Shown: positions 1-64,000 of the stretch, in pieces
Layout of the letters: each line of letters starts with the position of its first letter
Numbering within the stretch: the stretch's first letter is position 1
Assembly (NCBI RefSeq): GCF_001997295.1
Contig: NZ_CP019605.1
Coordinates: 2,046,001-2,110,000, forward strand
Length of the DNA: 64,000 bases
Direction of reading: 5' to 3'
From: Tessaracoccus flavus
Lineage (GTDB): Bacteria; Actinomycetota; Actinomycetes; Propionibacteriales; Propionibacteriaceae
The notes under the pieces: generated by a model
The model's database searches: none
What the model saw: only the letters and a program-made list of their open reading frames with translations
Told to the model about the DNA's origin: nothing
Position numbers and translations under genes: made by a program

Positions 1-1130
1 AACTGGGTCGACAGCGCCATGACCGCCACCGCAGAGCTGGGCATGGTCAGGCCCATGCCGAGGCCGCTGATGACCCAGCCCAGAAGCCCCACGAACAGAT
101 GGATCGACGGCACCCACGCGAAGACGACGATGACGGCGATGCCGGTGGACGAGGCGATCGCGCCCAGCGTGATGAACGCATCCCTGGTCAGCCGCACCCA
201 CCCCTGCGACTGCAGCCACGAGCCCAGCGTCCAGCCGACGCTGCCGACGGTCAGCGCAAGGCCGACGTCGAACGGGGTGAGTCCGCGCAGGTCCTGGAGC
301 GTCACGAGCAGGATGGTCTCGGCCGCGAAGAACGAGCCGGCCTGCAGAGCGCGGGTCAGGACCACGCTGGGGATGCCGGGCCCAAGCCCTCGGGTGCGGG
401 GGGCGAGGATACGGGGCACCCCCCAGACCAATAGGGCCACGCCGGCGACCCCCGACGCGACGCTCACCCAGCCGAGCTTCTGGCCCGCCAACAGGATGAG
501 CGACGGCGCCATCGCGACCGCGGCCGTCGGCCAGGCGGCGATCCGAGGCACCTCGTCGGTGTCAGGTTCGAAGTCCGCCTGGACCCGCCGCAACCCGGGC
601 CGGGTGATGGCCACCGAGACGAACACGAGCGGCAGCATGAGCGCGAAGACCAGCCGCCAGTCGATCCGGGTCAGGGCCGCGGCGACCGGCGGGCCGATGA
701 ACGCCGGCAGGAGCCAGCAGAACGAGATGAGCGCCATCACCTTGGGCCGCGACCTGCCGTCGAACCCGTGCGCCACTGTCACCGAGAGGGTCAGGTTGAG
801 CGCGCCTGCGCCGAGGCCCTGGATGAGCCTGGCCACCAGCAGCACCCACACGTTGGGAGCGAGGGACCCGACCACCAGTCCGGCGACGAAGAGCCCGAAA
901 CCGGCGTACATCGGCCCGGCGGGACCCTTGAGGTCGGCGACCCTGCCGGCGGCGATCGTCGCCACGAGCATCCCGGACACGAACGTCGTGAACGCCCACG
1001 GATAGAGATGCGGGGTCTCGAAATACCCCATGATCGTCGGCAGGGCCGTCGCGATCCCGATGGTCTGAAACGCGATCGCGAAGACCGACAGCATGATGCC
1101 TGCGATCAGCACCCGTCGCCCCGCCTCCAT
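1..1130 (-). CDS. MFS transporter, C-terminus cut by window edge
   Basis: Integral membrane transporter of the major facilitator superfamily, probably a proton-driven drug or metabolite exporter; the substrate cannot be read from the sequence. About 376 codons are present and the 3' end lies before base 1. The protein starts MEAGRRVLIAGIMLSV and shows a regular series of hydrophobic helices. After helix 2 comes the short charged loop GRVADLKGP, matching the family's cytoplasmic loop 2-3 motif, and helix 4 holds RLIQGLGAGAL, typical of MFS exporters. The ATG at 1130 is preceded by a good ribosome site (GGAGGGG at 1134-1140). It is divergent from the DUF3039 gene, with an 80-bp palindromic repeat between them. 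Family assignment is secure; specificity is unknown. Confidence 0.88.
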   Translation of the reverse strand, partial: MEAGRRVLIAGIMLSVFAIAFQTIGIATALPTIMGYFETPHLYPWAFTTFVSGMLVATIAAGRVADLKGPAGPMYAGFGLFVAGLVVGSLAPNVWVLLVARLIQGLGAGALNLTLSVTVAHGFDGRSRPKVMALISFCWLLPAFIGPPVAAALTRIDWRLVFALMLPLVFVSVAITRPGLRRVQADFEPDTDEVPRIAAWPTAAVAMAPSLILLAGQKLGWVSVASGVAGVALLVWGVPRILAPRTRGLGPGIPSVVLTRALQAGSFFAAETILLVTLQDLRGLTPFDVGLALTVGSVGWTLGSWLQSQGWVRLTRDAFITLGAIASSTGIAVIVVFAWVPSIHLFVGLLGWVISGLGMGLTMPSSAVAVMALSTQ

Positions 1131-1150
1131 GACCCCTCCTTGTGGATAAC

Positions 1151-1230
1151 TTGAGCAATTGTTATGGGTCGACGCCCGAACTGGCGCGTCTACCGGCGTG
1201 TCGCAGCGTTGACCCATCTCACTTGCTCAA
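1151..1230. repeat. 80-bp palindromic repeat, copy A
   Basis: An 80-bp element bounded by TTGAGCAA and TTGCTCAA. Its right half (CCGGCGTGTCGC, then GTTGACCCATCTCA, then TTGCTCAA) recurs almost unchanged at 13135-13214, also exactly 80 bp. The terminal inverted repeats are about 20 bp; in this copy the left arm has drifted, with about 16 of 20 positions matching. It sits between divergent genes, so it may overlap their promoters. It looks like a small non-autonomous or REP-type element. Confidence 0.8.
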
Positions 1231-1265
1231 CTCAGTCGGGTGCCACCGCGGTTAGGATTGGGGCC

Positions 1266-1508
1266 ATGAGCGAACTGGCCCCCGGATCACAGACCGTCGT
1301 CGACGAACGCACCGAGCTGTTCGAGGACGGCGACCAAGACCGCTTCTCGCACTACGTCCCCAAGGACAAGCTGACCGCGGCCCTCGTCAACGGGACCCCC
1401 GTCGTCGCCCTCTGCGGCAAGGTCTGGGTGCCGTCCAAGAACCCCGAGAAGTACCCGGTCTGCCCGGAGTGCAAGGAGATCTGGCAGTCCCTTAACCCCG
1501 GCGAGTGA
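1266..1508 (+). CDS. DUF3039 domain-containing protein
   Basis: Small (80 aa) soluble protein of the actinobacterial DUF3039 family, function unknown. The N-terminal half is acidic; the C-terminal half carries ALCGKVWVP and CPECKEIW, that is one Cys followed by a CxxC pair, suggesting a zinc-ribbon-like metal site. I chose ATG 1266 over the upstream in-frame start at 1164 because the latter lies inside the 80-bp repeat and because TAGGAT (1253-1258) lies exactly 7 nt before 1266, consistent with a leaderless transcript starting at the ATG. Its 3' end faces ahcY across a shared hairpin. Confidence 0.88.
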   Translation: MSELAPGSQTVVDERTELFEDGDQDRFSHYVPKDKLTAALVNGTPVVALCGKVWVPSKNPEKYPVCPECKEIWQSLNPGE

Positions 1509-1514
1509 CGGCTG

Positions 1515-1566
1515 AGCCTGGATCCACCGATTGGTCGCGCAGCGGCGGGGAATCGGTGACCCAGGC

Positions 1567-1567
<1 letters not shown>
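1515..1567. terminator. Bidirectional terminator-like hairpin (GATCCACC family)
   Basis: Arms 1515-1532 (AGCCTGGATCCACCGATT) and 1551-1567 pair with one bulge and one mismatch around a GC-rich loop. It lies between the convergent DUF3039 and ahcY genes and reaches the first base of the ahcY stop codon. The right arm plus loop is a reverse-complement relative of 3421-3456, so this is also a repeated sequence. Confidence 0.7.
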
Positions 1568-2964
<1,397 letters not shown>

Positions 2965-2981
2965 GGGCCAACCCTACCCGG

Positions 2982-3410
2982 TCAGGCGCTGGCCACCACG
3001 TGCGCGAGCGCCAGGTCGTATCCGCCCACACCACAGCCGACGATGATGCCGCTGGCGTTGGCCGACAACACGCTGTGGCGGCGGAACTCCTCCCGCGCGT
3101 GGACGTTGGAGATGTGGACCTCGACGTAGAAGGGCACGAGCGCCGCGGCGTCGGCGATCGCGTAGGAGTAGTGCGTCCAGGCGCCGGCGTTGAGGACGAC
3201 GGCGGCCTGGGCGTCCGCGGCTTCGTGCAGCCACGTGATCATCTCGCCCTCGTGCTCGGTCTGCCGGACCTCGACGTCCAGCCCCATCCCCTCGCCCGTC
3301 TCGACAAGGTGCGCTGCGAGGTCGCTGTAGGTGACCGCGCCGTAGACATCCGTCTGCCGGGTGCCGAGGCGACCGAGGTTGGGGCCGTTGAGGACGAAGA
3401 CCTTGCGCAT
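2982..3410 (-). CDS. aroQ: Type II 3-dehydroquinate dehydratase
   Basis: Converts 3-dehydroquinate to 3-dehydroshikimate in the shikimate pathway; the type II enzyme is a cytosolic dodecamer. The 142-aa length is normal. The N-terminal signature [21 protein letters not shown] contains the catalytic Tyr loop (interrupted here only by listing), and [15 protein letters not shown] and [14 protein letters not shown] (catalytic His/Arg segment) follow. The ATG at 3410 is 6 nt from a TAAGCT hexamer (minus-strand sense, 3417-3422), suggesting a leaderless transcript that continues into ahcY. No other shikimate gene is nearby, so the pairing with ahcY looks positional rather than functional. Confidence 0.96.
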
Positions 3411-3419
3411 GGCCTGAGC

Positions 3420-3456
3420 TTAGCCTCGATCCACCGATTCCCCGCTGCTACGCGAC
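3420..3456. repeat. GATCCACC-family extragenic repeat
   Basis: The sequence AGCCTCGATCCACCGATT followed by CCCCGCTGCTACGCGACC is an inverted relative of the right arm and loop of the hairpin at 1515-1567. It lies in the 108-bp gap downstream of the SIS-protein gene and overlaps the -10-like hexamer of aroQ. Only half of the palindrome is present, so it may be a degenerate copy. Confidence 0.55.
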
Positions 3457-3518
3457 CCCATGCAGGCACACCGGCATCGCCGATCACGCTCAAGGTACGC
3501 GTGGTCACGCCCCAGGGG

Positions 3519-4532
3519 TCACGGCTCCGTCAGGCCGATCTCCAGGTAGGCGGCTCCGTAGAGCCCGCGCTGCAGCAGGGTGACGTAGCGCTCCACGTCG
3601 GTGGCCCCCAGGTCCGCCTCGCCCGAAGAAATGCGGGTGATGCGGGCCCCGACGGACTCGGCTCGGTCGGCCAGCCGGCGGGCGGTGCCCCGCAGCCGGT
3701 CCGGCAGCTTGTCGTCGTCGAGCAGCACGAGGCACGGCGAGTCCTCGTCGCCGCCGTCGAACGGGTCGGCGAACGGGTCTCGCCGGTGGGCGGAGCTGAG
3801 CAGGGTGTCGAGTTCGGCGGCATCCGCCGCAAGGGCCGGGCGACCGCTGGCGCGACGGATGGCCTCGGCAATCCTGCGGGAGGCACGTGCGGCGAGCACG
3901 GTGCCGCCCCAGATGAGGGGAAGGCAGTCGGCCAGGCACAACGCCAGTTCCTTGCCGGGGTTCTCCGACAGATCCCGTCCCGGTGCGCAGGCCTCGGCGA
4001 CGAGGTCCGCCGCATCAGCGACGTGCTCCGGACGGACCTGCGGGCCCAACCCGATCTCGCCGAGGATCGCCAGCACGGCCACCGCTGCCGCCATCGGGTC
4101 GGGTTCGGCGCTCGGCACCAGGGTCGTCGACGACGACGCCGTGACCGACGCGAGGGTCGAGTCGTCGGGGGCGGCGACGACCAGGGTCGCGCCCCGCCGG
4201 GCCGCCTCCGCGGCGCACTGCAGCACCCATTCGGGAGTGTCGTAGCCCCCGAGCACGATCGTGAGGTCGAGCGGCCCCACCCAGGCCGGCAGGCCCGGGC
4301 CCGGCCACGCCATGAACGGAACGGGGCAGGTGGCCTCGAGCACGGCCCGCACCAGGCGTGCCTCTGAGCCGAGCGCGAGGATGCCGCGGGGGCGGTCGGC
4401 CTGCTCGAGATGCCCGAGAGGCTCGGTGAGCGCGGCGCGCCGGATCCGGGCTCCCGTCTGGGCCAGGTGCCTGAGTCCCTGATGCGTCTCCAGACCCGCA
4501 TCCTCGAGACGGGCGTCGTCGAAGATTCGCAT
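3519..4532 (-). CDS. SIS-domain phosphosugar isomerase-like protein (TobH/Rv3256c type)
   Basis: 337-aa cytosolic protein resembling the bacterial phosphoglucose/phosphomannose isomerase C-terminal family. N-terminal MRIFDDARLEDAGLETHQGL is followed by a sugar-isomerase-like region (ILALGSEARLVRAVLEA, about 55-70; DLTIVLGGYDTPEWVLQCA, about 95-113) and a C-terminal domain ending YLEIGLTEP. In Mycobacterium the equivalent gene sits next to phosphomannomutase, as here. The canonical catalytic residues are not obvious, so real isomerase activity is uncertain. The start at 4532 follows the Trm112-like stop by 2 nt, so the phosphomannomutase, Trm112-like and SIS genes look like one operon. No separate manA is seen next to it. 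Confidence 0.8.
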   Translation of the reverse strand: MRIFDDARLEDAGLETHQGLRHLAQTGARIRRAALTEPLGHLEQADRPRGILALGSEARLVRAVLEATCPVPFMAWPGPGLPAWVGPLDLTIVLGGYDTPEWVLQCAAEAARRGATLVVAAPDDSTLASVTASSSTTLVPSAEPDPMAAAVAVLAILGEIGLGPQVRPEHVADAADLVAEACAPGRDLSENPGKELALCLADCLPLIWGGTVLAARASRRIAEAIRRASGRPALAADAAELDTLLSSAHRRDPFADPFDGGDEDSPCLVLLDDDKLPDRLRGTARRLADRAESVGARITRISSGEADLGATDVERYVTLLQRGLYGAAYLEIGLTEP

Positions 4533-4534
4533 GG

Positions 4535-4723
4535 TCACTGGGTAGATCGCGCCTGGTCGATGAGGAGCACCGGGATGTTGTCCCGGACCGGGTAGGCCAG
4601 TCCGCAAGCTTCGTTGGTGCAGACCAGTTCCTTCGCGTCGTAGTCGACGGCGAACTTCGCGTGGCACGCGGGGCACGCCGCGATCGCGAGGAACTCGGGG
4701 GTCAGCTGCATCGTGTCGTCCAT
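4535..4723 (-). CDS. Trm112-like zinc-ribbon protein
   Basis: 62-aa protein of the Trm112 family. It begins MDDTMQLTPEFLAIAACPAC and continues to CTNEACGLAYPVRDNIPVLL, giving two Cys pairs (CPAC and C-x4-C) that should bind zinc. Eukaryotic and some bacterial Trm112 proteins activate methyltransferases; the bacterial partner is unknown here. ATG 4723 has a purine-rich ribosome site (AAAAGGAGA) about 6 nt upstream, which decides against the longer reading from 4780. It is sandwiched between phosphomannomutase and the SIS protein, the standard actinobacterial order. Confidence 0.9.
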   Translation of the reverse strand: MDDTMQLTPEFLAIAACPACHAKFAVDYDAKELVCTNEACGLAYPVRDNIPVLLIDQARSTQ

Positions 4724-4745
4724 GGGCTCTCCTTTTCCAGCAACT

Positions 4746-6095
4746 CTAGCCCTGCCGCACGAGGTCGAGAACCTCATCACGCAGCCGCTCCATCGTCACG
4801 ACGTCGCGCGCCTCGACGTTGAGCCGCAGGAGGGGTTCGGTATTGCTCGGCCGCACGTTGAGCCACCACTGCTCATCGAGGTTGCGGACGGTCAGGCCAT
4901 CGACCCAGTCCACCTCGCCGCGACCGGAGAAGACGTCCGCCACAGACTCCATCACCGCCGTCGCGTCGTCGACGGTGGAGTTCAGTTCACCCGACCGGAC
5001 GTAGCCGTCGTAGACAGCGGCGAGCTCCGAGAGCGGAACCGACGCCTCCCGCACCATCTCGATGACGTGGAGGGCGGCCAGCATGCCGGTGTCGGCCGAC
5101 CAGAAGTCGCGGAAGTAGTAGTGGGCCGAATGCTCACCGCCGAAGACGGCACCGGTCTCGGCCATGAGCGCCTTGACGTAGGTGTGGCCGACCTTCGAGC
5201 TGGCGATCTCACCCCCTCGCTCCGCCACGGCCTGCGCAACGCTCCAGGAGGTGATGGTGTTGGTCACGATCGTTGAGCCCGGATACTTGTCCAGCTCCGC
5301 CACGGCGATCATCGCGGTGATGACCGAGGGGTCGACCACCTGGCCGCGCTCGTCGATGATGAAGCAGCGGTCGGCGTCGCCGTCGAAGACCAGCCCAAGA
5401 TCGGCCCGGTGCTCGATCACCGCGCGCTGGGCATCCTCGAGGTTCTCCGGCTCGAGCGGGTTGGCAGGGTGGTTCGGGAACGAGCCGTCGAGCTCGAGGT
5501 AGAGGCCGACGATCTCGACCGACCTCCCCGACAACGCCCGCTGTGCGGTGTGGCCCGCCATCCCGTTGCCGGCGTCGACGACGACGATGAGCTCCCGGCC
5601 TCCGCGACGCGGGACGAGCTCGGTCAGCTTGTCGGCGTAGGGGCCCAACGCATCAAGCTCCCGGTAGCCTCCGGTCACGTCGCCGCCCACCTGCACCTCA
5701 GAAGCCGCGTGCCGCAGGCGCGTGAGGAAGTCCGCGGGGACGGGCCGCGCGTCCGCGAGGCAGAACTTGATGCCGTTGTACTCGGCCGGGTTGTGGCTCG
5801 CGGTCAGTTGCACCCCGGGGATCCCGAGCCAGCCGGAGGCGAACCACAGCTGATCGGTCGAACTCAGCCCGATGTCGACGACCGACGCGCCGGCACGGCG
5901 GGCGCCGTCGGCGAACGCCTCGGCCAGCTCCTCCCCCAAGACCCGCATGTCGCGCCCCAGGACGAACTCCTCAGGTGTCAGCAATTGGGCGTAGGCGGCT
6001 CCGAGCTGCCGTGCGCCGTGGGCATCCCACTGCGCGTCAGGTCCGACGACGATGCCCCTGATGTCGTTGGCCTTGAAGATCTTCGGATCGAGCAC
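4746..6095 (-). CDS. manB: Phosphomannomutase/phosphoglucomutase
   Basis: 449-aa alpha-D-phosphohexomutase that interconverts mannose-6-P and mannose-1-P (and probably the glucose phosphates), supplying GDP-mannose synthesis with manC at 13240-14319. Landmarks: FKANDIRGIV at the N-terminus, the catalytic phosphoserine loop QLTASHNPAEYNGIK (about residues 95-110), the metal-binding loop VFDGDADRCFIID (about 240), the sugar-binding GGEHSAHYYFRD, and the phosphate-binding RPSNTEPLLRLNVEA near the C-terminus. The GTG at 6095 lies 6 nt after TAGGCT (minus sense, 6102-6107), supporting a leaderless first cistron. Gene order matches Rv3257c of M. tuberculosis. Confidence 0.96.
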   Translation of the reverse strand: MLDPKIFKANDIRGIVVGPDAQWDAHGARQLGAAYAQLLTPEEFVLGRDMRVLGEELAEAFADGARRAGASVVDIGLSSTDQLWFASGWLGIPGVQLTASHNPAEYNGIKFCLADARPVPADFLTRLRHAASEVQVGGDVTGGYRELDALGPYADKLTELVPRRGGRELIVVVDAGNGMAGHTAQRALSGRSVEIVGLYLELDGSFPNHPANPLEPENLEDAQRAVIEHRADLGLVFDGDADRCFIIDERGQVVDPSVITAMIAVAELDKYPGSTIVTNTITSWSVAQAVAERGGEIASSKVGHTYVKALMAETGAVFGGEHSAHYYFRDFWSADTGMLAALHVIEMVREASVPLSELAAVYDGYVRSGELNSTVDDATAVMESVADVFSGRGEVDWVDGLTVRNLDEQWWLNVRPSNTEPLLRLNVEARDVVTMERLRDEVLDLVRQG

Positions 6096-6140
6096 CGGCT
6101 CAGCCTAGCCGTCCGGCCGCGCGTCGGAGCCTGGTCGCGC

Positions 6141-6494
6141 TCACTCGGCCGAGACGAGCCGAAGGTGGCCGCCTCGTCCCTCGACAGGCGGCGCCGGAAC
6201 GGGCTCGGGGGCGGGTTCGTCGTGGCGGAGCCCGATGGCCCGCACAGCCTCGGCAAGGGCCATCAGGTCGTCGGAGGGGGCCGTCGGTTCCGGTTCGTGC
6301 CCGTCCAGCGGGAGGCGGATCACGTCCCAGCCCTGTGGGGCGCTGGTACGTTCAGCGTGCCTCGCGCACAGGTCGTAGGTGCCGGGCTCGGGGCTCTGCG
6401 CGAGCGGACCCAGGACCGCAGTCGAGTCCGCATAGACGTATGTCAACGTCGCGATCGCGGGGGCGCCACAGGCGGTTCGGGTACAGCTACGCAC
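6141..6494 (-). CDS. DUF3499 domain-containing protein
   Basis: 117-aa protein of unknown function found beside phosphomannomutase in many actinobacteria. The conserved part is near the start: VRSCTRTACGAPAIATLTY (Cys pair C-x4-C), then YADSTAVLGPLA and YDLCARHAERTSAPQGW, giving a second Cys with a His that could complete a metal site. The tail is Pro/Glu-rich and probably disordered. I chose GTG 6494 because the family begins there and because TACCTT (minus sense, 6501-6506) is exactly 6 nt upstream, a leaderless arrangement; the ATG at 6533 would overlap the divergent gene's start codon. Confidence 0.85.
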   Translation of the reverse strand: MRSCTRTACGAPAIATLTYVYADSTAVLGPLAQSPEPGTYDLCARHAERTSAPQGWDVIRLPLDGHEPEPTAPSDDLMALAEAVRAIGLRHDEPAPEPVPAPPVEGRGGHLRLVSAE

Positions 6495-6500
6495 CCACCG

Positions 6501-6525
6501 AAGGTAGCCGAATCGGGCGTATTGT
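6501..6525. promoter_or_regulatory. Back-to-back -10 elements of divergent leaderless genes
   Basis: The 37-bp gap between start codons at 6494 (minus) and 6532 (plus) holds TACCTT on the minus strand (6501-6506) and TATTGT on the plus strand (6520-6525). Each is exactly 6 nt from its start codon. The two promoters must overlap face to back, so the genes may compete for polymerase. No -35 consensus is evident. Confidence 0.6.
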
Positions 6526-6531
6526 GGCCGC

Positions 6532-6969
6532 ATGCCACGCAGACGAGATCGACATGGGCGCGGGATCCGAGGCCCGCTCGCCGCCCCCAATCCGCTTCTC
6601 GGGCGCCCCGTGCCCCTCTTCCGTCCGGGTCGGGTCGACTTCTTCAACGACTGCGTGACCTCGGCCATGGCCGATATCGCCTCGATCGCTCCGGGTGCCC
6701 TCAACGGCATCGTCGTCGGCGTGGAGGACGTGCCGCAGCTCAACCTGACGTGGTCGGGCGACCGCGTGCCTCTGTCGGCCGCGCTGGAACCGAGCCGCGG
6801 CCGTCGGGCGCAGATCGTGATCTATCAGCGTCCGCTGGAACACCGGGCGTCCTCCCGAGGCGAACTGCGCCGTCTCGTGCACCGCACCATCGTGGAGCAG
6901 CTGAGCACGCTGACCGGCCGCAGCATCGACGAGTTGGTGGGCGAGGACCCGGACTGGGACGACTTCTGA
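6532..6969 (+). CDS. Metallopeptidase-family (zincin-like) protein lacking HExxH
   Basis: 145-aa protein of the family annotated as metallopeptidase and found next to DUF3499 (Rv3259 type). The region FFNDCVTSAMADIASIAP and VVGVEDVPQLN matches the family fold, followed by AQIVIYQRPLEHRA. Where true members have HExxH, this protein reads VHRTIVEQLSTLTGRSIDEL: the Glu and second His are replaced, so proteolysis is unlikely. As I recall, the mycobacterial orthologue also lacks the motif. The acidic C-terminus ends EDPDWDDF. It is probably leaderless (TATTGT, 6 nt upstream). It is convergent with the DUF5719 gene across the repeat array. Confidence 0.82.
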   Translation: MPRRRDRHGRGIRGPLAAPNPLLGRPVPLFRPGRVDFFNDCVTSAMADIASIAPGALNGIVVGVEDVPQLNLTWSGDRVPLSAALEPSRGRRAQIVIYQRPLEHRASSRGELRRLVHRTIVEQLSTLTGRSIDELVGEDPDWDDF

Positions 6970-7030
6970 TCCGGTGCCGATCGGTGGTCGAGGGTCGAGA
7001 CTGAGTCCCCGGCACGCCCAAGGCCGAGGA

Positions 7031-7393
7031 TTCGCCAACCGTCCGACCCGAACGCCAACACGGATCACGAAACGCCAACCAGCGGGGCTGAACGCCAATG
7101 CAGAGGCGCTAACGCCAACGGTTGGCTGGAAACGCCAACGGGGAGGCGCGAACGCCAACGGTTGGCTGGAACGCCAATCGGCAGCCCGGAACGCCGACGA
7201 GACTCAGCGATGCCCGTGATATCTCAGGGGCGTCCCTGAGGCTCGCGGGCGCGGCGGGATATCGGTTGGCGTTGTGCGCGGTCGGTTGGCGTTTCCTCCT
7301 GCGCGTTGGCGTTCCCCTTTGCGCGTTGGCGTTCCCCTTTGCGCGTTGGCGTTTCCTTCTGCGCGTTGGCGTTTCCTTCTGCGCGTTGGCGTT
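7031..7393. repeat. Two-armed 20-bp-period repeat array with dyad symmetry
   Basis: The left arm has AACGCCAA(C/T) starting at 7051, 7071, 7091, 7111, 7131, 7151 and 7170, plus weak copies at 7031 and 7190. The right arm has the reverse complement GTTGGCGTT starting at 7265, 7285, 7305, 7325, 7345, 7365 and 7385, an exact 20-bp step. Between them CTCAGGG-GCGT-CCCTGAG (7223-7240) forms a hairpin. Hairpin and both arms share the same axis at 7231.5. The 11-bp spacers vary on the left and are more uniform on the right. It fills the 451-bp gap between two convergent genes; the rest of the gap (6970-7030, 7394-7420) shows nothing clear. Confidence 0.95.
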
Positions 7394-7420
7394 TCCGCCT
7401 GCGTGAGGGGAGGCGGGTGC

Positions 7421-8659
7421 TCAGCGCAGCGTCGGGTCGAGGCGCGCAGGCACCCCTCGGACCGCCGCATCCACCGAGTCCGCGGCCGGCACCACGACCG
7501 TGCCCGCCTCCGTGGCCGAGACGGCGGCTGCCACGACAGGGCTGTCGGCCGAGAGGTCGACCTCCAGCTGACCGCCCTCCGGCAGCGGCACCGCGACGGT
7601 GAGCCCCGCGTCAACGGTGAGCTGCTGATCCGCGCCACCCACGGAGACGTCGACGGTGGCCTCGCCGTCGCCGGGATTGCTGACCACGAGGGCACTGCCG
7701 CCGGGCGCGTTGAGGCTGAGTTCGCTCGACGCGACCCCGCCGGTCAGAGTGGCCGGAGACCCGGCGCCGACCCCCGCCACGACGGACACCCCGACGGCCT
7801 GGTCCGCAGCGATCTGCAGCGCCGCCGCTTCCCCGGCGAGCGCGTCGCCGAGATCGATCGCCATCGTCGACCTGGGTGCAACGGAGATCCCCGTGGCCGA
7901 CGCCGGCTCGAACGAGGCGCTGGCGCCGAGGGCTTCGACCGACACCTCGACTCTGTTCTCGTGCGGATTACTCACCAGGAGCTGCACCGCCGTCGCCCCG
8001 GCGGGAATGCCACCCACGACGTGCTCGGTGGACGGATCGGACGGTGGGGTGAACCGGGTCGGCCGACCTTCGACGGCCGCGCCGATCAGAGCCACGCGAC
8101 CCTGACTGGCGCGGAAGGCGACCCCGACAGGGCCGTCGGGAGCGAGGACGGACAGCGCGACCCGTCGCGTGCTCCCCGGCGCCAGCGCGATGCCTCGGGC
8201 CCCGACCGCGACCACCTCGCCGTCGGCGCCGAGGAGGGTGAGATCCACCGTCGCTTCGTTGCCGTCCGCGTTGGCCAGGATCAGCTCGGTTGAGGCCGGG
8301 TCAGCCACCACGACCATCCCCGAGGTGACGGCCGGTTGGCAGGGCGCGTAGGAGCGCTGCTCCTGCTCCACGAGCACACCCGCGGCCAGGCGCCGCTCGG
8401 CGCGGAGCACGACCGGTTCGTCGATGGTCAGCTCGCCGCCCTCAGCTGATTCCGCGTTTCCCGACAGGCCCCGGACTTCCACGTTTGCGACGTCGCGAAC
8501 CAGCACCCTGCCGGCGACGAGGCACACCACCCGCGACGTCTGTGGCAGGTCGACGGCCACGGGCGGGGTCTGCCGGGCCGGTGACAGCAGCGCGAGCAGG
8601 GCGGCCACCGCAACGACGGCGAGCAGGGCGGCGAGGGACAGCGCGGTTCGGCGGATCAT
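7421..8659 (-). CDS. DUF5719 family membrane-anchored protein
   Basis: 412-aa protein with an N-terminal hydrophobic segment (RTALSLAALLAVVAVAALLA) acting as signal anchor; the rest is predicted extracytoplasmic, rich in Ala, Val, Gly and Thr and made of repeated beta-strand-like stretches such as VSNPHENRVEVSVEALG and VSNPGDGEATVDVSVGG. Cysteines are few. Function unknown; the family accompanies the large glycosyltransferase in actinobacteria, which suggests a role in envelope polysaccharide assembly. Its ATG overlaps the glycosyltransferase stop by one base (TGATG), so translation is probably coupled. It ends 28 bp from the repeat array. Confidence 0.8.
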   Translation of the reverse strand: MIRRTALSLAALLAVVAVAALLALLSPARQTPPVAVDLPQTSRVVCLVAGRVLVRDVANVEVRGLSGNAESAEGGELTIDEPVVLRAERRLAAGVLVEQEQRSYAPCQPAVTSGMVVVADPASTELILANADGNEATVDLTLLGADGEVVAVGARGIALAPGSTRRVALSVLAPDGPVGVAFRASQGRVALIGAAVEGRPTRFTPPSDPSTEHVVGGIPAGATAVQLLVSNPHENRVEVSVEALGASASFEPASATGISVAPRSTMAIDLGDALAGEAAALQIAADQAVGVSVVAGVGAGSPATLTGGVASSELSLNAPGGSALVVSNPGDGEATVDVSVGGADQQLTVDAGLTVAVPLPEGGQLEVDLSADSPVVAAAVSATEAGTVVVPAADSVDAAVRGVPARLDPTLR

Positions 8660-11610
8660 CAGTACCCCCGTCGCGCAGCCGTCGAGCTACCCATGGACGG
8701 CGACGCCAGTAGGGCCAGCGCTACCAGCACCGCCACATGCCACGTGAACCGACCCCAGCGCGGTTCCGGGACCAACTCCAGTTCGCCGGATCTCTCCCCC
8801 AGCTCGAAGGTCAGGCGCTCGGCCCCCTCCACCGCGTCGAGGCTCGTTCCGTCGAGGCGGGCCACCCAGCGGGCATCGCCCGGTTCGGCCACCTCCAGCA
8901 GGCGCCCCTCGGCTCCCGGACCGACGACGTCGGCCAGTACCGGCTCACGGTCTGCGCCGTCGACGACGTACGCGCGCGAGACCAGCCCGACCACCGTGTA
9001 CACGACGCTGCGCTCGTCCGCGGCCGCGCTGGTGATGCCGCCGGCGTTGTCGAGAGCGGCACGCTGGTCGGGCCCGAAGCCGCTCAGCCAGAGGTGCGAC
9101 ACCCCCAGCCGCCGAAGATCGTCGGCCAGGGTGTCCGGCACGCTCCCACTGACGATGGACTGGGCGACGACGTAGAGGTCGTCGGCGAACGGCCCCGCGG
9201 GGTGCCGCTCGCCCGAGCCCCACTGCGGCTGCCGCTGGTCCACCACGTTCCAGGACACCTCGTCGTCATCGCCCAGCTCGATCAGCAGCACGCGGGTGTC
9301 GCGTGCCGACCCGACGACGTCGCGCACGTACCCCGGCAAGGAGGAGGCGCTGCGCTGCACCGGACCGGAGAACCCCCACACAGCCCAGACGCTCACCGCC
9401 ACCAGCGACGCCGCAGCGAGGGCCGCGACGAGGCGTCGTCCCGCGCCTCCCCGCACCGCCGCGACGACGGGGGCCAACAGCGCTGCCACGACCAGCAGCG
9501 CCCAGGGCGACAGCAACGGGCGAGCGGCGCCGGGGCCGATCGGGACGACGAACCGGGACAGCAGCGTGCCCACCAGGAGCGGGACCGCGATCGCGAGTAC
9601 CGCGGTCAGCCACCTGTCCCGGCCGAGACGGGCCAACCCCGCGGCCGCGAGTAACCCGAGCGTCACGAAGAAGAGCGCGTTGGCCCACACAGGCAGCCCC
9701 GACGGGAGGATACGGCCGAGCGCCACGGCGTAGGAGGCCGGCGGATAGTCGGGCCACGCGAGCGGATCGGCGCCGGTCAGCCACCGGCCGGGATCGGCGA
9801 TCAGCCGGGGCAGCCAGGGGCCGAGGAAGAGCCAGGGCGGGAGGATCGCCACGGCGGCGGACAGCACCCGGTTGTGCCGGTCACGCACCGCCCAGAACGC
9901 ACCCAGAAGGGTGGCCAGCATCAGGGCCGCCGGCCAGAACGCGGTGCAAACGATCAACCAGAAGGCCGCGCCGGCGGGTGCCCTCAGCCGTTCGGCCCCT
10001 GCGGAGCGGTCCCGGGCCACCGAGATCAGTGAGCGCGCCAGCAGTGGCCCGGCCACGGCCAGGATCATTCCCGACACGTCGCCTGCAGTGACCAGCCCCA
10101 GCACGATGGTGGCACCCGCCCATGCGGCCGCCACCGCCGCAGCGGCGGTCGCATCCACGTCCAACCGGCGCAGCAGTGACAGCGCAGAGCCGCCGGCAAG
10201 GAGCGGGGCCAGCAGCAGGGCGAGGACGCTGAACCATCCCGGATTGCCGAGCGTGGTCAGGGGCGCGGCCGCGGTGAGGAGAAGCCAGGGGGCGTCCCCG
10301 CTCAGGTACGCCTGCCAGGCACCGCCCCACGAGTCAGGTGCGGGCAGAAGTCCTCCTCCGGCCACCTCGCCGAATCCCAGCAGACCGCGCCCGGCAAGCG
10401 CGCCCGCCAGCAGAAGCACAACGACGAGGATGGCGACCGGGGAGACCCGTCGGCGGCGCAGGTGCCCCGCGAAGTCGTCGCCGGTCAGCTCGTCGATCGA
10501 CGTGTCCGCCTCGCGATCGGTGAGGTCCCGGTAGCGGTCCGCCAGACCAGCGCCGAAGCGGTCGACGGCGTCGCGCACCGTCCAGAACCGGCTCGGCAGC
10601 AGGTCGTCGGGGGTGAGGTCCTCGGGCGGCATCCGCGATGCCAGCGCCGCGGTGATGTCACCGCTGCGCCGGTACCGGCGCCAGGCGCGCAGCTCAGCCG
10701 CGGCATGGGACGGCGACTTGCCGAGTAGAAACCCCGCCGCTCGCGCCCAGGAGCCCAGGGCCAGCGCGGGTCCCGACGCACCCCTGGAACCGGCCACGCG
10801 CAGTGCCGCCAGCCGGTCCACCTCGTGGGGGTGCCGATCCTGCGGACGCTCGCCGGTTCGTCCAGCGCGACGGTGGGTCAATGCGGCTGCGGGCCAACTC
10901 AGCACCCGGAAGCCGACTGCGTTGACGCGCCAGCAGAAATCGACCCCGTCTCGATGTCGGCCCACCTCAGGGGCGAGGCCACCGACTTCGCGCCACGCCT
11001 CTCCCCTCACCAGCAGGCCGGCGGTGGACGCGCCGAGGACGTCTCGCGGTTCGGTTTGCTGCTGATCGATCTCGCCCTCCTCGACCAGCGGCACGCGACG
11101 TCCTCCCGGGGTGATGGCCTGGCCGATCTCGGAGATGGTTTCCGGATAGTTTCGCCGTCTCGGTTCAAGGAGTTTCGGGACCACGACGTCGGCGCGTCGG
11201 GCTCCGTCCAGCAGGCGGGCGAGCGTGTCGCGACGGGGGGCGGAGTCGTCGTGGAGCAACCAGATCCAGGCTGGCTCGCTGTCGGCCAGTGCGGCCTCGA
11301 CCGCCTCGCCGAACGTGGCCTCGCGGTCGGCGATCAGCACATCGTCGAGCACCCCCTCGGCGCGGGCCCGCTCCAGCAGCTCCCGCGAGCCATCAGTGGA
11401 GCCCGTGTCGACGGCCACGAGTCGGCCGGGGCGGGGGTCGAGTCCAGCGAGCGAGAGAAGTTGGCGGGGCAGCCATTCGCCGGCGTTGTGCACCACCATC
11501 ACAGCGACGACGTCGGACGGTGGTATCTCGGGCGCGTCGGGAGACGGTTCGTCCTGGTCGATCCAGGACCAGAGGTCATCGATGGGCCCGCGCTGCGGTT
11601 CCTCGGTCAC
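8659..11610 (-). CDS. Large membrane glycosyltransferase, GT2 family
   Basis: 983-aa protein combining an N-terminal family 2 glycosyltransferase (about residues 30-290) with a long polytopic membrane region (about 390-750) and a C-terminal extracytoplasmic part closed by a helix. GT2 marks: VVAVMVVHNAGEWLPRQL, AVDTGSTDGSRELL (nucleotide binding), LLHDDSAPRRDTLARL (metal-binding DD), and GVDFCWRVNAVGFRVL (acceptor-side ED/DxxxxWR-like motif). Likely transfers a sugar to a lipid-linked or surface acceptor; the donor is unknown. The GTG at 11610 lies 6 nt from TAGCCT (minus sense, 11617-11622), which overlaps the end of whiB, so it has its own leaderless promoter. Coupled to DUF5719. Confidence 0.86.
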   Translation of the reverse strand: MTEEPQRGPIDDLWSWIDQDEPSPDAPEIPPSDVVAVMVVHNAGEWLPRQLLSLAGLDPRPGRLVAVDTGSTDGSRELLERARAEGVLDDVLIADREATFGEAVEAALADSEPAWIWLLHDDSAPRRDTLARLLDGARRADVVVPKLLEPRRRNYPETISEIGQAITPGGRRVPLVEEGEIDQQQTEPRDVLGASTAGLLVRGEAWREVGGLAPEVGRHRDGVDFCWRVNAVGFRVLSWPAAALTHRRAGRTGERPQDRHPHEVDRLAALRVAGSRGASGPALALGSWARAAGFLLGKSPSHAAAELRAWRRYRRSGDITAALASRMPPEDLTPDDLLPSRFWTVRDAVDRFGAGLADRYRDLTDREADTSIDELTGDDFAGHLRRRRVSPVAILVVVLLLAGALAGRGLLGFGEVAGGGLLPAPDSWGGAWQAYLSGDAPWLLLTAAAPLTTLGNPGWFSVLALLLAPLLAGGSALSLLRRLDVDATAAAAVAAAWAGATIVLGLVTAGDVSGMILAVAGPLLARSLISVARDRSAGAERLRAPAGAAFWLIVCTAFWPAALMLATLLGAFWAVRDRHNRVLSAAVAILPPWLFLGPWLPRLIADPGRWLTGADPLAWPDYPPASYAVALGRILPSGLPVWANALFFVTLGLLAAAGLARLGRDRWLTAVLAIAVPLLVGTLLSRFVVPIGPGAARPLLSPWALLVVAALLAPVVAAVRGGAGRRLVAALAAASLVAVSVWAVWGFSGPVQRSASSLPGYVRDVVGSARDTRVLLIELGDDDEVSWNVVDQRQPQWGSGERHPAGPFADDLYVVAQSIVSGSVPDTLADDLRRLGVSHLWLSGFGPDQRAALDNAGGITSAAADERSVVYTVVGLVSRAYVVDGADREPVLADVVGPGAEGRLLEVAEPGDARWVARLDGTSLDAVEGAERLTFELGERSGELELVPEPRWGRFTWHVAVLVALALLASPSMGSSTAARRGY

Positions 11611-11619
11611 ACGTGGAGG

Positions 11620-11874
11620 CTACACCGCAGCGCGCTTGAGCTTGCGCCGCTCACGCTCGGAGAGCCCGCCCCAGATGCCGAAGCGCTCGTCGTGGGCCAG
11701 CGCGTACTCAAGGCATTCGGTGCGTACCGTGCAGCTCAGGCAGACCCGCTTTGCTTCGCGGGTCGATCCCCCTTTTTCGGGGAAGAACGCCTCAGGATCG
11801 GTCTGGGCGCACAGGGCCTCGGCCTGCCACGCGAAAGCGCCGTCATCGTCCAACAAGTCGAACATCTCGTCCAT
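11620..11874 (-). CDS. whiB2: WhiB-family iron-sulfur transcriptional regulator
   Basis: 84-aa Wbl protein, a 4Fe-4S cluster regulator that binds the primary sigma factor. Four cluster cysteines are visible: ALCAQTDPEAFFP, then CLSCTVRTEC (C-x2-C-x5-C), followed by the family turn GIWGGLSERERRKLKRA. The sequence and its position beside the phosphomannomutase block match WhiB/WhiB2/WhmD, the subgroup needed for septation; the assignment rests on my recognition of these motifs. ATG 11874 is preceded by a strong ribosome site (GGAGAGGAGGG) and, upstream, a near-consensus promoter, unlike the many leaderless genes around it. Confidence 0.9.
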   Translation of the reverse strand: MDEMFDLLDDDGAFAWQAEALCAQTDPEAFFPEKGGSTREAKRVCLSCTVRTECLEYALAHDERFGIWGGLSERERRKLKRAAV

Positions 11875-11898
11875 GCGCCCTCCTCTCCTTTGCACCGA

Positions 11899-11927
11899 AT
11901 TACACACGAGTGATTTTGATCGGTCAA
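11899..11927 (-). promoter_or_regulatory. Promoter of whiB (TTGACC-17-TGTAAT)
   Basis: On the minus strand TTGACC (11927-11922) and TGTAAT (11904-11899) are separated by exactly 17 nt. The predicted start is about 7 nt downstream, giving a leader of about 18 nt that carries the whiB ribosome site. It is one of the best housekeeping-type promoters in the window. Confidence 0.65.
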
Positions 11928-12006
11928 GCGGAATCCGAAAGTCGGTCAGCGCCGCGCACCGACTCCTCGCCCGAACCTCGTGCGGGGAGACCCGCGGATT
12001 GACGGG

Positions 12007-12035
12007 TTCACCGGGCTCCGGTGGACGCCTACAGT
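12007..12035 (+). promoter_or_regulatory. Promoter of the NAD(P)-binding protein gene
   Basis: TTCACC (12007-12012) and TACAGT (12030-12035) are spaced 17 nt. They would give a leader of about 34 nt with GGAGGG ahead of the GTG at 12076. Confidence 0.45.
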
Positions 12036-12075
12036 AGCGTTCCAGGCATCACACAAGCTGCGGAGGGCGGACGAC

Positions 12076-13107
12076 GTGAAGATTCTGGTGACGGGGGCGA
12101 CGGGCTACGTCGGTAGCAGGCTGGTACCGCTGCTGGTGGAGCGTGGACACACCGTGCGAACGACGGCGAGCAGCCCCGACCGGGAGCAGCCGTGGTGGGG
12201 CGATCGGGTCGACACGGTCGTCATGGACGTCCTGGACGCCGACCAGGTCCTGGCAGCCTGCGAAGGGGTGGACGCCGTCTACTACCTCATTCACGGCATG
12301 GGCAAGGACGACTTCGAGGAGACCGACCGCCAGGCTGCCACCAATGTGGCCGACGCCGTCCGCGCCAGGGGCGTACAGCGCGTCGTTTATCTCTCCGGAA
12401 TCGTGCCACCCGTCGACGACGACGAACTCTCCGAGCACATCCGCTCCCGCCGTGAGGTCGAGCGGATCCTGATCGATAGCCCCGCCACCGTCGTCGCGTT
12501 GCGCGCCGCCGTCATCCTGGGCAGCGGCTCCACCTCCTTCGAGATCATCCGGCAGGTCAGCGAGCGGATGCCCGTGCACACCATCCCGACGTGGATGGAC
12601 TCGATGGTGCAGCCCATCGCCGTGGTGGATGTCCTCGAGGCGCTGGTCGGAGCGCTCGACTACGAGGGCCAGTCGCGTCACTTCGACGTCGGCGGCCCGG
12701 ACCAGTTGCGCTACGCCCAACTGCTGGACGCCTACACGTCCGAGGCAGGCCTCGAGCGCCCCCAGGTGGACGTGCCGCTGCTGCCGACGGCGCTCGTCGG
12801 CACGTTGGTCGGCAGCCTCACCGACGTGCCCAGGCCGACCGTCGAGGCGCTGGTGGAAAGTCTGCAACACGACATGGTCTCGGCCGACAACGACTTCCGC
12901 GAGGCGCTGCTTCCCCCCGGCCACCGGCTGGTCACCCTCGAGGAGGCGCTTCGGCGCTCCCTGGCCGCCCGTTCCGGAAGCCCCCAAGAGGCGGACCCCA
13001 TGGGCCCCCTGCCCCAGGACCCCGTCTGGGCCAGCGGCGGCGACGACCGCCCCGTCGCGGCCAAGGTGGTCGACGCGGTGACCGACCTGCTACCCGACGC
13101 TCCCTGA
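12076..13107 (+). CDS. NAD(P)-binding Rossmann-fold protein (NmrA/atypical SDR type)
   Basis: 343-aa cytosolic protein of the NAD(P)H-binding/NmrA-like branch of the extended short-chain dehydrogenases. The dinucleotide loop VKILVTGATGYVGSRLVPLL is at the very N-terminus; YYLIHGMGKDDFEETDR and VQRVVYLSGIVPP follow, then RREVERILIDSPATVVALRA. The canonical YxxxK catalytic pair is not evident, typical of atypical members, so it may act as an epimerase-like enzyme or redox sensor; the substrate is unknown. GTG 12076 is chosen for the GGAGGG ribosome site and because the Rossmann strand starts there. The C-terminal 50 residues are Pro/Asp-rich. Confidence 0.82.
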   Translation: MKILVTGATGYVGSRLVPLLVERGHTVRTTASSPDREQPWWGDRVDTVVMDVLDADQVLAACEGVDAVYYLIHGMGKDDFEETDRQAATNVADAVRARGVQRVVYLSGIVPPVDDDELSEHIRSRREVERILIDSPATVVALRAAVILGSGSTSFEIIRQVSERMPVHTIPTWMDSMVQPIAVVDVLEALVGALDYEGQSRHFDVGGPDQLRYAQLLDAYTSEAGLERPQVDVPLLPTALVGTLVGSLTDVPRPTVEALVESLQHDMVSADNDFREALLPPGHRLVTLEEALRRSLAARSGSPQEADPMGPLPQDPVWASGGDDRPVAAKVVDAVTDLLPDAP

Positions 13108-13134
13108 TCTCTGCGCTGCCGGCGCGGTTGAGAG

Positions 13135-13214
13135 TTGAGCAAGTGAGATGGGTCGCGGAAGCGAAACATCGTTATCCCGGCGTGTCGCTGCGTTGACCCA
13201 TCTCATTTGCTCAA
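13135..13214. repeat. 80-bp palindromic repeat, copy B
   Basis: Second copy of the element at 1151-1230, again exactly 80 bp. Its terminal arms TTGAGCAAGTGAGATGGGTC (13135-13154) and the 20 bp ending at 13214 match as inverted repeats at 19 of 20 positions. The inner 40 bp is only partly shared with copy A (CCGGCGTGTCGC is common). It lies between two convergent genes, so here it could also act as a terminator. Confidence 0.85.
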
Positions 13215-13239
13215 CGATTCCCTGCGGAGGGAAGCCAGC

Positions 13240-14319
13240 TCAGGCGAACTCTGGACCCGCCTCCGTGCGAACCAGATCGACGAGTTGGCGCACGCGCTCG
13301 GCGTCGTCCAGGTTCGCGACCATCGTCGCGTGCGGCGTTGCCACGACGAGGCAGTCGGTCAACCCGAGAGTCGCCACGACATGGTCGGGGCCGACGGCAT
13401 TGACCACAACGCAGCCTCGCGAATCGAGGCTGACCGTCCGCCCGTCCACCGCGTTGCCGCCCGCGTCGCGGGACAGCAGCTCAGCCAGGGAGACGAACCC
13501 GCCGACATCGCGCCAGTCGATCGCCAGCCCCACGCTGACCACTTCCGCGTCGGTGCGGCCCTGCGAGACGGGCTCCATGACGGCGTAGTCGACAGAGATT
13601 TTCTGCAAAGTGGGGAACAGCTCGTCTAGTCGATCCGGGCGCGCGACGATCTCGCGCACCGTCTGCGCCGTGGCCGGCAGGAGCTGGTCCAACTGTCCGA
13701 GGAGCGTGGCGGCCCGCCAGACGAACATCCCTGCGTTCCACCAGTACTCGCCGCTGTCCAGGTAGCGCTGGGCCACGTCCCGCTCCGGCTTCTCCTTGAA
13801 CTCGGCCACGTGGTAGACCCCGTCGAAGCCGGTGAGCAGCTCCGCGCGGTGCAGGTACCCGTAGCCGGTGTGCGCGCTGGTGGGCACCACCCCGAGCGTC
13901 ACGAGCGCTGAGGGCCGCTGCTCCGCGACCTCGAAGGCGAGCGTCAGGCTCCGCTGGAACTCGTCGACCGGGCTGATGACCTGATCGGCGGTCACCATCG
14001 CCACCACCGCGTCGGGGTCCCGATCGGCGACGACGGCCGCGGACCAGGCCACCGCGTTGAGGGAATCGCGTCCCTCGGGCTCGCCGAGGATGTTCACCGG
14101 TGACAGTTCCGGCAGCTGGTCGGCCACGTCGTCGGCGTAGGCACGCCCGGTACACACGAGGATCCGATCGGGCGGAACGAGCCCGTCGAGGCGCTCGAAC
14201 GCCAACCGGAGCAGGGACTTCCCCTCGAACAACCCGAGCAACTGCTTGGGGCGGCCCTGCCGCGACAGGGGCCACAACCGCGTGCCCGACCCCCCGGCCA
14301 TGATGACGACGTAACGCAT
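13240..14319 (-). CDS. manC: Mannose-1-phosphate guanylyltransferase
   Basis: 359-aa enzyme making GDP-mannose from mannose-1-P and GTP for mannosylated envelope glycans. The nucleotidyltransferase signature VIMAGGSGTRLWPLSRQGRPK is split across residues 6-26; VAMVTADQVI is the metal/substrate loop, followed by GYGYLHRAE, FKEKPER and YWWNAGMFVW, all characteristic of GDP-mannose pyrophosphorylases. It lacks the fused isomerase domain of type II enzymes. ATG 14319 has TAGCGT (minus sense, 14327-14332) 7 nt upstream, suggesting leaderless translation. Works with the phosphomannomutase at 4746-6095. Confidence 0.95.
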   Translation of the reverse strand: MRYVVIMAGGSGTRLWPLSRQGRPKQLLGLFEGKSLLRLAFERLDGLVPPDRILVCTGRAYADDVADQLPELSPVNILGEPEGRDSLNAVAWSAAVVADRDPDAVVAMVTADQVISPVDEFQRSLTLAFEVAEQRPSALVTLGVVPTSAHTGYGYLHRAELLTGFDGVYHVAEFKEKPERDVAQRYLDSGEYWWNAGMFVWRAATLLGQLDQLLPATAQTVREIVARPDRLDELFPTLQKISVDYAVMEPVSQGRTDAEVVSVGLAIDWRDVGGFVSLAELLSRDAGGNAVDGRTVSLDSRGCVVVNAVGPDHVVATLGLTDCLVVATPHATMVANLDDAERVRQLVDLVRTEAGPEFA

Positions 14320-14375
14320 GACCCGAACGCTACCGAACGGACGGCTCCTCCGGCTCCGCAGTTAGGATCGTGCGC

Positions 14376-15023
14376 GTGATCAGCGAACTACAGCGACGCC
14401 TCGCCAGCCACGGCGCACAGCCCTTCCTCACCTACTACGACGCGGCAGACGGCTCCCGGATCGAACTGTCGGCTGTCACATTCGCCAACTGGGTGGACAA
14501 GACCGCCAACCTCATCGCCGATCTGGGGCACGAGGACGGCGACCCCATCGACGTCGCCCTGGCCGAGTCCAACCCGGGACACTGGGTCACGCTCGTGTGG
14601 ATCGCTGCAGCCTGGCAGCGGGGTTGCCCCGTCCACCCCGGGGTCAGCGGAGCCGATCTGCTGGTCGTCGGGCCGGGCGACGCGCGTCGCGCGCCGGACA
14701 CCGTCGCCTGCTCGCTCCATCCCCTTGGGATAGGGTTCCCCACCCCACCGGCGGGGGCTCTCGACTACCGCGAGGTGTTCGCGCAGCCCGACGTGCACGA
14801 CGTGTCCCCGCTCGGCACCGCGACGGGGTGGGCGGGCCAGCTGGCGCCGCGTGTTGAACCGCGCGACGACAGGCTTCTCCTCGCCGATCCGCCCGCCGCG
14901 TGGTCCACGGTCGCCGACGCGCTCGTGGCCCCCGCGATGGGGACCGGGTCGACCGTCATCGCGGTGGGCTACGACGACGAAGGGCTGGCCCGGCTCGCCG
15001 AGGCCGAGAAGGCCCGGCTATAA
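14376..15023 (+). CDS. TIGR03089 family protein
   Basis: 215-aa protein of an actinobacterium-restricted family of unknown function. Parts resemble a truncated AMP-binding enzyme N-terminus (FANWVDKTANLIADLG, WVTLVWIAAAWQRGCPVHPG), but no AMP-binding or acyl-activating signature is present. The family usually neighbours LCP and GDP-mannose genes, as here. I prefer GTG 14376 over GTG 14370 because TAGGAT (14363-14368) lies 7 nt before 14376, fitting the leaderless pattern of this genome. Its 3' end is only 4 bp from the end of the convergent small gene. Confidence 0.85.
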   Translation: MISELQRRLASHGAQPFLTYYDAADGSRIELSAVTFANWVDKTANLIADLGHEDGDPIDVALAESNPGHWVTLVWIAAAWQRGCPVHPGVSGADLLVVGPGDARRAPDTVACSLHPLGIGFPTPPAGALDYREVFAQPDVHDVSPLGTATGWAGQLAPRVEPRDDRLLLADPPAAWSTVADALVAPAMGTGSTVIAVGYDDEGLARLAEAEKARL

Positions 15024-15027
15024 CGCC

Positions 15028-15201
15028 TCACTCGACGGGGTCGGCGGGGTCCTCGCCCTCAGCGGGCTCCTGGGAGTGTTCCCGGACGTCGGGCGCCACC
15101 TTGCGGTCCTTGCGGGGGCCTTCTGCGGCTTCCTGCGCGTGGATGCGCTCCTCGTCACCCTCCTGGCCCTGATCTGCGGGGTCGACTCTGGGTTCGCTCA
15201 T
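15028..15201 (-). CDS. Small charged hypothetical protein
   Basis: 57-aa protein beginning MSEPRVDPADQGQEGDEE and ending AEGEDPADPVE. It is very rich in Glu, Asp, Pro, Gln and Arg, has no Cys, no aromatic residues and no hydrophobic segment, and is probably intrinsically disordered. Support for a real gene: a good ribosome site (GGAGG, 8-9 nt before the ATG) and position downstream of the GT2/LCP operon with an 84-bp gap. I do not recognise a family. It could still be a spurious reading in a GC-rich gap. Confidence 0.55.
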   Translation of the reverse strand: MSEPRVDPADQGQEGDEERIHAQEAAEGPRKDRKVAPDVREHSQEPAEGEDPADPVE

Positions 15202-15285
15202 GTTGTGCCTCCTGCGTTGGTGGCCGCTCGTGCGGCTATCCCCAGTGTGGCAAGGAACCGCGCTGGCCGTGGGAGCCCGGGGCAA

Positions 15286-16308
15286 TCAGGCGTCGCGGGG
15301 CAACCCTCGGATGAAGCCCGCCCCCCACGCCACGTGCATGACCGCGAGAACGAAGGGCAGACGCAGCCTCGCGGCAGCGCGCAGCCCCGGAATGACGGTG
15401 GTGGCGGCGCCGAGAAAGGCCAGGTAGACCAGCGGTGCCACGAAGAGTGAAGTGAGGAGCCGGCTGCGCAGCAGCAGGCCCAGCACCCCACCGGTGACTC
15501 CGGTGCCGATACCCAGGACCGTGAGCGGGGGCGCCAGATACCGCAGGGAGAGCGTGTCGGGGTGCCGCGAGACCACCTCGCGCCGCCACTGGCCGGTGGT
15601 GAAGAACTGCTTCGCAAGGGCGCGGAAGCTGTCGCGCGGGCGGTAGACCACGCGCAGGTCAGGTGAGAAGTAGACGAGGTGACCCGCCTGACGGAGCCGG
15701 TAGTTGAGTTCCCAGTCCTGCGCGCGGTGCAGACTCTCGTCGAACCCACCGATCTCCATGAGCACGGCCTTGCGGAAGACGCCCAGGAAGACTGTGTCGG
15801 CGGGGCCGGCCGGGGTGTCGGCGAGGTGGAAACCACCCCCGCCGAGACCGAGCTTCGAGTTGTACGCCGCCGCGATCGCCTCCGACAACGGGCTGGTCCC
15901 CTGCGCGTCCATGAGGCCGCCGACGTTGGCGGCCCCCGTCCGTTCGAGGAGCCGCACGGCCGTGGCGATGTAGTCCTCGCTGAGCTCGCCGTGGCCGTCG
16001 ACACGCACGACGATGTCGTGGCAGGAGGCGGCGACTGCGATGTTGAGCCCGGCCGGGGTGTACCCGCTGGGGTTGTCCAGCACCACGACCCGCCGGTCCG
16101 CGGCCGCCAGCTCGTCCGCGATGTCCCGGGTGCGATCGTCGCTCGGTGCCACCGCGACGAGGATCTCCAGCTCCCCCGGATACCCCTGGTCGAGCACCCG
16201 GCGCACGGCGGCCCGGAGGTGGCGCTCCTCGTTGCGGACCGGCATGACGACGCTGACACCAGGATTCATGGTGCGCACCTTATCCGCGGAGCGCTCTTCC
16301 CCGCTCAT
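15286..16308 (-). CDS. Glycosyltransferase family 2 with C-terminal membrane helices
   Basis: 340-aa glycosyltransferase. The GT-A domain covers about residues 15-240: VSVVMPVRNEERHLRAAVR, VVVLDNPSGYTPAGLN, IVVRVDGHGELSEDYI (the DxD-like metal site is DGH here) and RAQDWELNYRLRQAGHLVYF, with the catalytic ED/QD-type acid. Two or more hydrophobic segments follow (VTGGVLGLLLRSRLL, SLFVAPLVYLAFLGA). This ExoA-like architecture suggests polymer or lipid-linked sugar extension at the membrane. The ATG overlaps the LCP stop by 4 nt (ATGA), so the two are translationally coupled; an internal ATG at 16269 is an alternative start. Confidence 0.85.
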   Translation of the reverse strand: MSGEERSADKVRTMNPGVSVVMPVRNEERHLRAAVRRVLDQGYPGELEILVAVAPSDDRTRDIADELAAADRRVVVLDNPSGYTPAGLNIAVAASCHDIVVRVDGHGELSEDYIATAVRLLERTGAANVGGLMDAQGTSPLSEAIAAAYNSKLGLGGGGFHLADTPAGPADTVFLGVFRKAVLMEIGGFDESLHRAQDWELNYRLRQAGHLVYFSPDLRVVYRPRDSFRALAKQFFTTGQWRREVVSRHPDTLSLRYLAPPLTVLGIGTGVTGGVLGLLLRSRLLTSLFVAPLVYLAFLGAATTVIPGLRAAARLRLPFVLAVMHVAWGAGFIRGLPRDA

Positions 16309-17798
16309 CCGGCGCTGCAGACCTCGGCGAGATCGGCGGTCTCGGTGAAGGGCTCGCCGCTGGCCGACGGCTGGGCGGCCGCCGGAGCGTCGCTCTGGCT
16401 CACGGCCGAGGAGGCGGTCGCTGCCGGGCGCTCGGAAGCGGCGACGGTCGACGTCGTGGGGACGGTCGCCGGGGAAGCGGACGCCGACGGAGCGGATCGC
16501 CTGTCATCCAGCCGCTCGGACTCGGCGATCTTGGCCGCGACGGTCGAGCGGATCAGGTCGAAGTCCGGGTCTGCGGCCACGATGAGCGGGGGCGTGAAGT
16601 TCACCGAGGCCAGCTTCAGATCCTTCGCCTTCAGGGCGAGCTCAGCCAACTCCATCACGTGCCCGGTCCCGACGTCGGTGCGCACGAGGTTCGCCCCTGC
16701 CTCGGAGAGCTCGACGAACTTCATCGCCACTGTGGTGGGGTTCAACTGATTGACCATGGCCGCCATGACGCACTTCTGGCGCACCATCCGCTCGTAGTCG
16801 CTCGACTCCGCCCGGGATCGCGCGAACCACAGCGCGTGGTACCCGTCGAGGAGTCGGTTCTCACCGGGTTCGATGTAGCCGGAGATCCGTGTGCTCACCC
16901 CTCCGATGGGGACCGGCTTGCCGATGTCGAGCCTGATCCCGCCCATGGCGTCGATCAGCTCGGTGAAGCCGGCCATGTCGACCATCGCGTAGTAGTTGAG
17001 CTCGATCCCGAGCGTCTCCTCGATCGCCTCCTTGAGCGCGGCCAGCCCGGGATCGCGCGCGTCGTAGAGGTCGCCCTGGTCCTGCCCCAGCGTGTAGATG
17101 CCGTTGAGCATGCAGGCACCGCCGTCGCAGACGTAGCCCTCGGGGTACAGGTCCCTGAGCGGGGAGTCCTTCGGGAACCTCACACGTTCCAGGTTTCGCG
17201 GCAGCCCGAACAGGACTGTGCGACCGGTTCGGGCGTCGATCGACGCGACGTTGATCGAATCCGGGCGCAGTCCCTCCCGATGTTCGGCCGAGTCAGCGCC
17301 GAGCAGGAGCACGTTATAGCGGCCGGCCTTCTGATCCCTCTCCCCCCCGCCGGGAAGGACCGTGCCGAGGTTCTCGACTGCAACCAGCGCGTTCGCGACA
17401 GCGGAACTGAACGCGCCCACCGCCAGCACCAAGAGGATCGTGGTGATCGTAAGCCAGAGCCGGGGCCGTCTGGGCATGGTCAACGGCCGGGCCAACCGCC
17501 AGGAGTCCATCAACAGCAGCAGCCAGCCCACGAAGAGTGCCCACAGCGCGATCCTCAGGGCGAACGTGACCGAGGGCGTGAGGAGCAGGCCGACGGTGAA
17601 TCCCCGAACCAGCCAGAGGCCGAGCCCGACGAGGACCACCAGCGCCGCTGCCGCGCCGTAGACCCGGCCGGCCAGCCGGCCCACGCCGCGGTTGCCCGCG
17701 AAGCTCTGCACCGATCCGGGCAACAGCGCCGACATCAGCACGAAGCCGAAGGCTCGCCGCTTGTGTAGCTGCTGGGCGGAGGGGGTGGGGGAAGGCAC
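16305..17798 (-). CDS. LytR-CpsA-Psr (LCP) family protein
   Basis: 497-aa membrane protein of the LCP phosphotransferase family, which attaches polyprenyl-linked glycopolymers to peptidoglycan outside the membrane. The N-terminus has three hydrophobic segments (about residues 40-150), then the LCP domain: YNVLLLGADSAEHREGLRPD, SIDARTGRTVLFGLPRNLER, ELIDAMGGIRLDI, and GYHALWFARSRAESSDYER with the conserved Arg residues. The tail of about 90 residues is Ser/Ala/Thr-rich and low complexity. The GTG at 17798 has an AGGAG ribosome site. It is divergent from a second LCP gene and coupled to a glycosyltransferase, so the substrate may be the polymer made there. Confidence 0.9.
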   Translation of the reverse strand: MPSPTPSAQQLHKRRAFGFVLMSALLPGSVQSFAGNRGVGRLAGRVYGAAAALVVLVGLGLWLVRGFTVGLLLTPSVTFALRIALWALFVGWLLLLMDSWRLARPLTMPRRPRLWLTITTILLVLAVGAFSSAVANALVAVENLGTVLPGGGERDQKAGRYNVLLLGADSAEHREGLRPDSINVASIDARTGRTVLFGLPRNLERVRFPKDSPLRDLYPEGYVCDGGACMLNGIYTLGQDQGDLYDARDPGLAALKEAIEETLGIELNYYAMVDMAGFTELIDAMGGIRLDIGKPVPIGGVSTRISGYIEPGENRLLDGYHALWFARSRAESSDYERMVRQKCVMAAMVNQLNPTTVAMKFVELSEAGANLVRTDVGTGHVMELAELALKAKDLKLASVNFTPPLIVAADPDFDLIRSTVAAKIAESERLDDRRSAPSASASPATVPTTSTVAASERPAATASSAVSQSDAPAAAQPSASGEPFTETADLAEVCSAG

Positions 17799-17924
17799 AG
17801 TCAGGGCTCCTGGGAGGGAAAATTGCGGTACCAGTCTCGCCCCAGCCCCCCTGAGCTCCGGGCACGCCACGCCGTCGGCGGTCGGGTTGGCCGCGGGTAC
17901 GCTGGCTCCCGACGAGGAGGACAT

Positions 17925-19100
17925 GTGCCCAAACGTGACGATGACCTGGAGTGGCTCTATCGGCAGGACCAGCCTGACGAGACCGCGGTGCTGCGCCCTG
18001 ACGAGGCGGAGCGGCTTCGCTCCCAGGGCGAGTACCCGGCACACGACACACGTCCCGGCAGCCCGCCGCCCCAGGGCAGGCGTCGCGGGTCGGCGGCACC
18101 CACACCCCCCACCCCTCCACCTGCCCCGCCAGCTCGCGGCAGGCGTCGACGGCGCCACCCGATGCGCCGATTCGTCCTCACTCTCCTCGCCCTCTGGCTG
18201 GTGTTCCTCATCGGGACACCCCTGTACGCGTGGATCGCCGCCACGCGGGTCGAGGCCGCCCCCACCGGGGACCGCCCCGGCGACCAGCCGGGCTCCACGG
18301 TGTTGCTCGTCGGTTCGGACGGCCGTGATGACCTGACCGCGGAAGAACGCAACCGCCTCGGTACGGGGTCGGCTGAGGGTCGGCGCACGGACACGATGAT
18401 GCTCGTGCACACCCCGTCAGAGGGCCCAGCCGTCCTGCTCAGCCTCCCGCGAGACTCCTACGTGTCGATCCCTGGGTATGGCAGCAACAAGCTCAACGCG
18501 GCCTATGCCTTCGGTGGCGCACCGCTGCTGGTGGAGACCATCGAGAGCAACACCGGCGTCCGTATCGACGGCTACCTGGAGATCGGGATGCTCGGGCTGG
18601 TCAACGTCGTCGACGCAGTCGGCGGCATTGAGGTGTGCCCGACGTTCGACATCGACGACCGCGACTCACACCTGACGCTGGCCGAGGGCTGCCAGACCGT
18701 CGACGGCGTCACCGCGCTCGGCTACGCCCGGATGCGGAAGTCCGACCCCGACGGGGATCTCGGCCGCGTCGCCAGGCAGCGCGAGGTGATCGCATCTGTG
18801 GTCAGGAAGACGGCCACCCCGCTCAGCATCCTCAACCCCGTCACCTACTGGCGCCTCAACATGGCCGCCTCCGACTCGCTCGCGCGGGGTGAGGACACCG
18901 GGTTGGTGGAGATGGCGCAGGTCGGGCGCGCCTTCGTGGGCGTGATGACGGGCTCGGGCCTCAGCCTCACGGTCCCGGTGGCGAACGCCGACGCCTCCAC
19001 CGACGCCGGCTCAGCGGTCCTGTGGGCCGAGGACGCCAGCGCCGACCTCTTCGGAGCCATCGCGTCGGGCGACACCACGACGCTGGAGTCGTTGCGCTGA
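17925..19100 (+). CDS. LytR-CpsA-Psr (LCP) family protein
   Basis: 391-aa LCP ligase with a different architecture from its divergent neighbour: a cytosolic N-terminal tail of about 80 residues rich in Arg and Pro (TPPTPPPAPPARGRRRRRH), a single membrane helix (FVLTLLALWLVFLIGTPLYA), then the catalytic domain with VLLVGSDGRDD, RRTDTMMLVH, LLSLPRDSYVSIPGYGSNKL, VVDAVGGIEVCP and ALGYARMRKSDPDGDLGR. The Asp/Arg residues that bind the polyprenyl pyrophosphate are in place. The basic tail could be a site for regulation by phosphorylation, an inference. GTG 17925 follows GAGGAGGACAT, a good ribosome site. The 126-bp gap to the other LCP gene must hold both promoters. Confidence 0.92.
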   Translation: MPKRDDDLEWLYRQDQPDETAVLRPDEAERLRSQGEYPAHDTRPGSPPPQGRRRGSAAPTPPTPPPAPPARGRRRRRHPMRRFVLTLLALWLVFLIGTPLYAWIAATRVEAAPTGDRPGDQPGSTVLLVGSDGRDDLTAEERNRLGTGSAEGRRTDTMMLVHTPSEGPAVLLSLPRDSYVSIPGYGSNKLNAAYAFGGAPLLVETIESNTGVRIDGYLEIGMLGLVNVVDAVGGIEVCPTFDIDDRDSHLTLAEGCQTVDGVTALGYARMRKSDPDGDLGRVARQREVIASVVRKTATPLSILNPVTYWRLNMAASDSLARGEDTGLVEMAQVGRAFVGVMTGSGLSLTVPVANADASTDAGSAVLWAEDASADLFGAIASGDTTTLESLR

Positions 19101-19102
19101 GC

Positions 19103-19412
19103 CCGTCCGTCGAAGGGCGGTCCCTGAGCAGTGACGAGCGCTCTGCGCGAGGAACGTCCGTCGAAGGGCGGTCCCTGAGCAGGGCCGGCGAGCGCAGCGA
19201 GCAGCCCATCCGTCGAAGGGTGGTCCCTGAGCAGCTCGCGAGGGACGAGCGAGCGTCCGTCGAAGGGTAACGGCCCCGATCCCATCCGCCGCCCCCGACC
19301 ACAGGGCGGCGACCACAGCCCAGGCCGTAACCCTTCGACAAGCTCAGGGAACGAGGACGACAAGCTCAGGGAACGAGGACCGACAAGCTCAGCGAACGAG
19401 GACGACAAGCTC
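19103..19412. repeat. Composite repeat cluster R1 (CCCTTCGACAAGCTCAGGGA family)
   Basis: The whole 310-bp gap between the convergent LCP and purE genes is repeats. The left part has four degenerate units of CGTCGAAGGG, three of them followed by GGTCCCTGAGCAG. The centre is an inverted repeat: GTCGAAGGGTAACGGCC (19259-19275) against GGCCGTAACCCTTCGAC (19323-19339), 16 of 17 matching. The right part has four tandem units of GACAAGCTCAG(G/C)GA with GACGAGGA-like spacers. A long hairpin is expected, which may terminate both transcripts. Confidence 0.88.
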
Positions 19413-19911
19413 AGGGAGCCAGGGCGTCGCGCACGACCGCACCCTTGGCGTGCGCCGCGTCCCGCAGGGACTCCTGGAATTCAAGCATGCGCTGCGTCAG
19501 CCGCTCGTCACCAGCGGCGAGCATCCGCACGGCCAGCAGCCCCGCGTTCCGGGCGTTGCCGATCGCGACGGTAGCCACCGGTACGCCGGCCGGCATCTGC
19601 ACGATGGAGAGCAGCGAGTCCATCCCGTCGAGATACTTCAGCGGGACGGGCACACCGATGACGGGCAATGGCGTCAGCGCCGCCAGCATTCCTGGCAGGT
19701 GAGCCGCGCCTCCAGCACCGGCGATGATCACCCGGATCCCCCGCGTGTGCGCCTGTCTGCCGAACGTCACCATGTCCTCCGGCATCCGGTGCGCCGACAC
19801 GACGTCGGCCTCGAACGGGACACCGAACTCCGCGAGAGCATCGCCGGCGGCCGACATTGTGGGCCAGTCGGAATCCGAACCCATCACGATCGAGACGAGC
19901 GGCTCAGGCAT
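19411..19911 (-). CDS. purE: N5-carboxyaminoimidazole ribonucleotide mutase
   Basis: 166-aa class I PurE, which rearranges N5-CAIR to CAIR in de novo purine synthesis after PurK. Clear family motifs: [29 protein letters not shown] (active-site His in SAHR), [18 protein letters not shown], and [20 protein letters not shown] with [22 protein letters not shown]. The length is normal. The start overlaps the purK 3' end by 8 nt, so the two form one operon in the order purK-purE. The stop codon touches the R1 repeat cluster. Confidence 0.97.
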
Positions 19912-21064
19912 CGGGATCTCCCATCAGGTAGCCGGCGGCGTGGTGCGCGCGTCGACGGACGTCGTCCAGGTCCGTGCCGAGGCACGTGACGTGCCCGACC
20001 TTACGCCCGGCACGCACTTCCTTCCCATAGAGGTGGACGCGCACTTCCCTATCGCGGGCGAAGACGTGGGTCAGCGCCCCGGTGAGGTCCGGCTCGACGC
20101 CGCCCAGCACGTTGCGCATGACCGCGACGCCGTCGCGAAGCTCGGGCGAGCCAAGCGGCAGGTCGAGGACGGCGCGGATGTGGTTCTCGAACTGGCTCGT
20201 GCGCGCCCCGTCGATGGTCCAGTGCCCGGTGTTGTGGGGGCGCATCGCAAGCTCGTTGACGACGATGCGTCCGTCCCACGCTTCCATGAGTTCGACGGCC
20301 AGCACGCCGACGACGCCCAGCTCAGCGGCGATCCGGATCGCCATCTCCTGCAGGCCCGCGGCTGCGTCGCCATCGAGCCCCGAAGCGGGGGTGACCGTCT
20401 CCACACAGATCCCGTCCTCCTGCACTGATTCGCTGACGGGGTACGCCACCACCTGACCCGACGCGGACCGCACGACGAGCGCCGAGAGCTCACGCGTGAA
20501 GTCGATGTATTCCTCCGCCACGATGCGCACCCGCTCCCCCGCCGACGTCTCGGCGAGTCCCGCGAACGGGACGCGAGCGTCATCAGGACCGTCCAGCTTC
20601 CACACACCTTTGCCGTCGTACCCGCCGCGGGAGGTCTTGGCGATGATGGGCCACCCCTGCGCCTCCCCGAAGGCGACCAGTTCGTCCAACGTCTCGCATA
20701 CCGCGAACGTTGGGCAGGCGACGCCCAGCTCCTGCATCCGCTGCCGCATGAGCGCCTTGTCCTGCGCGAACACCAGAGCGTCCGGGCCGGGGCGTACCGC
20801 CACGACCTGCTCCAACTCGCGCAGATGCCTGGTCGGGACGTGCTCGTGGTCGAAGGTCAGCGCGTCGGCGCCCTCGACGAGCAGTTTGAGGGTGTCGAGG
20901 TCGTGGTAGTCGCCGACGATGGAGTCGGGGATGACCTGCGCCGCGGAGACCCCGGGCGCCTCCGCCAGCAGACGAACATCGATGCCCAAGGCTATGGCCG
21001 CCTGGTGCATCATGCGGGCGAGCTGCCCGCCCCCGGCGATGGACACTGTGTACCGTCGAGTCAC
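19904..21064 (-). CDS. purK: N5-carboxyaminoimidazole ribonucleotide synthase
   Basis: 386-aa ATP-grasp enzyme making N5-CAIR from AIR, bicarbonate and ATP. The N-terminal domain starts with [17 protein letters not shown]; the ATP-grasp region includes [55 protein letters not shown] and [20 protein letters not shown] with the metal-binding Glu and Asn, then [16 protein letters not shown]. The GTG at 21064 is 6 nt from TATGCT (minus sense, 21071-21076), so the purK-purE transcript is probably leaderless. The R2 repeat cluster lies just upstream. Confidence 0.96.
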
Positions 21065-21119
21065 CGGGGCAGCATATCCCGCCCCTTCGTCCCAGTGCGC
21101 ACAGCGCTCAGCCGCAAGC

Positions 21120-21357
21120 GACGATCCCTGAGCTTGTCGACATGATCCCTGAGCTTGTCGACGTGATCCCTGAGCTTGTCGAAGGGTAACGACCCCGATC
21201 CCTACCGCCGCCCCCGACCACAGGGCGGCAGCACAGTCGCGGCCGTAACCCTTCGACGGACGGGCTGCTCGCAGAGCGAGCTGGCCCTGCTCAGGGAGCG
21301 ATCGCTACGGGCGGGCTGCTCGCAGAGCGAGCCGGCCCTGCTCAGGGACCACCGCGA
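21120..21357. repeat. Composite repeat cluster R2 (CCCTTCGACAAGCTCAGGGA family)
   Basis: Three tandem units of GATCCCTGAGCTTGTCGA open the cluster, the last running into GAAGGGTAACG. After a GC-rich loop that closely matches that of R1 (ACCGCCGCCCCCGACCACAG), the opposing arm GGCCGTAACCCTTCGAC follows (21241-21257). Two diverged units with GGGCTGCTCGCAGAGCGAGC end in CCCTGCTCAGGGA. It lies downstream of the PH-domain gene and upstream of purK, so it could terminate the former. It fills the roughly 300-bp gap. Confidence 0.88.
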
Positions 21358-21364
21358 ACGGAGG

Positions 21365-21862
21365 TCAGTCGTCGTAGCCGTCGTCGCCCGCGAAGAGCAG
21401 ATCAGCGATGGTGCGGTGAACTTTCTCCACACCGGGCACGTCGGGCAACATCAACGGCTGCCCTGCGGCGGTCTCCAGAACCAGCGTCCCGCAGCCCAGC
21501 ATCCGGTCGGTCAGCGACTTCTCGTAGTTGACGTTGTTGATGCGGCGCAGCGGAAGGTCGTGGCCGACCTTGTTCAGAATGCCCTTGCGGGTGATGATCC
21601 GCCGGTCGGTCACCGTGTATGTGGAGGTCCGCCAGCGCAGGAAAGGCACGAGCACCAACCAGACGACCAGGAGTGCGAACACACCGATGGCCACGTAGGT
21701 CGCGATCGGTTGCCAGGCCGGCGGAGCGAGCGCGATGGCGATTCCCAACGCGGATCCGAGAACAATGAGCAGGAGCGCCGGCCCCACGAGAGCTTTGGCG
21801 TGCGTCCGCACGGTCAGGATGACCTGCTCACCGTTGCCCAACTGGTCCTTATTCACCGGCAT
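21365..21862 (-). CDS. PH domain-containing membrane protein (bacterial PH, YdbS/DUF304 type)
   Basis: 165-aa protein with two hydrophobic segments (ALVGPALLLIVLGSALGIAI, about 25-45; YVAIGVFALLVVWLVLVPF, about 55-75) followed by a bacterial PH-like domain: YTVTDRRIITRKGILNKVGH, LPLRRINNVNYEKSLTDRML and LPDVPGVEKVHRTIADLL. The function is not known; the same type of gene lies between purK and birA in mycobacteria (Rv3278c). The C-terminus is acidic (FAGDDGYDD). ATG 21862 has no convincing ribosome site; CACACT lies 6 nt upstream, a poor leaderless fit. It is 18 bp from the end of birA, in the same direction, so co-transcription is likely. Confidence 0.85.
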   Translation of the reverse strand: MPVNKDQLGNGEQVILTVRTHAKALVGPALLLIVLGSALGIAIALAPPAWQPIATYVAIGVFALLVVWLVLVPFLRWRTSTYTVTDRRIITRKGILNKVGHDLPLRRINNVNYEKSLTDRMLGCGTLVLETAAGQPLMLPDVPGVEKVHRTIADLLFAGDDGYDD

Positions 21863-21880
21863 GGCAACAGTGTGGCACGC

Positions 21881-22668
21881 TCACCGCCCGAGCTTGGCGT
21901 GTACCACGTCACCAACCGCGAACGTCTCGATCCCGCCTGCCGTGGCCACCTGCAGCCGACCGAACTCGTCGACCCCGCGCCCGGTGCCCTCGACGCGGTG
22001 GCGCGGGTCGACCTGAATCGTCAGAGGCGCTCCCACCGACGCGCAGCGCGCCTCGTACTCGCCGCGCAGCGATCCCGAGATCTGCCACCGCCGGTACAGC
22101 TCAGCGAAGTGGTCGAGCACTGAGGCGGCCAGTACGCTCTGGTCCGTCGGCATGCCCTCGATCAGGAGCGAGGTGGCCTCGGGCACGGGAAGCTCTGCCT
22201 GAGTCAACGCAACGTTGATGCCGATGCCGACCACAGCCCGGGCTCCGTCGGGGTGCTCAACGCGTTCAGACAGGATGCCGCAGACCTTCCTCCCCCGATG
22301 AGCACGTCGTTGGGCCACTTCAAGGTGACGGACCCGGCCGACGACGCGACATCGCTGAGAGCGGCGGCTACCGCCATTCCTGCCAGAAGCGAAAGCCAGC
22401 CCCACTGCGGAAAGGCAGGGGTGGGACGCAGCAGGAGCGACATCGATACCGACGATCCCGCGGGGCTCACCCACTGGCGGTCGAGGCGTCCCCTCCCGGC
22501 CGTCTGCTCACTGGCGATGAGCACCGCGCCCTCCGGAGCCCCGCTCCTGGCGCGCTCAGCGAGGTCGGCGTTGGTGGAACCGGTCGTGGGCACCACCTCG
22601 AGGGGGCCCCACATGGACGCTCGCAGGAGGTCGCGGATGCGTCGCGCGTCGGGCAGATCGGGGCTCAC
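21881..22668 (-). pseudogene. birA: Biotin--protein ligase birA, interrupted by a one-base frameshift
   Basis: Encodes biotin-[acetyl-CoA-carboxylase] ligase in two frames. Frame 1 (from GTG 22668) carries VPTTGSTNADLAERA, the biotin/AMP-binding IASEQTAGRGRLDRQW, and LKWPNDVLIGG. It then derails at the run GGGGGAGG (minus sense, about 22289-22296). The correct continuation, RKVCGILSER and VVGIGINVALT, is in another frame that runs to 21881 with the normal C-terminal domain (YEARCASVGAPLTIQV, IETFAVGDVVHA). One missing base explains it. BirA is normally essential and biotin enzymes flank it, so an assembly or sequencing error, or programmed slippage, is as likely as a dead gene. TAGCAT lies 6 nt upstream of the GTG. 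Confidence 0.85.
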
Positions 22669-22739
22669 CCCGACATGCTAGTCGCTCGGGATCTGAGCAA
22701 TGTCATTGAGCGAACCGGGTGGGCGATAGGGTGACAATC

Positions 22740-24314
22740 ATGGAGATCGACATCCACACCACTGCCGGTCGGATCGCCAATCTCGGAGTGCGCATCGATG
22801 AAGCCGTGCACGCCGGTTCGACCGAAGCAGTTGAGAAGCAGCATGCCAAGGGGAAGATGACTGCGCGCGAGCGCATCATGGCTCTCCTTGATGAGGGCTC
22901 GTTCGCCGAGTTCGACCAGTTTTCCAGGCACCGCACCTCCGCCTTCGGGATGGACGCAAAGCGCCCATTCGGCGACGGGGTGATCACGGGCACCGGGTCC
23001 ATCCACGGCCGGCCGGTGTGCATCTTCAGCCAGGACGTCACCATCTTCGGCGGCGCTCTCGGCCAGGTCTACGGCGAGAAGATCGTCAAGATCCAGGACT
23101 TCGCCCTCAAGACGGGGGTGCCGCTCATCGGCATCAACGAAGGCGGCGGCGCGCGCATCCAGGAGGGTGTCGTGTCGCTCGCGCTGTACGGCGAGATCTT
23201 CAAGCGCAACACCGTCGCGTCCGGCGTCATCCCGCAGATCTCACTCATCATGGGCGCTGCGGCGGGCGGTCACGTCTACGGACCCGCCCTGACCGACTTC
23301 GTCGTCATGGTGGACAAGACATCGCAGATGTTCATCACCGGGCCGGAGGTCATCAAGACCGTCACCGGTGAGGACGTCTCCATGGAGGAACTGGGCGGCG
23401 CACGGACCCACAACACCAAGTCGGGCAACGCCCACTACCTCGCCGCGGATGAGAACGACGCGATCGAGTACGTCCGCGAGCTGCTCACCTACCTGCCCCA
23501 GAACAACCTCGAAGATCCTCCGGTGTTCGACGACGACCAGGTGGATCTCACGATCACCGACCACGACCGCGAACTGGACGCGCTGATCCCCGACGCGGCC
23601 AACCAGCCGTACGACATGCGCGAGGTCATCCGCAACGTGCTCGACGACGACGAGTTCCTCGAGGTCATGCCGCTGTTCGCGGGATCGATCATCGTGGGCT
23701 TCGGCCGCATCGAGGGGCGCTCCATCGGCATCGTCGCCAACCAGCCGACCGTGTTCGCCGGCTGCCTCGATATCGACTCCGCGGAGAAGGGCGCGCGCTT
23801 CGTGCGCACGTGCGACGCGTTCAACATCCCCGTGCTCACGTTCGTCGACGTACCCGGCTTCCTGCCGGGCGTCGGCCAGGAGCACAACGGCGTCATCCGC
23901 CGAGGCGCGAAGCTCATCTACGCCTACGCGGAAGCGACCGTGCCTCTGCTGACCGTCATCACGCGGAAGGCCTACGGCGGCGCATACGTCGTCATGGGGT
24001 CGAAGCATCTCGGCGCCGACATCAACTTCGCATGGCCCACGGCCCAGATAGCCGTCATGGGTGCCCAGGGAGCGGTCAACATCCTCTACCGGAAGCAACT
24101 CGCCGGAGCTGAGAACCCCGACGAGGAGCGCGCGCGGCTCATCCAGGAGTACGACGACGAGCTCACCAACCCGTACGTGGCGGCGGATCGCGGATACATC
24201 GACCAGGTCATCTACCCGCACGAGACACGCGCCCAGGTGATCCGGGCGCTGCGCCTGCTGCGCACCAAGCGCGAGGTCCTTCCCCCGAAGAAGCACGGGA
24301 ACATCCCCCTATGA
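22740..24314 (+). CDS. accD5: Acyl-CoA carboxylase carboxyltransferase (beta) subunit
   Basis: 524-aa carboxyltransferase subunit that moves the carboxyl group from biotin to acetyl- or propionyl-CoA, feeding malonyl- or methylmalonyl-CoA pools. Landmarks: [33 protein letters not shown] (N-terminal oxyanion site), [60 protein letters not shown] and the C-terminal KKHGNIPL. In [20 protein letters not shown] the residue before VMG is Val, where propionyl-specific PccB/AccD5 enzymes have Asp, so substrate range may include acetyl-CoA. ATG 22740 is 7 nt after TAGGGT (22727-22732): leaderless. It overlaps the epsilon-subunit gene by 4 nt. Confidence 0.95.
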
Positions 24315-24526
24315 GCGAGCAGCCGGCTCTCCAGATCACTGGCGCGACACTCACGGAGGAGGAGGCGGCGGCCGTGGTCGCCGTCCTCACCGCCGCCTCC
24401 CGGGGCGAGACGCTGCGCTCAGCCGATGACCGGCCGATCGCCGGCGGTTGGGGTTCGTACTACCGGACCGTTCGCTCGCACCTGGTCACCGGCAGGGACG
24501 CCTGGCGCACCTTCCACCGTCTCTGA
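24311..24526 (+). CDS. accE: Acyl-CoA carboxylase epsilon subunit
   Basis: 71-aa small subunit found only with actinobacterial acyl-CoA carboxylases, where it bridges or stimulates the alpha-beta complex. The N-terminus ([20 protein letters not shown]) forms the predicted helix region, and the C-terminus has the family's aromatic tail [20 protein letters not shown]. The ATG overlaps the beta-subunit stop (ATGA), so expression is translationally coupled and stoichiometric. The maf gene starts 3 nt after its stop codon. Confidence 0.9.
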
Positions 24527-24528
24527 CG

Positions 24529-25128
24529 ATGCGGCTCATCCTGGCGTCCAAGTCCCCCGCGCGGCTGTTCGTCCTGAAACGTGCGGGGCTCCACCCCGAG
24601 GTCATCGTCTCGGGCTTCGACGAGCACCAGATCCGGGATCCGTCGCCGACCAGCCTGGCAATGCGCCTGGCCGAGGGCAAAGGCACCGCTGTCCTCAACG
24701 CCCAGGACGGTGAATTCGTGCTGCTCGCGTGCGACTCGGTCCTCGAGTTCGAGGGCCGAGCGCACGGCAAGCCTGGCACCGCGGAGCGCGCAGTGGAGCG
24801 CTGGAAGAGGATGCGGGGACGCAGCGGCATCCTCCACACCGGGCACTTCGTCGCAGTCCGGCGCGACGGAGCGCTCCAGACGCAGCTGCGTGTCGGCTCC
24901 ACCGAGGTCGACTTCGCCGATCTGTCCGACGAAGAGATCGAGGCCTACGCGGCCACCGGCGAGCCCCAGCGCGTCGCGGGGGGGTTCACGATCGATGGTC
25001 GCGGCGGCGCTTTCGTCACCGCCGTGCACGGCGACCCGTACAACGTGATCGGGGTGTCACTCCCGCTGTTTCGCCAGATGGTCATCGACGCCGGCGTCGC
25101 CTGGCAGTCACTGTGGGCAGGCCCGTAG
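24529..25128 (+). CDS. maf: Maf family nucleotide pyrophosphatase
   Basis: 199-aa house-cleaning enzyme hydrolysing non-canonical or UTP/TTP-type nucleoside triphosphates to monophosphates. Signature MRLILASKSPARLFVLKRAG sits at the N-terminus (the phosphate-binding S/R cluster), LLACDSVLEFEGRAHGKP supplies the catalytic Asp, and HTGHFVAVRRDG, YAATGEPQRVAGGFTIDGRG and VIGVSLPLFRQM complete the family pattern. The start is set by the 2-nt gap to accE and by family length. The same order (beta, epsilon, maf) is conserved in mycobacteria, where maf follows accE5, pointing to co-transcription rather than a shared pathway. Confidence 0.93.
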   Translation: MRLILASKSPARLFVLKRAGLHPEVIVSGFDEHQIRDPSPTSLAMRLAEGKGTAVLNAQDGEFVLLACDSVLEFEGRAHGKPGTAERAVERWKRMRGRSGILHTGHFVAVRRDGALQTQLRVGSTEVDFADLSDEEIEAYAATGEPQRVAGGFTIDGRGGAFVTAVHGDPYNVIGVSLPLFRQMVIDAGVAWQSLWAGP

Positions 25129-25168
25129 GCCAGCGACCCGAGCTTCGACCGGCCACTAGGCTGGGCGG

Positions 25169-25588
25169 GTGCTGACCAGGATCCTCGCGGCGATCGCCGC
25201 CGCCCTCGTGCTGGCGGGCTGCTCGGCAGAGCCGCTGCCCAGCCCGCCGACCTCCCCCGACGCCAGCGAATCCGTGCCCCTCGCCGTCCCGGCCGACGGG
25301 GTGCGTCTGCGCGACCTCGGCTTCCTGCATGCCCCCTCCGGATTCACAGTGCCCGAGGGCCTCACCATCATCGAGCGGGTCGACGCGGCCAACAACGTGA
25401 CAGCGGTTGTCCGGACCAGCGATGGAGGCCGGATAGCCGACTACCTCCGCCAGCACCTCCCCGCCATGGGGTTCACCATCACCGCCGACAGGGACCTCTC
25501 GCTGCGGTTCACCGACGGCACCCACGACGGCGCCTTCACCGTCACGGGCGACCTTGCCGCGCTCAGCCTCCGCACCGACCGCGGATAG
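25169..25588 (+). CDS. Small lipoprotein of unknown function
   Basis: 139-aa predicted lipoprotein. The signal peptide ends in a clear lipobox, ALVLAGCSAEP, so Cys18 should be lipidated and the protein anchored outside the cytoplasmic membrane. A Pro/Ser-rich linker follows (PLPSPPTSPDASES), then a compact domain of about 100 residues without Cys (DGVRLRDLGFLHAPSGFTVP, LPAMGFTITADRDLSLRF). I do not recognise the domain. The GTG at 25169 lies 6 nt after TAGGCT (25157-25162), a leaderless arrangement. The MscS gene starts 13 bp after the stop, with its own -10 element. Confidence 0.75.
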   Translation: MLTRILAAIAAALVLAGCSAEPLPSPPTSPDASESVPLAVPADGVRLRDLGFLHAPSGFTVPEGLTIIERVDAANNVTAVVRTSDGGRIADYLRQHLPAMGFTITADRDLSLRFTDGTHDGAFTVTGDLAALSLRTDRG

Positions 25589-25601
25589 GTAGGGTTTCGG
25601 T

Positions 25602-27077
25602 ATGGATCCCGACGTGGAAGCGGTCGCGCTCGACACCATCACCATCGTGCTCTACGGGCTGGCCGGCCTGGCGATCGGGGCGGTCGTCTCCATCGTGCTC
25701 TCGGCGATCGTGCGGCTCATCATCCGACGCAACCCGTCCTGGGAGGTGGTTCCCCGGCACCTGAGGCTGGCCCACCGGATCTTCCTGATGCTGCTGGGCA
25801 CCGGGCTCGGCGTCGCCTACGCCACCCGGCCCACCGCCTACAACGCGGCGCCGGAGTGGCGGCCGGTCTTCATGCAGGTGTTCGTGATCGCGGTGATCTT
25901 CGCAGGGGCCTTCGTGCTCGCCCGCGGCATCAGGGCCGTCCAGGACCTCCTCACCGGCAGAGCGCAGGGCGATGAGGAGACGCCGCACTTCCGCCGGATC
26001 AAGACGCAGATGCAGGTGGTCTCGCGCGTCCTCATCGCGGTCGTGTGGCTGTGCGCACTGGCGGGAGCGCTGCTCACGTTCGAACAGTTCCGCGCGGTGG
26101 GGGCCTCGCTGTTGGCGTCGGCCGGCGTCCTGTCGATCGTCGCCGGCCTGGCCGCCCAGTCCTCGCTGGCAAACGTCTTCGCCGGGATGCAGATCGCCTT
26201 CTCAGACGCCCTCCGCGTGGGAGATCTCGTCGTGGTGGAGGGCGAGATGGGCTCGATCGAGGAGATCACCTTGACCTACGTCGTCGTCCAGACCTGGGAC
26301 GACCGGCGCTGGATCGTGCCGAGCAACTACTTCACGACGAAGAAGTTCGAGAACTGGACCAGACGCGAAGCCAAACTGCTGGGCACCGTCGAACTCGACC
26401 TCGACTGGCTCGTCCCCGTCGAGGCCGTGCGGGTCGAACTCACCCGGATCGTGCGCGCCAGCGACCTGTGGGACGGTCGCTCCGCCAATCTGCAGGTGAC
26501 CGAGGCCACCGGTGGCACCGTTCGGCTGCGGGCCGTCGTCTCCGCCGCGACGAGCGGCCAGCTCTGGGATCTGAGGTGCTACGTGCGGGAGGAACTCATC
26601 GCCTGGATCCAGGAGCACGCCGTCTACGCGCTGCCCCGCACCCGGCTCGAGCCCGAGACGACCACCGCCCCACCGTTCGAGGAGCGCGAAGAGTTCGTCG
26701 CCCAGGTCCTCAGCGACTGGGAAGAAGAGAAATCCGACGACAACACGGCGCTGCTCCCGGTCCCGGAGGACGTCTTCCGCCCCCGCCCAGCCACCGCAGA
26801 CGCGCGCGAGGCGAGGTCGTGGATCAAAGCCATCCGCGACCAGCGCGCCGCGATGCACCCCGACCATTCCCCCACCCCGACGGAGAGCGCGGAGCCCGCC
26901 GCGGAAGTGACCGACCCGGGCTCCTCGAAGAGCCCCGAGGCGCGCCTGTACAGCGGTTCCCCCGAGGCCGTGGAGCGGGACCGGAAAATGCAGGGCCCCG
27001 GCCCTGCCGATATGGCCGAACGCGAGCAGACCGCCATCCGCCGACTTCAGAACAAGCCGACCGAATCCGACGACTGA
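25602..27077 (+). CDS. MscS-family mechanosensitive ion channel
   Basis: 491-aa channel protein. The N-terminal part holds about four hydrophobic segments (for example ITIVLYGLAGLAIGAVVSIV and VFVIAVIFAGAFVLARGIRA); the pore-lining helix and beta domain read AGLAAQSSLANVFAGMQIAF, LRVGDLVVVEGEMGSIEEIT, WDDRRWIVPSNYFTTKKFEN, a strong MscS signature. The vestibule domain continues to about residue 350, followed by a cytosolic tail of about 140 residues, charged and Pro/Glu/Ser-rich, longer than in E. coli MscS. It would open under hypo-osmotic stress. ATG 25602 is 6 nt after TAGGGT (25590-25595). The gene ends against repeat cluster R3. Confidence 0.92.
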   Translation: MDPDVEAVALDTITIVLYGLAGLAIGAVVSIVLSAIVRLIIRRNPSWEVVPRHLRLAHRIFLMLLGTGLGVAYATRPTAYNAAPEWRPVFMQVFVIAVIFAGAFVLARGIRAVQDLLTGRAQGDEETPHFRRIKTQMQVVSRVLIAVVWLCALAGALLTFEQFRAVGASLLASAGVLSIVAGLAAQSSLANVFAGMQIAFSDALRVGDLVVVEGEMGSIEEITLTYVVVQTWDDRRWIVPSNYFTTKKFENWTRREAKLLGTVELDLDWLVPVEAVRVELTRIVRASDLWDGRSANLQVTEATGGTVRLRAVVSAATSGQLWDLRCYVREELIAWIQEHAVYALPRTRLEPETTTAPPFEEREEFVAQVLSDWEEEKSDDNTALLPVPEDVFRPRPATADAREARSWIKAIRDQRAAMHPDHSPTPTESAEPAAEVTDPGSSKSPEARLYSGSPEAVERDRKMQGPGPADMAEREQTAIRRLQNKPTESDD

Positions 27078-27089
27078 CGGTTCGTCCGT

Positions 27090-27262
27090 GTTCCCTGAGC
27101 TTGTCGTCCGTGATCCCTGAGCTTGTCGTCCGTGATCCCTGAGCTTGTCGAAGGGTTACGGCCCCGACTGTGGCCGCCGCCCCGGTGGTCGGAGGCGGCG
27201 GTAGGAGAAAGGCCGTTACCCTTCGACAAGCTCAGGGAACAGCCCTTCGACAAGCTCAGGGA
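27090..27262. repeat. Composite repeat cluster R3 with 27-bp stem
   Basis: Three tandem TCCCTGAGCTTGTCG units lead into an inverted repeat: arms 27137-27163 and 27211-27237 match at 26 of 27 positions and share the core CTTGTCGAAGGG. A further CCCTTCGACAAGCTCAGGGA unit is at 27243-27262. The 47-nt loop has its own GC-rich pairing (GCCGCC against GGCGGC). It lies between the convergent MscS and NUDIX genes and overlaps the NUDIX 3' end by 7 bp; a strong bidirectional terminator is likely. Confidence 0.9.
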
Positions 27263-27771
27263 TCAGGGGCCAGCGGCCGCCCCGAAGGCTCCAGGCTGAG
27301 TGCCACGTCGCGGGGGTCGTCGAGGGCCAGCCGCACCATCGCGTCGAGCCTGTCCTGGCGAGGCTCCGGAAGTTCGTCGACGCGGAACCACCCCACCGCC
27401 GACGACTCGTCGTCGCCGACCCGAGCCTCGCCCGTCAACCACCGACATCTGAACCCGTGGTCGAGGAACTGGCACTCGTCTCCGTTGGGGTAGGTGACCG
27501 GATCGGTCACCACCATCCAGACGAGCCGCTCCACCTCCACCTCGACTCCGGCCTCCTCGTGGGCCTCCCGGACGGCCGTCGTCGCCGGATTCTCCCCGGG
27601 GTCGACGATGCCGCTGATCGGCGACCATTCGCCCGAGTCGGACCGTCGCACGAGCAGCACCTCCGCGTCCGGCAGCGCTCCACGCAGGACCAGTGCATTG
27701 GCCCCCATCAGCCATAAAGGTGCGTGCCCGATGCTGCGCCGGAGTTCGACGATGAAGTCTGGAGTGGCCAT
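27256..27771 (-). CDS. NUDIX hydrolase
   Basis: 171-aa pyrophosphohydrolase. The Nudix box is intact: GIVDPGENPATTAVREAHEEAGVEVEVERL contains the G-x5-E-x7-RExxEExG pattern (about residues 60-82), with metal-binding Glu residues present. The N-terminus MATPDFIVELRRSIGHAPLW matches a common actinobacterial subgroup of NUDIX proteins with a short leading helix. The substrate is unknown. ATG 27771 is preferred over the longer reading because TAGGGT (minus sense, 27779-27784) lies 7 nt upstream. The last 7 coding bases fall inside a CCCTTCGACAAGCTCAGGGA repeat, so the repeat defines the C-terminus (PLAPDP). Confidence 0.92.
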   Translation of the reverse strand: MATPDFIVELRRSIGHAPLWLMGANALVLRGALPDAEVLLVRRSDSGEWSPISGIVDPGENPATTAVREAHEEAGVEVEVERLVWMVVTDPVTYPNGDECQFLDHGFRCRWLTGEARVGDDESSAVGWFRVDELPEPRQDRLDAMVRLALDDPRDVALSLEPSGRPLAPDP

Positions 27772-27869
27772 ACAACCAACCCTAATTGCTCGCCGGGTGG
27801 GACTGATCACGCGAAGTGAGCGATCCGCCACTAGACTCCCAGCTACAGCCGAATCAAGCAGGAGAAGAA

Positions 27870-29645
27870 GTGGGCAACGACGCCATCACGAAGGTTCTGA
27901 TCGCTAACCGGGGCGAAATCGCGGTACGAGTCATCCGAGCAGCGCGGGACGCAGGCATAGGCTCTGTGGCGGTCTACGCCGATTCAGATTCCGAATCCCT
28001 GTTCGTCAAGCTCGCCGACGAGGCCTACGCGCTCAATGGCGCCACGCCCGCCGACACCTACCTCAACATTCCCAAGCTCCTCGATGTCGCGAAGCGCTCG
28101 GGGGCCGACGCCGTCCATCCGGGCTATGGCTTCCTGGCCGAGAACGCCCAGTTCGCGCAGGCCGTCATCGACGCCGGCCTGATCTGGATCGGTCCCCCTC
28201 CCGCCGCGATCGACTCGCTCGGAGACAAGGTCCAGGCGCGCCACATCGCGCAGAAGGTCGGCGCCCCTCAGGTGCCGGGCACGCCCGACCCCGTGGCGGA
28301 CGCCGACGAGGTGGTGACGTTCGCGCAGCAGCACGGGCTCCCGATCGCCATCAAGGCTGCGTTCGGCGGAGGTGGGCGCGGCCTCAAGGTCGCGCGCACC
28401 ATCGAGGAGATCCCCGACCTGTTCGAATCTGCGACGCGCGAGGCCGTCACCGCCTTCGGGCGCGGCGAGTGCTTCGTTGAGCGCTACCTCGACAAGCCCC
28501 GCCACGTGGAGACCCAGTGCCTGGCCGACCAGCACGGCAACGTCGTCGTGGTCTCGACGCGTGACTGCTCCCTGCAGCGCCGCCACCAGAAACTGGTCGA
28601 GGAGGCCCCCGCCCCGTTCCTCACCGACGAGCAACTCACGCTGCTGTACGACTCCTCGAAGGCCATACTCAGGGAGGCCGGGTATGTGGGCGCCGGCACG
28701 TGCGAGTTCCTCGTCGGGGAGGGAGGCACCATCTCCTTCCTCGAGGTCAACACCCGCCTCCAGGTGGAGCACCCCGTCTCCGAGGAGGTCACCGGCATCG
28801 ACCTCGTCCGCGAGATGTTCCGCATCGCCGCGGGCGAGGAGCTGGGATACGACGACCCCGCCGTGGTGGGTCACTCGATCGAGTTCCGCATCAACGCCGA
28901 GGACGCCGGGCGCAACTTCATGCCGGCTCCAGGCACGCTCGTGAAGTGGCACGCGCCGTCGGGTCCCGGCGTGCGCGTCGACGAGGGCTACCACGTCGGG
29001 ATGACGGTACCCGGGGCATTCGATTCCCTCGTGGCCAAGGTCATCGTCACCGGCGCCGACCGCGATCAGGCGATCGCACGCTCCCGCCGGGCGCTGCGCG
29101 AGCTGCAGATCGAGGGGATGCCGACCGTCGTGCCGTTCCACCAGGCCGTGCTCGACGAACCTGCGTACACCGCCCCCGACGGCGACTTCGCGGTCCACAC
29201 GCGCTGGATCGAGACCGAGTTCACCGGAGAGATCCCGCCCTACACCGGGGTCCTGGGCGAGGAGGACGACACTCCTGAGCCGGAGGTCATCACCGTCGAG
29301 GTCAACGGCAAGCGGGTCGAGGTGAAGCTGCCCGGCGGCTTCGGCGGTGGCCGCCCCGCGGCCGCAAAGGGTGCCAAGAAGCCGACCAAGCGGGACCGAG
29401 GCGGAAGCCGCGTCTCCGCACCGAGCGGTGACGCTCTCACCACGCCGATGCAGGGCACGATCGTCAAGGTGTCCGTCGCCGAGGGAGCGCAGGTCTCGGA
29501 GGGCGACACCATCGCGGTGATCGAAGCAATGAAGATGGAGCAGCCCCTCAACGCGCACAAGGACGGCACTGTCAAGGGTCTCGCCGTCGAGGCGGGCCAG
29601 GCCGTCACGGCGGGCGAGGTCCTCTGCGAGATCGTGGACGCCTGA
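27870..29645 (+). CDS. accA3: Acyl-CoA carboxylase alpha subunit (biotin carboxylase plus biotin carrier)
   Basis: 591-aa bifunctional subunit. Residues 5-450 are an ATP-grasp biotin carboxylase: [47 protein letters not shown] (ATP loop), [37 protein letters not shown] and [11 protein letters not shown] charged, Gly/Lys-rich linker (about 475-515) leads to the biotin carrier domain, where [11 protein letters not shown] places the biotinylated Lys at about residue 555. It partners with the beta and epsilon subunits at 22740-24526 and needs BirA. GTG 27870 is fixed by the AGGAG ribosome site; an upstream reading from 27816 overlaps the divergent promoter region. Confidence 0.96.
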
Positions 29646-29663
29646 GACTCGCCGCCTGCTGAA

Positions 29664-29713
29664 CCCGGATCCACCTACTCGCCGCGCCCACGCGGCGGAT
29701 GGTTGGATTCGGG
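29664..29713 (+). terminator. Terminator-like hairpin after accA3 (GATCCACC family)
   Basis: CCCGGATCCACC (29664-29675) pairs imperfectly with GGTTGGATTCGGG (29701-29713), and inside it GCCGCG-CCCA-CGCGGC (29681-29696) forms a perfect 6-bp stem. It lies 19 bp after the accA3 stop. The GGATCCACC core links it to the hairpins at 1515 and 44498. The rest of the 153-bp gap up to 29798 holds only the next gene's leader. Confidence 0.6.
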
Positions 29714-29798
29714 CTGAGCTCCAATCGTCCGGCCGGCCACCTTGCCGACAGGGGTATCGTGGACGCCAGATCTCGTCCACCGCGCCTAGAGGAGCACC

Positions 29799-30608
29799 AT
29801 GGAGTTCTCCCTACTCATGTTCGTGGTGGTCATGGTGCTCAGCATCGCGGGGATGGGAGCCGGTTCACGGCGTCGGAGTATCCACATGGACCCCTACCAG
29901 CAGGGTCCCCCGCTCGGCTACCCGGGCGATCCGATGGCGCAGCGCCAGCTGCCCGCCCCGTATGGACCACAGTTCGGTGCTCCCTACGGGGCGCAGTACC
30001 AGCAGCCGGACTACCCCATGGCTCCCGCCACCCGTGCCGCGCTGGACTCGGACATCACCACGTACGGCGACGAGTTGCGCGAACTGGACTTCGACGTGGT
30101 CGGTCGGGAACTGTCCGCCGAGGCACGCCAGGACTACACCAGGGCGCTCGACGCCTACGACGGCGCGAAGAACCAACTCGCCCGCGCCCAGTTCGCCTCC
30201 GACGTGCGGCGCATCACCCAGATCCTCGACGACGGCCGGTACGCGATCGCGAGCGTGAAGGCACGCGTCAACGGTCAGCCGCTGCCGGAACACCGCCCGC
30301 CGTGCTTCTTCGATCCCGCCCACGGCCCCTCCGTCGAGAATGTGCAGTGGGCGCCTCCCGGTGGCGCTGCCCGCGCGGTCCCTGCCTGCGCCGCCGACGT
30401 CGCGCGCATCCGGATGGGCAACGATCCGTCCATCCGGCTCGTCCCCATGGGTGCCCAGCAGGTCCCCTACTGGGAGAACCAGCAGTACGCTCCCTGGGTG
30501 CAGGGTTACTACGGCCGCTACGGCATGGACCCCGCGCTTCGTCAGATCACCCACGGTGCCCTCATGATCGGCGGGTTCTCTCTGCTGATGGGCTTCCTCG
30601 ACGGCTGA
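29799..30608 (+). CDS. Membrane-anchored hypothetical protein
   Basis: 269-aa protein not assigned to a family. It has an N-terminal hydrophobic helix (MEFSLLMFVVVMVLSIAGMG), a Pro/Gln/Tyr/Gly-rich low-complexity stretch (about residues 32-75, repeats of the type PYGPQFGAPYGAQYQQ), a charged helical region (about 80-150, ELSAEARQDYTRALDAYDGA), a domain with two Cys (CFFDPAHGPS; ACAADVARIRMG), and a C-terminal hydrophobic segment (GALMIGGFSLLMGFL). The middle may form a coiled coil. A ribosome site (GAGGAG) precedes the ATG. It follows accA3 and precedes an acyl-CoA ligase, but nothing ties it to lipid metabolism. Confidence 0.7.
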   Translation: MEFSLLMFVVVMVLSIAGMGAGSRRRSIHMDPYQQGPPLGYPGDPMAQRQLPAPYGPQFGAPYGAQYQQPDYPMAPATRAALDSDITTYGDELRELDFDVVGRELSAEARQDYTRALDAYDGAKNQLARAQFASDVRRITQILDDGRYAIASVKARVNGQPLPEHRPPCFFDPAHGPSVENVQWAPPGGAARAVPACAADVARIRMGNDPSIRLVPMGAQQVPYWENQQYAPWVQGYYGRYGMDPALRQITHGALMIGGFSLLMGFLDG

Positions 30609-30729
30609 GTTTGTCGGGGACCCACAATTCTCCCGCCGGAATTCTGGGTGTGCGGTCGCTTCCCCTCAAGGCGCCCGGGAGTAGCGTCGAGCCGTAACCT
30701 ACGCCTTCGTAGGTTCGAAGGGAGCCTCG

Positions 30730-32409
30730 ATGTCCGACGCCGCAGCCAAGATCCGTCTGGCCCGCGACTACCTGCTGGATCAGCGCGGTGAGGGCGACTC
30801 GGCACGGGCCGGGTTCCGGTGGCCGGAGCTGACGGGCTCCTTCAACTGGGCGATCGACTGGTTCGATGCCATCGGTCGCGGCCGCCATGACCAGGCGCTG
30901 TGGATTCGCGACGAGGAGGGCGCCGACGAGCACTACTCGTACGACGACATGGTCCAGCGGTCCGACCGTCTCGCCGCCTGGCTCGAGTCCCACGGGGTCG
31001 GCAAGGGCGACGTCGTGATGCTGATGCTGGGGAACCAGGTCGAACTCTGGGACATGATGCTCGCTGTCATGAAGCTCGGCGCGGTCATTCTCCCGACCGC
31101 TCAGGCGCTCCAGGACTTCGACGTCGCCGATCGCGTCCCCCGGGCCGGGGTGCGCGTGGCGGTGGCCAACCCCGCCGACGAACACAAGTTCGACGGCGTG
31201 GCCGATCTGATCTGCATCACCACCGGGCCGGCTCGCGGGAGGTGGCTGTCGATGACGGAGGCCGCCAACGTGTCCGCGGCACCGCGGGAGGTGGTCACCA
31301 CCGTCGACGATCCCGTGCTGTACTACTTCACCTCCGGCACGACGAAGGATCCGAAGCTCGTCGTCCACACTCAGCTGAGCTACCCCGTCGGGCATCTCTC
31401 GACGATGTATTTCCTCGGTGTGCGACCCGGGGACGTGCACCTCAACATCTCCTCCCCGGGCTGGGGGAAGCATGCCTGGTCCAGCTTCTTCTCGCCCTGG
31501 CTCGCCGAGGCGACCGTCTTCAGCTTCAACTACTCGCGGTTCGATGCCGCGGTGCTGCTCCGCGAACTCGAGGACGCGAAGGTCACCACTTTCTGCGCTC
31601 CGCCGACTGTCTGGCGGATGATGATCCAGGCAAACCTGGGTGAGCGGCCTTCGGCGCTGCGCGAGATCGTGGGCGCCGGCGAGCCGCTCAACCCGGAGGT
31701 TATCCGCACCGTGGAGGAGGCGTGGGGACTCACCATTCGTGATGGTTACGGCCAGACCGAGACCACCTGCACGATCGGCAACGCGCCCGGCGAGCAGGTC
31801 AAACCCGGTTCGATGGGCAAGGTCATGCCGGGCGTCGACGTCCGCATCATCGATCCCGAGACCGGCGAGACCTCCGACCACGGCGAGATCACCCTCCCGC
31901 TGGAGCCGTGGCCGTACAACCTCATGTCCGGGTACTTCGGGGGCGCCGCGACGGCGCAATCAGACGGCCGCTACCACTCCGGCGACCTCGTGAGCCGCGA
32001 CCGGGACGGTTACATCACCTACCTCGGCCGCACCGATGACGTCTTCAAGGCGTCGGACTACAAGATCTCCCCCTTTGAGCTGGAATCCGTGCTCATCGAG
32101 CACCCTGCGGTGGTGGAGGCCGCGGTGGTCCCCGCTCCGGATCCCGTCCGCCTGGCCGTGCCGAAGGCCTACGTGGTGCTGGCCGCAGGCTTCGAGGCGA
32201 CGGCCGAAACGGCCTACGACATCCTGCGCCACGCCCGGGATCGGCTGGCCCCCTACCTGCGGGTGCGCCGGATCGAGTTCGCGGAGCTACCCAAGACCAT
32301 CAGCGGGAAGGTGCGCCGGGTCGTGCTGCGGGCCCGCGAGCACGACTCCTCGGTCGAGGTGGACGACTACCGCTACGAGCACTTCCCCGAGCTTCGCAAG
32401 CGCCCCTGA
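30730..32409 (+). CDS. AMP-binding acyl-CoA synthetase
   Basis: 559-aa adenylate-forming enzyme that activates a carboxylic acid with ATP and CoA. Motifs in order: YYFTSGTTKDPKLVVHTQ (A3 phosphate loop), DVHLNISSPGWGKHAWSSFF, TTFCAPPTVWRMM, DGYGQTETTCTIGNAPGEQV (A5), YHSGDLVSRDRDGYITYLGR (A7), FKASDYKISPFELESVL (A8 hinge) and KTISGKVRR, whose second Lys is the catalytic, acetylation-prone Lys. The GWGKHAWSSF segment resembles medium-chain (ACSM-like) or acetyl-CoA-synthetase-like members rather than long-chain FadD. The exact substrate is unknown. SD GAAGGGAG precedes ATG 30730. It is convergent with the LpdA-type gene. Confidence 0.9.
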   Translation: MSDAAAKIRLARDYLLDQRGEGDSARAGFRWPELTGSFNWAIDWFDAIGRGRHDQALWIRDEEGADEHYSYDDMVQRSDRLAAWLESHGVGKGDVVMLMLGNQVELWDMMLAVMKLGAVILPTAQALQDFDVADRVPRAGVRVAVANPADEHKFDGVADLICITTGPARGRWLSMTEAANVSAAPREVVTTVDDPVLYYFTSGTTKDPKLVVHTQLSYPVGHLSTMYFLGVRPGDVHLNISSPGWGKHAWSSFFSPWLAEATVFSFNYSRFDAAVLLRELEDAKVTTFCAPPTVWRMMIQANLGERPSALREIVGAGEPLNPEVIRTVEEAWGLTIRDGYGQTETTCTIGNAPGEQVKPGSMGKVMPGVDVRIIDPETGETSDHGEITLPLEPWPYNLMSGYFGGAATAQSDGRYHSGDLVSRDRDGYITYLGRTDDVFKASDYKISPFELESVLIEHPAVVEAAVVPAPDPVRLAVPKAYVVLAAGFEATAETAYDILRHARDRLAPYLRVRRIEFAELPKTISGKVRRVVLRAREHDSSVEVDDYRYEHFPELRKRP

Positions 32410-32507
32410 CTCTGTTCGTCCTGAAGAAACGCGGTGCCAGTGCTCATAGAACGAGGGAGGGCCATTTTCTCAGGGTGAACGGGCCAGCCGGGCCGTCCGA
32501 GTCAGCT

Positions 32508-33911
32508 TCAGTGCGTCAGGAGGTCCTCGCCGCGATGATGCAGGCGGCGCGCGGCCTCGGCGACCGATCCCGACATCGACGGGTAGACGGTGAACGCGTG
32601 GCTGAAGTCGTCGACGGTCATTCTCTGCGACACCGCCAGCGAGATGGAGTGGATGAGCTCCGAGGCACGGGGCGCGACCACGACTCCGCCGATGATGATC
32701 CCCGTCGTCGGCAGGCAGAACAGCTTGACGAACCCGTCGGTGAACCCCTGCATCTTTGAGCGCGCGTTGGGGCCCAGCGGCAGCAGAACCGACGCGACCC
32801 GTACCTCGCCGGCGTCCACCTCCTTCTGTGTGACGCCGACCGTGGCGATCTCGGGGGTGGTGAAGACGTTGGATGACACGTTGCGCAGATCCAGCGGCGC
32901 GACGGCGTCGCCCAGCGAGTGCCACATTGCGATCCGTCCCTGCATGGCCGCCACCGAGGCCAGCGCGAACACACCCGTCACATCACCGGCCGCGTAGATG
33001 TTGCGCACGCTGGTGCGGGACACGCGGTCGACGACGATGTGCCCCGAGGGCGTCATCTCGACCCCGACCGATTCGAGCCCCAGCCCGGCCGAGTTGGGAA
33101 TAGAGCCGACCGCCATGAGGCAGTGTGATCCGTGCACCTCGCGGCCATCCTCGAGGGTGACGACGACGCCGTCGCCCTCGCGACGCGCGGCCACCGCCCG
33201 GCATTCGCTCATGATCTCCATGCCGCGGCGCTCGAAGGCCCGCTGAAGGACTGCAGCGGCGTCCTGATCCTCGCCGGGGAGCACCTGCGTGCGGGAGGAC
33301 ACGAGCACCACGTCACAGCCGAGTCCGTCGTAGGCGGAGGCGAACTCGGCGCCTGTCACGCCGGAGCCGACGACGATGAGGCGCTCGGGGACCTCCGTCA
33401 GGTTGTAGACCTGCTTCCAGTTGAGGATGCGCTCGCCGTCGCACTGTGCGTCGGGCAGCTCCCTCGGCGTCGTGCCCGTGGCCAGGAGCACGATGTCGGC
33501 GTCGTAGGTCCGCTCGCCATCGGGAGTGCTCGCCACCACCGTGGTGGGGCCCTCGAGCCGTGCGGTGCCCGAGACGATCTCGACGCCGTCCTGCCGCAAC
33601 CGGTTGGTGATGTCGGAGGACTGGGCGCCGGCGAGGTTGAGGACGCGCTGGTTGACCTCCCCGAGGTCGACCCGCACCACCTCCGACACGTCCGCGGCGG
33701 CGATGTGCAGACCAAGTTGGCGCGCGTTCTCGATGCGCACCATCACCTCGGCTGTCGCGACAAGGGTTTTGGACGGGACGCAGTCGGTCAGCACCGCCGC
33801 TCCCCCGAGACCATCTCGCTCGATGAGCGTCACCTCCCCGCCGAGTTGATTTCCGACGAGAGCGGCCTCGTAGCCGCCGGGTCCACCACCGATGATCACT
33901 ACCTTGGTCAC
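32508..33911 (-). CDS. lpdA: NAD(P)H-quinone dehydrogenase, LpdA-type flavoprotein disulfide-reductase homologue
   Basis: 467-aa FAD protein of the pyridine nucleotide-disulfide oxidoreductase family. FAD loop VVIIGGGPGGYEAALVG opens the protein; the NAD(P) loop is RLIVVGSGVTGAEFASAY; the second FAD motif is NIYAAGDVTG; the dimerisation domain follows from about 345. Where true lipoamide dehydrogenases have C-x4-C, this reads GGAAVLTDCVPSKTLV: only one Cys remains, so disulfide chemistry is impossible and a quinone or dye reductase role, as proposed for M. tuberculosis Rv3303c, fits better. GTG 33911 is chosen at the first beta strand. It is divergent from PNP by 57 bp, the order seen in mycobacteria. 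Confidence 0.92.
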   Translation of the reverse strand: MTKVVIIGGGPGGYEAALVGNQLGGEVTLIERDGLGGAAVLTDCVPSKTLVATAEVMVRIENARQLGLHIAAADVSEVVRVDLGEVNQRVLNLAGAQSSDITNRLRQDGVEIVSGTARLEGPTTVVASTPDGERTYDADIVLLATGTTPRELPDAQCDGERILNWKQVYNLTEVPERLIVVGSGVTGAEFASAYDGLGCDVVLVSSRTQVLPGEDQDAAAVLQRAFERRGMEIMSECRAVAARREGDGVVVTLEDGREVHGSHCLMAVGSIPNSAGLGLESVGVEMTPSGHIVVDRVSRTSVRNIYAAGDVTGVFALASVAAMQGRIAMWHSLGDAVAPLDLRNVSSNVFTTPEIATVGVTQKEVDAGEVRVASVLLPLGPNARSKMQGFTDGFVKLFCLPTTGIIIGGVVVAPRASELIHSISLAVSQRMTVDDFSHAFTVYPSMSGSVAEAARRLHHRGEDLLTH

Positions 33912-33968
33912 GCCCTCATCTTCCCACAGCGCGCGCGGCCAGAACGTCGGCTCACCTATGCTGGCAGG

Positions 33969-34766
33969 ATGCATGATCCTTTCGAGCTGGCGGCGGAAGC
34001 CGCCGACTTTCTCCGCCGGCATTTTGACGTAGATCGCATCGATCTGGCGCTCGTCCTGGGCTCCGGTTGGTCTTCCGGGGCCGACCAGTTGGGAGAGTCT
34101 CTCGGAGAGATCGAGCTGGGGGCCGTCCCCGGCTTCAGCAAGCCGGTCGTCAGCGGGCACGGAGGTGCCCTCAAGCTGGTTCGGACACAGGGCGGCAAGG
34201 TGGCCGCCATCTTCACCGGCCGCACCCACTACTACGAGGGCCGCGGCGTCGAGCCCGTCGTGCACGGCGTGCGCACCGCCGCGAAGTGGGGGGCGGAGAC
34301 GCTCGTGCTGACCAACGGCTGCGGCGGCCTCAACCCGGCCTGGGCGCCGGGCACCGTGGTGCTCATCGGCGACCACATCAATCTCACGTCCGACACCCCG
34401 CTTCGCGGCGCGACCTTCATCGACATGTCCGAGGCCTACTCCAAGCGCCTGCGCGAGCTCGCCCACACCGTCGATCCGGATCTGCCGGAGGGTGTCTACG
34501 TGCAGTTCCGCGGACCCCAGTACGAAACTCCGGCCGAGGTCCGCATGGCGGGGATCCTCGGCGGCGACCTGGTCGGTATGTCGACGACGCTAGAGACGAT
34601 CGCCGCGCGAGAGGCCGGTCTCGAGGTGCTCGGGCTGTCGCTGGTGACCAACGCCGCGGCGGGGCTGAGCGAGGAGAACCTCAACCACGCCGAGGTACTC
34701 CAGGCGGGGAAGGACGCTGGACCACGCCTTGCCGGGCTGCTGGCGGGAATCGTGGGGGTGCTGTGA
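33969..34766 (+). CDS. deoD: Purine-nucleoside phosphorylase
   Basis: 265-aa trimeric-type (class I, PNPase/MTAP family) phosphorylase cleaving purine nucleosides to base and (deoxy)ribose-1-P. Visible: LALVLGSGWSSGADQLGE (phosphate site), PGFSKPVVSGHGG, GRTHYYEGRGVEPVVHGVR, LTNGCGGLNPAWAPGTVVLI, YVQFRGPQYETPAEVRM and GMSTTLETIAAREAGLEVLG with LVTNAAAGLS (base-binding Asn). ATG 33969 is 6 nt after TATGCT (33957-33962): leaderless. The stop overlaps the next start (TGATG), coupling it to the phosphosugar mutase that can use its ribose-1-P product. Confidence 0.94.
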   Translation: MHDPFELAAEAADFLRRHFDVDRIDLALVLGSGWSSGADQLGESLGEIELGAVPGFSKPVVSGHGGALKLVRTQGGKVAAIFTGRTHYYEGRGVEPVVHGVRTAAKWGAETLVLTNGCGGLNPAWAPGTVVLIGDHINLTSDTPLRGATFIDMSEAYSKRLRELAHTVDPDLPEGVYVQFRGPQYETPAEVRMAGILGGDLVGMSTTLETIAAREAGLEVLGLSLVTNAAAGLSEENLNHAEVLQAGKDAGPRLAGLLAGIVGVL

Positions 34767-36424
34767 TGAACGACGTTCTGGCTGCGGCTCAGGCGTGGCG
34801 CCGAGCCGACATCGACCCCGAAACCGCCGACATGCTCGACGAGCTGATCGTGCAGGCGCAGGCCAACAACGATGAGATCCGCACCAAGGCCACCGCCGAA
34901 CTGGAGTCGGCCTTCGCCGGACCGCTGGAGTTCGGGACCGCCGGGCTCAGGGGACCCATCGGGCCCGGTCCGGCACGGATGAACCGCGTCGTGGTGACAC
35001 AGGCCGCGGCTGGATTCGCCGCCTGGCTGAAGAAGCAGGGGCACGAGGGCGGCAAGGTCATCGTCGGCTACGACGCGCGCCACAAGTCGGCCGAGTTCGC
35101 CGACGACACCGCACAGATCATGGCCGGCGAAGGATTCGAGGTGTTGTGGACGACGGAGCCGACGCCCACCCCCGTCATCGCGTTCGGCATCCAGCACTTC
35201 GGGTGCGTGGCCGGCGTGGTGGTGACCGCCTCGCACAACCCACCCCAGGACAACGGGTACAAGGTCTATCTGGGCGATGGCTCACAGATCGTGCCCCCCA
35301 CCGATCAGGAGATCGCCGCTGAGATCGCCGCCGTCGCGTCCGGACGCTGGGCGAACGCCCCGCGTGCCTCGGCCCGGACCGACGTCCAGGACGAACTGGT
35401 CCGGGCGTACGTGGCGCGTGCCGCGTCCCTATACCCGCCGGAGGCGCCGCGCGATCTCGTCTGGGTGCACACCGCCATGCACGGCGTCGGTGCCAAGACC
35501 ATGCGGACCGTGGCCGAGGCGATCGGGCTGCCTGCCGGCCGCGAGGTCCCCGAGCAGGCCGAACCCAACGCCGACTTCCCGACCGTGTCCTTCCCCAACC
35601 CGGAGGAGAAGGGCGCCATCGACCTCGCCGTCGCACTCGCCGAGGCCGAGGGTGCCGACGTCGTGATCGCCAACGACCCCGACGCCGACCGGTGCGCGGT
35701 CGCTGCGGTCGTCGACGGCGGATGGCGGATGCTGACCGGCGACGAGCTGGGCACACTGCTCGGCGCCGACGCCATCGCACGCGACGTGCCGGGGGTGTTC
35801 GCCAACTCCGTGGTGTCCTCGACACTCCTGGCCCGGATGGCGCAGGCCGCCGGCCGGGAGCACACCACGACGCTGACGGGGTTCAAGTGGATCGGGCGCG
35901 TCCCCGACCTGGCCTTCGGGTACGAAGAGGCCATCGGTTACTGCTGCGATTCCCGCGCAGTGCCCGACAAGGACGGCATCACCGCGGCGGTCACCGTGCT
36001 GCGGATCGTGGCCGAATTGAAGGCTCAGGGTCGTACGCTGGCCGATCGTCTGGATGAGATCGCTCGGGAGTTCGGGCTCACCGCCACCTCCCAGTTGTCC
36101 GTCCGTGTCGCTGACCTGCAGCTCATCGCCGACGCCATGGCCCGTCTGCGCGGCAACCCACCTAGCGAGCTGTTGGGTGAGCCGGTGGAGGTGGTCGACC
36201 TTGCGCTCGGCTCGGGTTCCCTTCCTCCGACCGACGCCGTCGAACTCATCGGAGAAACCCTGCACGTGGTGGCCCGTCCCTCCGGCACCGAGCCGAAGCT
36301 GAAGTGCTACCTCGAGGTGCGGCTCACCCCGGAGGAGTCGGCCGACGTCGCCCGGGCGCGCGAGGTGGCCGGAGGCCGGCTGGCGGCGCTGCGCTCGGAG
36401 ATGGCGCAGGCCCTCGGCGTGTGA
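34766..36424 (+). CDS. pmmB: Phospho-sugar mutase (phosphopentomutase/phosphomannomutase type)
   Basis: 552-aa alpha-D-phosphohexomutase superfamily enzyme. Signatures: EFGTAGLRGPIGPGPARMNR, GVVVTASHNPPQDNGYKVYL with the catalytic Ser, VIANDPDADRCAVAAV for metal binding, GFKWIGRVPDLAFGYEEAIG for sugar binding and VARPSGTEPKLKCYLEV for phosphate binding. The length and the LRGP motif match PGM2-like/PmmB enzymes, some of which act on ribose-1-phosphate. Translational coupling to PNP strongly suggests it converts ribose-1-P to ribose-5-P here; mannose activity is not excluded, and another phosphomannomutase exists at 4746-6095. Same pairing as Rv3307-Rv3308. Confidence 0.93.
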   Translation: MNDVLAAAQAWRRADIDPETADMLDELIVQAQANNDEIRTKATAELESAFAGPLEFGTAGLRGPIGPGPARMNRVVVTQAAAGFAAWLKKQGHEGGKVIVGYDARHKSAEFADDTAQIMAGEGFEVLWTTEPTPTPVIAFGIQHFGCVAGVVVTASHNPPQDNGYKVYLGDGSQIVPPTDQEIAAEIAAVASGRWANAPRASARTDVQDELVRAYVARAASLYPPEAPRDLVWVHTAMHGVGAKTMRTVAEAIGLPAGREVPEQAEPNADFPTVSFPNPEEKGAIDLAVALAEAEGADVVIANDPDADRCAVAAVVDGGWRMLTGDELGTLLGADAIARDVPGVFANSVVSSTLLARMAQAAGREHTTTLTGFKWIGRVPDLAFGYEEAIGYCCDSRAVPDKDGITAAVTVLRIVAELKAQGRTLADRLDEIAREFGLTATSQLSVRVADLQLIADAMARLRGNPPSELLGEPVEVVDLALGSGSLPPTDAVELIGETLHVVARPSGTEPKLKCYLEVRLTPEESADVARAREVAGGRLAALRSEMAQALGV

Positions 36425-36441
36425 CCGGGTAGAGTCGGCTG

Positions 36442-36855
36442 ATGCTCGGAAAACGGACACTGGCCGCGGTGGTGGCGCTCATGCTCATCCTGGGGATGGG
36501 CGCCACCACGCTGCTCAGCTTCCTGCCCACGGGCAACAGCCAGGCACCTACGATCACAGCTGACCTCGGCCCCACTATTGAGCGGGCCTGGGCAGGTGAT
36601 CCCGCAGCCTCGGGAGCGCTGCCTGCCGCCGTCGCACAGAGCGTCGATGCGGGGCGCGACTTCTTCGCCGGTGAGGGCTTGACCGTCGACTCGGCGTCGG
36701 TGAGCGTCCGGCCCTTGGCGAACGAGATCTGGGAGGTCCACACCACCGTGGAACTGTCGGACGGTCAGGGGCGCACCCAGACCGCCTGGCCGGAGTACTT
36801 CCGTTTAGTCGATGGGGTCGTGGTGCCCGTCCCGCCGGACGAGGTGCAGGCCTGA
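36442..36855 (+). CDS. Hypothetical secreted or membrane-anchored protein
   Basis: 137-aa protein with an N-terminal hydrophobic stretch (KRTLAAVVALMLILGMGATT) that can be a signal peptide or anchor, followed by a domain of about 105 residues (ITADLGPTIERAWAGD, WEVHTTVELSDGQGRTQTAW, YFRLVDGVVVPVPPDEVQA). The second half looks like a small beta-rich, NTF2- or conjugal-TraC-like fold, but the similarity is too weak to name it. No Cys is present. ATG 36442 is 6 nt after TAGAGT (36430-36435), another leaderless candidate, with a separate promoter from the mutase gene 17 bp upstream. Confidence 0.7.
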   Translation: MLGKRTLAAVVALMLILGMGATTLLSFLPTGNSQAPTITADLGPTIERAWAGDPAASGALPAAVAQSVDAGRDFFAGEGLTVDSASVSVRPLANEIWEVHTTVELSDGQGRTQTAWPEYFRLVDGVVVPVPPDEVQA

Positions 36856-36903
36856 CGCCAGCGGCTGGGCCCGCCTGACTTGCGCGGTGGCTACAGTTGA
36901 AGC

Positions 36904-38718
36904 ATGACTAAGATGCGTGCCGGGCTCGCTGCGTTGTTGCTGGCTTTGATGACGGTGTGGGCGGTGTCGCTCCCCGCCGCCGCGGAGGACTCGGCGCCCA
37001 TCTCGCGCTATCACGTAGACGTGAACCTGACCGAGCAGGGCGTGGCTCAGATCCGCATCGACATGGTGATGGACTTCTCCGTGGTGGCGGGGCGCGGCCC
37101 GATCCTCACCTTCCCGCTGAGGCAGGCCGACGGCGCCAACCCGGATGAGAACTATGTGTTCGACTACTCCAACTTCACGGTCAGCTCCCCCACCGGTGCG
37201 AACGCGAACGCGGTGCAGGAGCGTGACGGCGACCTGATGGCCATCCGTGTCGGCCGCGAGGACATCGTCAACCGGCAGCCGCACAACTATGTGATCTCCT
37301 ACGACGTGACGGGTTTCATCGTCTCCGACCATCCGACGTCCGGCCTCGACGAGTTCAACTGGGACGCGATCGGCCCGGGCTGGCGATCCCGCTTCTCCGA
37401 TGTCCGGGTCACCGTCACGGGGCCCGCAGCGATCGAGCAGACAGCGTGCTTCCACGGTCCCGACACCCGCACTCCGTGCGAGTCGTCGCAGTCCGGTAAC
37501 ACCGCCGAGTTCAGCGTTGCGTCGTTGAACCCCCGCGAGCGCATGCAGGTGGTCGCAGGCTTCCCGGCGCTGACGTTCGGAGGAGTCGAGCAGCAGAAGG
37601 AGCGCCGGGTCACGGCCGCCAACGCCTTCGAACTGACGCCGACCACCGGGGCGCTCACCGGAGCCGGTCTGGTCGCCGCGCTTGCCGGTGTTTTCGCGAT
37701 CCGCCGCCGGCACGCCCGCGACGACGTCTACCTGGGCCTCACCCCGGGGCTTCTTCCTGCAGCCGGCGAGACGGCCAACATCGGCCAGCAGAGCGGTAAG
37801 TATCCGGTCACCGTCCAGTTCCATCCGCCCAAGGGTGCGACGCCGGGCGAGATCGGAACGCTCATGGACACCACGGCCGACAACATCGACGTGTCGGCGA
37901 CCATCGTCGACCTTGCGGTCCGGCACTACCTTCGGATCCGCTCCGACGGCAAGAATGAGTTCGTCCTCGAGGCGCTCGGGAAGCCGACGAACGAGCTCGC
38001 GCCGTACGAGAAGCGGCTGCTGGCCGACATCTTCCAGGGCGCCCACACGCGCACGTCGAGGCAGCTGCGCAAGGCGAAGTTCGCCGAGGTGCTGCCGAAC
38101 GCCCGCACCGGGCTCTATCAGGCTGTCGTCGACAAGGGCTGGTTCAAGAGCAACCCCACGACGGCCCAACTGGTGCCGATGATGCTCGGCGGGCTCATCA
38201 TCGCCGCAGGCGTGATGGCGACGCTGTTCCTCGCCCAGTTCGGGTGGGGGCTCGTAGGCATCCCGTTGGCCGTCCTCGGGATCGGGCTCATCGCGATCTC
38301 GGGCAAGTTCCGCAAGCGCACTGCGCGGGGATCGGCCTACCTCGCCCAGGCGAAGGGCTTCGAGCTGTACCTGCGCACCGCCGAGAAGGAGACCCTCCAG
38401 TTCGAGGAGGGCGAGGACATCTTCAGCAAGTACCTGCCGTACGCCATGGTGTTCGGGGTGGCCGACCGGTGGACGACGCTCTTCGCCCAGTTGGGCGAGC
38501 AGGGTCTCTACCGGGCCGACACCTCCTGGTACGTCGGCGCTGACCTCATGCACGGGTTCTACTTCGCGAATGCCATGAACAACCTGACGCACTCGATGTC
38601 CGACGCCATGAACGCCGCAAGGATGGACGGTGTGAGCGCCGCCACCGCAGGCTCCTCCGGCTTCTCCGGCTTCAGCGGCGGCGGCGGCTTCGGCGGCGGT
38701 GGCGGAGGCTCCTGGTAA
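36904..38718 (+). CDS. DUF2207 domain-containing membrane protein
   Basis: 604-aa membrane protein of the DUF2207 family. A signal peptide (LAALLLALMTVWAVSLPAAA) is followed by an extracytoplasmic domain of about 210 residues (YHVDVNLTEQGVAQIRIDM, YVFDYSNFTVSSPTG, two Cys at CFHGPDTRTPC probably disulfide-linked), a membrane helix (ALTGAGLVAALAGVFAIRRR), a cytosolic winged-helix-like region, two more helices near 420-460, and a long cytosolic part ending in a Gly/Ser tail (GFSGGGGFGGGGGG). Function unknown. ATG 36904 is 6 nt after TACAGT (36892-36897). Confidence 0.88.
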   Translation: MTKMRAGLAALLLALMTVWAVSLPAAAEDSAPISRYHVDVNLTEQGVAQIRIDMVMDFSVVAGRGPILTFPLRQADGANPDENYVFDYSNFTVSSPTGANANAVQERDGDLMAIRVGREDIVNRQPHNYVISYDVTGFIVSDHPTSGLDEFNWDAIGPGWRSRFSDVRVTVTGPAAIEQTACFHGPDTRTPCESSQSGNTAEFSVASLNPRERMQVVAGFPALTFGGVEQQKERRVTAANAFELTPTTGALTGAGLVAALAGVFAIRRRHARDDVYLGLTPGLLPAAGETANIGQQSGKYPVTVQFHPPKGATPGEIGTLMDTTADNIDVSATIVDLAVRHYLRIRSDGKNEFVLEALGKPTNELAPYEKRLLADIFQGAHTRTSRQLRKAKFAEVLPNARTGLYQAVVDKGWFKSNPTTAQLVPMMLGGLIIAAGVMATLFLAQFGWGLVGIPLAVLGIGLIAISGKFRKRTARGSAYLAQAKGFELYLRTAEKETLQFEEGEDIFSKYLPYAMVFGVADRWTTLFAQLGEQGLYRADTSWYVGADLMHGFYFANAMNNLTHSMSDAMNAARMDGVSAATAGSSGFSGFSGGGGFGGGGGGSW

Positions 38719-38749
38719 GTCCTGCGCGCGGGGCACTACGCTGGCCCGC

Positions 38750-39358
38750 ATGACCCGGACGCTGCTGCTGATCGCCGGGCCGTCGGGGAGCGGCAAGTCA
38801 CGCCTCACCCGCACGGCCGTCACCCACGGCCGGGCGGCGTCCCTCTCGCTGGACGACTTCTATTTCGACGCCGACCACCCGGACCTGCCCACAACGCCAA
38901 TGGGCATCCCTGACTGGGATGATCCCGCCACCTGGGACCTCCAGCTGGCCATCACCACCCTCGGGCAGCTACTGCGTGACGGAGCCGCGGAGGTGCCGGT
39001 CTACGACATCTCCCGGTCACGCCGCGTCGGTGTCCGGCGGATCGAACTCGGCGACTCCGACCTCGTCATCGCCGAGGGCATCTTCGCCACCCAGACCTGC
39101 CCGGCCGCGCGCGCCGCCGGCATGCGAGTGGAGGCGCTGTGGCTCGACCGGGCGAGGCCTGCCAACTTCGTCCGCAGGTTGAGCCGTGACCTGCGCGAGC
39201 GGCGCAAGACTCCGTGGGTGCTGCTGCGCCGAGGAATCGCCCTGTATCGGGGCGAGCCTCAGCAGCGTCGGGCGGCCCTGGAGGCGGGCTTCAGCCCTGC
39301 CTCGATGAGCCAGGCGATGCGGGCAGTCTCGCGGGCCGCCGACGCCGCCGTCGTCTGA
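38750..39358 (+). CDS. Uridine kinase-like P-loop protein
   Basis: 202-aa P-loop kinase. Walker A is LLIAGPSGSGKSRLTRT (residues 6-22); SLSLDDFYFDADHPDLPTTP has the acidic residues expected after strand 2 in uridine/phosphoribulokinase-type kinases; VIAEGIFATQTCP is the Walker B/acceptor region; FVRRLSRDLRERRKTPW is the Arg-rich lid. It would phosphorylate a nucleoside or other small alcohol with ATP; the substrate is not proven. It fits the salvage theme of the region (PNP upstream, cdd and add downstream). ATG 38750 is 7 nt after TACGCT (38737-38742). Confidence 0.85.
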   Translation: MTRTLLLIAGPSGSGKSRLTRTAVTHGRAASLSLDDFYFDADHPDLPTTPMGIPDWDDPATWDLQLAITTLGQLLRDGAAEVPVYDISRSRRVGVRRIELGDSDLVIAEGIFATQTCPAARAAGMRVEALWLDRARPANFVRRLSRDLRERRKTPWVLLRRGIALYRGEPQQRRAALEAGFSPASMSQAMRAVSRAADAAVV

Positions 39359-39393
39359 CCGCGGAACAACACCGCGGTAGGACCTGCGTAGCG

Positions 39394-39441
39394 TCGACCG
39401 GCGGATCTGGTGGTGTAGTCGCTGTCAGATCTGCCGGTCGA
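39394..39441. terminator. Hairpin between convergent kinase and metG genes
   Basis: Arms TCGACCGGCGGATCTG (39394-39409) and CAGATCTGCCGGTCGA (39426-39441) pair over 16 bp with one mismatch around a 16-nt loop. It is the only structure in the 111-bp gap and is positioned to stop both transcripts. There is no clear T-run on either side. Confidence 0.65.
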
Positions 39442-39469
39442 GCCGCTCTCGGGTGCTCAGCGCCTGGGG

Positions 39470-41251
39470 TCAGGCGATCGGGGCCCAGGAAGGGCCGGTC
39501 TCTCCCAGCTTCTCGTCGAGCTTGGCGAACAGGGGGCTCGGCTTCGCGAGCGGAGTGCCGGCGACGATCGGGCGCGGCGCCCAGGTGGCCTGCTGGGCGG
39601 TGTAGTCGCCCTGGAGGGTCGGGTAGGTCAGCTCCCCGTCGGTGACGTCGACGATCTGCGGCTGGGCGGCCCAGACGCCGTCGTTACCGAGCGCTTCGAA
39701 GACCTTCTGCGCCGAATGCGGAAGGTACGGCGTGAGCAGCGTGTTGCAGTCGGACACCACCTGCAGCGCCACGTGCAGCACGGTGTCCCGCCGGGCCACG
39801 TCGTCCTTCAGCTTCCAGGGCTCCTGGTCAGAGAGGTACTTGTTCGCCAGGCCCACGATGCGCATGGCCTCGGAGATGCCGGCCTTGAACCGGCGGGCGG
39901 CGATGTGATCGCCCACCACGTCGAAGGCTGCAGTGCACTGGTCCAGGAGCGCCCGATCGTCGTCGGTGAGGTCGCCGGCGGCCGGGATGGCTCCGACGTT
40001 CTTGTGGGCCATCGAGATCGAGCGGTTGACCAGGTTGCCCCATTCGTTGGCCAGCTCGAAGTTGATGCGGCGCACGAACTCGTCCCAGGTGAAGTCGGTG
40101 TCCTGGTTCTCCGGCCCGGCGACGGCGATGTAGTACCGCAGCGCGTCGGGCCCGAATTCGTCAAGGAACTGCCCCACGAAGATCGACGCGCCGCGCGAGC
40201 TGGAGACCTTCGAGCCCTTCATCGTCATGAACTCGGAGCTCACCACTTCGGTGGGGAGCTGCAGCTCACCCAGCGCGTCGCGGACCTCGCCGCCCAGCTC
40301 GCCCTGCCCGTTGGCACCGAGCAGGATGCCCGGCCAGATCACCGAGTGGAAGACGATGTTGTCTTTCCCCATGAAGTAGTAGGAGCGCGCCTCCTCGGAG
40401 TTCCAGAAGCGGCGCCAGGCCTCCGGGTCACCGGAGCGCTTGGCCCATTCGACCGAGGCCGAGAGGTAACCGATGACCGCGTCGAACCACACATAGATCC
40501 GCTTCATCGGCGCGTCCCGCCAGCCGTCGAGCGGCACCGGGACGCCCCAGTCGAGGTCGCGGGTGATGGCCCGCTCCCTGATGTTCTCCAGGAGGTTGTG
40601 GCTGAACTTCAGCACGTTGGGCCGCCAGTCCTCCCGGCTGTCCAGCCACTGGGTGAGCATGGGCGCCAGCTTGGGCAGGTCCAGGAAGAAGTGCTCGGTC
40701 TCCACGAACTCCGGCGTCTCGCCGTTCATCTTGGACTTCGGGTCGATCAGGTCGGCGGGGTCCAGTTGGTTGCCGCACTTGTCGCACTGATCGCCGCGCG
40801 CGTTGTCGTAGCCGCAGATCGGGCACGTGCCCTCGATGAACCGGTCGGGCAGCGTGCGGCCGGTCGACGGGGAAATGGCGCCCATCTGCGTCTTGGCCAC
40901 CACGTACCCGTTCTCGTGCAGGGCGGTGAAGATCTCCTGCACGACGGCGTAGTGATTGGGGGTCGTGGTCCGCGTGTAGAGGTCGTAGCTGAGCCCGAGG
41001 CCCTGGAGATCGGCAACGATCTGCGCGTGGTACTTGTCGGCAGTCTGGCGAGCGGTCAGCCCCTCGGAGTCGGCCTTCACCTGGATGGCGGTCCCATGCT
41101 CGTCCGAGCCCGAGACCATCAGGACGTCGTGGCCCGCCATGCGCATGTAGCGGGAGAACACGTCGGAGGGCACCCCGAAGCCGGAGACGTGACCGATGTG
41201 GCGGGGGCCGTTGGCGTAAGGCCAGGCGACGGCGGCAAGAACGTGGACCAT
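39470..41251 (-). CDS. metG: Methionyl-tRNA synthetase
   Basis: 593-aa class I aminoacyl-tRNA synthetase charging tRNA-Met. The HIGH motif appears as [20 protein letters not shown] near residue 10-28. A zinc-binding insert has four Cys ([20 protein letters not shown], about 145-165). The KMSKS loop is the variant [14 protein letters not shown] near 355. A helical anticodon domain follows, and no C-terminal tRNA-binding (EMAP-like) domain is present. Start choice: ATG 41251 lies exactly 7 nt after TAGGAT (minus sense, 41259-41264), matching the leaderless pattern and the family N-terminus; ATG 41260 and 41287 are upstream alternatives that would lose this promoter. Confidence 0.96.
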
Positions 41252-41317
41252 GGGCGTCATCCTATCGCCGCCGGGCCGTGCCGCCATCCCGGCCGGGCCG
41301 GGCAGGACTGCGCCCTC

Positions 41318-42166
41318 CTACTGGGCGAAGCGCAGGCACCAGCCGGACGGCAGCTCCACCCAAACCGCCGAGTGCAGCGCCTCCCGGAGCCGCCAGCGCG
41401 CGAGCCCCACCCCTGGGGCCAGCTGATCGATCGCGAGCAGTTCCAGCTCGCCGCCGGCCCGCCACGGCACGCCGGAGTCCGTGACCGCGCCGCCGGCGTG
41501 ACCCACGTAGTCGGGATGGAGCGGGGTCTCGAGTGGGTTGAGGACCGAGTCTCTCGTGAGGGTGACCAGGCGCGCCTTCATCCGGGGAGGCGCGGACCCC
41601 TCCACGGCCCTGGGCGCGTCCGCCGCGTCGTCGGCGAAGGTGAACAGGTCGGGCTCCGGGTCGCTCTGCCCGACCAGGAAGTCGCGTCGCCCGAGCGGGC
41701 GGGGCGCTTCCGGGAATCCCGGCCCGTGGTCGGGCTCACGCCCCTGCTGATAGGCGGTGGCAGCAGCGCGTGCCCGTTCGTCGGCGGCTTCGTTCATCCG
41801 GTGTCCGGCGTGCCCCTTCACCCACTCGAATTCGAGTTCGCGGCCGCGCATGGCGGCGTCGAGATCCTTCATCAGCTCGACGTTGAGCACCGGCTTCCCA
41901 TCTCCCTTCTTCCAGCCTTTGCGCTTCCAGCCGGGCATCCACTTGGTCAGGGAGTTGATGACGTACTGGGAATCGCACAGGATGCGCAGCGGCTCGTCGA
42001 GGTGGGCGGTGGAGCGGAGCAGGTCCAGGACCGCCATGAGCTCGCCCATGTTGTTCGTGCCGTGCTCCCAGCCTCCAGCGGCCCACGCGTCGTCGCTGAT
42101 GTACCACGCCCAGCCAGCGGGGCCAGGGTTGGAGAGGGAGGATCCGTCGGCGGCAGCAACAATCAC
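41318..42166 (-). CDS. rnhA: Ribonuclease HI with C-terminal extension
   Basis: 282-aa protein. Residues 1-140 are RNase HI: IVAAADGSSLSNPGPAGWAW (first Asp), NNMGELMAVLDLLRS (Glu), ILCDSQYVINSLTKWMPGWK (Asp) and FEWVKGHAGHRMNEAADERA (His loop and last Asp), so the four catalytic acids are present. After a Pro/Asp-rich linker a domain of about 100 residues follows (MKARLVTLTRDSVLNPLET, HPDYVGHAGGAVTDSGV, SAVWVELPSGWCLRFAQ) that resembles an NTF2-like/DUF4440 fold. RNase HI removes RNA from RNA-DNA hybrids. GTG 42166 is preferred over GTG 42169 because TAGCCT (minus sense, 42173-42178) is 6 nt upstream. Confidence 0.9.
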   Translation of the reverse strand: MIVAAADGSSLSNPGPAGWAWYISDDAWAAGGWEHGTNNMGELMAVLDLLRSTAHLDEPLRILCDSQYVINSLTKWMPGWKRKGWKKGDGKPVLNVELMKDLDAAMRGRELEFEWVKGHAGHRMNEAADERARAAATAYQQGREPDHGPGFPEAPRPLGRRDFLVGQSDPEPDLFTFADDAADAPRAVEGSAPPRMKARLVTLTRDSVLNPLETPLHPDYVGHAGGAVTDSGVPWRAGGELELLAIDQLAPGVGLARWRLREALHSAVWVELPSGWCLRFAQ

Positions 42167-42198
42167 CACGACAGGCTACCGCGCAGGATCGCCTCGGT

Positions 42199-42813
42199 TC
42201 AGTGGAGGAGTCCGTGGCGGCGTGCGGCGGCGACCGCCCCCGTCCGCGAGTCGGCGCCCAGTTTGGCGAAGGCGTGGACGAGATGCGTCTTGACGGTGCC
42301 CTCCGAGATGAACAGTCGTCGGGCTATCTCGCGGTTGGTGAGTCCCTCGGCGACGAGCCCCATCACGTCGAGTTCCCGGGCACTGAGGCTCGGGACCCCC
42401 GTGGTCAGCCGTTCGATCACCCTCCCCTCGAGGTCGACGCTGAGGACCAGCTTGCCGGCCGCGGCATCGGCTATCCCCTGCACGATGACCGATGGATCGG
42501 CGTCCTTGAGAAGGTAGCCCGCGGCACCGGCCAGCACGGCCCGAGCGATGTCCGAATCGTTGTCGTAGGTGGTCAGGATGAGCACCGCCGGGCCGTGGGG
42601 CCTCAGTGCGGCAGTGACTCCTACGCCGTCGAGCCCCGCGCCGAGCCGCAGGTCGCACAAGACCACGTCGGGCGTCAGTTCGGCGGCCATGCTGAGCGCC
42701 TCCTCGCCTGTCGAGGCGGCCCCCACCACGTCGAGTCGCGGCTCGCCCGCCAGCAGGGCCCGCAACCCGGACCGGACCACCGGATGGTCGTCCACCACGA
42801 GTACTCGGATCAC
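42199..42813 (-). CDS. NarL/LuxR-family response regulator
   Basis: 204-aa two-component response regulator. The receiver domain has IRVLVVDDHPVVRSGLRALL (acidic pair), DVVLCDLRLGAGLDGV (phospho-acceptor Asp near residue 55), the conserved Thr in LILTTYDND and Lys in GYLLKDADP. The C-terminal LuxR-type helix-turn-helix reads LSARELDVMGLVAEGLTNRE and ISEGTVKTHLVHAFAKLG. GTG 42813 overlaps the kinase stop by 4 nt (GTGA), so kinase and regulator are translationally coupled. The target genes are not visible; self-regulation of the DUF2871 operon is a reasonable guess. Confidence 0.94.
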   Translation of the reverse strand: MIRVLVVDDHPVVRSGLRALLAGEPRLDVVGAASTGEEALSMAAELTPDVVLCDLRLGAGLDGVGVTAALRPHGPAVLILTTYDNDSDIARAVLAGAAGYLLKDADPSVIVQGIADAAAGKLVLSVDLEGRVIERLTTGVPSLSARELDVMGLVAEGLTNREIARRLFISEGTVKTHLVHAFAKLGADSRTGAVAAARRHGLLH

Positions 42814-44006
42814 GACGCCTCCAGGGTGATGGGCAGTTGGATGGAGACGGCGGTCCCGCCACCGGGCTCCGTTTCGATGGTGAGACCCCCACCGAGGTTG
42901 GCTAGCCTCTCCCGGAGCGCCTTGAGGCCGTAGCCGCCCTCCATGGTCGGGCGCGACTGACGGCCGGGGTCGAAGCCGACGCCGTCGTCGACGATGTCGA
43001 GCAGCACGAGGTCGCCCGAGCGCGCCAACTCGACGGCGAGCCTGGTGGCCCTGGAATGCTGGCGGACGTTGGCGAGGGTTCCCTGCGCGGCACGCAGCAG
43101 GGCCACCTCGATGGTCGTGGTGAGGTTGGGCAGTTCCGGGTCGACGGTGAAGCTCACCTCCGCGCCGATCGCGGCCGCCGTCTCCTCGGTGAGCCGACGC
43201 AGCGGGCCGGCCAGGCCTCCAGCGGCGGTCTCCTCCGGGGCCAGGGCGTAGACCACCCGCCGGGACTCGGCCAGACCGTCGGCCGCGGCGTCCTCGATCT
43301 GCGCCAGGAGGTGGTCGGCGTGCGCCGGATCCCTTCGCGCGGCGCGGGACAGCAGCACGAGCGACGAGAACGCCTGGGCGAGGGTGTCGTGGATGTCGTG
43401 CGCCAGCCGGGTGCGCTCGGAGAGGACGCCGGCCTCGCGCTGGAGCCGGGCGGTCTCGTCCTGAGCGCGGATCACCTCGTCCAGAAGTCGACGATGCTCG
43501 GACGCTTCGTGCTCGAACTGCTGCACACCGCGGGCCAGCCCCAGCGCGATCGCAGCCCCGGCCAGCGGCCCGAGGGCAGCGGCCACCGACTCGCCCCCGG
43601 TCATCGCGAGGACGGTGATGATCAGTGCCGCGGTCGTCGCCGTCAGCAGAAGGGAGGCCAGCAGGGGTAGGACCGCGCCGGCAAGGGTCCACAACGGAAA
43701 CGCCACCCACAGGAAACTGTCGTTGAGGAGGACCAGGGCTGAGTTGCCGAGGAGCAGGAGGCTCACCCACGTGAGCCGCCCGGCGACGCCCATTGAGTCG
43801 GCCGCGGCCATCCCGGCCAGGAACGCCACCAGCAGGACGGCGGCCAGGGAATAGACCAGCGCGCCCGCCTGCTCGTGCCACGCCATGCCGGTGGCGATGC
43901 CGAGAAGCCCGACGAACATCACCACCTGACCCAGCCGGAGCCACCAGGACGCGGACCAGCGGGCAGGCGCGTGACGGGCGCCAGATCGCAACTGGACTGG
44001 TCTCAC
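42810..44006 (-). CDS. Membrane sensor histidine kinase (HisKA_3 type)
   Basis: 398-aa kinase with about five to six N-terminal membrane segments (residues 20-165; for example QVVMFVGLLGIATGMAW and SLLLLGNSALVLLN) and no sizeable external domain, so it probably senses a membrane or intramembrane signal. A coiled linker (EHEASEHRRLLDEVIRAQDE) leads to the dimerisation domain with phospho-His in RLAHDIHDTLAQAFSSLVLL. The ATPase domain includes NVRQHSRATRLAVELA (N box), IVDDGVGFDPG (G1) and GGYGLKALRERLANLGG (G2). The GTG overlaps the DUF2871 stop by 4 nt (GTGA), tying it to that protein. Confidence 0.92.
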   Translation of the reverse strand: MRPVQLRSGARHAPARWSASWWLRLGQVVMFVGLLGIATGMAWHEQAGALVYSLAAVLLVAFLAGMAAADSMGVAGRLTWVSLLLLGNSALVLLNDSFLWVAFPLWTLAGAVLPLLASLLLTATTAALIITVLAMTGGESVAAALGPLAGAAIALGLARGVQQFEHEASEHRRLLDEVIRAQDETARLQREAGVLSERTRLAHDIHDTLAQAFSSLVLLSRAARRDPAHADHLLAQIEDAAADGLAESRRVVYALAPEETAAGGLAGPLRRLTEETAAAIGAEVSFTVDPELPNLTTTIEVALLRAAQGTLANVRQHSRATRLAVELARSGDLVLLDIVDDGVGFDPGRQSRPTMEGGYGLKALRERLANLGGGLTIETEPGGGTAVSIQLPITLEAS

Positions 44007-44455
44007 GGCTCCACGGTAGCGGGGAGCGTGGCGGTGGCGTCGGTGGTCTTCAGCGCTCTGCGCAGGATCACGAAAAAGTACACGAGGGTGCCGGTGATGA
44101 CCATGTGCCCCAGTCCACCGATTCCTGCCCACATGGCCGACTCGGCGAGCGGAACTCCAAGCACCTGGAGGGTGCCCTTGACGACCATCGCGCCGAACGT
44201 GAGGCCGAGGCCGACGTGCCAGAGCGTGACGAAGAGGCGCCCCGATTTCTCCGCGATCCCGAACGTCTTCGCCAGCGCCAGTACTGCCAGCAGGACCAGG
44301 GTGCCCAGGGACAGGGCGTGGGTGTGTGCGGTGGCCAGCATCGTCTCCGAGCGGTCCTCGAAGCCGCTGAACTTCGTGATTTCTCGCCAGTAGAAGCCGG
44401 AGAGGAGGCCGAGTGCGGTCCAGAGGGCGGCGGCGTTGAAGAGTCGATCAAGCAT
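44003..44455 (-). CDS. DUF2871 family membrane protein
   Basis: 150-aa protein with four predicted membrane helices. Histidines lie in or next to three of them: MLATAHTHALSLGTLVLLAV, LFVTLWHVGLGLTFGAMVV and GIGGLGHMVITGTLVYFFV. This pattern is reminiscent of small haem-binding membrane proteins, an inference only. It is the first gene of a coupled three-gene operon with the histidine kinase and response regulator, so it may be the sensory partner or the regulated output. The tail is Thr/Ala-rich. The start ATG 44455 has a short GGAG directly upstream; start assignment is less certain than for its neighbours. Confidence 0.85.
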   Translation of the reverse strand: MLDRLFNAAALWTALGLLSGFYWREITKFSGFEDRSETMLATAHTHALSLGTLVLLAVLALAKTFGIAEKSGRLFVTLWHVGLGLTFGAMVVKGTLQVLGVPLAESAMWAGIGGLGHMVITGTLVYFFVILRRALKTTDATATLPATVEP

Positions 44456-44497
44456 GCTCCGACTCTTCCACGGCGATCCCCGCCCGGCGAGCGCGCT

Positions 44498-44520
44498 GGG
44501 TCCACCGTTAGGTGGATCCG
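44498..44520 (-). terminator. Short hairpin after add (GATCCACC family)
   Basis: GGTCCACC-GTTA-GGTGGATCC forms an 8-bp stem just 4 nt after the add stop codon (read on the minus strand). It shares the GGATCCACC core with the hairpins at 1515-1567 and 29664-29713. The remaining 42 bp before the DUF2871 start hold nothing else that I recognise. Confidence 0.6.
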
Positions 44521-44523
44521 GGC

Positions 44524-45585
44524 TCAGGCGCGGTAGGCCGGCCGGATCACCTCGCGCACGATCGACTCGCGGTGATCATGTGGGAGGAACGCGGCGCGCA
44601 TCGCGTTGATCGTGCACCACTCGATGTCCGCCTTGTCCCACCCGAACGCCTCCACCAGGAGGGCGAACTCCCGAGACATCGTGGTGCGGCTCATCAACCG
44701 GTTGTCGCAGTTGATCGTCACGTTGAACTGGAGATCCCGGAGCAACCCGACGGGGTGCTCGGACATCGTGGCCGCGATACCTGTCTGCAGATTCGACGAG
44801 GGTGCGACCTCCAGCGGGATCCGGGCGTCTCGGACATAGGCCGCGAGCCTGCCGAGCCGCGCGGTGTCCTCGTCGATGGTGATGTCCTCGACGATCCGAA
44901 CCCCGTGGCCCAGGCGATCGGCACCGCACACCTGCACCGCCTCCCAGATCGACGGCAGACCGAACGCCTCGCCCGCGTGGATCGTGAAGAACATGTTGTT
45001 GCGCTTGAGGAAGTCGAAGGCGTCGGCGAATCGCGACGGCGGGAACCCGTCCTCCGCGCCCGCGATGTCGAACCCGCACACGGAGTCGTCGCGGTAGGCC
45101 AGCGCCAGCCGGGCGGTGTCCAGCGTCGGCTCGGTGTGGCGCATCGACGTCACGATCTGGCGTGCGGTGATGTGATGTCCGCGGCGGGAGGCCTCCGCCA
45201 TCCCGCTCATCAGCCCATCGCGCACGGCCTCGACGACTTTTTCGAGCGTCAGACCCTGCTGTCGGTGGAGCTGCGGGGAGTACCGCGCCTCTGCGTAGAC
45301 CACCCCGTCGAGCGCCTGGTCGACGACGAACTCGTGCGCCACCCTCGCCAGTTGCGCGGTCGTCTGCATCGCGGCCACCGTGTGTTCGAACGTCTCCAGG
45401 TACCGCACCAGCGAGCCGGAGTCTGCCGCCTCGAAGAACCAGTCCGAGAGTTCGTCGGCATCCGTCGTCGGTAGCGGGTGCCCGTTCTCGGTGCACAGGT
45501 CGATCACCGTCTGGGGCCGCAGGCCTCCGTCGAGGTGGTCGTGCAGCGCAACCTTGGGCAGCCGCCGGATGTCGTCGATGTCCAC
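44524..45585 (-). CDS. add: Adenosine deaminase
   Basis: 353-aa zinc enzyme deaminating adenosine and deoxyadenosine to (deoxy)inosine. Zinc ligands sit in the N-terminal KVALHDHLDGGLRP (HxH), in FFTIHAGEAFG (His plus catalytic Glu) and in the C-terminal VTINCDNRLMSRTTMSRE (Asp); LGHGVRIVEDI carries another active-site His. It works with PNP at 33969-34766 and takes adenosine from the ABC importer or AhcY. The GTG start at 45585 has AAAGGGG as ribosome site. In related genomes a thymidine phosphorylase gene often lies between cdd and add; here that place holds a lipoprotein gene. Confidence 0.95.
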   Translation of the reverse strand: MDIDDIRRLPKVALHDHLDGGLRPQTVIDLCTENGHPLPTTDADELSDWFFEAADSGSLVRYLETFEHTVAAMQTTAQLARVAHEFVVDQALDGVVYAEARYSPQLHRQQGLTLEKVVEAVRDGLMSGMAEASRRGHHITARQIVTSMRHTEPTLDTARLALAYRDDSVCGFDIAGAEDGFPPSRFADAFDFLKRNNMFFTIHAGEAFGLPSIWEAVQVCGADRLGHGVRIVEDITIDEDTARLGRLAAYVRDARIPLEVAPSSNLQTGIAATMSEHPVGLLRDLQFNVTINCDNRLMSRTTMSREFALLVEAFGWDKADIEWCTINAMRAAFLPHDHRESIVREVIRPAYRA

Positions 45586-45664
45586 ATCGCCCCTTTCGAT
45601 GACTGAAGGCTACTGGGTAGCCGCGCCGCTGCTTCGCTCGGCGCGCAGCCTGTGCGATGCTGGC

Positions 45665-47317
45665 GTGGTGGTTCAGCTCTCCAGACGCACCCTGCTCGCC
45701 GGCTCAACGGTCGGTTCAGTCCTGTACCTGACCGGCTGCTCGCCGCAGACGCCCCCTCCCCCAACCGGGACTGGGTCCACTGCCGCGAGCGGTGACACGT
45801 CCGCGACTGCCGCCACCTCGGAGGCGGTACCCGACGACACCCATTCCGTGACGCTGCGCGTCCCCGAGGCAGACAGCGTCCTTCCTCTGGACGAGTCAAG
45901 CGGGTCAGCGCTGACGGCGGCTCTCATCCAGTCGGCCACGGCGGTCGTGGTGGCCAGTCCAGCAGCGGCACCCACCCCGGACCCCACCGGCTCAGCTCCG
46001 CAGACCTCGCCCGCGGGCTCAGCCAGCGCCAGTCCCAGCCCCACGCCGTCCACCACTGCCACCACGCCGGCTGGGGACCCGCTCGCGTCGGCCACCGAGG
46101 CTGCGCTCGCGCTGGGCCTGCCGCTGCTTCTCGCAGGTCCGTCGCTCCTCGCTGAGCTGGATCGGCTGGAGACGCGCACGGTCATCGGCTACCCCGCCGA
46201 CGGCCTCGACGTCGGTGACCGCGAGCTCATCGCAGGACCCGACGACCCCTCCGCGCTACCGGAGCTGCCCGGCCTGCCGCGGACGCCCCAGCCCGCCGCC
46301 ATCGCCGTCTACACCGACGCCGATGAGCTCGCCCCGGAGATCCGCGCCGTCCTGTCCGCCGCCGGCGTCACGCCGATCCGCACCGTCTCCGGCCATCCTG
46401 GGGAAACCGCAGAGTCGGTCGCCGCAGCGAAGGCCAGCGAATCCGTCGTCGCGCTCGGCAGCTCGTTCGGCGACGACACCACCCTCGCCTCGCGCGTCGC
46501 GGTCGCCCGCACGGCCGCCGAGTTGCCCGGCGGCGGGGTCACGCCGTTCCCGGGGCGGCGCATGATCGCCCTCTACGGCCATCCCGGCGCGCCGGTGCTC
46601 GGCATGATGGGAGAGCAGTCGCCCGAGGAGTCGGTGGCGCGGCTCCAGACGCTGGTGGCCGAGTATCAGGCGCTCCGGCCCGAAGAGAACTTCATCGGCG
46701 CCTTCGAGATCATCACCACCATCGCATCGGCCAGCGCCGGCAGTGATGGCAACTACTCGATCCTCTCCTCGTTCGAGCGCGTCCTGCCGTTCATCGAGGC
46801 GGCCGAGGCCAACGACATCTACGTCGTCCTCGACCTCCAGCCCGGCCGCTCCACCTTCCTCGACCAGGCCAAGCGGTACGAGGAACTACTCAAGCGGCCC
46901 TGGGTGGGCCTCGCGCTGGACCCCGAATGGCGGCTCCAGCCCGGTCAGAGACACATGGTCCAGATCGGGCAGGTGGAGATCGAAGAGGTCAACGAGGTCG
47001 GCGCCTGGCTGGCCCAGCTCGTGCGCGACAACAACCTCCCGCCCAAGGTGCTGACCCTCCACCAGTTCCAGCCCCGGATGATCATCAACCGCGAACTCTT
47101 GGACACCAGCCACGACGAGATCCAGTACATGGTCCACGTGGACGGCCTCGGTTCCCAGGGCGCCAAGCAGGGCACCTGGCAGCGGATCCTGCAGGATCTG
47201 CCCCCTCGGGTCTACCTCGGTTGGAAGAACTTCGAGGACGAGGACCTGCCGATGCTGACGCCGGCGCAGACGTTGGATCAGGTCGTCCCGATGCCGGACT
47301 TCGTGTCCTACCAGTGA
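45665..47317 (+). CDS. Large Tat-type lipoprotein of unknown function
   Basis: 550-aa secreted protein. The N-terminus QLSRRTLLAGSTVGSVLYL then TGCS combines a twin-arginine motif (SRRTLL) with a lipobox Cys at about residue 25, so a folded lipoprotein is expected. Two Thr/Ser/Pro-rich low-complexity stretches follow (about 27-55 and 105-145), separated by a segment of about 50 residues. The next 150 residues (TEAALALGLPLLLAGPSLL, AIAVYTDADELAPEIRAVLS) resemble cell-wall-binding repeat 2-type modules. The last 250 (IYVVLDLQPGRSTFLDQAKR, VGLALDPEWRLQPGQRHMVQ, VLTLHQFQPRMIINRELLD) look like a TIM barrel, possibly glycoside-hydrolase-like. The GTG at 45665 or 45668 lacks a good ribosome site. 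Confidence 0.75.
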   Translation: MVVQLSRRTLLAGSTVGSVLYLTGCSPQTPPPPTGTGSTAASGDTSATAATSEAVPDDTHSVTLRVPEADSVLPLDESSGSALTAALIQSATAVVVASPAAAPTPDPTGSAPQTSPAGSASASPSPTPSTTATTPAGDPLASATEAALALGLPLLLAGPSLLAELDRLETRTVIGYPADGLDVGDRELIAGPDDPSALPELPGLPRTPQPAAIAVYTDADELAPEIRAVLSAAGVTPIRTVSGHPGETAESVAAAKASESVVALGSSFGDDTTLASRVAVARTAAELPGGGVTPFPGRRMIALYGHPGAPVLGMMGEQSPEESVARLQTLVAEYQALRPEENFIGAFEIITTIASASAGSDGNYSILSSFERVLPFIEAAEANDIYVVLDLQPGRSTFLDQAKRYEELLKRPWVGLALDPEWRLQPGQRHMVQIGQVEIEEVNEVGAWLAQLVRDNNLPPKVLTLHQFQPRMIINRELLDTSHDEIQYMVHVDGLGSQGAKQGTWQRILQDLPPRVYLGWKNFEDEDLPMLTPAQTLDQVVPMPDFVSYQ

Positions 47318-47320
47318 CGT

Positions 47321-47358
47321 TGATCGTCCCCGACGTCGAAGGGCGTCGGGGCCGATCA
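47321..47358. terminator. Strong hairpin between convergent lipoprotein and cdd genes
   Basis: TGATCGTCCCCGACG (47321-47335) pairs with CGTCGGGGCCGATCA (47344-47358), 14 of 15 positions, around an 8-nt loop. It begins 3 bp after one stop codon and ends 8 bp before the other, so it should serve both strands. Confidence 0.75.
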
Positions 47359-47366
47359 CTGACGCG

Positions 47367-47762
47367 TCAGTCGAAGGCGTTGAGGTCCGCCGGCCCGAAG
47401 CCCTGCGGCAGCATCTCGTCGAGTGTCCGGAAGCCGGCCGGCGTCTCGAGGACCAGTTCGCGGCCGCCGTGCTCAAAGAGCAACTGCCGGCACCGGCCGC
47501 ACGGCGTGATCACAGTGCCCTCGCCGTTAACGCACGTGAAGGCGACGAGCCGCCCGCCGCCACCGGCCACGAGCGACGAGATCAGCCCGCACTCGGCGCA
47601 CAGCGTGACTCCGTAGGCAGCGTTCTCCACGTTGCAGCCCGCCACGACCCGGCCGTCGTCGACGAGCGCCGCCGCCCCCACCGGGTAACCGGAGTACGGG
47701 GCGTAGGCGCGTGCCGCCATGTCGTTGGCCGCCGCCCGGAGCGAGTCCCAGTCGACGTTCAT
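47367..47762 (-). CDS. cdd: Cytidine deaminase
   Basis: 131-aa homotetrameric-type enzyme deaminating cytidine and deoxycytidine to uridine and deoxyuridine. The zinc site is complete: GCNVENAAYGVTLCAECGLI (CAE with the catalytic Glu) and ITPCGRCRQLLFEHG (PCxxC). YAPYSGYPVGAAAL is the N-terminal substrate loop. The ATG overlaps the upstream permease stop by one base (TGATG), placing cdd as the last gene of the nucleoside importer operon, which supports pyrimidine nucleosides as one of the imported substrates. Confidence 0.96.
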   Translation of the reverse strand: MNVDWDSLRAAANDMAARAYAPYSGYPVGAAALVDDGRVVAGCNVENAAYGVTLCAECGLISSLVAGGGGRLVAFTCVNGEGTVITPCGRCRQLLFEHGGRELVLETPAGFRTLDEMLPQGFGPADLNAFD

Positions 47763-49054
47763 CAGTGGGTCTTCACGAAGTGCGCGCCATCGGCCGCCGG
47801 CGCGCGGACACGTCCGACGAGTCCCGCCACGGCGATGATGGTGGCCAGGTAGGGCAGCATCTCGATGAAGTCCGACGGGATCGGCAGCTGCATCGGCTTG
47901 GTGGACTGGGCCAGAGCGCGGGCGAACCCGAAGAACAACGCCATCATGGCTGCCAGCACAGGATGCCAGCGGCCCATGATCACAGCCGCCAGCGCGATGA
48001 ATCCGTTGCCCGCCGTCGGGTTGTTGTCTTGGAACGCGCCGACCGAACCGATCGTGAAGTACGCCCCGCCGAGCCCAGCGAACAGGCCCCCGAGCAGAAC
48101 CGCCTGGGTCTTGGTGGAGATCACGTTGATGCCGACGGTATCGGCAGCGTGTGGGTGCTCGCCCACCGAGCGCACCCTCAGCCCCCACTTGGTGCGGTAG
48201 ATGAGGAACCACACGAGCGCCACCGAGAGGATGCCCCCGTAGGTGAGCGGCTTCTGCGTGAACAGGATGGGCCCGAGGAACGGGATGGACTCAAGTAGCG
48301 GAATCCGGAGGGGGGACATCGGTTGCACGTTGCCGTAGCTCGCCAGATCCTGCACCACCAGCTGCTGGTAGATGAACCCGGTCAGGCCGGTCGCCAGCAG
48401 GTTGACGACGACGCCGATGATGACGTGGTCGACCAGGTAGCGCAGCGTGAACAAGGCCAGCACGCCGCCCATCAACAGGCCCGCGAGGGCGGCCGCGAAG
48501 AGAGCGGCGATGAACGAACGGGTGATCGAGTAGGTGAGGGAGGCCGCGAAGGCCGCGGTGAGGAACTGGCCCTCGATCGCGATGTTCACGACGCCGGCAC
48601 GCTCGGACAGCACGCCGGCCAGCACGCCGAACAACAGCGGCGTGGCGTACTCGAGGGTCAGGTTGAGCTGGCTCGTGAGAGTGAACGGCAGCGTTGAGCT
48701 GGCCGCCGCCCAGACGATGAAGCCGACCAGGATTCCGATCCCGGCCACGGTGGCTGCGATGGTGCGGGCGCGGCCGCTCACCTTGCCGGTCAGGTAGCCG
48801 ATGCCCGCCCCGAGCACCAGCAGCGCGCACAGCAGCACCGTCGGTAGGCCCGGCACCTCGAGGGTCGGGAGTTTGACGTCGGCGAACACGTCGGACAGGG
48901 CGATGCGTCCGGTGTCGTTGGTGGTGAAGGCCAGGAATGCCAGCACCGCGCCGAGAAGGGTCAGCAGGATGCCGATGCTACGGCGCTGCTTACGCCCCTC
49001 GGGGGACTCCATACGGGCCCGCTCAACGGACGGCGGGATGATCGCGGTGCTCAT
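47762..49054 (-). CDS. Nucleoside ABC transporter permease (BmpC/NupQ type)
   Basis: 430-aa integral membrane subunit of a BMP-dependent importer in the BPD_transp_2 (branched-chain amino acid/ribose permease) family. It has about ten hydrophobic segments; a characteristic stretch is NLTLEYATPLLFGVLAGVLS with SERAGVVNIAIEGQFLTAAF (the EGQF/EGM motif of this family), then RSVGEHPHAADTVGINVIST, the cytoplasmic coupling loop contacting the ATPase. The N-terminal 25 residues are charged and cytosolic. The ATG overlaps the preceding permease stop by 4 nt, and the stop overlaps cdd, so expression is tightly coupled. Confidence 0.93.
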   Translation of the reverse strand: MSTAIIPPSVERARMESPEGRKQRRSIGILLTLLGAVLAFLAFTTNDTGRIALSDVFADVKLPTLEVPGLPTVLLCALLVLGAGIGYLTGKVSGRARTIAATVAGIGILVGFIVWAAASSTLPFTLTSQLNLTLEYATPLLFGVLAGVLSERAGVVNIAIEGQFLTAAFAASLTYSITRSFIAALFAAALAGLLMGGVLALFTLRYLVDHVIIGVVVNLLATGLTGFIYQQLVVQDLASYGNVQPMSPLRIPLLESIPFLGPILFTQKPLTYGGILSVALVWFLIYRTKWGLRVRSVGEHPHAADTVGINVISTKTQAVLLGGLFAGLGGAYFTIGSVGAFQDNNPTAGNGFIALAAVIMGRWHPVLAAMMALFFGFARALAQSTKPMQLPIPSDFIEMLPYLATIIAVAGLVGRVRAPAADGAHFVKTH

Positions 49055-50307
49055 GCTGCGGCCACCTTCCTGGATTCGGCCACGACGCGCTTGGCCTTGC
49101 GTTCCTTGAGGAACGGCAGCACCCAGACGACGAACGCCGGTGCGGCCACGAAGAGAACAATGAGGGCCTGGATGAGGTCGGTCAGGCGGTCAGGGGTGCC
49201 TGCCATCGTCACCATCGTTCGGCGCGATGCCTTGAGGGCTCCGAAGAGCAGGCCCGCGAAGACCACGCCGAGCGGCCGGGAGCGCCCGAGGAGCGCCACG
49301 GTGATGGCGTCGAACCCGAGCGTGCCGATGATGGTGCCGGTCATCTGTGGGGGGAATCCGGTGAGGAGTTCCGGTGCCGTCACCATCTGCACCCCGCCGA
49401 GCCCTGCCAGCGCGCCGGCCAGGCTCATGCTGAGCATCGTGATGACAGGGACGCTGGCGCCCGCCGTAGCGGCCGCGTTCGGGTTGAGGCCGACTGCTTT
49501 GAGGTGGATGCCGAACTTGGTGCGCTCGAGCAGCCACCACACGAGCAGAGCCGCGAGCAGGGCGAGGATGAAGCCCAGGTGGAGGCGCGTGCCGTCGATG
49601 CGGGGCATGGTGGCTGTCCACTCCAGGACCGGGGAGATGGGGTCCACACGGCCGGGGGCCTGGAAGAGGGGTTGCAGCATGAGGAAGGCCAGCAGGCTTC
49701 CCGCGATGTAGTTCATCATGATGGTCAAGATGACCTCGTGGGCGCCCGTGCGCGCCTTGATCAGCCCGACGATGCCACCCCAGATCGCGCCCGCGAGGAT
49801 GCCGACGAGGATCACGAGGGGCAGGTGGAGGAAGAGCGGGAGGCCCTTGACGCTGAACCCCAGGAAGGCTGCGCTCAGTGCCCCCAGCATCGCCTGGCCC
49901 TGCGCGCCGATGTTGAACAGGCCGGCGCGGAAGGCCACGGCCACGCCGAGGCCGGCGCAGATCAGCGGCGCTGCCTCAGCCGTGGTGTTCGTGATGGCTA
50001 CCCAGGACCCCATGGAGCCCACGTACATGGCGTAGAAGGTGGAGGCGATCTTGTCCCACGACGCGGCCAGCGCGTCTCCCGGCTGGGCGAAGAAGTAGGC
50101 CCACGTCGCTGCCACCTCGGCGTCGGAGAAGACCATGACGACGGCGGCGACGATGAACGCCAGGAGCAGCGAGGCGATCGTGATGATCAGCGTGTTGACC
50201 CAGCTCGGGCGCGGCTGCCTGGTCCGTGGTGCCGCCACCACCGGCTCTGTGACGGTCGATTCGGGCGCCGGGGGCTGCTCGGTGCTCTTGTGGGGTTGCT
50301 CGCTCAT
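49051..50307 (-). CDS. Nucleoside ABC transporter permease (BmpB/NupP type)
   Basis: 418-aa permease pairing with the one downstream. After a Pro/Glu-rich cytosolic tail of about 35 residues come roughly nine hydrophobic helices. Family marks: AAPLICAGLGVAVAFRAGLF then NIGAQGQAMLGALSAAFLG (NIGAQGQ motif), IWGGIVGLIKARTGAHEVIL, IMMNYIAGSLLAFLM, and the coupling loop LKAVGLNPNAAATAGASVPV. A charged C-terminal tail ends the protein (FLKERKAKRVVAESRK). It overlaps both neighbours by 4 nt (ATGA), which suggests equal amounts of the two permeases. Confidence 0.93.
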   Translation of the reverse strand: MSEQPHKSTEQPPAPESTVTEPVVAAPRTRQPRPSWVNTLIITIASLLLAFIVAAVVMVFSDAEVAATWAYFFAQPGDALAASWDKIASTFYAMYVGSMGSWVAITNTTAEAAPLICAGLGVAVAFRAGLFNIGAQGQAMLGALSAAFLGFSVKGLPLFLHLPLVILVGILAGAIWGGIVGLIKARTGAHEVILTIMMNYIAGSLLAFLMLQPLFQAPGRVDPISPVLEWTATMPRIDGTRLHLGFILALLAALLVWWLLERTKFGIHLKAVGLNPNAAATAGASVPVITMLSMSLAGALAGLGGVQMVTAPELLTGFPPQMTGTIIGTLGFDAITVALLGRSRPLGVVFAGLLFGALKASRRTMVTMAGTPDRLTDLIQALIVLFVAAPAFVVWVLPFLKERKAKRVVAESRKVAAA

Positions 50308-51854
50308 GCGCGGGGCTCCTTCACGGTGGCGCTGGCCTCGTCGTGCGGGATGCCGGCCATCATGAGGCCCAACACGTCACGCGGGGTATCGGACGGGACG
50401 ACGCCGACGATCTTGCCGCGGTACATCACCGCGATGCGGTCGGCGAGGGACTCGACCTCCTCCAGTTCGGTGGAGACGATCAGCACGGCGGTGCCGCGGT
50501 CGCGTTCCTCGACCAGCCGGCTGTGGAGGAATTCGATGGCGCCGACGTCGACGCCTCGGGTCGGCTGGCTGGCGAGCAGCAGCGACAGAGAGCGGGACAA
50601 CTCCCGCGCCAGAACGACCTTCTGTTGGTTACCGCCCGACAGCGAGCTGACCGGCTGGGTGTGCGAGCCGGCCCGGATGTCGAACTCCTCGATCCTGGCC
50701 TTCGCGTTCTCCTCGATCCGCTTGAGGTCGAGCGACCCGTACCGGGAGAACTCACTCAGGTTGTTGAGGATGAGGTTTTCGGCGATCGAGAACTCGCCCA
50801 CGAAACCGTCGCGGTGGCGGTCCTCCGGCACGAAGCCGAGCCCTGCCCCGATCGTCTTGGCTGGCTTGTCGTAGGTGATGTTCTTGCCGTCCAGCACGAT
50901 GCTGCCCCGCAACGGGGTCATGGTGCCGAGCAGCGATTCGGCCAACTCCGTCTGGCCGTTGCCCTGCACGCCCGCGATGCAGACGATCTCCCCGCCGCGG
51001 ACGGTCAGGCTGAGATCGTCGACGGCGACGTTGCCGGAGGGGCTGGCGACGGTGAGGTTGGAGATGACCAGGCGCTCGTCGCCGGGCTCTGCCTCCTTCT
51101 TGTGGACCTTCAGGTCGACAGCGCGCCCGACCATCATCGAGGCGAGCTCGGCCTCGGAGGCGGAGGGGTCGGCCTGCCCGACCACCTTGCCGCGACGGAT
51201 GACCGTGATGTCGTCGGCCACCTCGCGGACCTCGCGGAGCTTGTGGGTGATGAAGATGATCGCCCGGCCCTCGTCGCGCAGCGCCCTCATGACGATCATG
51301 AGTTCGTCGATCTCCTGCGGCGTGAGCACCGCGGTGGGCTCGTCGAAGATGAGGTATGTGGCGTCGTTGGCGAGCGCCTTGAGGATCTCGACGCGCTGCT
51401 GGATCCCGACCGGCAGGTCCTCGACCAGCGCATCCGGATCGACGTCGAGCTTGTAGCGCGCGCTGATCTCGCGCACCATCTCGCGGGCGGAGTTCAGGTC
51501 GAGCAGTCCGCCGCTGCCGGGCTCGTGCCCGAGCACCATGTTCTCAGCGACGGTGAAGACCGGGATCAGCATGAAGTGCTGGTGGACCATGCCGATACCG
51601 GCCGCCATGGCCTGCTTCGGGTTGGTGATCTTCAGCACCTGGTCGCCGAGCCTGATCTCGCCCTCATCAGGCTGGAGGAGCCCGAAGACCATGTTCATGA
51701 GGGTGGACTTACCCGCGCCGTTCTCGCCGAGGAGGCAGTGGATTCGCCCCGGGACAGCATCGATGCTGATCGAGTCGTTCGCGGTGAGTGCGCCGAAGCG
51801 CTTGGTGAGCCCGTTCAACGACAGAATCGGGGCCTGCTCTTTCGTGGCAGTCAC
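50304..51854 (-). CDS. Nucleoside ABC transporter ATP-binding protein (tandem domains)
   Basis: 516-aa ATPase with two nucleotide-binding domains, as in ribose/BMP-type importers. Domain 1 (about 12-245): LLGENGAGKSTLMNMVFGLL (Walker A), VEDLPVGIQQRVEILKALAN (signature-like), YLIFDEPTAVLTPQEI (Walker B). Domain 2 (about 260-500): IAGVQGNGQTELAESLLGTM, a degenerate Walker A lacking the Lys, PVSSLSGGNQQKVVLARELS (good signature), LLASQPTRGVDVGAIEFLH, where Asp-Glu of Walker B is replaced by Gln-Pro. So the second site is probably catalytically weak, as usual in this family. GTG 51854 has an ideal AGGAGGA ribosome site. Confidence 0.94.
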   Translation of the reverse strand: MTATKEQAPILSLNGLTKRFGALTANDSISIDAVPGRIHCLLGENGAGKSTLMNMVFGLLQPDEGEIRLGDQVLKITNPKQAMAAGIGMVHQHFMLIPVFTVAENMVLGHEPGSGGLLDLNSAREMVREISARYKLDVDPDALVEDLPVGIQQRVEILKALANDATYLIFDEPTAVLTPQEIDELMIVMRALRDEGRAIIFITHKLREVREVADDITVIRRGKVVGQADPSASEAELASMMVGRAVDLKVHKKEAEPGDERLVISNLTVASPSGNVAVDDLSLTVRGGEIVCIAGVQGNGQTELAESLLGTMTPLRGSIVLDGKNITYDKPAKTIGAGLGFVPEDRHRDGFVGEFSIAENLILNNLSEFSRYGSLDLKRIEENAKARIEEFDIRAGSHTQPVSSLSGGNQQKVVLARELSRSLSLLLASQPTRGVDVGAIEFLHSRLVEERDRGTAVLIVSTELEEVESLADRIAVMYRGKIVGVVPSDTPRDVLGLMMAGIPHDEASATVKEPRA

Positions 51855-51928
51855 GGGATGGTTCCTCCTAGGCCGGCCGACGCTGGTTTGGGTGAAGAAT
51901 AGCGAGGAATGATGGTGTGAGAGACGAA

Positions 51929-51956
51929 GAGAGGGGCGCGTCACCGCGCCCCTCTC
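51929..51956 (-). terminator. Hairpin between BMP and ABC ATPase genes
   Basis: GAGAGGGGCGCG (51929-51940), loop TCAC and CGCGCCCCTCTC (51945-51956) form a perfect 12-bp stem. On the minus strand it is followed by TTCGTCTCTC. It lies 31 bp after the BMP stop and before the ATPase ribosome site, so it probably lets part of the transcripts end after the binding-protein gene. Confidence 0.8.
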
Positions 51957-51987
51957 CCCGTCAGCTAGGAGCCTGCTGACCGTGAGG

Positions 51988-53160
51988 TCACGGCTGGCTG
52001 GGCGAGGTGATCTCGATCGTGCCGGCGACGATGTCAGCCTTGATCTGCTCGAGTTCGCTCTTCAGCTCCTCGGGGACCTCGGCGTCGAAGTCGTGGAACT
52101 CGGAGAGCGAGACGCCCCCGTTCTCCAGCGTGCCGACGTAGGGCTCCGAATCGAAGTTGCCGTCGAGCGAGGCCTGGATCGCCTCGAACACCGCGACGTC
52201 CATGCCCTTCTCCACGGAGGTGATGATGTGCTCTCCGTACTCGGTGGACTCGAAGCCGTCGGAGTCGACCCAGATGCCCTTGACCTTGCCGCCGGACTCC
52301 TGCGCCGCCTGCAGCGCGCCGAGGCCTGCGGGGCCGGCCACCGGCAGGATGATGTCGGCGCCCTGAGCGATCAGCGTGGAGGCCGTGTTCTTGCCGCCGG
52401 GGATGTCACCGAAGGGGTTGTTGCCGCCGATGAACTGTCCGTCCTGGGCCGCCTCGTCCCAGCCGATCAGCTGGACGCTGGCACCCTTCTGCTCGTTGTA
52501 GTACTGGACGCCCTGGTGGAAGCCGTCCATGAAGATCGTCACGGTCGGGTACTTGGCGCCACCGAAGGTACCGACGGTGCCGGTCTCGGACATGCCCGCG
52601 GCGAGGTAGCCGGCGAGGAAGGAGGGTTCAGCAGCGTTGAAGAGCAGGCCCTTGGCGTTGTCGACGCCCTCGAAGGAGCCGAAGTCGACGATCGCGAAGT
52701 CGACATCGGGGTTCTGCTTGGCCGCGGCCTCCGTGGCGGTGGCGAGCGCGAAGCCGACGGTGATGACAATGTTGCAGTTGGCGTCGATCATCGCCTGGAC
52801 GTTGCCGGCGTACTCGCCCTCGGCGTTGGACTCGATCTGGTTGGTCTGGATGCCGAGCTCGTCCTTGGCCCGCATCATGCCGTTGTGGGCCGTCTCGTTG
52901 AACGACTTGTCGTCGAAGCCACCTGCGTCGGAGACCATGCACGCGGTGTAGTCCGCAGCGGCAGCGTTGGTCTCGGCGGGGGTGGTCTCGGCGCCGGCCG
53001 TGGTGGTCTCGGTTCCGGCGGGGGTGGTCTCGGGGGCGGCGGCAGTGGTGTCACTGGTTGCCGGCGTTGTGGTGGTGGTGCTCGGTGCTTCGGCGCAACC
53101 GATGAGAGCGAGAGCAGAGGCGGCCGTGATGGCCAACACGCTCGTCAGAGACTTCTTCAC
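51988..53160 (-). CDS. BMP-family nucleoside-binding lipoprotein
   Basis: 390-aa substrate-binding lipoprotein for the ABC importer encoded downstream. The signal peptide KKSLTSVLAITAASALALIG is followed directly by the lipobox Cys (IGCAEAPS). A linker of about 45 residues almost entirely Thr, Ala, Pro and Glu follows, then the BMP fold: ACMVSDAGGFDDKSFNETAH (purine nucleoside-binding signature), MIDANCNIVITVGFALATAT, LAGYLAAGMSETGTVGTFGG, DIILPVAGPAGLGALQAAQE and VDSDGFESTEYGEHIITSVE. The DKSFN Asp and Phe contacts fit nucleosides. GTG 53160 is fixed by AGGAGG 9 nt upstream. The gap to 53315 shows no promoter I can name. Confidence 0.94.
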   Translation of the reverse strand: MKKSLTSVLAITAASALALIGCAEAPSTTTTTPATSDTTAAAPETTPAGTETTTAGAETTPAETNAAAADYTACMVSDAGGFDDKSFNETAHNGMMRAKDELGIQTNQIESNAEGEYAGNVQAMIDANCNIVITVGFALATATEAAAKQNPDVDFAIVDFGSFEGVDNAKGLLFNAAEPSFLAGYLAAGMSETGTVGTFGGAKYPTVTIFMDGFHQGVQYYNEQKGASVQLIGWDEAAQDGQFIGGNNPFGDIPGGKNTASTLIAQGADIILPVAGPAGLGALQAAQESGGKVKGIWVDSDGFESTEYGEHIITSVEKGMDVAVFEAIQASLDGNFDSEPYVGTLENGGVSLSEFHDFDAEVPEELKSELEQIKADIVAGTIEITSPSQP

Positions 53161-53315
53161 GAAGGGTCCTCCTTGACAGGTACTAAGGCAGACTGACAAT
53201 ACCCCCCAATGCTGCCAGGGTGTGCACCGGGGACTTGATCGTTATATTCCCGCAACAATCGATCGAGCCGGCGTTGTGCATCGGTGTTACACAACCGGGG
53301 GGCCGCACCCTCGTG

Positions 53316-54527
53316 TTACGTGACCTGGCGCACCAGGGCACTGGCCGAACGGACCATCTGCACGGTCTGTTGGCGCCAGTCCACTTCCTGACTCCGGTAG
53401 GGGCCCGTGGCCAGCGAGATGACGACGGCGGCGGCCCTCAGCCTGAGTTCCACCGGGTCCACCCGGCGGTCGAACACGGGGACCCAGCGCCGGAGCAGAT
53501 CCCGGACCTTGGCTTCCTGGTCGGGGTTCATCCGCTGGATCGTCGACAGGTGGCCGATGAGGCAGGCCAGGTCGTCGGCGCGCCGACCCGGGCCGATCGT
53601 GTCGACGTCGAGGACGCCGACGACCCGGCCTCCCGCCACCCGCAGCTGCCCCTCGTGGAAGTCGCCGTGGGTCGGTTCGTCCCCGGGCGGAAAACCTCTG
53701 AGACCGGCCGAAATCCGCTCGGTGAGCCAGGACAACTCATCACCCAGTTCCGGAAGCGTGGCCGTCACCATCGCGGCATAGTGGGCCACCGCGTCGGACC
53801 ACGGCGCGCGTCGTTCGAGTTGGGAAACAGAGCTTGGCATCGAATCGAGCAGGTCGATGAGATCCTCAGCGGAGCAGGGATCCCCCGGCTCGAACAGCGC
53901 CTTGGCCAGCGACGCCCCGGGCAACTCCCGCAGGATGAGCAGATGGTCGTCGGTGCCCAGAGCCACCTCGGGCGCAGGGACCCCTGCCTCGCGGAGCATC
54001 CGGTGCTTGGCGAGGACGTCAGGGTACAGCCTCTCCCGAAGCACCTTGACGTAGAAGGTCTCCGCCGGGTCGCTCACGACCACCTTCACCACCGCGCGGC
54101 GCCGGGGGCGGTAGCCGATCATGGTCAGCGACAGTCGATCCGGCGTGACGGGGCTCGGAAACACTCCCCCGGCGTTCAGCGCCGCCGCCATCCGGTCCGG
54201 AAAGGCTGCGGTGGGGAGCCCCAGCAGATCTGGATCGTTGGGGTAGAGCCACACGGCAACCCTGCGCTGACCGTCCTCGAAGATCTCGGCGCGGGAGTCC
54301 GATGGCGTCAGCTCTCCCGTGCGTGCGCTGACCCCCAGCAGTTCCGTGCGTTCGCCGTGGGGCCACCGCACCGTGGCCACATAGGTGGCCGTGGTGGAAA
54401 GCTCCGGAGCCGCGTCCACGTGGTCCAACGACCAGCTCAGCAGCTCTCCCCCCGCGTGCTCGACCACCGCTCGCAGCAACGGTTCAACCCGGTCCCCCGT
54501 GAGTAGGCCCATGCCGTCGTCAGGCAT
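53316..54527 (-). CDS. Aminoglycoside phosphotransferase-like kinase
   Basis: 403-aa protein of the APH/choline kinase superfamily. Residues 1-140 are a distinct N-terminal part (TATYVATVRWPHGERTELLG), as in maltokinase-like or metabolite-kinase members. The kinase core holds AVVKVVVSDPAETFYVKVLR (ATP-binding Lys), ILRELPGASLAKALFEPGD, the catalytic loop PTHGDFHEGQLRVAGGRV (HGDxHxxQ) and the metal-binding VVGVLDVDTIGPGRRADDLA. All key residues are present, so it should phosphorylate a small hydroxylated compound; the substrate is unknown and drug resistance is not implied. Its ATG overlaps the CNNM/CorC stop by 8 nt. Confidence 0.87.
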   Translation of the reverse strand: MPDDGMGLLTGDRVEPLLRAVVEHAGGELLSWSLDHVDAAPELSTTATYVATVRWPHGERTELLGVSARTGELTPSDSRAEIFEDGQRRVAVWLYPNDPDLLGLPTAAFPDRMAAALNAGGVFPSPVTPDRLSLTMIGYRPRRRAVVKVVVSDPAETFYVKVLRERLYPDVLAKHRMLREAGVPAPEVALGTDDHLLILRELPGASLAKALFEPGDPCSAEDLIDLLDSMPSSVSQLERRAPWSDAVAHYAAMVTATLPELGDELSWLTERISAGLRGFPPGDEPTHGDFHEGQLRVAGGRVVGVLDVDTIGPGRRADDLACLIGHLSTIQRMNPDQEAKVRDLLRRWVPVFDRRVDPVELRLRAAAVVISLATGPYRSQEVDWRQQTVQMVRSASALVRQVT

Positions 54528-55839
54528 CGCCTTCCTCCGCTGGGTCCGGATCGGACAGGCGCTTGAGTGCGAACCAGGATGCGCGCCGCCCGTCGAGCGC
54601 AGTCACGGTGAGGGTGAAGACACCGGGCTCATCGTCGTCCTCAGCGCGCGCCTCGAGCGACACGGTGGCCTCTGACCCGACCTCGGGAAGACGCCCGGTC
54701 TCGGCCATGAAGAAACCAGCGACAGTGTCGTAGGGACCCTCCGGAATGACGAACCCCGTCAGTTCGGCGAACTCCTCGATGGTGGTCAGCCCATCGACTT
54801 CGTCGATCTCGCGACGTTCCACCGCCTCGTCGTACTCGTCGGTGATATCGCCGATGAGCTCCTCCATGAGGTCCTCGAGCGTGACGATGCCGGCCGTGCC
54901 CCCGTACTCGTCGCGCACGATGGCCAGGTGCGAGCGCGCCCCGCGCATCGATGTCATCGCCCGGAGGATCCGCACGGTTTCCGGCAGCGAGAGCACCTGC
55001 CGGGCGAGACTGGCCACATTGCCCTCGCGGGCCGATCCCTCGACGTCCATGAGGTCGCGCACATGGACGAAGCCGACGATGCGGTCCGGGGAGCCGTCGG
55101 TCACCGGGTAGCGGGAGTGCGGAGCGCCCCGGACCTCGCGGTAGGCGCGCACGATCGGCATGTCCCCGGGAAGGAAATCGACCTCGGTACGCGGCACCAT
55201 GACCTCGCGCAGTGTCCGCTCCCCCGCGTCGAACACCTCGTCGACGATCCGACGCTCCTCCTGGCCCAGCGTGGACGAGCCCACCACCATCGCGCGCAGC
55301 TCCTCGTCGGACACCTCGTCGCGCGCCTGCCCCGGGTCCCCGCCCAGCAGCCTCACCAGAGCGTTGGTGGACAGATCGAGGAACCAGATGAGGGGACGGG
55401 CGAGCTTCGCGATCCCCGAGACCATCGGGGCCAGCGCCAGGGAGAAGCTCTCTGCCCGCTGCATGGCGAGGCGCTTGGCCGTCAGCTCGCCGACGACGAT
55501 CGAGAAGTAGGAGATGACGACGGTCACGAAGACCAGCGATCCGGTGAAGGCCACCGACTCCGGAACCCCCCACCTCATCAGTGCGGGTGCCATCGCCTCC
55601 GCCAGGGTCGCCCCACCGAACGCCGCGGACAGGAAACCCGAGAGGGTCACCCCGATCTGGACGGAGGAGAGGAACAGGTTGGGGTTACTGGTGAGGCGCT
55701 CGATGGCCCGCCCACGTTTGCCCTTGGTGGACAGCTGCTTGATCTGGCTGTCGCGCAGCGTCACAAGCGCCATCTCGGCGGCGGCGAACAGGCCACCGAT
55801 GAGGATGAACAGCGCGATGAGCGCGACGTCGGACCACAT
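54520..55839 (-). CDS. CNNM/CorC-HlyC family membrane protein
   Basis: 439-aa protein with the hemolysin C/CNNM architecture. A DUF21 (CNNM) membrane domain occupies residues 1-190 (VALIALFILIGGLFAAAEMA, IGVTLSGFLSAAFGGATLAE, ELTAKRLAMQRAES). Paired CBS domains cover about 215-335 (VPRTEVDFLPGDMPIVRAYR, SHLAIVRDEYGGTAGIVTLE), and a CorC_HlyC domain follows (LTGFVIPEGPYDTVAGFFMA). Members affect magnesium/cobalt homeostasis, probably by efflux or regulation; haemolysin is a historical name. It starts 8 bp after purU and overlaps the APH-like gene, so purU, CNNM and kinase appear to form one operon. Confidence 0.93.
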   Translation of the reverse strand: MWSDVALIALFILIGGLFAAAEMALVTLRDSQIKQLSTKGKRGRAIERLTSNPNLFLSSVQIGVTLSGFLSAAFGGATLAEAMAPALMRWGVPESVAFTGSLVFVTVVISYFSIVVGELTAKRLAMQRAESFSLALAPMVSGIAKLARPLIWFLDLSTNALVRLLGGDPGQARDEVSDEELRAMVVGSSTLGQEERRIVDEVFDAGERTLREVMVPRTEVDFLPGDMPIVRAYREVRGAPHSRYPVTDGSPDRIVGFVHVRDLMDVEGSAREGNVASLARQVLSLPETVRILRAMTSMRGARSHLAIVRDEYGGTAGIVTLEDLMEELIGDITDEYDEAVERREIDEVDGLTTIEEFAELTGFVIPEGPYDTVAGFFMAETGRLPEVGSEATVSLEARAEDDDEPGVFTLTVTALDGRRASWFALKRLSDPDPAEEGDA

Positions 55840-55847
55840 CTGCAGCC

Positions 55848-56687
55848 CTAGCGGAAGACGATCGTGCGGTCACCGTCGACGATCACACGGTGCTCCGCGA
55901 AGAGCCGCACGGCTTCGGCCAGCGTCTGGGACTCCTGAGCCTGGCCCTTGCGCACCAGCTTGGCCACGTCCATGCTGTGGTCCACGCGCACGACGTTCTG
56001 TTCGATGATGGGCCCCTCGTCGAGGTCGCTCGTGACGAAGTGCGCCGTGGCCCCGATGAGCTTGACGCCGCGGGTGTGGGCCTGACGGTAAGGGTTCGCC
56101 CCCTTGAAGCCGGGCAGGAACGAGTGGTGGATGTTGATCGCACGGCCCGCGAGGAACTCGCAGAGCTCAGGGCTCAGGATCTGCATGTAGCGCGCCAGGA
56201 CGACGAGCTCGATGTCATTGTCGACGACGAACTTCTGGATCTCGGCCTCGAAGGCGGCCTTCGTCTCTGCCGTGACGAAGCGATGCTTGAACGGCACATC
56301 GTAGAAGGCGGCCATGGGTGCGAGCACGGCATGGTTGGCCATGATCCCCACCACGTCGATCGGCAGGTCGCCGCCCCGCCAACGAAACAGCAGATCGTTC
56401 AGGCAGTGCCCGGCCTTCGAGGCGAGGATGAGCGTGCGCGTGGGTCGGCCGGCGTCGTCGACGCGGAACCGCGCGGAGAACTCCTCCGTCGCCCGCGCGA
56501 TCGCGTCGGTGAGGCGGACCCGGTCAGCGCCGTCCACCTCGATCCTCGTGAAGAAATGGCCGGTGTCAGGGGATGAGAACTGCTGCAGCTCGGCGATGTT
56601 GCCGCCGGCCGCCACGATTCCTCCGGTGATGGCGTGGACGATTCCGGGTCTGTCTGGACAGTCGAACGTGACCACAAGCTGAGGCAT
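55848..56687 (-). CDS. purU: Formyltetrahydrofolate deformylase
   Basis: 279-aa enzyme hydrolysing 10-formyl-THF to formate and THF, balancing one-carbon pools and supplying formate for purine synthesis. An N-terminal ACT domain (about 1-80; LVVTFDCPDRPGIVHAITGG) is followed by the formyltransferase fold with LILASKAGHCLNDLLFRWRG, VVLARYMQILSPELCEFL, NIHHSFLPGFKGANPYRQAH (catalytic Asn-x-His) and ATAHFVTSDLDEGPIIEQ (catalytic Asp). The length is typical. ATG 56687 lies 6 nt after TAGCAT (minus sense, 56694-56699), so the operon is probably leaderless. FolD and PurH at the window's end work on the same cofactor pool. Confidence 0.95.
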   Translation of the reverse strand: MPQLVVTFDCPDRPGIVHAITGGIVAAGGNIAELQQFSSPDTGHFFTRIEVDGADRVRLTDAIARATEEFSARFRVDDAGRPTRTLILASKAGHCLNDLLFRWRGGDLPIDVVGIMANHAVLAPMAAFYDVPFKHRFVTAETKAAFEAEIQKFVVDNDIELVVLARYMQILSPELCEFLAGRAINIHHSFLPGFKGANPYRQAHTRGVKLIGATAHFVTSDLDEGPIIEQNVVRVDHSMDVAKLVRKGQAQESQTLAEAVRLFAEHRVIVDGDRTIVFR

Positions 56688-56852
56688 GCGGCAATGCTAG
56701 CGTGCCCCGAACTCCGGGCAGCCCGTCCGGCCTGCTGCCACACCGCTGGCCGAAAGACAACAGTTGCGGACAAAACGAGCGGACAAGCTGCGCGGCTTGT
56801 AGTCTGCTGACGCGCAACGGTGCGCCCAGCCCTGTGGAGGAATCAAACTGTC

Positions 56853-57197
56853 ATGACCGACCCGTCACCAGATCTCGGCACGATCCCCGCCGAGGAGTTT
56901 CACCGAGTACAGCAGTCAGCTGAGTTCGCGGACCTGAAGAAGACCTTCCGATCGTTCGCCTTTCCCATGACTGTGGTGTTCCTCCTCTGGTACTTCGCCT
57001 ACGTCCTCGGCTCCATCTTCGCCAAGGACCTCATGATGACCTCGGTCGTCGGCAATCTCACCGTGGGGATTCTGTTCGGGCTCGGCCAGTTCGTCAGCAC
57101 GTTCCTCATCACGTGGCTCTACATCCGCCACTCCAACAAGCGGGTGGACCCGCTCGCGAAGGCCCTGCGTGAAGACCTGGAGGCGAGCGCACGATGA
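56853..57197 (+). CDS. DUF485 domain-containing membrane protein
   Basis: 114-aa small membrane protein of the DUF485 family, which almost always accompanies acetate symporters of the ActP type. It has two membrane helices (FAFPMTVVFLLWYFAYVLGS, about 32-52, and VGNLTVGILFGLGQFVSTFLIT, about 64-85) with charged ends (YIRHSNKRVDPLAKALREDL). It may assist assembly or activity of the symporter. Its stop overlaps the actP start by 4 nt (ATGA). TAGTCT at 56800-56805 could be a -10 element; the 40-nt leader carries GGAGGA but at an unusually long distance (about 11 nt) from the ATG. Confidence 0.92.
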   Translation: MTDPSPDLGTIPAEEFHRVQQSAEFADLKKTFRSFAFPMTVVFLLWYFAYVLGSIFAKDLMMTSVVGNLTVGILFGLGQFVSTFLITWLYIRHSNKRVDPLAKALREDLEASAR

Positions 57198-58801
57198 GGC
57201 TCCTGGAGACCGAACAACTCGGCAACCCGATCATCAACATCGCGATCTTCGCTGCCTTCGTCGTCGTGACGATGGGCGTGGTGATCCGCGTCACGCGCGG
57301 CGGCAAGAAGAAGGCCGGCGACTTCTACACCGGCGGCGCCCAGTTCGACGGCCGTCAGAACGGCTTCGCGATCGCCGGCGACTACCTGTCTGCCGCCTCC
57401 TTCCTCGGCATCGTCGGGGCTGTGGCTCTCTACGGCTACGACGGTCTGCTGTACTCGGTCGGCTTCCTCGTGGCCTGGCTCGTGGCCCTGCTGCTCGTGG
57501 CGGAACCGCTGCGCAACACCGGCAAGTACACGATGGCCGACGTCCTCAGTTTCCGCATGCGCCAGAAGCCGGTCCGCATGGCCGCGGCGACGTCGACCCT
57601 GGCGGTCAGCTTCTTCTACCTCCTGGCGCAGATGGCCGGCGCGGGCGCCTTGGTCTCCCTCCTGCTCGGCATCACGTCGATGCTGGGGCAAAACATCGTC
57701 ATCGCGCTGGTCGGTCTGCTCATGGTGGGATATGTGCTCATCGGCGGCATGAAGGGCACCACCTGGGTGCAGATGATCAAGGCCGTGCTCCTCATCCTCG
57801 GCGCCGGCGCCATGACCATCTGGGTCCTCGCGCTCGTCGGTTTCAACCTGTCGGGCCTGCTCGGCGAGGCCATCAACACCTCCCAGGCCCAGGGCTCCAC
57901 CGTCGATCTGCTCGCCCCCATGGAGCGCTACAAGGATCCCCTGTCGCTGATCTCCCTCGGCCTGGCCCTGGTGCTCGGCGCGTCCGGTCTGCCCCACGTG
58001 CTGATGCGCTTCTACACCGTCCCGACAGCCAAGGAGGCACGCCGCTCGGTGACCTGGGCCATCGGACTGATCGGGGCGTTCTACCTCTTCACGATGGTGC
58101 TCGGCTACGGCGCCGCCTGGCTGGTCGGCCCGGAACGCATCAGCAACATGCCCGGCGGGGCCAACGCCGCGGCACCGGCGCTGGCGTACGAGCTCGGCGG
58201 CACCATCCTCATGGCCGTGATCGCGGGCGTCGCTTTCGCGACGATCCTCGCTGTGGTGGCAGGTCTGACGATCACCGCCTCAGCGTCGTTCGCCCACGAC
58301 ATCTACAACTCGGTGCTGCGCGACGGCAAGGCCGATCCGGCCAAGGAGGTCCGGGTCGCCCGGATCACCTCGGTGACGATCGGTCTCGTGGCGATCGTCG
58401 GAGGCGTGGCCGCGAACGGCCAGAACGTGGCGTTCCTCGTGGCGCTGGCCTTCGCCGTCGCGGCCTCGGCCAACCTGCCGTCGATCCTCTACTCGCTGTA
58501 CTGGAAGCGGTTCTCCACAGCGGGCGCCGTCTGGTCGATCTACGGCGGCCTCGTGTCGGCGGTGGTGCTCATCGTCTTCTCCCCTGCCGTCTCCGGCCGC
58601 CCGTCCGCGATGTTCCCGAACGTGGACTTCGCCTGGTTCCCCATCGATTCGCCCGCCATCGTCTCGGTGCCGGTCGGCTTCTTCCTGGGCTGGCTCGCCT
58701 CCGTCCTCCGGCCTGACGGCCCCGAGGTGCTGGATCGGGCTGCCGAGATGGAGGTCCGCTCCATGACCGGCGCCGGGGCCGAAGGCGCCCTCGATCACTG
58801 A
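57194..58801 (+). CDS. actP: Cation/acetate symporter of the sodium:solute symporter family
   Basis: 535-aa transporter with about 13 membrane helices. Family features: GRQNGFAIAGDYLSAASFLG in helix 2, LLVAEPLRNTGKYTMADVLS, LLGITSMLGQNIVIALVGLL, LVLGASGLPHVLMRFYTVPT (conserved SGLPH-x4-R-F-T-x-P), GVAFATILAVVAGLTITASA with SASFAHDIYNSVL, and NLPSILYSLYWKRFSTAGAV. These match ActP/acetate permease rather than proline or pantothenate carriers; acetate, propionate or pyruvate are plausible substrates. The AMP-ligase and acyl-CoA carboxylase genes elsewhere in the window could use the acids imported. A strong terminator follows. Confidence 0.93.
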   Translation: MRLLETEQLGNPIINIAIFAAFVVVTMGVVIRVTRGGKKKAGDFYTGGAQFDGRQNGFAIAGDYLSAASFLGIVGAVALYGYDGLLYSVGFLVAWLVALLLVAEPLRNTGKYTMADVLSFRMRQKPVRMAAATSTLAVSFFYLLAQMAGAGALVSLLLGITSMLGQNIVIALVGLLMVGYVLIGGMKGTTWVQMIKAVLLILGAGAMTIWVLALVGFNLSGLLGEAINTSQAQGSTVDLLAPMERYKDPLSLISLGLALVLGASGLPHVLMRFYTVPTAKEARRSVTWAIGLIGAFYLFTMVLGYGAAWLVGPERISNMPGGANAAAPALAYELGGTILMAVIAGVAFATILAVVAGLTITASASFAHDIYNSVLRDGKADPAKEVRVARITSVTIGLVAIVGGVAANGQNVAFLVALAFAVAASANLPSILYSLYWKRFSTAGAVWSIYGGLVSAVVLIVFSPAVSGRPSAMFPNVDFAWFPIDSPAIVSVPVGFFLGWLASVLRPDGPEVLDRAAEMEVRSMTGAGAEGALDH

Positions 58802-58821
58802 CCGAAAGGTTCCTGTAAGCG

Positions 58822-58853
58822 CCGACGCCCGCCCCAGTTGGGGCGGGCGTCGG
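58822..58853. terminator. Perfect 14-bp terminator hairpin between actP and mdh
   Basis: CCGACGCCCGCCCC (58822-58835), loop AGTT, GGGGCGGGCGTCGG (58840-58853), followed by TTCTT on the plus strand. It is the best rho-independent terminator in the window and lies between convergent genes. The adjoining CAGCTGAGCTGAGCTG (58863-58878) is a short tandem repeat. Confidence 0.9.
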
Positions 58854-58881
58854 TTCTTGCGTCAGCTGAGCTGAGCTGGCC

Positions 58882-59871
58882 TCAGATGAGGCCGAGCTCG
58901 GTCACGGCATTGCGCTCGTCGACCAGTTCGGCCACCGACGCGTCGATCTTCGACCTGGAGAACTCGTTCAGGTCCAGGCCCTGGACGATCTCGTACTTGC
59001 CGTCCTTGACGGTGCAGGGGAACGACGAGATGAGGCCCTCGGGCACACCGTAGGAGCCGTCCGACGGGACCGCCATCGACACCCAGTCACCCTCCTTCGT
59101 GCCGCTGACCCAGTCCCGCATGTGCTCGACGGTCGCGTTGGCCGCCGACGCCGCGGAGGACAGCCCGCGCGCCTCGATGATCGCAGCGCCCCGCTTGGCG
59201 ACCGTCGGGATGAAGGTGTTCTCGATCCATTCCTGATCGTTCACGGCCTCGGCGGCGGACTGGCCATTGACCTTGGCGTTGAACAGGTCGGGGTACTGGG
59301 TCGCGGAGTGGTTGCCCCAGATCGTCATGTGGGAGATCTCGGTCACGGAGACTCCGAGCTTGGCCGCCAGCTGCGACAGTGCCCGGTTGTGGTCGAGACG
59401 GGTCAGCGCGTTGAAGCGTTCGGCCGGGATGTCGGGCGCGTTCTGCTGCGCGATGAGGGCGTTGGTGTTGGCGGGGTTGCCGGTCACCAGCACCTTGACG
59501 TCATCGGCTGCGACCTCGTTGAGCGCCTTGCCCTGCGCGGTGAAGATCGCACCGTTGGCCGACAGCAGGTCTCCGCGCTCCATGCCCGCCTTGCGGGGCA
59601 TCGCGCCGACGAGCATCGCGAGGTTGACGCCGTCGAAGACCTTGTTGGGATCGTCGCCGATCTCGATGTTGACGAGGTTGCCGAAGGCGCAGTCGTCGAG
59701 TTCCATGACCACGCCCTCAAGCGCCTTCAGCGCGGGGGTGATCTCGAGCAGGCGAAGCTCGATGGGGGTATCGCCCAGCAGCGATCCGCTGGCGATGCGG
59801 AACAGCAGGCTGTAGCAGATCTGACCTGCGGCGCCGGTGACGGCGATCTTGACGGGAGCGGCAGTGCTCAC
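58882..59871 (-). CDS. mdh: Malate dehydrogenase
   Basis: 329-aa NAD-dependent dehydrogenase interconverting malate and oxaloacetate in the citric acid cycle. The dinucleotide loop [36 protein letters not shown] (substrate Arg loop), [30 protein letters not shown] (catalytic Asp) and [14 protein letters not shown] (catalytic His) are all present, and the length is that of the actinobacterial/cytosolic-type MDH. GTG 59871 is chosen for the AGAGGA ribosome site and family start; longer readings run into the gap behind the VKOR gene. In propionic fermenters this enzyme also feeds the succinate-propionate route, if the host is one. Confidence 0.96.
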
Positions 59872-59977
59872 TTTCGGGTTCCTCTCGTAGAGCGCGGTGT
59901 TTCCACTGCAGCCGACTCTACCGCCCGACCAGCACGCCGCGCGGGGGCCCTCCCCCACCGGGCCCGGGGCCCAAGGA

Positions 59978-60640
59978 TCAGATGATCTGGAACCCGAACT
60001 TCAGGACCTCGATGAAGATAACCAGGGCGAGCCAGCCGATCAGCACGATGGTGAACCAGCCACCCTTGACGAAGGCCACGGCCTTCTCCTGTGCCGAGGG
60101 GGACAGGAAGAGGTTGTTCTCGAGGATGTTCCACTGCGTCATGGACGAGAAGACGAACGTCGTCGACAGCGTCACCGTCAGGCACCACGGGCAGAGCGCG
60201 CCGATGACGAAGGAGGACTGGAAGAGCAGCCAGTAGGCGAAGATGACGCCCAGCAGATAGCACACGTTCGCGGTGAACATGAACCAGCGGGGGAACCGCA
60301 CCATGACGAGCGACGCCACGGCGATGGTCATCACGACGGGCTCAGAGACCAGACCGAGGAACGCGTTGGGGAAGCCGAAGACGTTCGCCTGCCACGTGGT
60401 GCCAACCTTCGCGCAGTCGAGGATCGCGTTGATGCTGCAGGCGAGGTCCGCGCCGGGGTCGGCCGCCAGCTTGATCGCGTCGATCGACAGCACCGCGGAC
60501 GCGACGAGGCTGACGATCGCGAAGAGCAGCATCTCGCCGAACAGGATGGTGCGGGTGCGGCGGCTCGGCCGTGGCCGCCAGTCCTCGACGCCTCCGGGCT
60601 CCTGCGTCTCGATGTCTTCGGCTGTCGCGCTGTTGGGCAT
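59978..60640 (-). CDS. Vitamin K epoxide reductase (VKOR) family protein
   Basis: 220-aa membrane thiol-oxidising protein that in actinobacteria reoxidises DsbA-like proteins and passes electrons to menaquinone. Helix 1 is [20 protein letters not shown]; the periplasmic loop [18 protein letters not shown] carries the shuttle Cys pair; the redox site is [19 protein letters not shown] (CPWC). A C-terminal helix ([20 protein letters not shown]) completes about five membrane segments. No fused DsbA domain and none nearby, so its partner is encoded elsewhere. ATG 60640 is 6 nt from TACGAT (minus sense, 60647-60652); the divergent PrsW gene has the same arrangement. Confidence 0.92.
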
Positions 60641-60704
60641 GCGCACATCGTAGCCACACCGGCGTAACTGCCAGGGATGACCCACGTCGCACTACCTTTG
60701 ACGG

Positions 60705-61898
60705 GTGACCGATGCACCACCCACCCGCCCCCACCCGACCCTGGACGCGGCCGTACAGCACAAGCGTCAGGCGCTCGTGCTCCCGCTGCTGTTCATCGCA
60801 GTGGGAGCGATCGGCACCGCCCTCGGCATGTTGGTGGTGCTGCACCGCCCCCTGCCCAACACGCTCGCGGCCGTGGTTCCGTTCACGGTCATCCTCCTGA
60901 TCGGCGTGTGGTTCCTCAACTGGCTCGACCGGTGGGAACCTGAGCCTCCCCGGTTCGCGATAGGGGCCTTCCTCTGGGGAGCGGGGGTCTCGGCCCTGAT
61001 CAGCGGGGTCGTGAACAGCCTCTACCTGGGGATCACGCAGGACCTGTCCGCGACGGCGATGTATTCCGCGCCCCTCATCGAGGAGTCCACCAAGGCGCTG
61101 TTCCTGTACGTGGTGCTGCTCAGCACACGGCGCGGCCGCGCGGAGTTCAACAGCCTGACCGACGCCCTCGTGTACGGCGGGCTCGTGGGCCTGGGATTCG
61201 CGTGGATCGAGCACATCGGCTATGCGCTGAGCGTGGAGACCCTGGAGGAGTCCACCCCCATCATCATCGGCCGGATCGTGCTCACGTCCTATCTTCACCC
61301 GGTGCTGACCATGATCGTCGCCGTCGGCATCTGGGCGGGTGTGACGAGCCGGGGTGCCGGCCGGCGGCTACGCCCGTTCATGGCCTGGCTCGTCGCTGTG
61401 GGCCTGCATTTCCTCCACAACGGGTCCTACGAGCTGTTCGGTCCCTGGGGCATCGCCATCGCCGCGGTCGCCGAGTTCGTCGCCTTCGTCACGCTCATCG
61501 TCCTGGGTGTCCGCTCCCGTCGCGCGGAACGCGCCGAGATCGTCAGGCAGCTGCCGGCGATGGTCCACTTCGGCTGGATCACCCCGCTGGAGGCGGGATG
61601 GCTGGCGGATGCCCCGGCGCGGAAGCGGATGCTGGGCAGCGCCGGCGCCCAGAGGCGGACCCTGCACGATTTCATCCAGAACACCACCGAGCTGGCGCTC
61701 CTGCGGGGGCGCCTCGACGCCATGCCTCCCGGCTCCCACCCCATCGAACTTCTTCAGCTGCACGGGGAGCTCGCAGACCTGGTGGCCCACCAGCGGCCTG
61801 TCGTCCAGGGAATCCTGGCCCGCAGCAACGGGTGGCACACGCTCGAGGCTCGCCCCGGGCCCAGCTGGGGCGCTCCCACCGGCGACGGCGGGCCCTGA
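60705..61898 (+). CDS. PrsW family intramembrane metalloprotease
   Basis: 397-aa polytopic membrane protease of the PrsW/M82 type, relatives of which cut membrane anti-sigma factors. Motifs: MYSAPLIEESTKALFLYVVL (EExxK), GGLVGLGFAWIEHIGYAL (WIEH-like Glu/His), SYLHPVLTMIVAVGIWAGV (His) and GLHFLHNGSYELFGP (His), the four groups expected to hold the metal. About eight helices lie in residues 25-265. A cytosolic tail of about 130 residues follows (MVHFGWITPLEAGWLADAPA). GTG 60705 is 6 nt after TACCTT (60693-60698). No anti-sigma gene is nearby, so its target is unknown. Confidence 0.9.
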   Translation: MTDAPPTRPHPTLDAAVQHKRQALVLPLLFIAVGAIGTALGMLVVLHRPLPNTLAAVVPFTVILLIGVWFLNWLDRWEPEPPRFAIGAFLWGAGVSALISGVVNSLYLGITQDLSATAMYSAPLIEESTKALFLYVVLLSTRRGRAEFNSLTDALVYGGLVGLGFAWIEHIGYALSVETLEESTPIIIGRIVLTSYLHPVLTMIVAVGIWAGVTSRGAGRRLRPFMAWLVAVGLHFLHNGSYELFGPWGIAIAAVAEFVAFVTLIVLGVRSRRAERAEIVRQLPAMVHFGWITPLEAGWLADAPARKRMLGSAGAQRRTLHDFIQNTTELALLRGRLDAMPPGSHPIELLQLHGELADLVAHQRPVVQGILARSNGWHTLEARPGPSWGAPTGDGGP

Positions 61899-61917
61899 GC
61901 CCCCTCGGCCTGGGGGC
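61899..61917. terminator. Short hairpin between PrsW and DUF3017 genes
   Basis: GCCCCC (61899-61904), a 7-nt loop and GGGGGC (61912-61917) lie in the 23-bp gap between convergent stop codons. It is a minimal structure and only a plausible terminator. Confidence 0.45.
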
Positions 61918-61921
61918 AGGA

Positions 61922-62206
61922 TCAGCGGGAGGGCGGCACCACGAGGGAGACCACCGCGATGGCGACGCCGAACGTTGCCATCACAGCGACGTCGATCCAT
62001 CGGCGGCGCACCACGAGGAGGCCCGCCAGGCGGGGCGGGAGCACGGCCCGCAGGCCGGCCCCAAGGGCGAGCGCGCCGGCGATCATGAGCGCGGCGCGGC
62101 GCCAGTGGCCGAATCCTGCGTACCCGACTCCCACGAGCACTGCCGCGAGGACGAGGAGTAGAGGCCAGGGGTTGTCCGGGTAGGAGTCCGCCGGCTTATC
62201 CGGCAT
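61922..62206 (-). CDS. DUF3017 domain-containing membrane protein
   Basis: 94-aa protein of the actinobacterial DUF3017 family, usually encoded directly after folD as here. Three hydrophobic segments are visible: [40 protein letters not shown] and [20 protein letters not shown], with basic loops between (GHWRRA, VVRRRW). Function unknown. The start overlaps the folD 3' end by 11 nt, so the two are co-translated; conservation of the pair suggests co-expression more than a common pathway. Confidence 0.9.
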
Positions 62207-63050
62207 GAAGCTGCTCCGCGCGGTCGACCACGTTGCTGAGCAGCATCGCCCGCGTCATGGGGCCGACTCCGCCGGGGTTGGGGGTCACCCAGCCTGCCTT
62301 GTCCCAGACGTCGGCCGCGAGGTCCCCCACGGTTTTGCCCTCGACACGGCTCACCCCGACGTCGATGAGGGCGGCGCCCTCACGGATCATCTCCGCGTTG
62401 ATCATGCCGGGGACCCCCGCTGCGGCCACCACCACGTCGGCACGGCGCGTGTGGGCGGCGAGGTCGCGGGTGCCGGTGTGGCACAGGGTCACCGTGGCGT
62501 TCTCGCTGCGGCGGGTCAGGATGAGACCGAGCGGACGCCCGACGGTGATGCCGCGGCCCACGACGACCACCTCCGCTCCGCTGATCGGAACATCGTGTCG
62601 GCGCAGCAGCTCGACGATCCCGCGCGGGGTGCACGGCAGGGTGGCCGGTTCCCCCAGGACCAGCCGACCCAGGTTGATCGGATGCAGTCCGTCGGCGTCC
62701 TTGTCGGGATCGATCAGGCCGAGCACCCAGTTCTCATCGAGGTGGCGCGGGACCGGCAGCTGCACGATGTAGCCCGTGCACGCTGGATCGGAGTTGAGTG
62801 CCTCGATCTCGGCGCGCACCTGGTCTGCGGTCGCGTCAGCCGGTAGTTCGACCCGGATCGAGGAGATTCCCACCTCGTCGCAGTCCCGGTGCTTCATCCG
62901 CACGTAGTTCTGGCTTGCTGGATCCGCGCCCACGAGGACGGTGGCCAGCCCGGGCACGACGCCCCGGTCACGGAGGGCGGCGACACGGGCGCGCAGTTCC
63001 GTCTTGATGGCGGCAGCGGTCGCCTTACCGTCGAGTCTCTGGGCAGTCAC
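62196..63050 (-). CDS. folD: Bifunctional methylenetetrahydrofolate dehydrogenase/cyclohydrolase
   Basis: 284-aa enzyme interconverting 5,10-methylene-THF and 10-formyl-THF. The catalytic-domain motifs are [20 protein letters not shown] (catalytic Tyr-x3-Lys as YVRMK), [20 protein letters not shown] (QLP) and [20 protein letters not shown] (DKDVDG-type loop). The NADP domain has [20 protein letters not shown] and [20 protein letters not shown], then [20 protein letters not shown] 63050 has a GGAGGG ribosome site 5 nt upstream. It lies 9 bp after purH and supplies the 10-formyl-THF that PurH consumes. Confidence 0.97.
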
Positions 63051-63059
63051 GTGGCCCTC

Positions 63060-64000
63060 CTAGTGGAAGAAGTGTCGGGTACCGGTGAAGTACATGGTGA
63101 CGCCGGCCGCGGCCACGGCGTCGATGACCTCGGAGTCGCGAACGGAGCCGCCGGGCTGAACGATGGCGCGTACGCCGGCGTCGAGGAGCACCTGGACGCC
63201 GTCGGCGAAGGGGAAGAACGCGTCCGAGGCCGCTACCGAGCCCGCAGCCCGCTGCCCTGCCCTGGCCACAGCCAACTGGCAGGAATCGACGCGGTTGACC
63301 TGGCCCATGCCCACCCCTACCGACGCGCGGTCGGCCGCGAGCAGGATCGCGTTGGACTTGACCGAGCGGACCGCCCGCCACGCGAACGCCAGGTCCGCGA
63401 GGGTGGCCGCATCGGCGGGCTCCCCCGCGGCCAGTTGCCAGGTGGACGGGTCGTCGCCGTCAGCGTCGATCGAGTCGAACTCCTGCATCAGGACGCCCCC
63501 GTCGATCTCCCGCAACGACAGCCCGCCGAACGCGGCGTCGTCGGCGACGAGGATGCGGATGTTCTTCTTGGCGGCCAGGACGTCGACCGCTCCCTCGTCG
63601 TATCCCGGCGCGACGATCACCTCCGTGAAGACCTCGGCCACCTGCCGGGCCATCTCCACGCTGACCGGACGATTGGCGGCGATGACGCCGCCGAAAGCGG
63701 ACACCGGATCGCACTCGTGGGCTTTGCGATGGGCCTCTGCGATGTCGCTCCCCGAGGCGATGCCGCACGGGTTGGCGTGCTTGATGATCGCGACGGCGGG
63801 CTCGGCGAAGTCGTACGCCGCCCGACGTGCGGCGTCGGCGTCGACGTAGTTGTTGTAGCTCATCGCCTTGCCGTGGAGCTGAGTGGCGTCGGCGATGCCG
63901 GACGTGCCGTCGGAGTTGCGGTACACGGCGGCACGCTGGTGGGAGTTCTCGCCGTAGCGCAGCTCCGACACTTTGCGCCAGGTCGCGCCGATCCACTCCG
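63060..64000 (-). CDS. purH: Bifunctional AICAR transformylase/IMP cyclohydrolase, 5' end outside window
   Basis: The last 313 codons of PurH; the frame stays open to base 64000, so the IMP cyclohydrolase N-terminal domain lies beyond the window. The visible part is the AICAR formyltransferase domain: [33 protein letters not shown] with the catalytic Lys-His and [55 protein letters not shown] and the C-terminal [20 protein letters not shown], ending FTGTRHFFH. It catalyses the last two steps of IMP synthesis using 10-formyl-THF from FolD, with which it forms an operon. Confidence 0.96.

Follow-up and report, generated by a model that had tools for sequence, protein, structure and literature searches.

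Arrays of ~20-bp direct repeats that serve cooperative protein binding are familiar from plasmid iterons and transposon ends. REP/BIME elements, as described in PMC2817692, are palindromic repeats scattered in dozens of extragenic copies; they are reported to bind proteins and have been proposed to help organise the chromosome and to act in termination. The sites of Noc (NBS) and SlmA (SBS), in the account given by PMC4726725, number tens of palindromic sites per chromosome and are under-represented in Ter. A DNA-bound protein can also stall RNA polymerase and thereby cause termination, LacI and yeast factors being the examples named in a review (PMC10310618), which treats as open whether Rho acts on polymerase stalled at such a roadblock.

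The element studied here lies in the window, i.e. the whole 64-kb stretch of DNA that was analysed, and is one of about 70 dyad elements in the host genome (G000, 3.22 Mb, one contig). Like REP/BIME, these elements occur in dozens of dispersed extragenic copies (71 lie between called genes in G000), but their arms are direct repeats kept strictly to a 20-bp register, and the only inversion is the one at the axis, whereas REPs alternate. RAYT/REP membership was rejected: RAYT (Y1_Tnp, PF01797) was found in 0/39 genomes of the genus, the host being one of them (control positive in 5/14), and no GTAG/GTGG head was seen by eye beside the palindrome in the consensus of 59 aligned centres. Like Noc and SlmA sites, they are tens of palindromic elements depleted near the terminus (KS p = 0.004, 2e-5 and 0.011 in three genomes); unlike those single palindromes, they are arrays of 2–19 sites placed at gene ends. 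A Noc-type second ParB was rejected, each of the 39 genomes having one place with an HTH_ParB match. Iterons and transposon ends differ in that here about 70 copies are dispersed over the chromosome with no dominant adjoining gene family. By analogy with roadblock terminators, the array may act as a bound-protein block to polymerase; the main text of the review (PMC10310618) nowhere uses the word ‘array’. Compared with intrinsic terminators, the elements possess a GC hairpin but nearly all lack the U tract. There were no Rfam matches in the 64-kb window at the gathering threshold, and literature searches, which are weak evidence, returned no described element with a phased dyad-array layout. 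The broad kind is that of dispersed extragenic repeats, and the phased dyad-array with selected cores fits no family tested.

In these dispersed repeats, geometry can be told apart cleanly from selection and from genomic placement: the core is under selection while spacers and centre vary, both the dyad and the 19–20 bp register persist, and two congeners (G009 and G014) provide natural occupied/empty pairs. Whether interspersed repeats act as nucleoprotein barriers or as chromosome organisers is therefore a directly testable question here. A binding protein, if found, would make this a new sequence-specific system of chromosome binding among Actinobacteria, for which few such organisers are known.

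The array in the window and its family in the host genome

The left arm (7051..7178) comprises seven AACGCCAA(C/T) cores, which read as GTTGGCGTT-type sites on the minus strand and start at 7051, 7071, 7091, 7111, 7131, 7151 and 7170, in the 20-bp family register with a single 19-bp step. Five are exact AACGCCAAC cores (7051, 7071, 7111, 7131 and 7151), and those at 7091 and 7170 end in T (AACGCCAAT). The right arm (7265..7393, plus strand) consists of seven exact GTTGGCGTT cores starting at 7265, 7285, 7305, 7325, 7345, 7365 and 7385, all steps being exactly 20 bp. The grid of 9-bp sites with one 19-bp step, as proposed in an earlier note on this DNA, is borne out by these starts, and its ‘seven good left sites’ hold if cores with one mismatch are counted. 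Its ‘two weak left sites’ can also be located, one being the decayed outermost site at 7031..7039 (minus strand; TTCGCCAAC, two mismatches) and the other the one-mismatch site AACGCCGAC at 7190, but the latter belongs to the central stem, of which it is the start. The array does lie between convergent genes: a Zincin_1-like metallopeptidase gene (PF06262; 6532..6969, plus strand) stops 81 bp short of 7051, where the first exact core starts, and the stop codon end of a DUF5719 gene (PF18986; 7421..8659, minus strand) lies 27 bp past the last core.

The symmetry axis had previously been placed at 7231.5, together with a small hairpin (7223..7240, 7-bp stem) thought to share it. This placement has to be replaced by 7221.5, the axis of a central imperfect palindrome (7192..7251) which corresponds to the family centre (approximately CGCCGACGAGACTCAGCGACGCCCGCGATAT.TCGCGGGCGTCGCTGAGTCTCGTCGGCG), because 59 aligned family members place most cores at 43.5 + 20k bp (43.5, 63.5, 83.5 and so on) from the axis on both sides. 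Complementary pairs number 23/30 about 7221.5 versus 12/30 about 7231.5, and 74/180 versus 70/180; the hairpin is thus off the family axis. A false axis 10 bp away is possible since the array has a period of 20 bp.

Genome-wide, the pattern GTTGGCGTT N10-12 GTTGGCGTT occurs 115 times on the plus and 113 times on the minus strand of G000, and chance is excluded because these 228 exact core pairs compare with 0 and 0 in the reversed-pattern control. The stretches around all 115 + 113 pairs cover 1,076,939 bases of G000, and all pairs were recovered there. Clustering of sites with at most one mismatch, at least three sites being required, gave 74 clusters, of which 69 contain both site types. In 68 of these 69, all left-type AACGCCAAC sites precede all right-type GTTGGCGTT sites, the exception (cluster 2819820) having a single weak site out of order. 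The crossing step between the two types is 75, 95 or 115 (20n + 15) in 65/69 clusters, with 53, 65, 82 and 117 seen once each. The accepted centre spacings were chosen after these steps had been inspected; 66/74 clusters pass and 8/74 were dropped, and the centre alignment retained 59 elements after 7/66 had been left out for a weak palindrome. The common plan is AACGCCAAC units, a palindromic centre and GTTGGCGTT units, all in one 20-bp register, and the centre is an imperfect palindrome of ~28 bp per arm in the G000 alignment. With a census seeded on exact core pairs, G000 has 70 elements with at least one exact pair, averaging 4.3 sites per arm, and further CGCCAAC pairs occur outside the stretches so covered. 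Copies in G000 tend to be built from one A-type half and one B-type half, which may come in either order (partly by eye), and a second subfamily was recognised by eye. Separately, a second repeat family, with words such as CAAGCTCA and CCCTGAGC at 22-bp steps, was seen at ~16 places in 433 kb of G000 (2.79–3.22 Mb, L092–L113).

Conservation, turnover and dialects

Across 453 in-register units of G000, core columns are 85–100% identical and spacers are weakly conserved, adjacent units differing by 6.4% in the core and by 50.7% in the spacer. The spacer difference is 0.51 between neighbours versus 0.63 between different elements, a pattern that fits arrays growing as units are duplicated, with the spacers drifting afterwards. 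Orthologous elements of G009 and G014 have flanks that are mostly 91–98% identical. Cores show 5/399 substitutions there, spacers 72/611 and the 60-bp flanks 174/1153, counted in 12 of the 13 occupied pairs; a core was accepted if exact in one of the two genomes, a rule that may bias the count slightly towards conservation. Cores are thus ~9-fold more conserved than spacers (p = 1.6e-11), as the earlier description of conserved 9-bp cores with variable spacers had it, and, changing far less than both spacers and flanks, they are under purifying selection.

The turnover of sites is large. When 29 elements of G009 were compared with the corresponding G014 stretches, 13 sites were occupied, 10 had no element and 6 gave no clear result; between occupied orthologues, unit number changes in whole steps of 19–38 bp. 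As seen by eye, G014 keeps an apparent element edge at three of seven displayed sites (G009 2477639, 2724739 and 1429289), remnants pointing to probable loss by deletion, and no clean target-site duplication was seen at any of the seven. Positions mostly differ between G000 and G009/G014, one being shared with both flanks (29 + 16 elements versus 71); for the G014 count, 3/18 pattern places with no exact centre were dropped and one other element was added. A stretch of G009 (2650733–2653060, L190) carries three elements in 2.4 kb, the last of which corresponds by both flanks to the G000 position 2549775, beside genes that resemble hspR and dnaJ (named by eye). A shared mobile gene beside the elements was also considered and rejected. 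A DUF559-like gene (by eye) beside G000 2549775 has no other match among 926 genes called in 1.08 Mb.

Among 38 congeners, the exact 9-bp pair hardly occurs (one each in two genomes), whereas the shorter CGCCAAC at 19–20 bp is present in sister species, so that absence from close relatives, raised in the earlier note, applies to the full core pair and not to its shorter form; nor does CGCCAAC drift there as spacers do. Such pairs number 371 in G000, 80 in G009, 40 in G014, 33 in G025 and 7 each in G012, G033 and G034, with 0–1 in the controls for these seven genomes, and the remaining 32 congeners have 0–3. The six congeners share the plan and CGCCAAC, with different spacers and centres. Elements of G009 and G014 are compact, mostly with two or three sites per arm, 19/20-bp steps and a centre of 25. 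In G000 the centre spacing, measured from R7 start to F7 start, is 93; G012 and most elements of G025 have this value too, with different spacers, G025 also showing 74 and 54; spacings are 53 and 72 in G034, and 43 and 34 in G033. Draft genomes may undercount elements because three contigs, from G025 and G012, break off within or next to one.

Beyond these species, other genera of the family are at background (0–3 matches versus 0–4 in the control, 198 genomes of 29 genera). A search for the three-site 9-bp pattern outside the family, in contigs that possibly exclude the host and its near kin, returned four loci, all of one orientation, and nine viral stretches show 10-bp steps or a single orientation within the array. 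In array-poor relatives, no convincing dyad array of another core was found in G029 (220 kb; at 85% for the neighbouring gene, the nearest relative by that gene), G010 (180 kb) and G022 (120 kb), in a scan of limited power whose top words occurred at 3–6 places, compared with 13 places for the core in 220 kb of G000 and 4 in 140 kb of G009.

Two further observations concern single genomes. The G025 draft seems to hold two dialects, listed here in order: CGCCAACG-type spacers (L244–L248, L250) versus CGCCAACC..CGAAGG-type spacers with a different centre (L208, L209, L243). A stretch of at least 4,056 bp is common to G000 and the more distant congener G037 at 98.5% identity (L233:4192-8247, L088:1-4056); of its genes, one looks GH32-like and one glycosyltransferase-like (both named by eye). 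The identity stops inside an array element just before its central palindrome, which suggests a putative transfer breakpoint there.

Transcript folding and genomic placement

It had been suggested that the array, as RNA, would fold into a ladder of helices. The window region can indeed do so, with an MFE of -220 kcal/mol (z -7.6) on the plus and -206 kcal/mol (z -8.3) on the minus strand, and the central 60-nt hairpin averages -42 kcal/mol over 59 elements. The data do not support the idea that the arms are kept as such a ladder, whether in RNA or as a cruciform. Overall, pairing between mirrored spacers does not exceed that of shuffled ones, either in G000 (4.125/11 versus 4.086; 152 pairs, 58 elements) or in G009 and G014 together (8.72/12 versus 8.61). 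Nor is there an excess of double changes in orthologues (3 observed versus 3.75 expected in nine G009/G014 pairs, 4/13 occupied pairs having been left out of this compensatory count). One-sided changes in these nine pairs went from Watson-Crick to mismatch 11 times and in reverse 8 times. RNA-ladder arms were rejected on these three covariation tests, with exceptions at centre positions 5, 11, 14 and 17, which covary as complementary pairs in G000 (z 3–5.5), and, in G009/G014, at positions 18 (z 2.7) and 21 (z 4.5) of the spacer; 5/36 elements of G009/G014 have fully complementary mirrored spacers. Other axis positions are anti-complementary (25, 36 and 37 in G000; 39 and 44 in G009/G014). Template switching can perfect palindromes and could also yield covariation. 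Because mirrored spacers overall do not covary, the arms look like protein-binding sites and not like a maintained RNA ladder. Core conservation and the rigid register support the other suggestion of the earlier note, that the array presents phased DNA sites on one face of the helix, probably for cooperative binding.

A U tract follows the centre in 2/59 elements on the plus and 0/59 on the minus strand, and there is no terminator-like site in the window between 6900 and 7500. Hairpins between stop codon and element at gene ends with an element are, if anything, stronger than those at other gene ends (-20.2 versus -17.5 kcal/mol; n = 42 and 252; p = 0.03); the element thus does not replace the terminator, since such gene ends keep their own hairpins. 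Insertion into a pre-existing terminator hairpin was rejected, as an element's own flanks pair no better than they do with the flanks of other elements.

Gene context was assessed with a simple codon-usage gene caller trained on G000 and applied also to G009 and G014, three of the 74 G000 clusters being left out (767102, 2576543 and 2692822). The remaining 71 elements lie in 34 convergent, 32 tandem and 5 divergent gaps, versus 53, 176 and 105 among element-free gaps of at least 100 bp, which corresponds to convergent enrichment (OR 4.9, p = 3e-8) and divergent depletion (p = 7e-6) under Fisher tests that, like the KS tests here, assume independent elements. Divergent depletion is also found in G009 plus G014 (p = 0.03); convergent enrichment is non-significant in G009 (p = 0.13) and G014 (p = 0.73) taken singly. 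In tandem pairs, the element is closer to the 3' end of the upstream gene in 28/32 cases in G000 (p = 2e-5) and in 23/24 in G009 and G014 combined, two genomes with many sites in common. Of the 71 G000 elements, 66 adjoin one or more gene 3' ends, and a few elements overlap a called gene end. Elements in G009 tandem gaps with unequal arms turn the longer arm, with its extra 20-bp unit, towards the upstream gene 3' end in 10/13 cases, a possible functional polarity.

RNA that approaches G009/G014 elements from either side has a C content of 0.47–0.48 and a G content of 0.25–0.30; read towards the element from either side, the flank ahead of it is rich in C and the one beyond it rich in G, promoter sides included. 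G000 approaches are without this C-richness (0.36/0.33), like element-free gene ends. Rho-dependent terminators have C-rich, G-poor RNA upstream of the end. The C-rich/G-rich flanks, sometimes made of short GACGGGG-like repeats, accompany the compact element and are absent in G000.

Elements are also biased towards the origin, as marked by dnaA (2.946 Mb in G000, 31 kb in G009 and 0.3 kb in G014). In G000, 48/70 elements lie in the origin half (octiles 15, 12, 9, 12, 8, 8, 4 and 2; KS p = 0.004), with a mean position of 3.007 Mb; the corresponding fractions are 27/29 in G009 (p = 2e-5) and 11/16 in G014 (p = 0.011), although two G009 elements lie near the terminus (1.43 Mb).

Candidate explanations

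Our preferred reading, to which we give a probability of roughly 40%, is that these are dispersed arrays of DNA sites in part of one genus that form putative nucleoprotein barriers at gene ends. A putative sequence-specific protein would recognise (G)TTGGCG(TT), the 7–9 bp core, and bind cooperatively along direct repeats spaced by two turns of the helix, and mirroring about the palindromic centre would make the nucleoprotein stack look alike from left and right. Sitting just behind stop codons, in many cases where two genes converge, the array could block traffic in both directions, as a roadblock at which RNA polymerase from either side stalls, and so aid termination or suppress antisense read-through. 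The rigid register, the selected cores, the centre spacing of G000 that recurs in G012 and G025, the missing overall covariation of spacers, the gene-end bias and the C-rich approaches in G009/G014 count for this reading. Against it stand the non-significant convergent enrichment in G009 and G014 singly, the G000 approaches without C-richness, the C-rich approaches on promoter sides in G009/G014, the hairpins that gene ends keep beside an element and the few or no such pairs in most congeners; the two covarying spacer positions and the fully complementary elements of G009/G014 are more than a pure site model would need. Origin bias is not accounted for by a simple gene-end barrier, and conserved cores could also serve a mobile element's own protein.

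A non-autonomous mobile or selfish repeat (REP-/MITE-like), tolerated at gene 3' ends and with cores needed by a mobilising protein acting in trans, is rather doubtful. The asymmetric A/B half-types with at least two subfamilies in G000 (partly by eye), the largely different positions in G000 and G009/G014 and the existence of sites with no element would suit such a repeat, and REPs likewise avoid promoter-side gaps. On the other side, the 39 genomes of the genus have no RAYT, three of the seven displayed sites look like deletion with no clean target-site duplication, the 141 flanking genes have no dominant family (7 paralogue pairs), the window element is without a plasmid or phage match, and orthologous copies keep selected cores at fixed places, unlike a dead insertion. 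It is unlikely that the same putative protein-bound arrays have a chromosome-scale job (organisation, segregation or division control), as Noc and SlmA sites do, gene ends being tolerated places. The origin bias in all three genomes, with sites thinning near the terminus, argues for it, as does a copy number of 16–70, of the order given for Noc (about 70) and SlmA (24–52) sites in PMC4726725. G009 and G014, however, share 13 sites and are not independent, G009 has its two elements close to the terminus, the 39 genomes have one ParB-family match each and no Noc-like paralogue was found in them, patchy presence among congeners would be odd for a core cell-cycle system, and site turnover is large (10/23 resolved G009 sites empty in G014).

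A function in RNA, by which transcripts of either strand fold the central hairpin (and the ladder) as a bidirectional terminator or a 3'-end stabiliser, appears improbable. It would draw on the strong window fold and centre hairpin, the covarying centre and spacer positions and the gene-end placement; against it, U tracts are nearly absent, no terminator-like site lies in the window's 6900–7500 region, the arms lack overall covariation and compensatory excess and have anti-complementary axis positions, and selection acts on the core sequence. That the array is a collapsed-repeat assembly artefact, as the earlier note had considered, or a meaningless tandem-repeat expansion, is highly improbable: although unit number changes in whole steps between species and three draft contigs end in or beside elements, the single-contig genomes G000, G009 and G014 all carry elements whose spacers vary between copies, the cores are far more conserved than spacers, and the reversed-pattern control is 0.

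Extending the gene-end barrier to the whole chromosome, one may tentatively, and with less confidence, picture an undescribed system in part of one actinobacterial genus, in which a putative single conserved protein acts at 16–70 origin-biased, mirror-symmetric, 20-bp-phased arrays, insulating transcription-unit ends and patterning the chromosome, with rapidly diverging dialects built on a near-invariant CGCCAAC.

Among the genes that flank elements in G000, three that end at three elements (60271–62715, 479388–480308 and 837536–838678) share a domain of ~147 aa at 47–60% identity and are the closest among the paralogue pairs.
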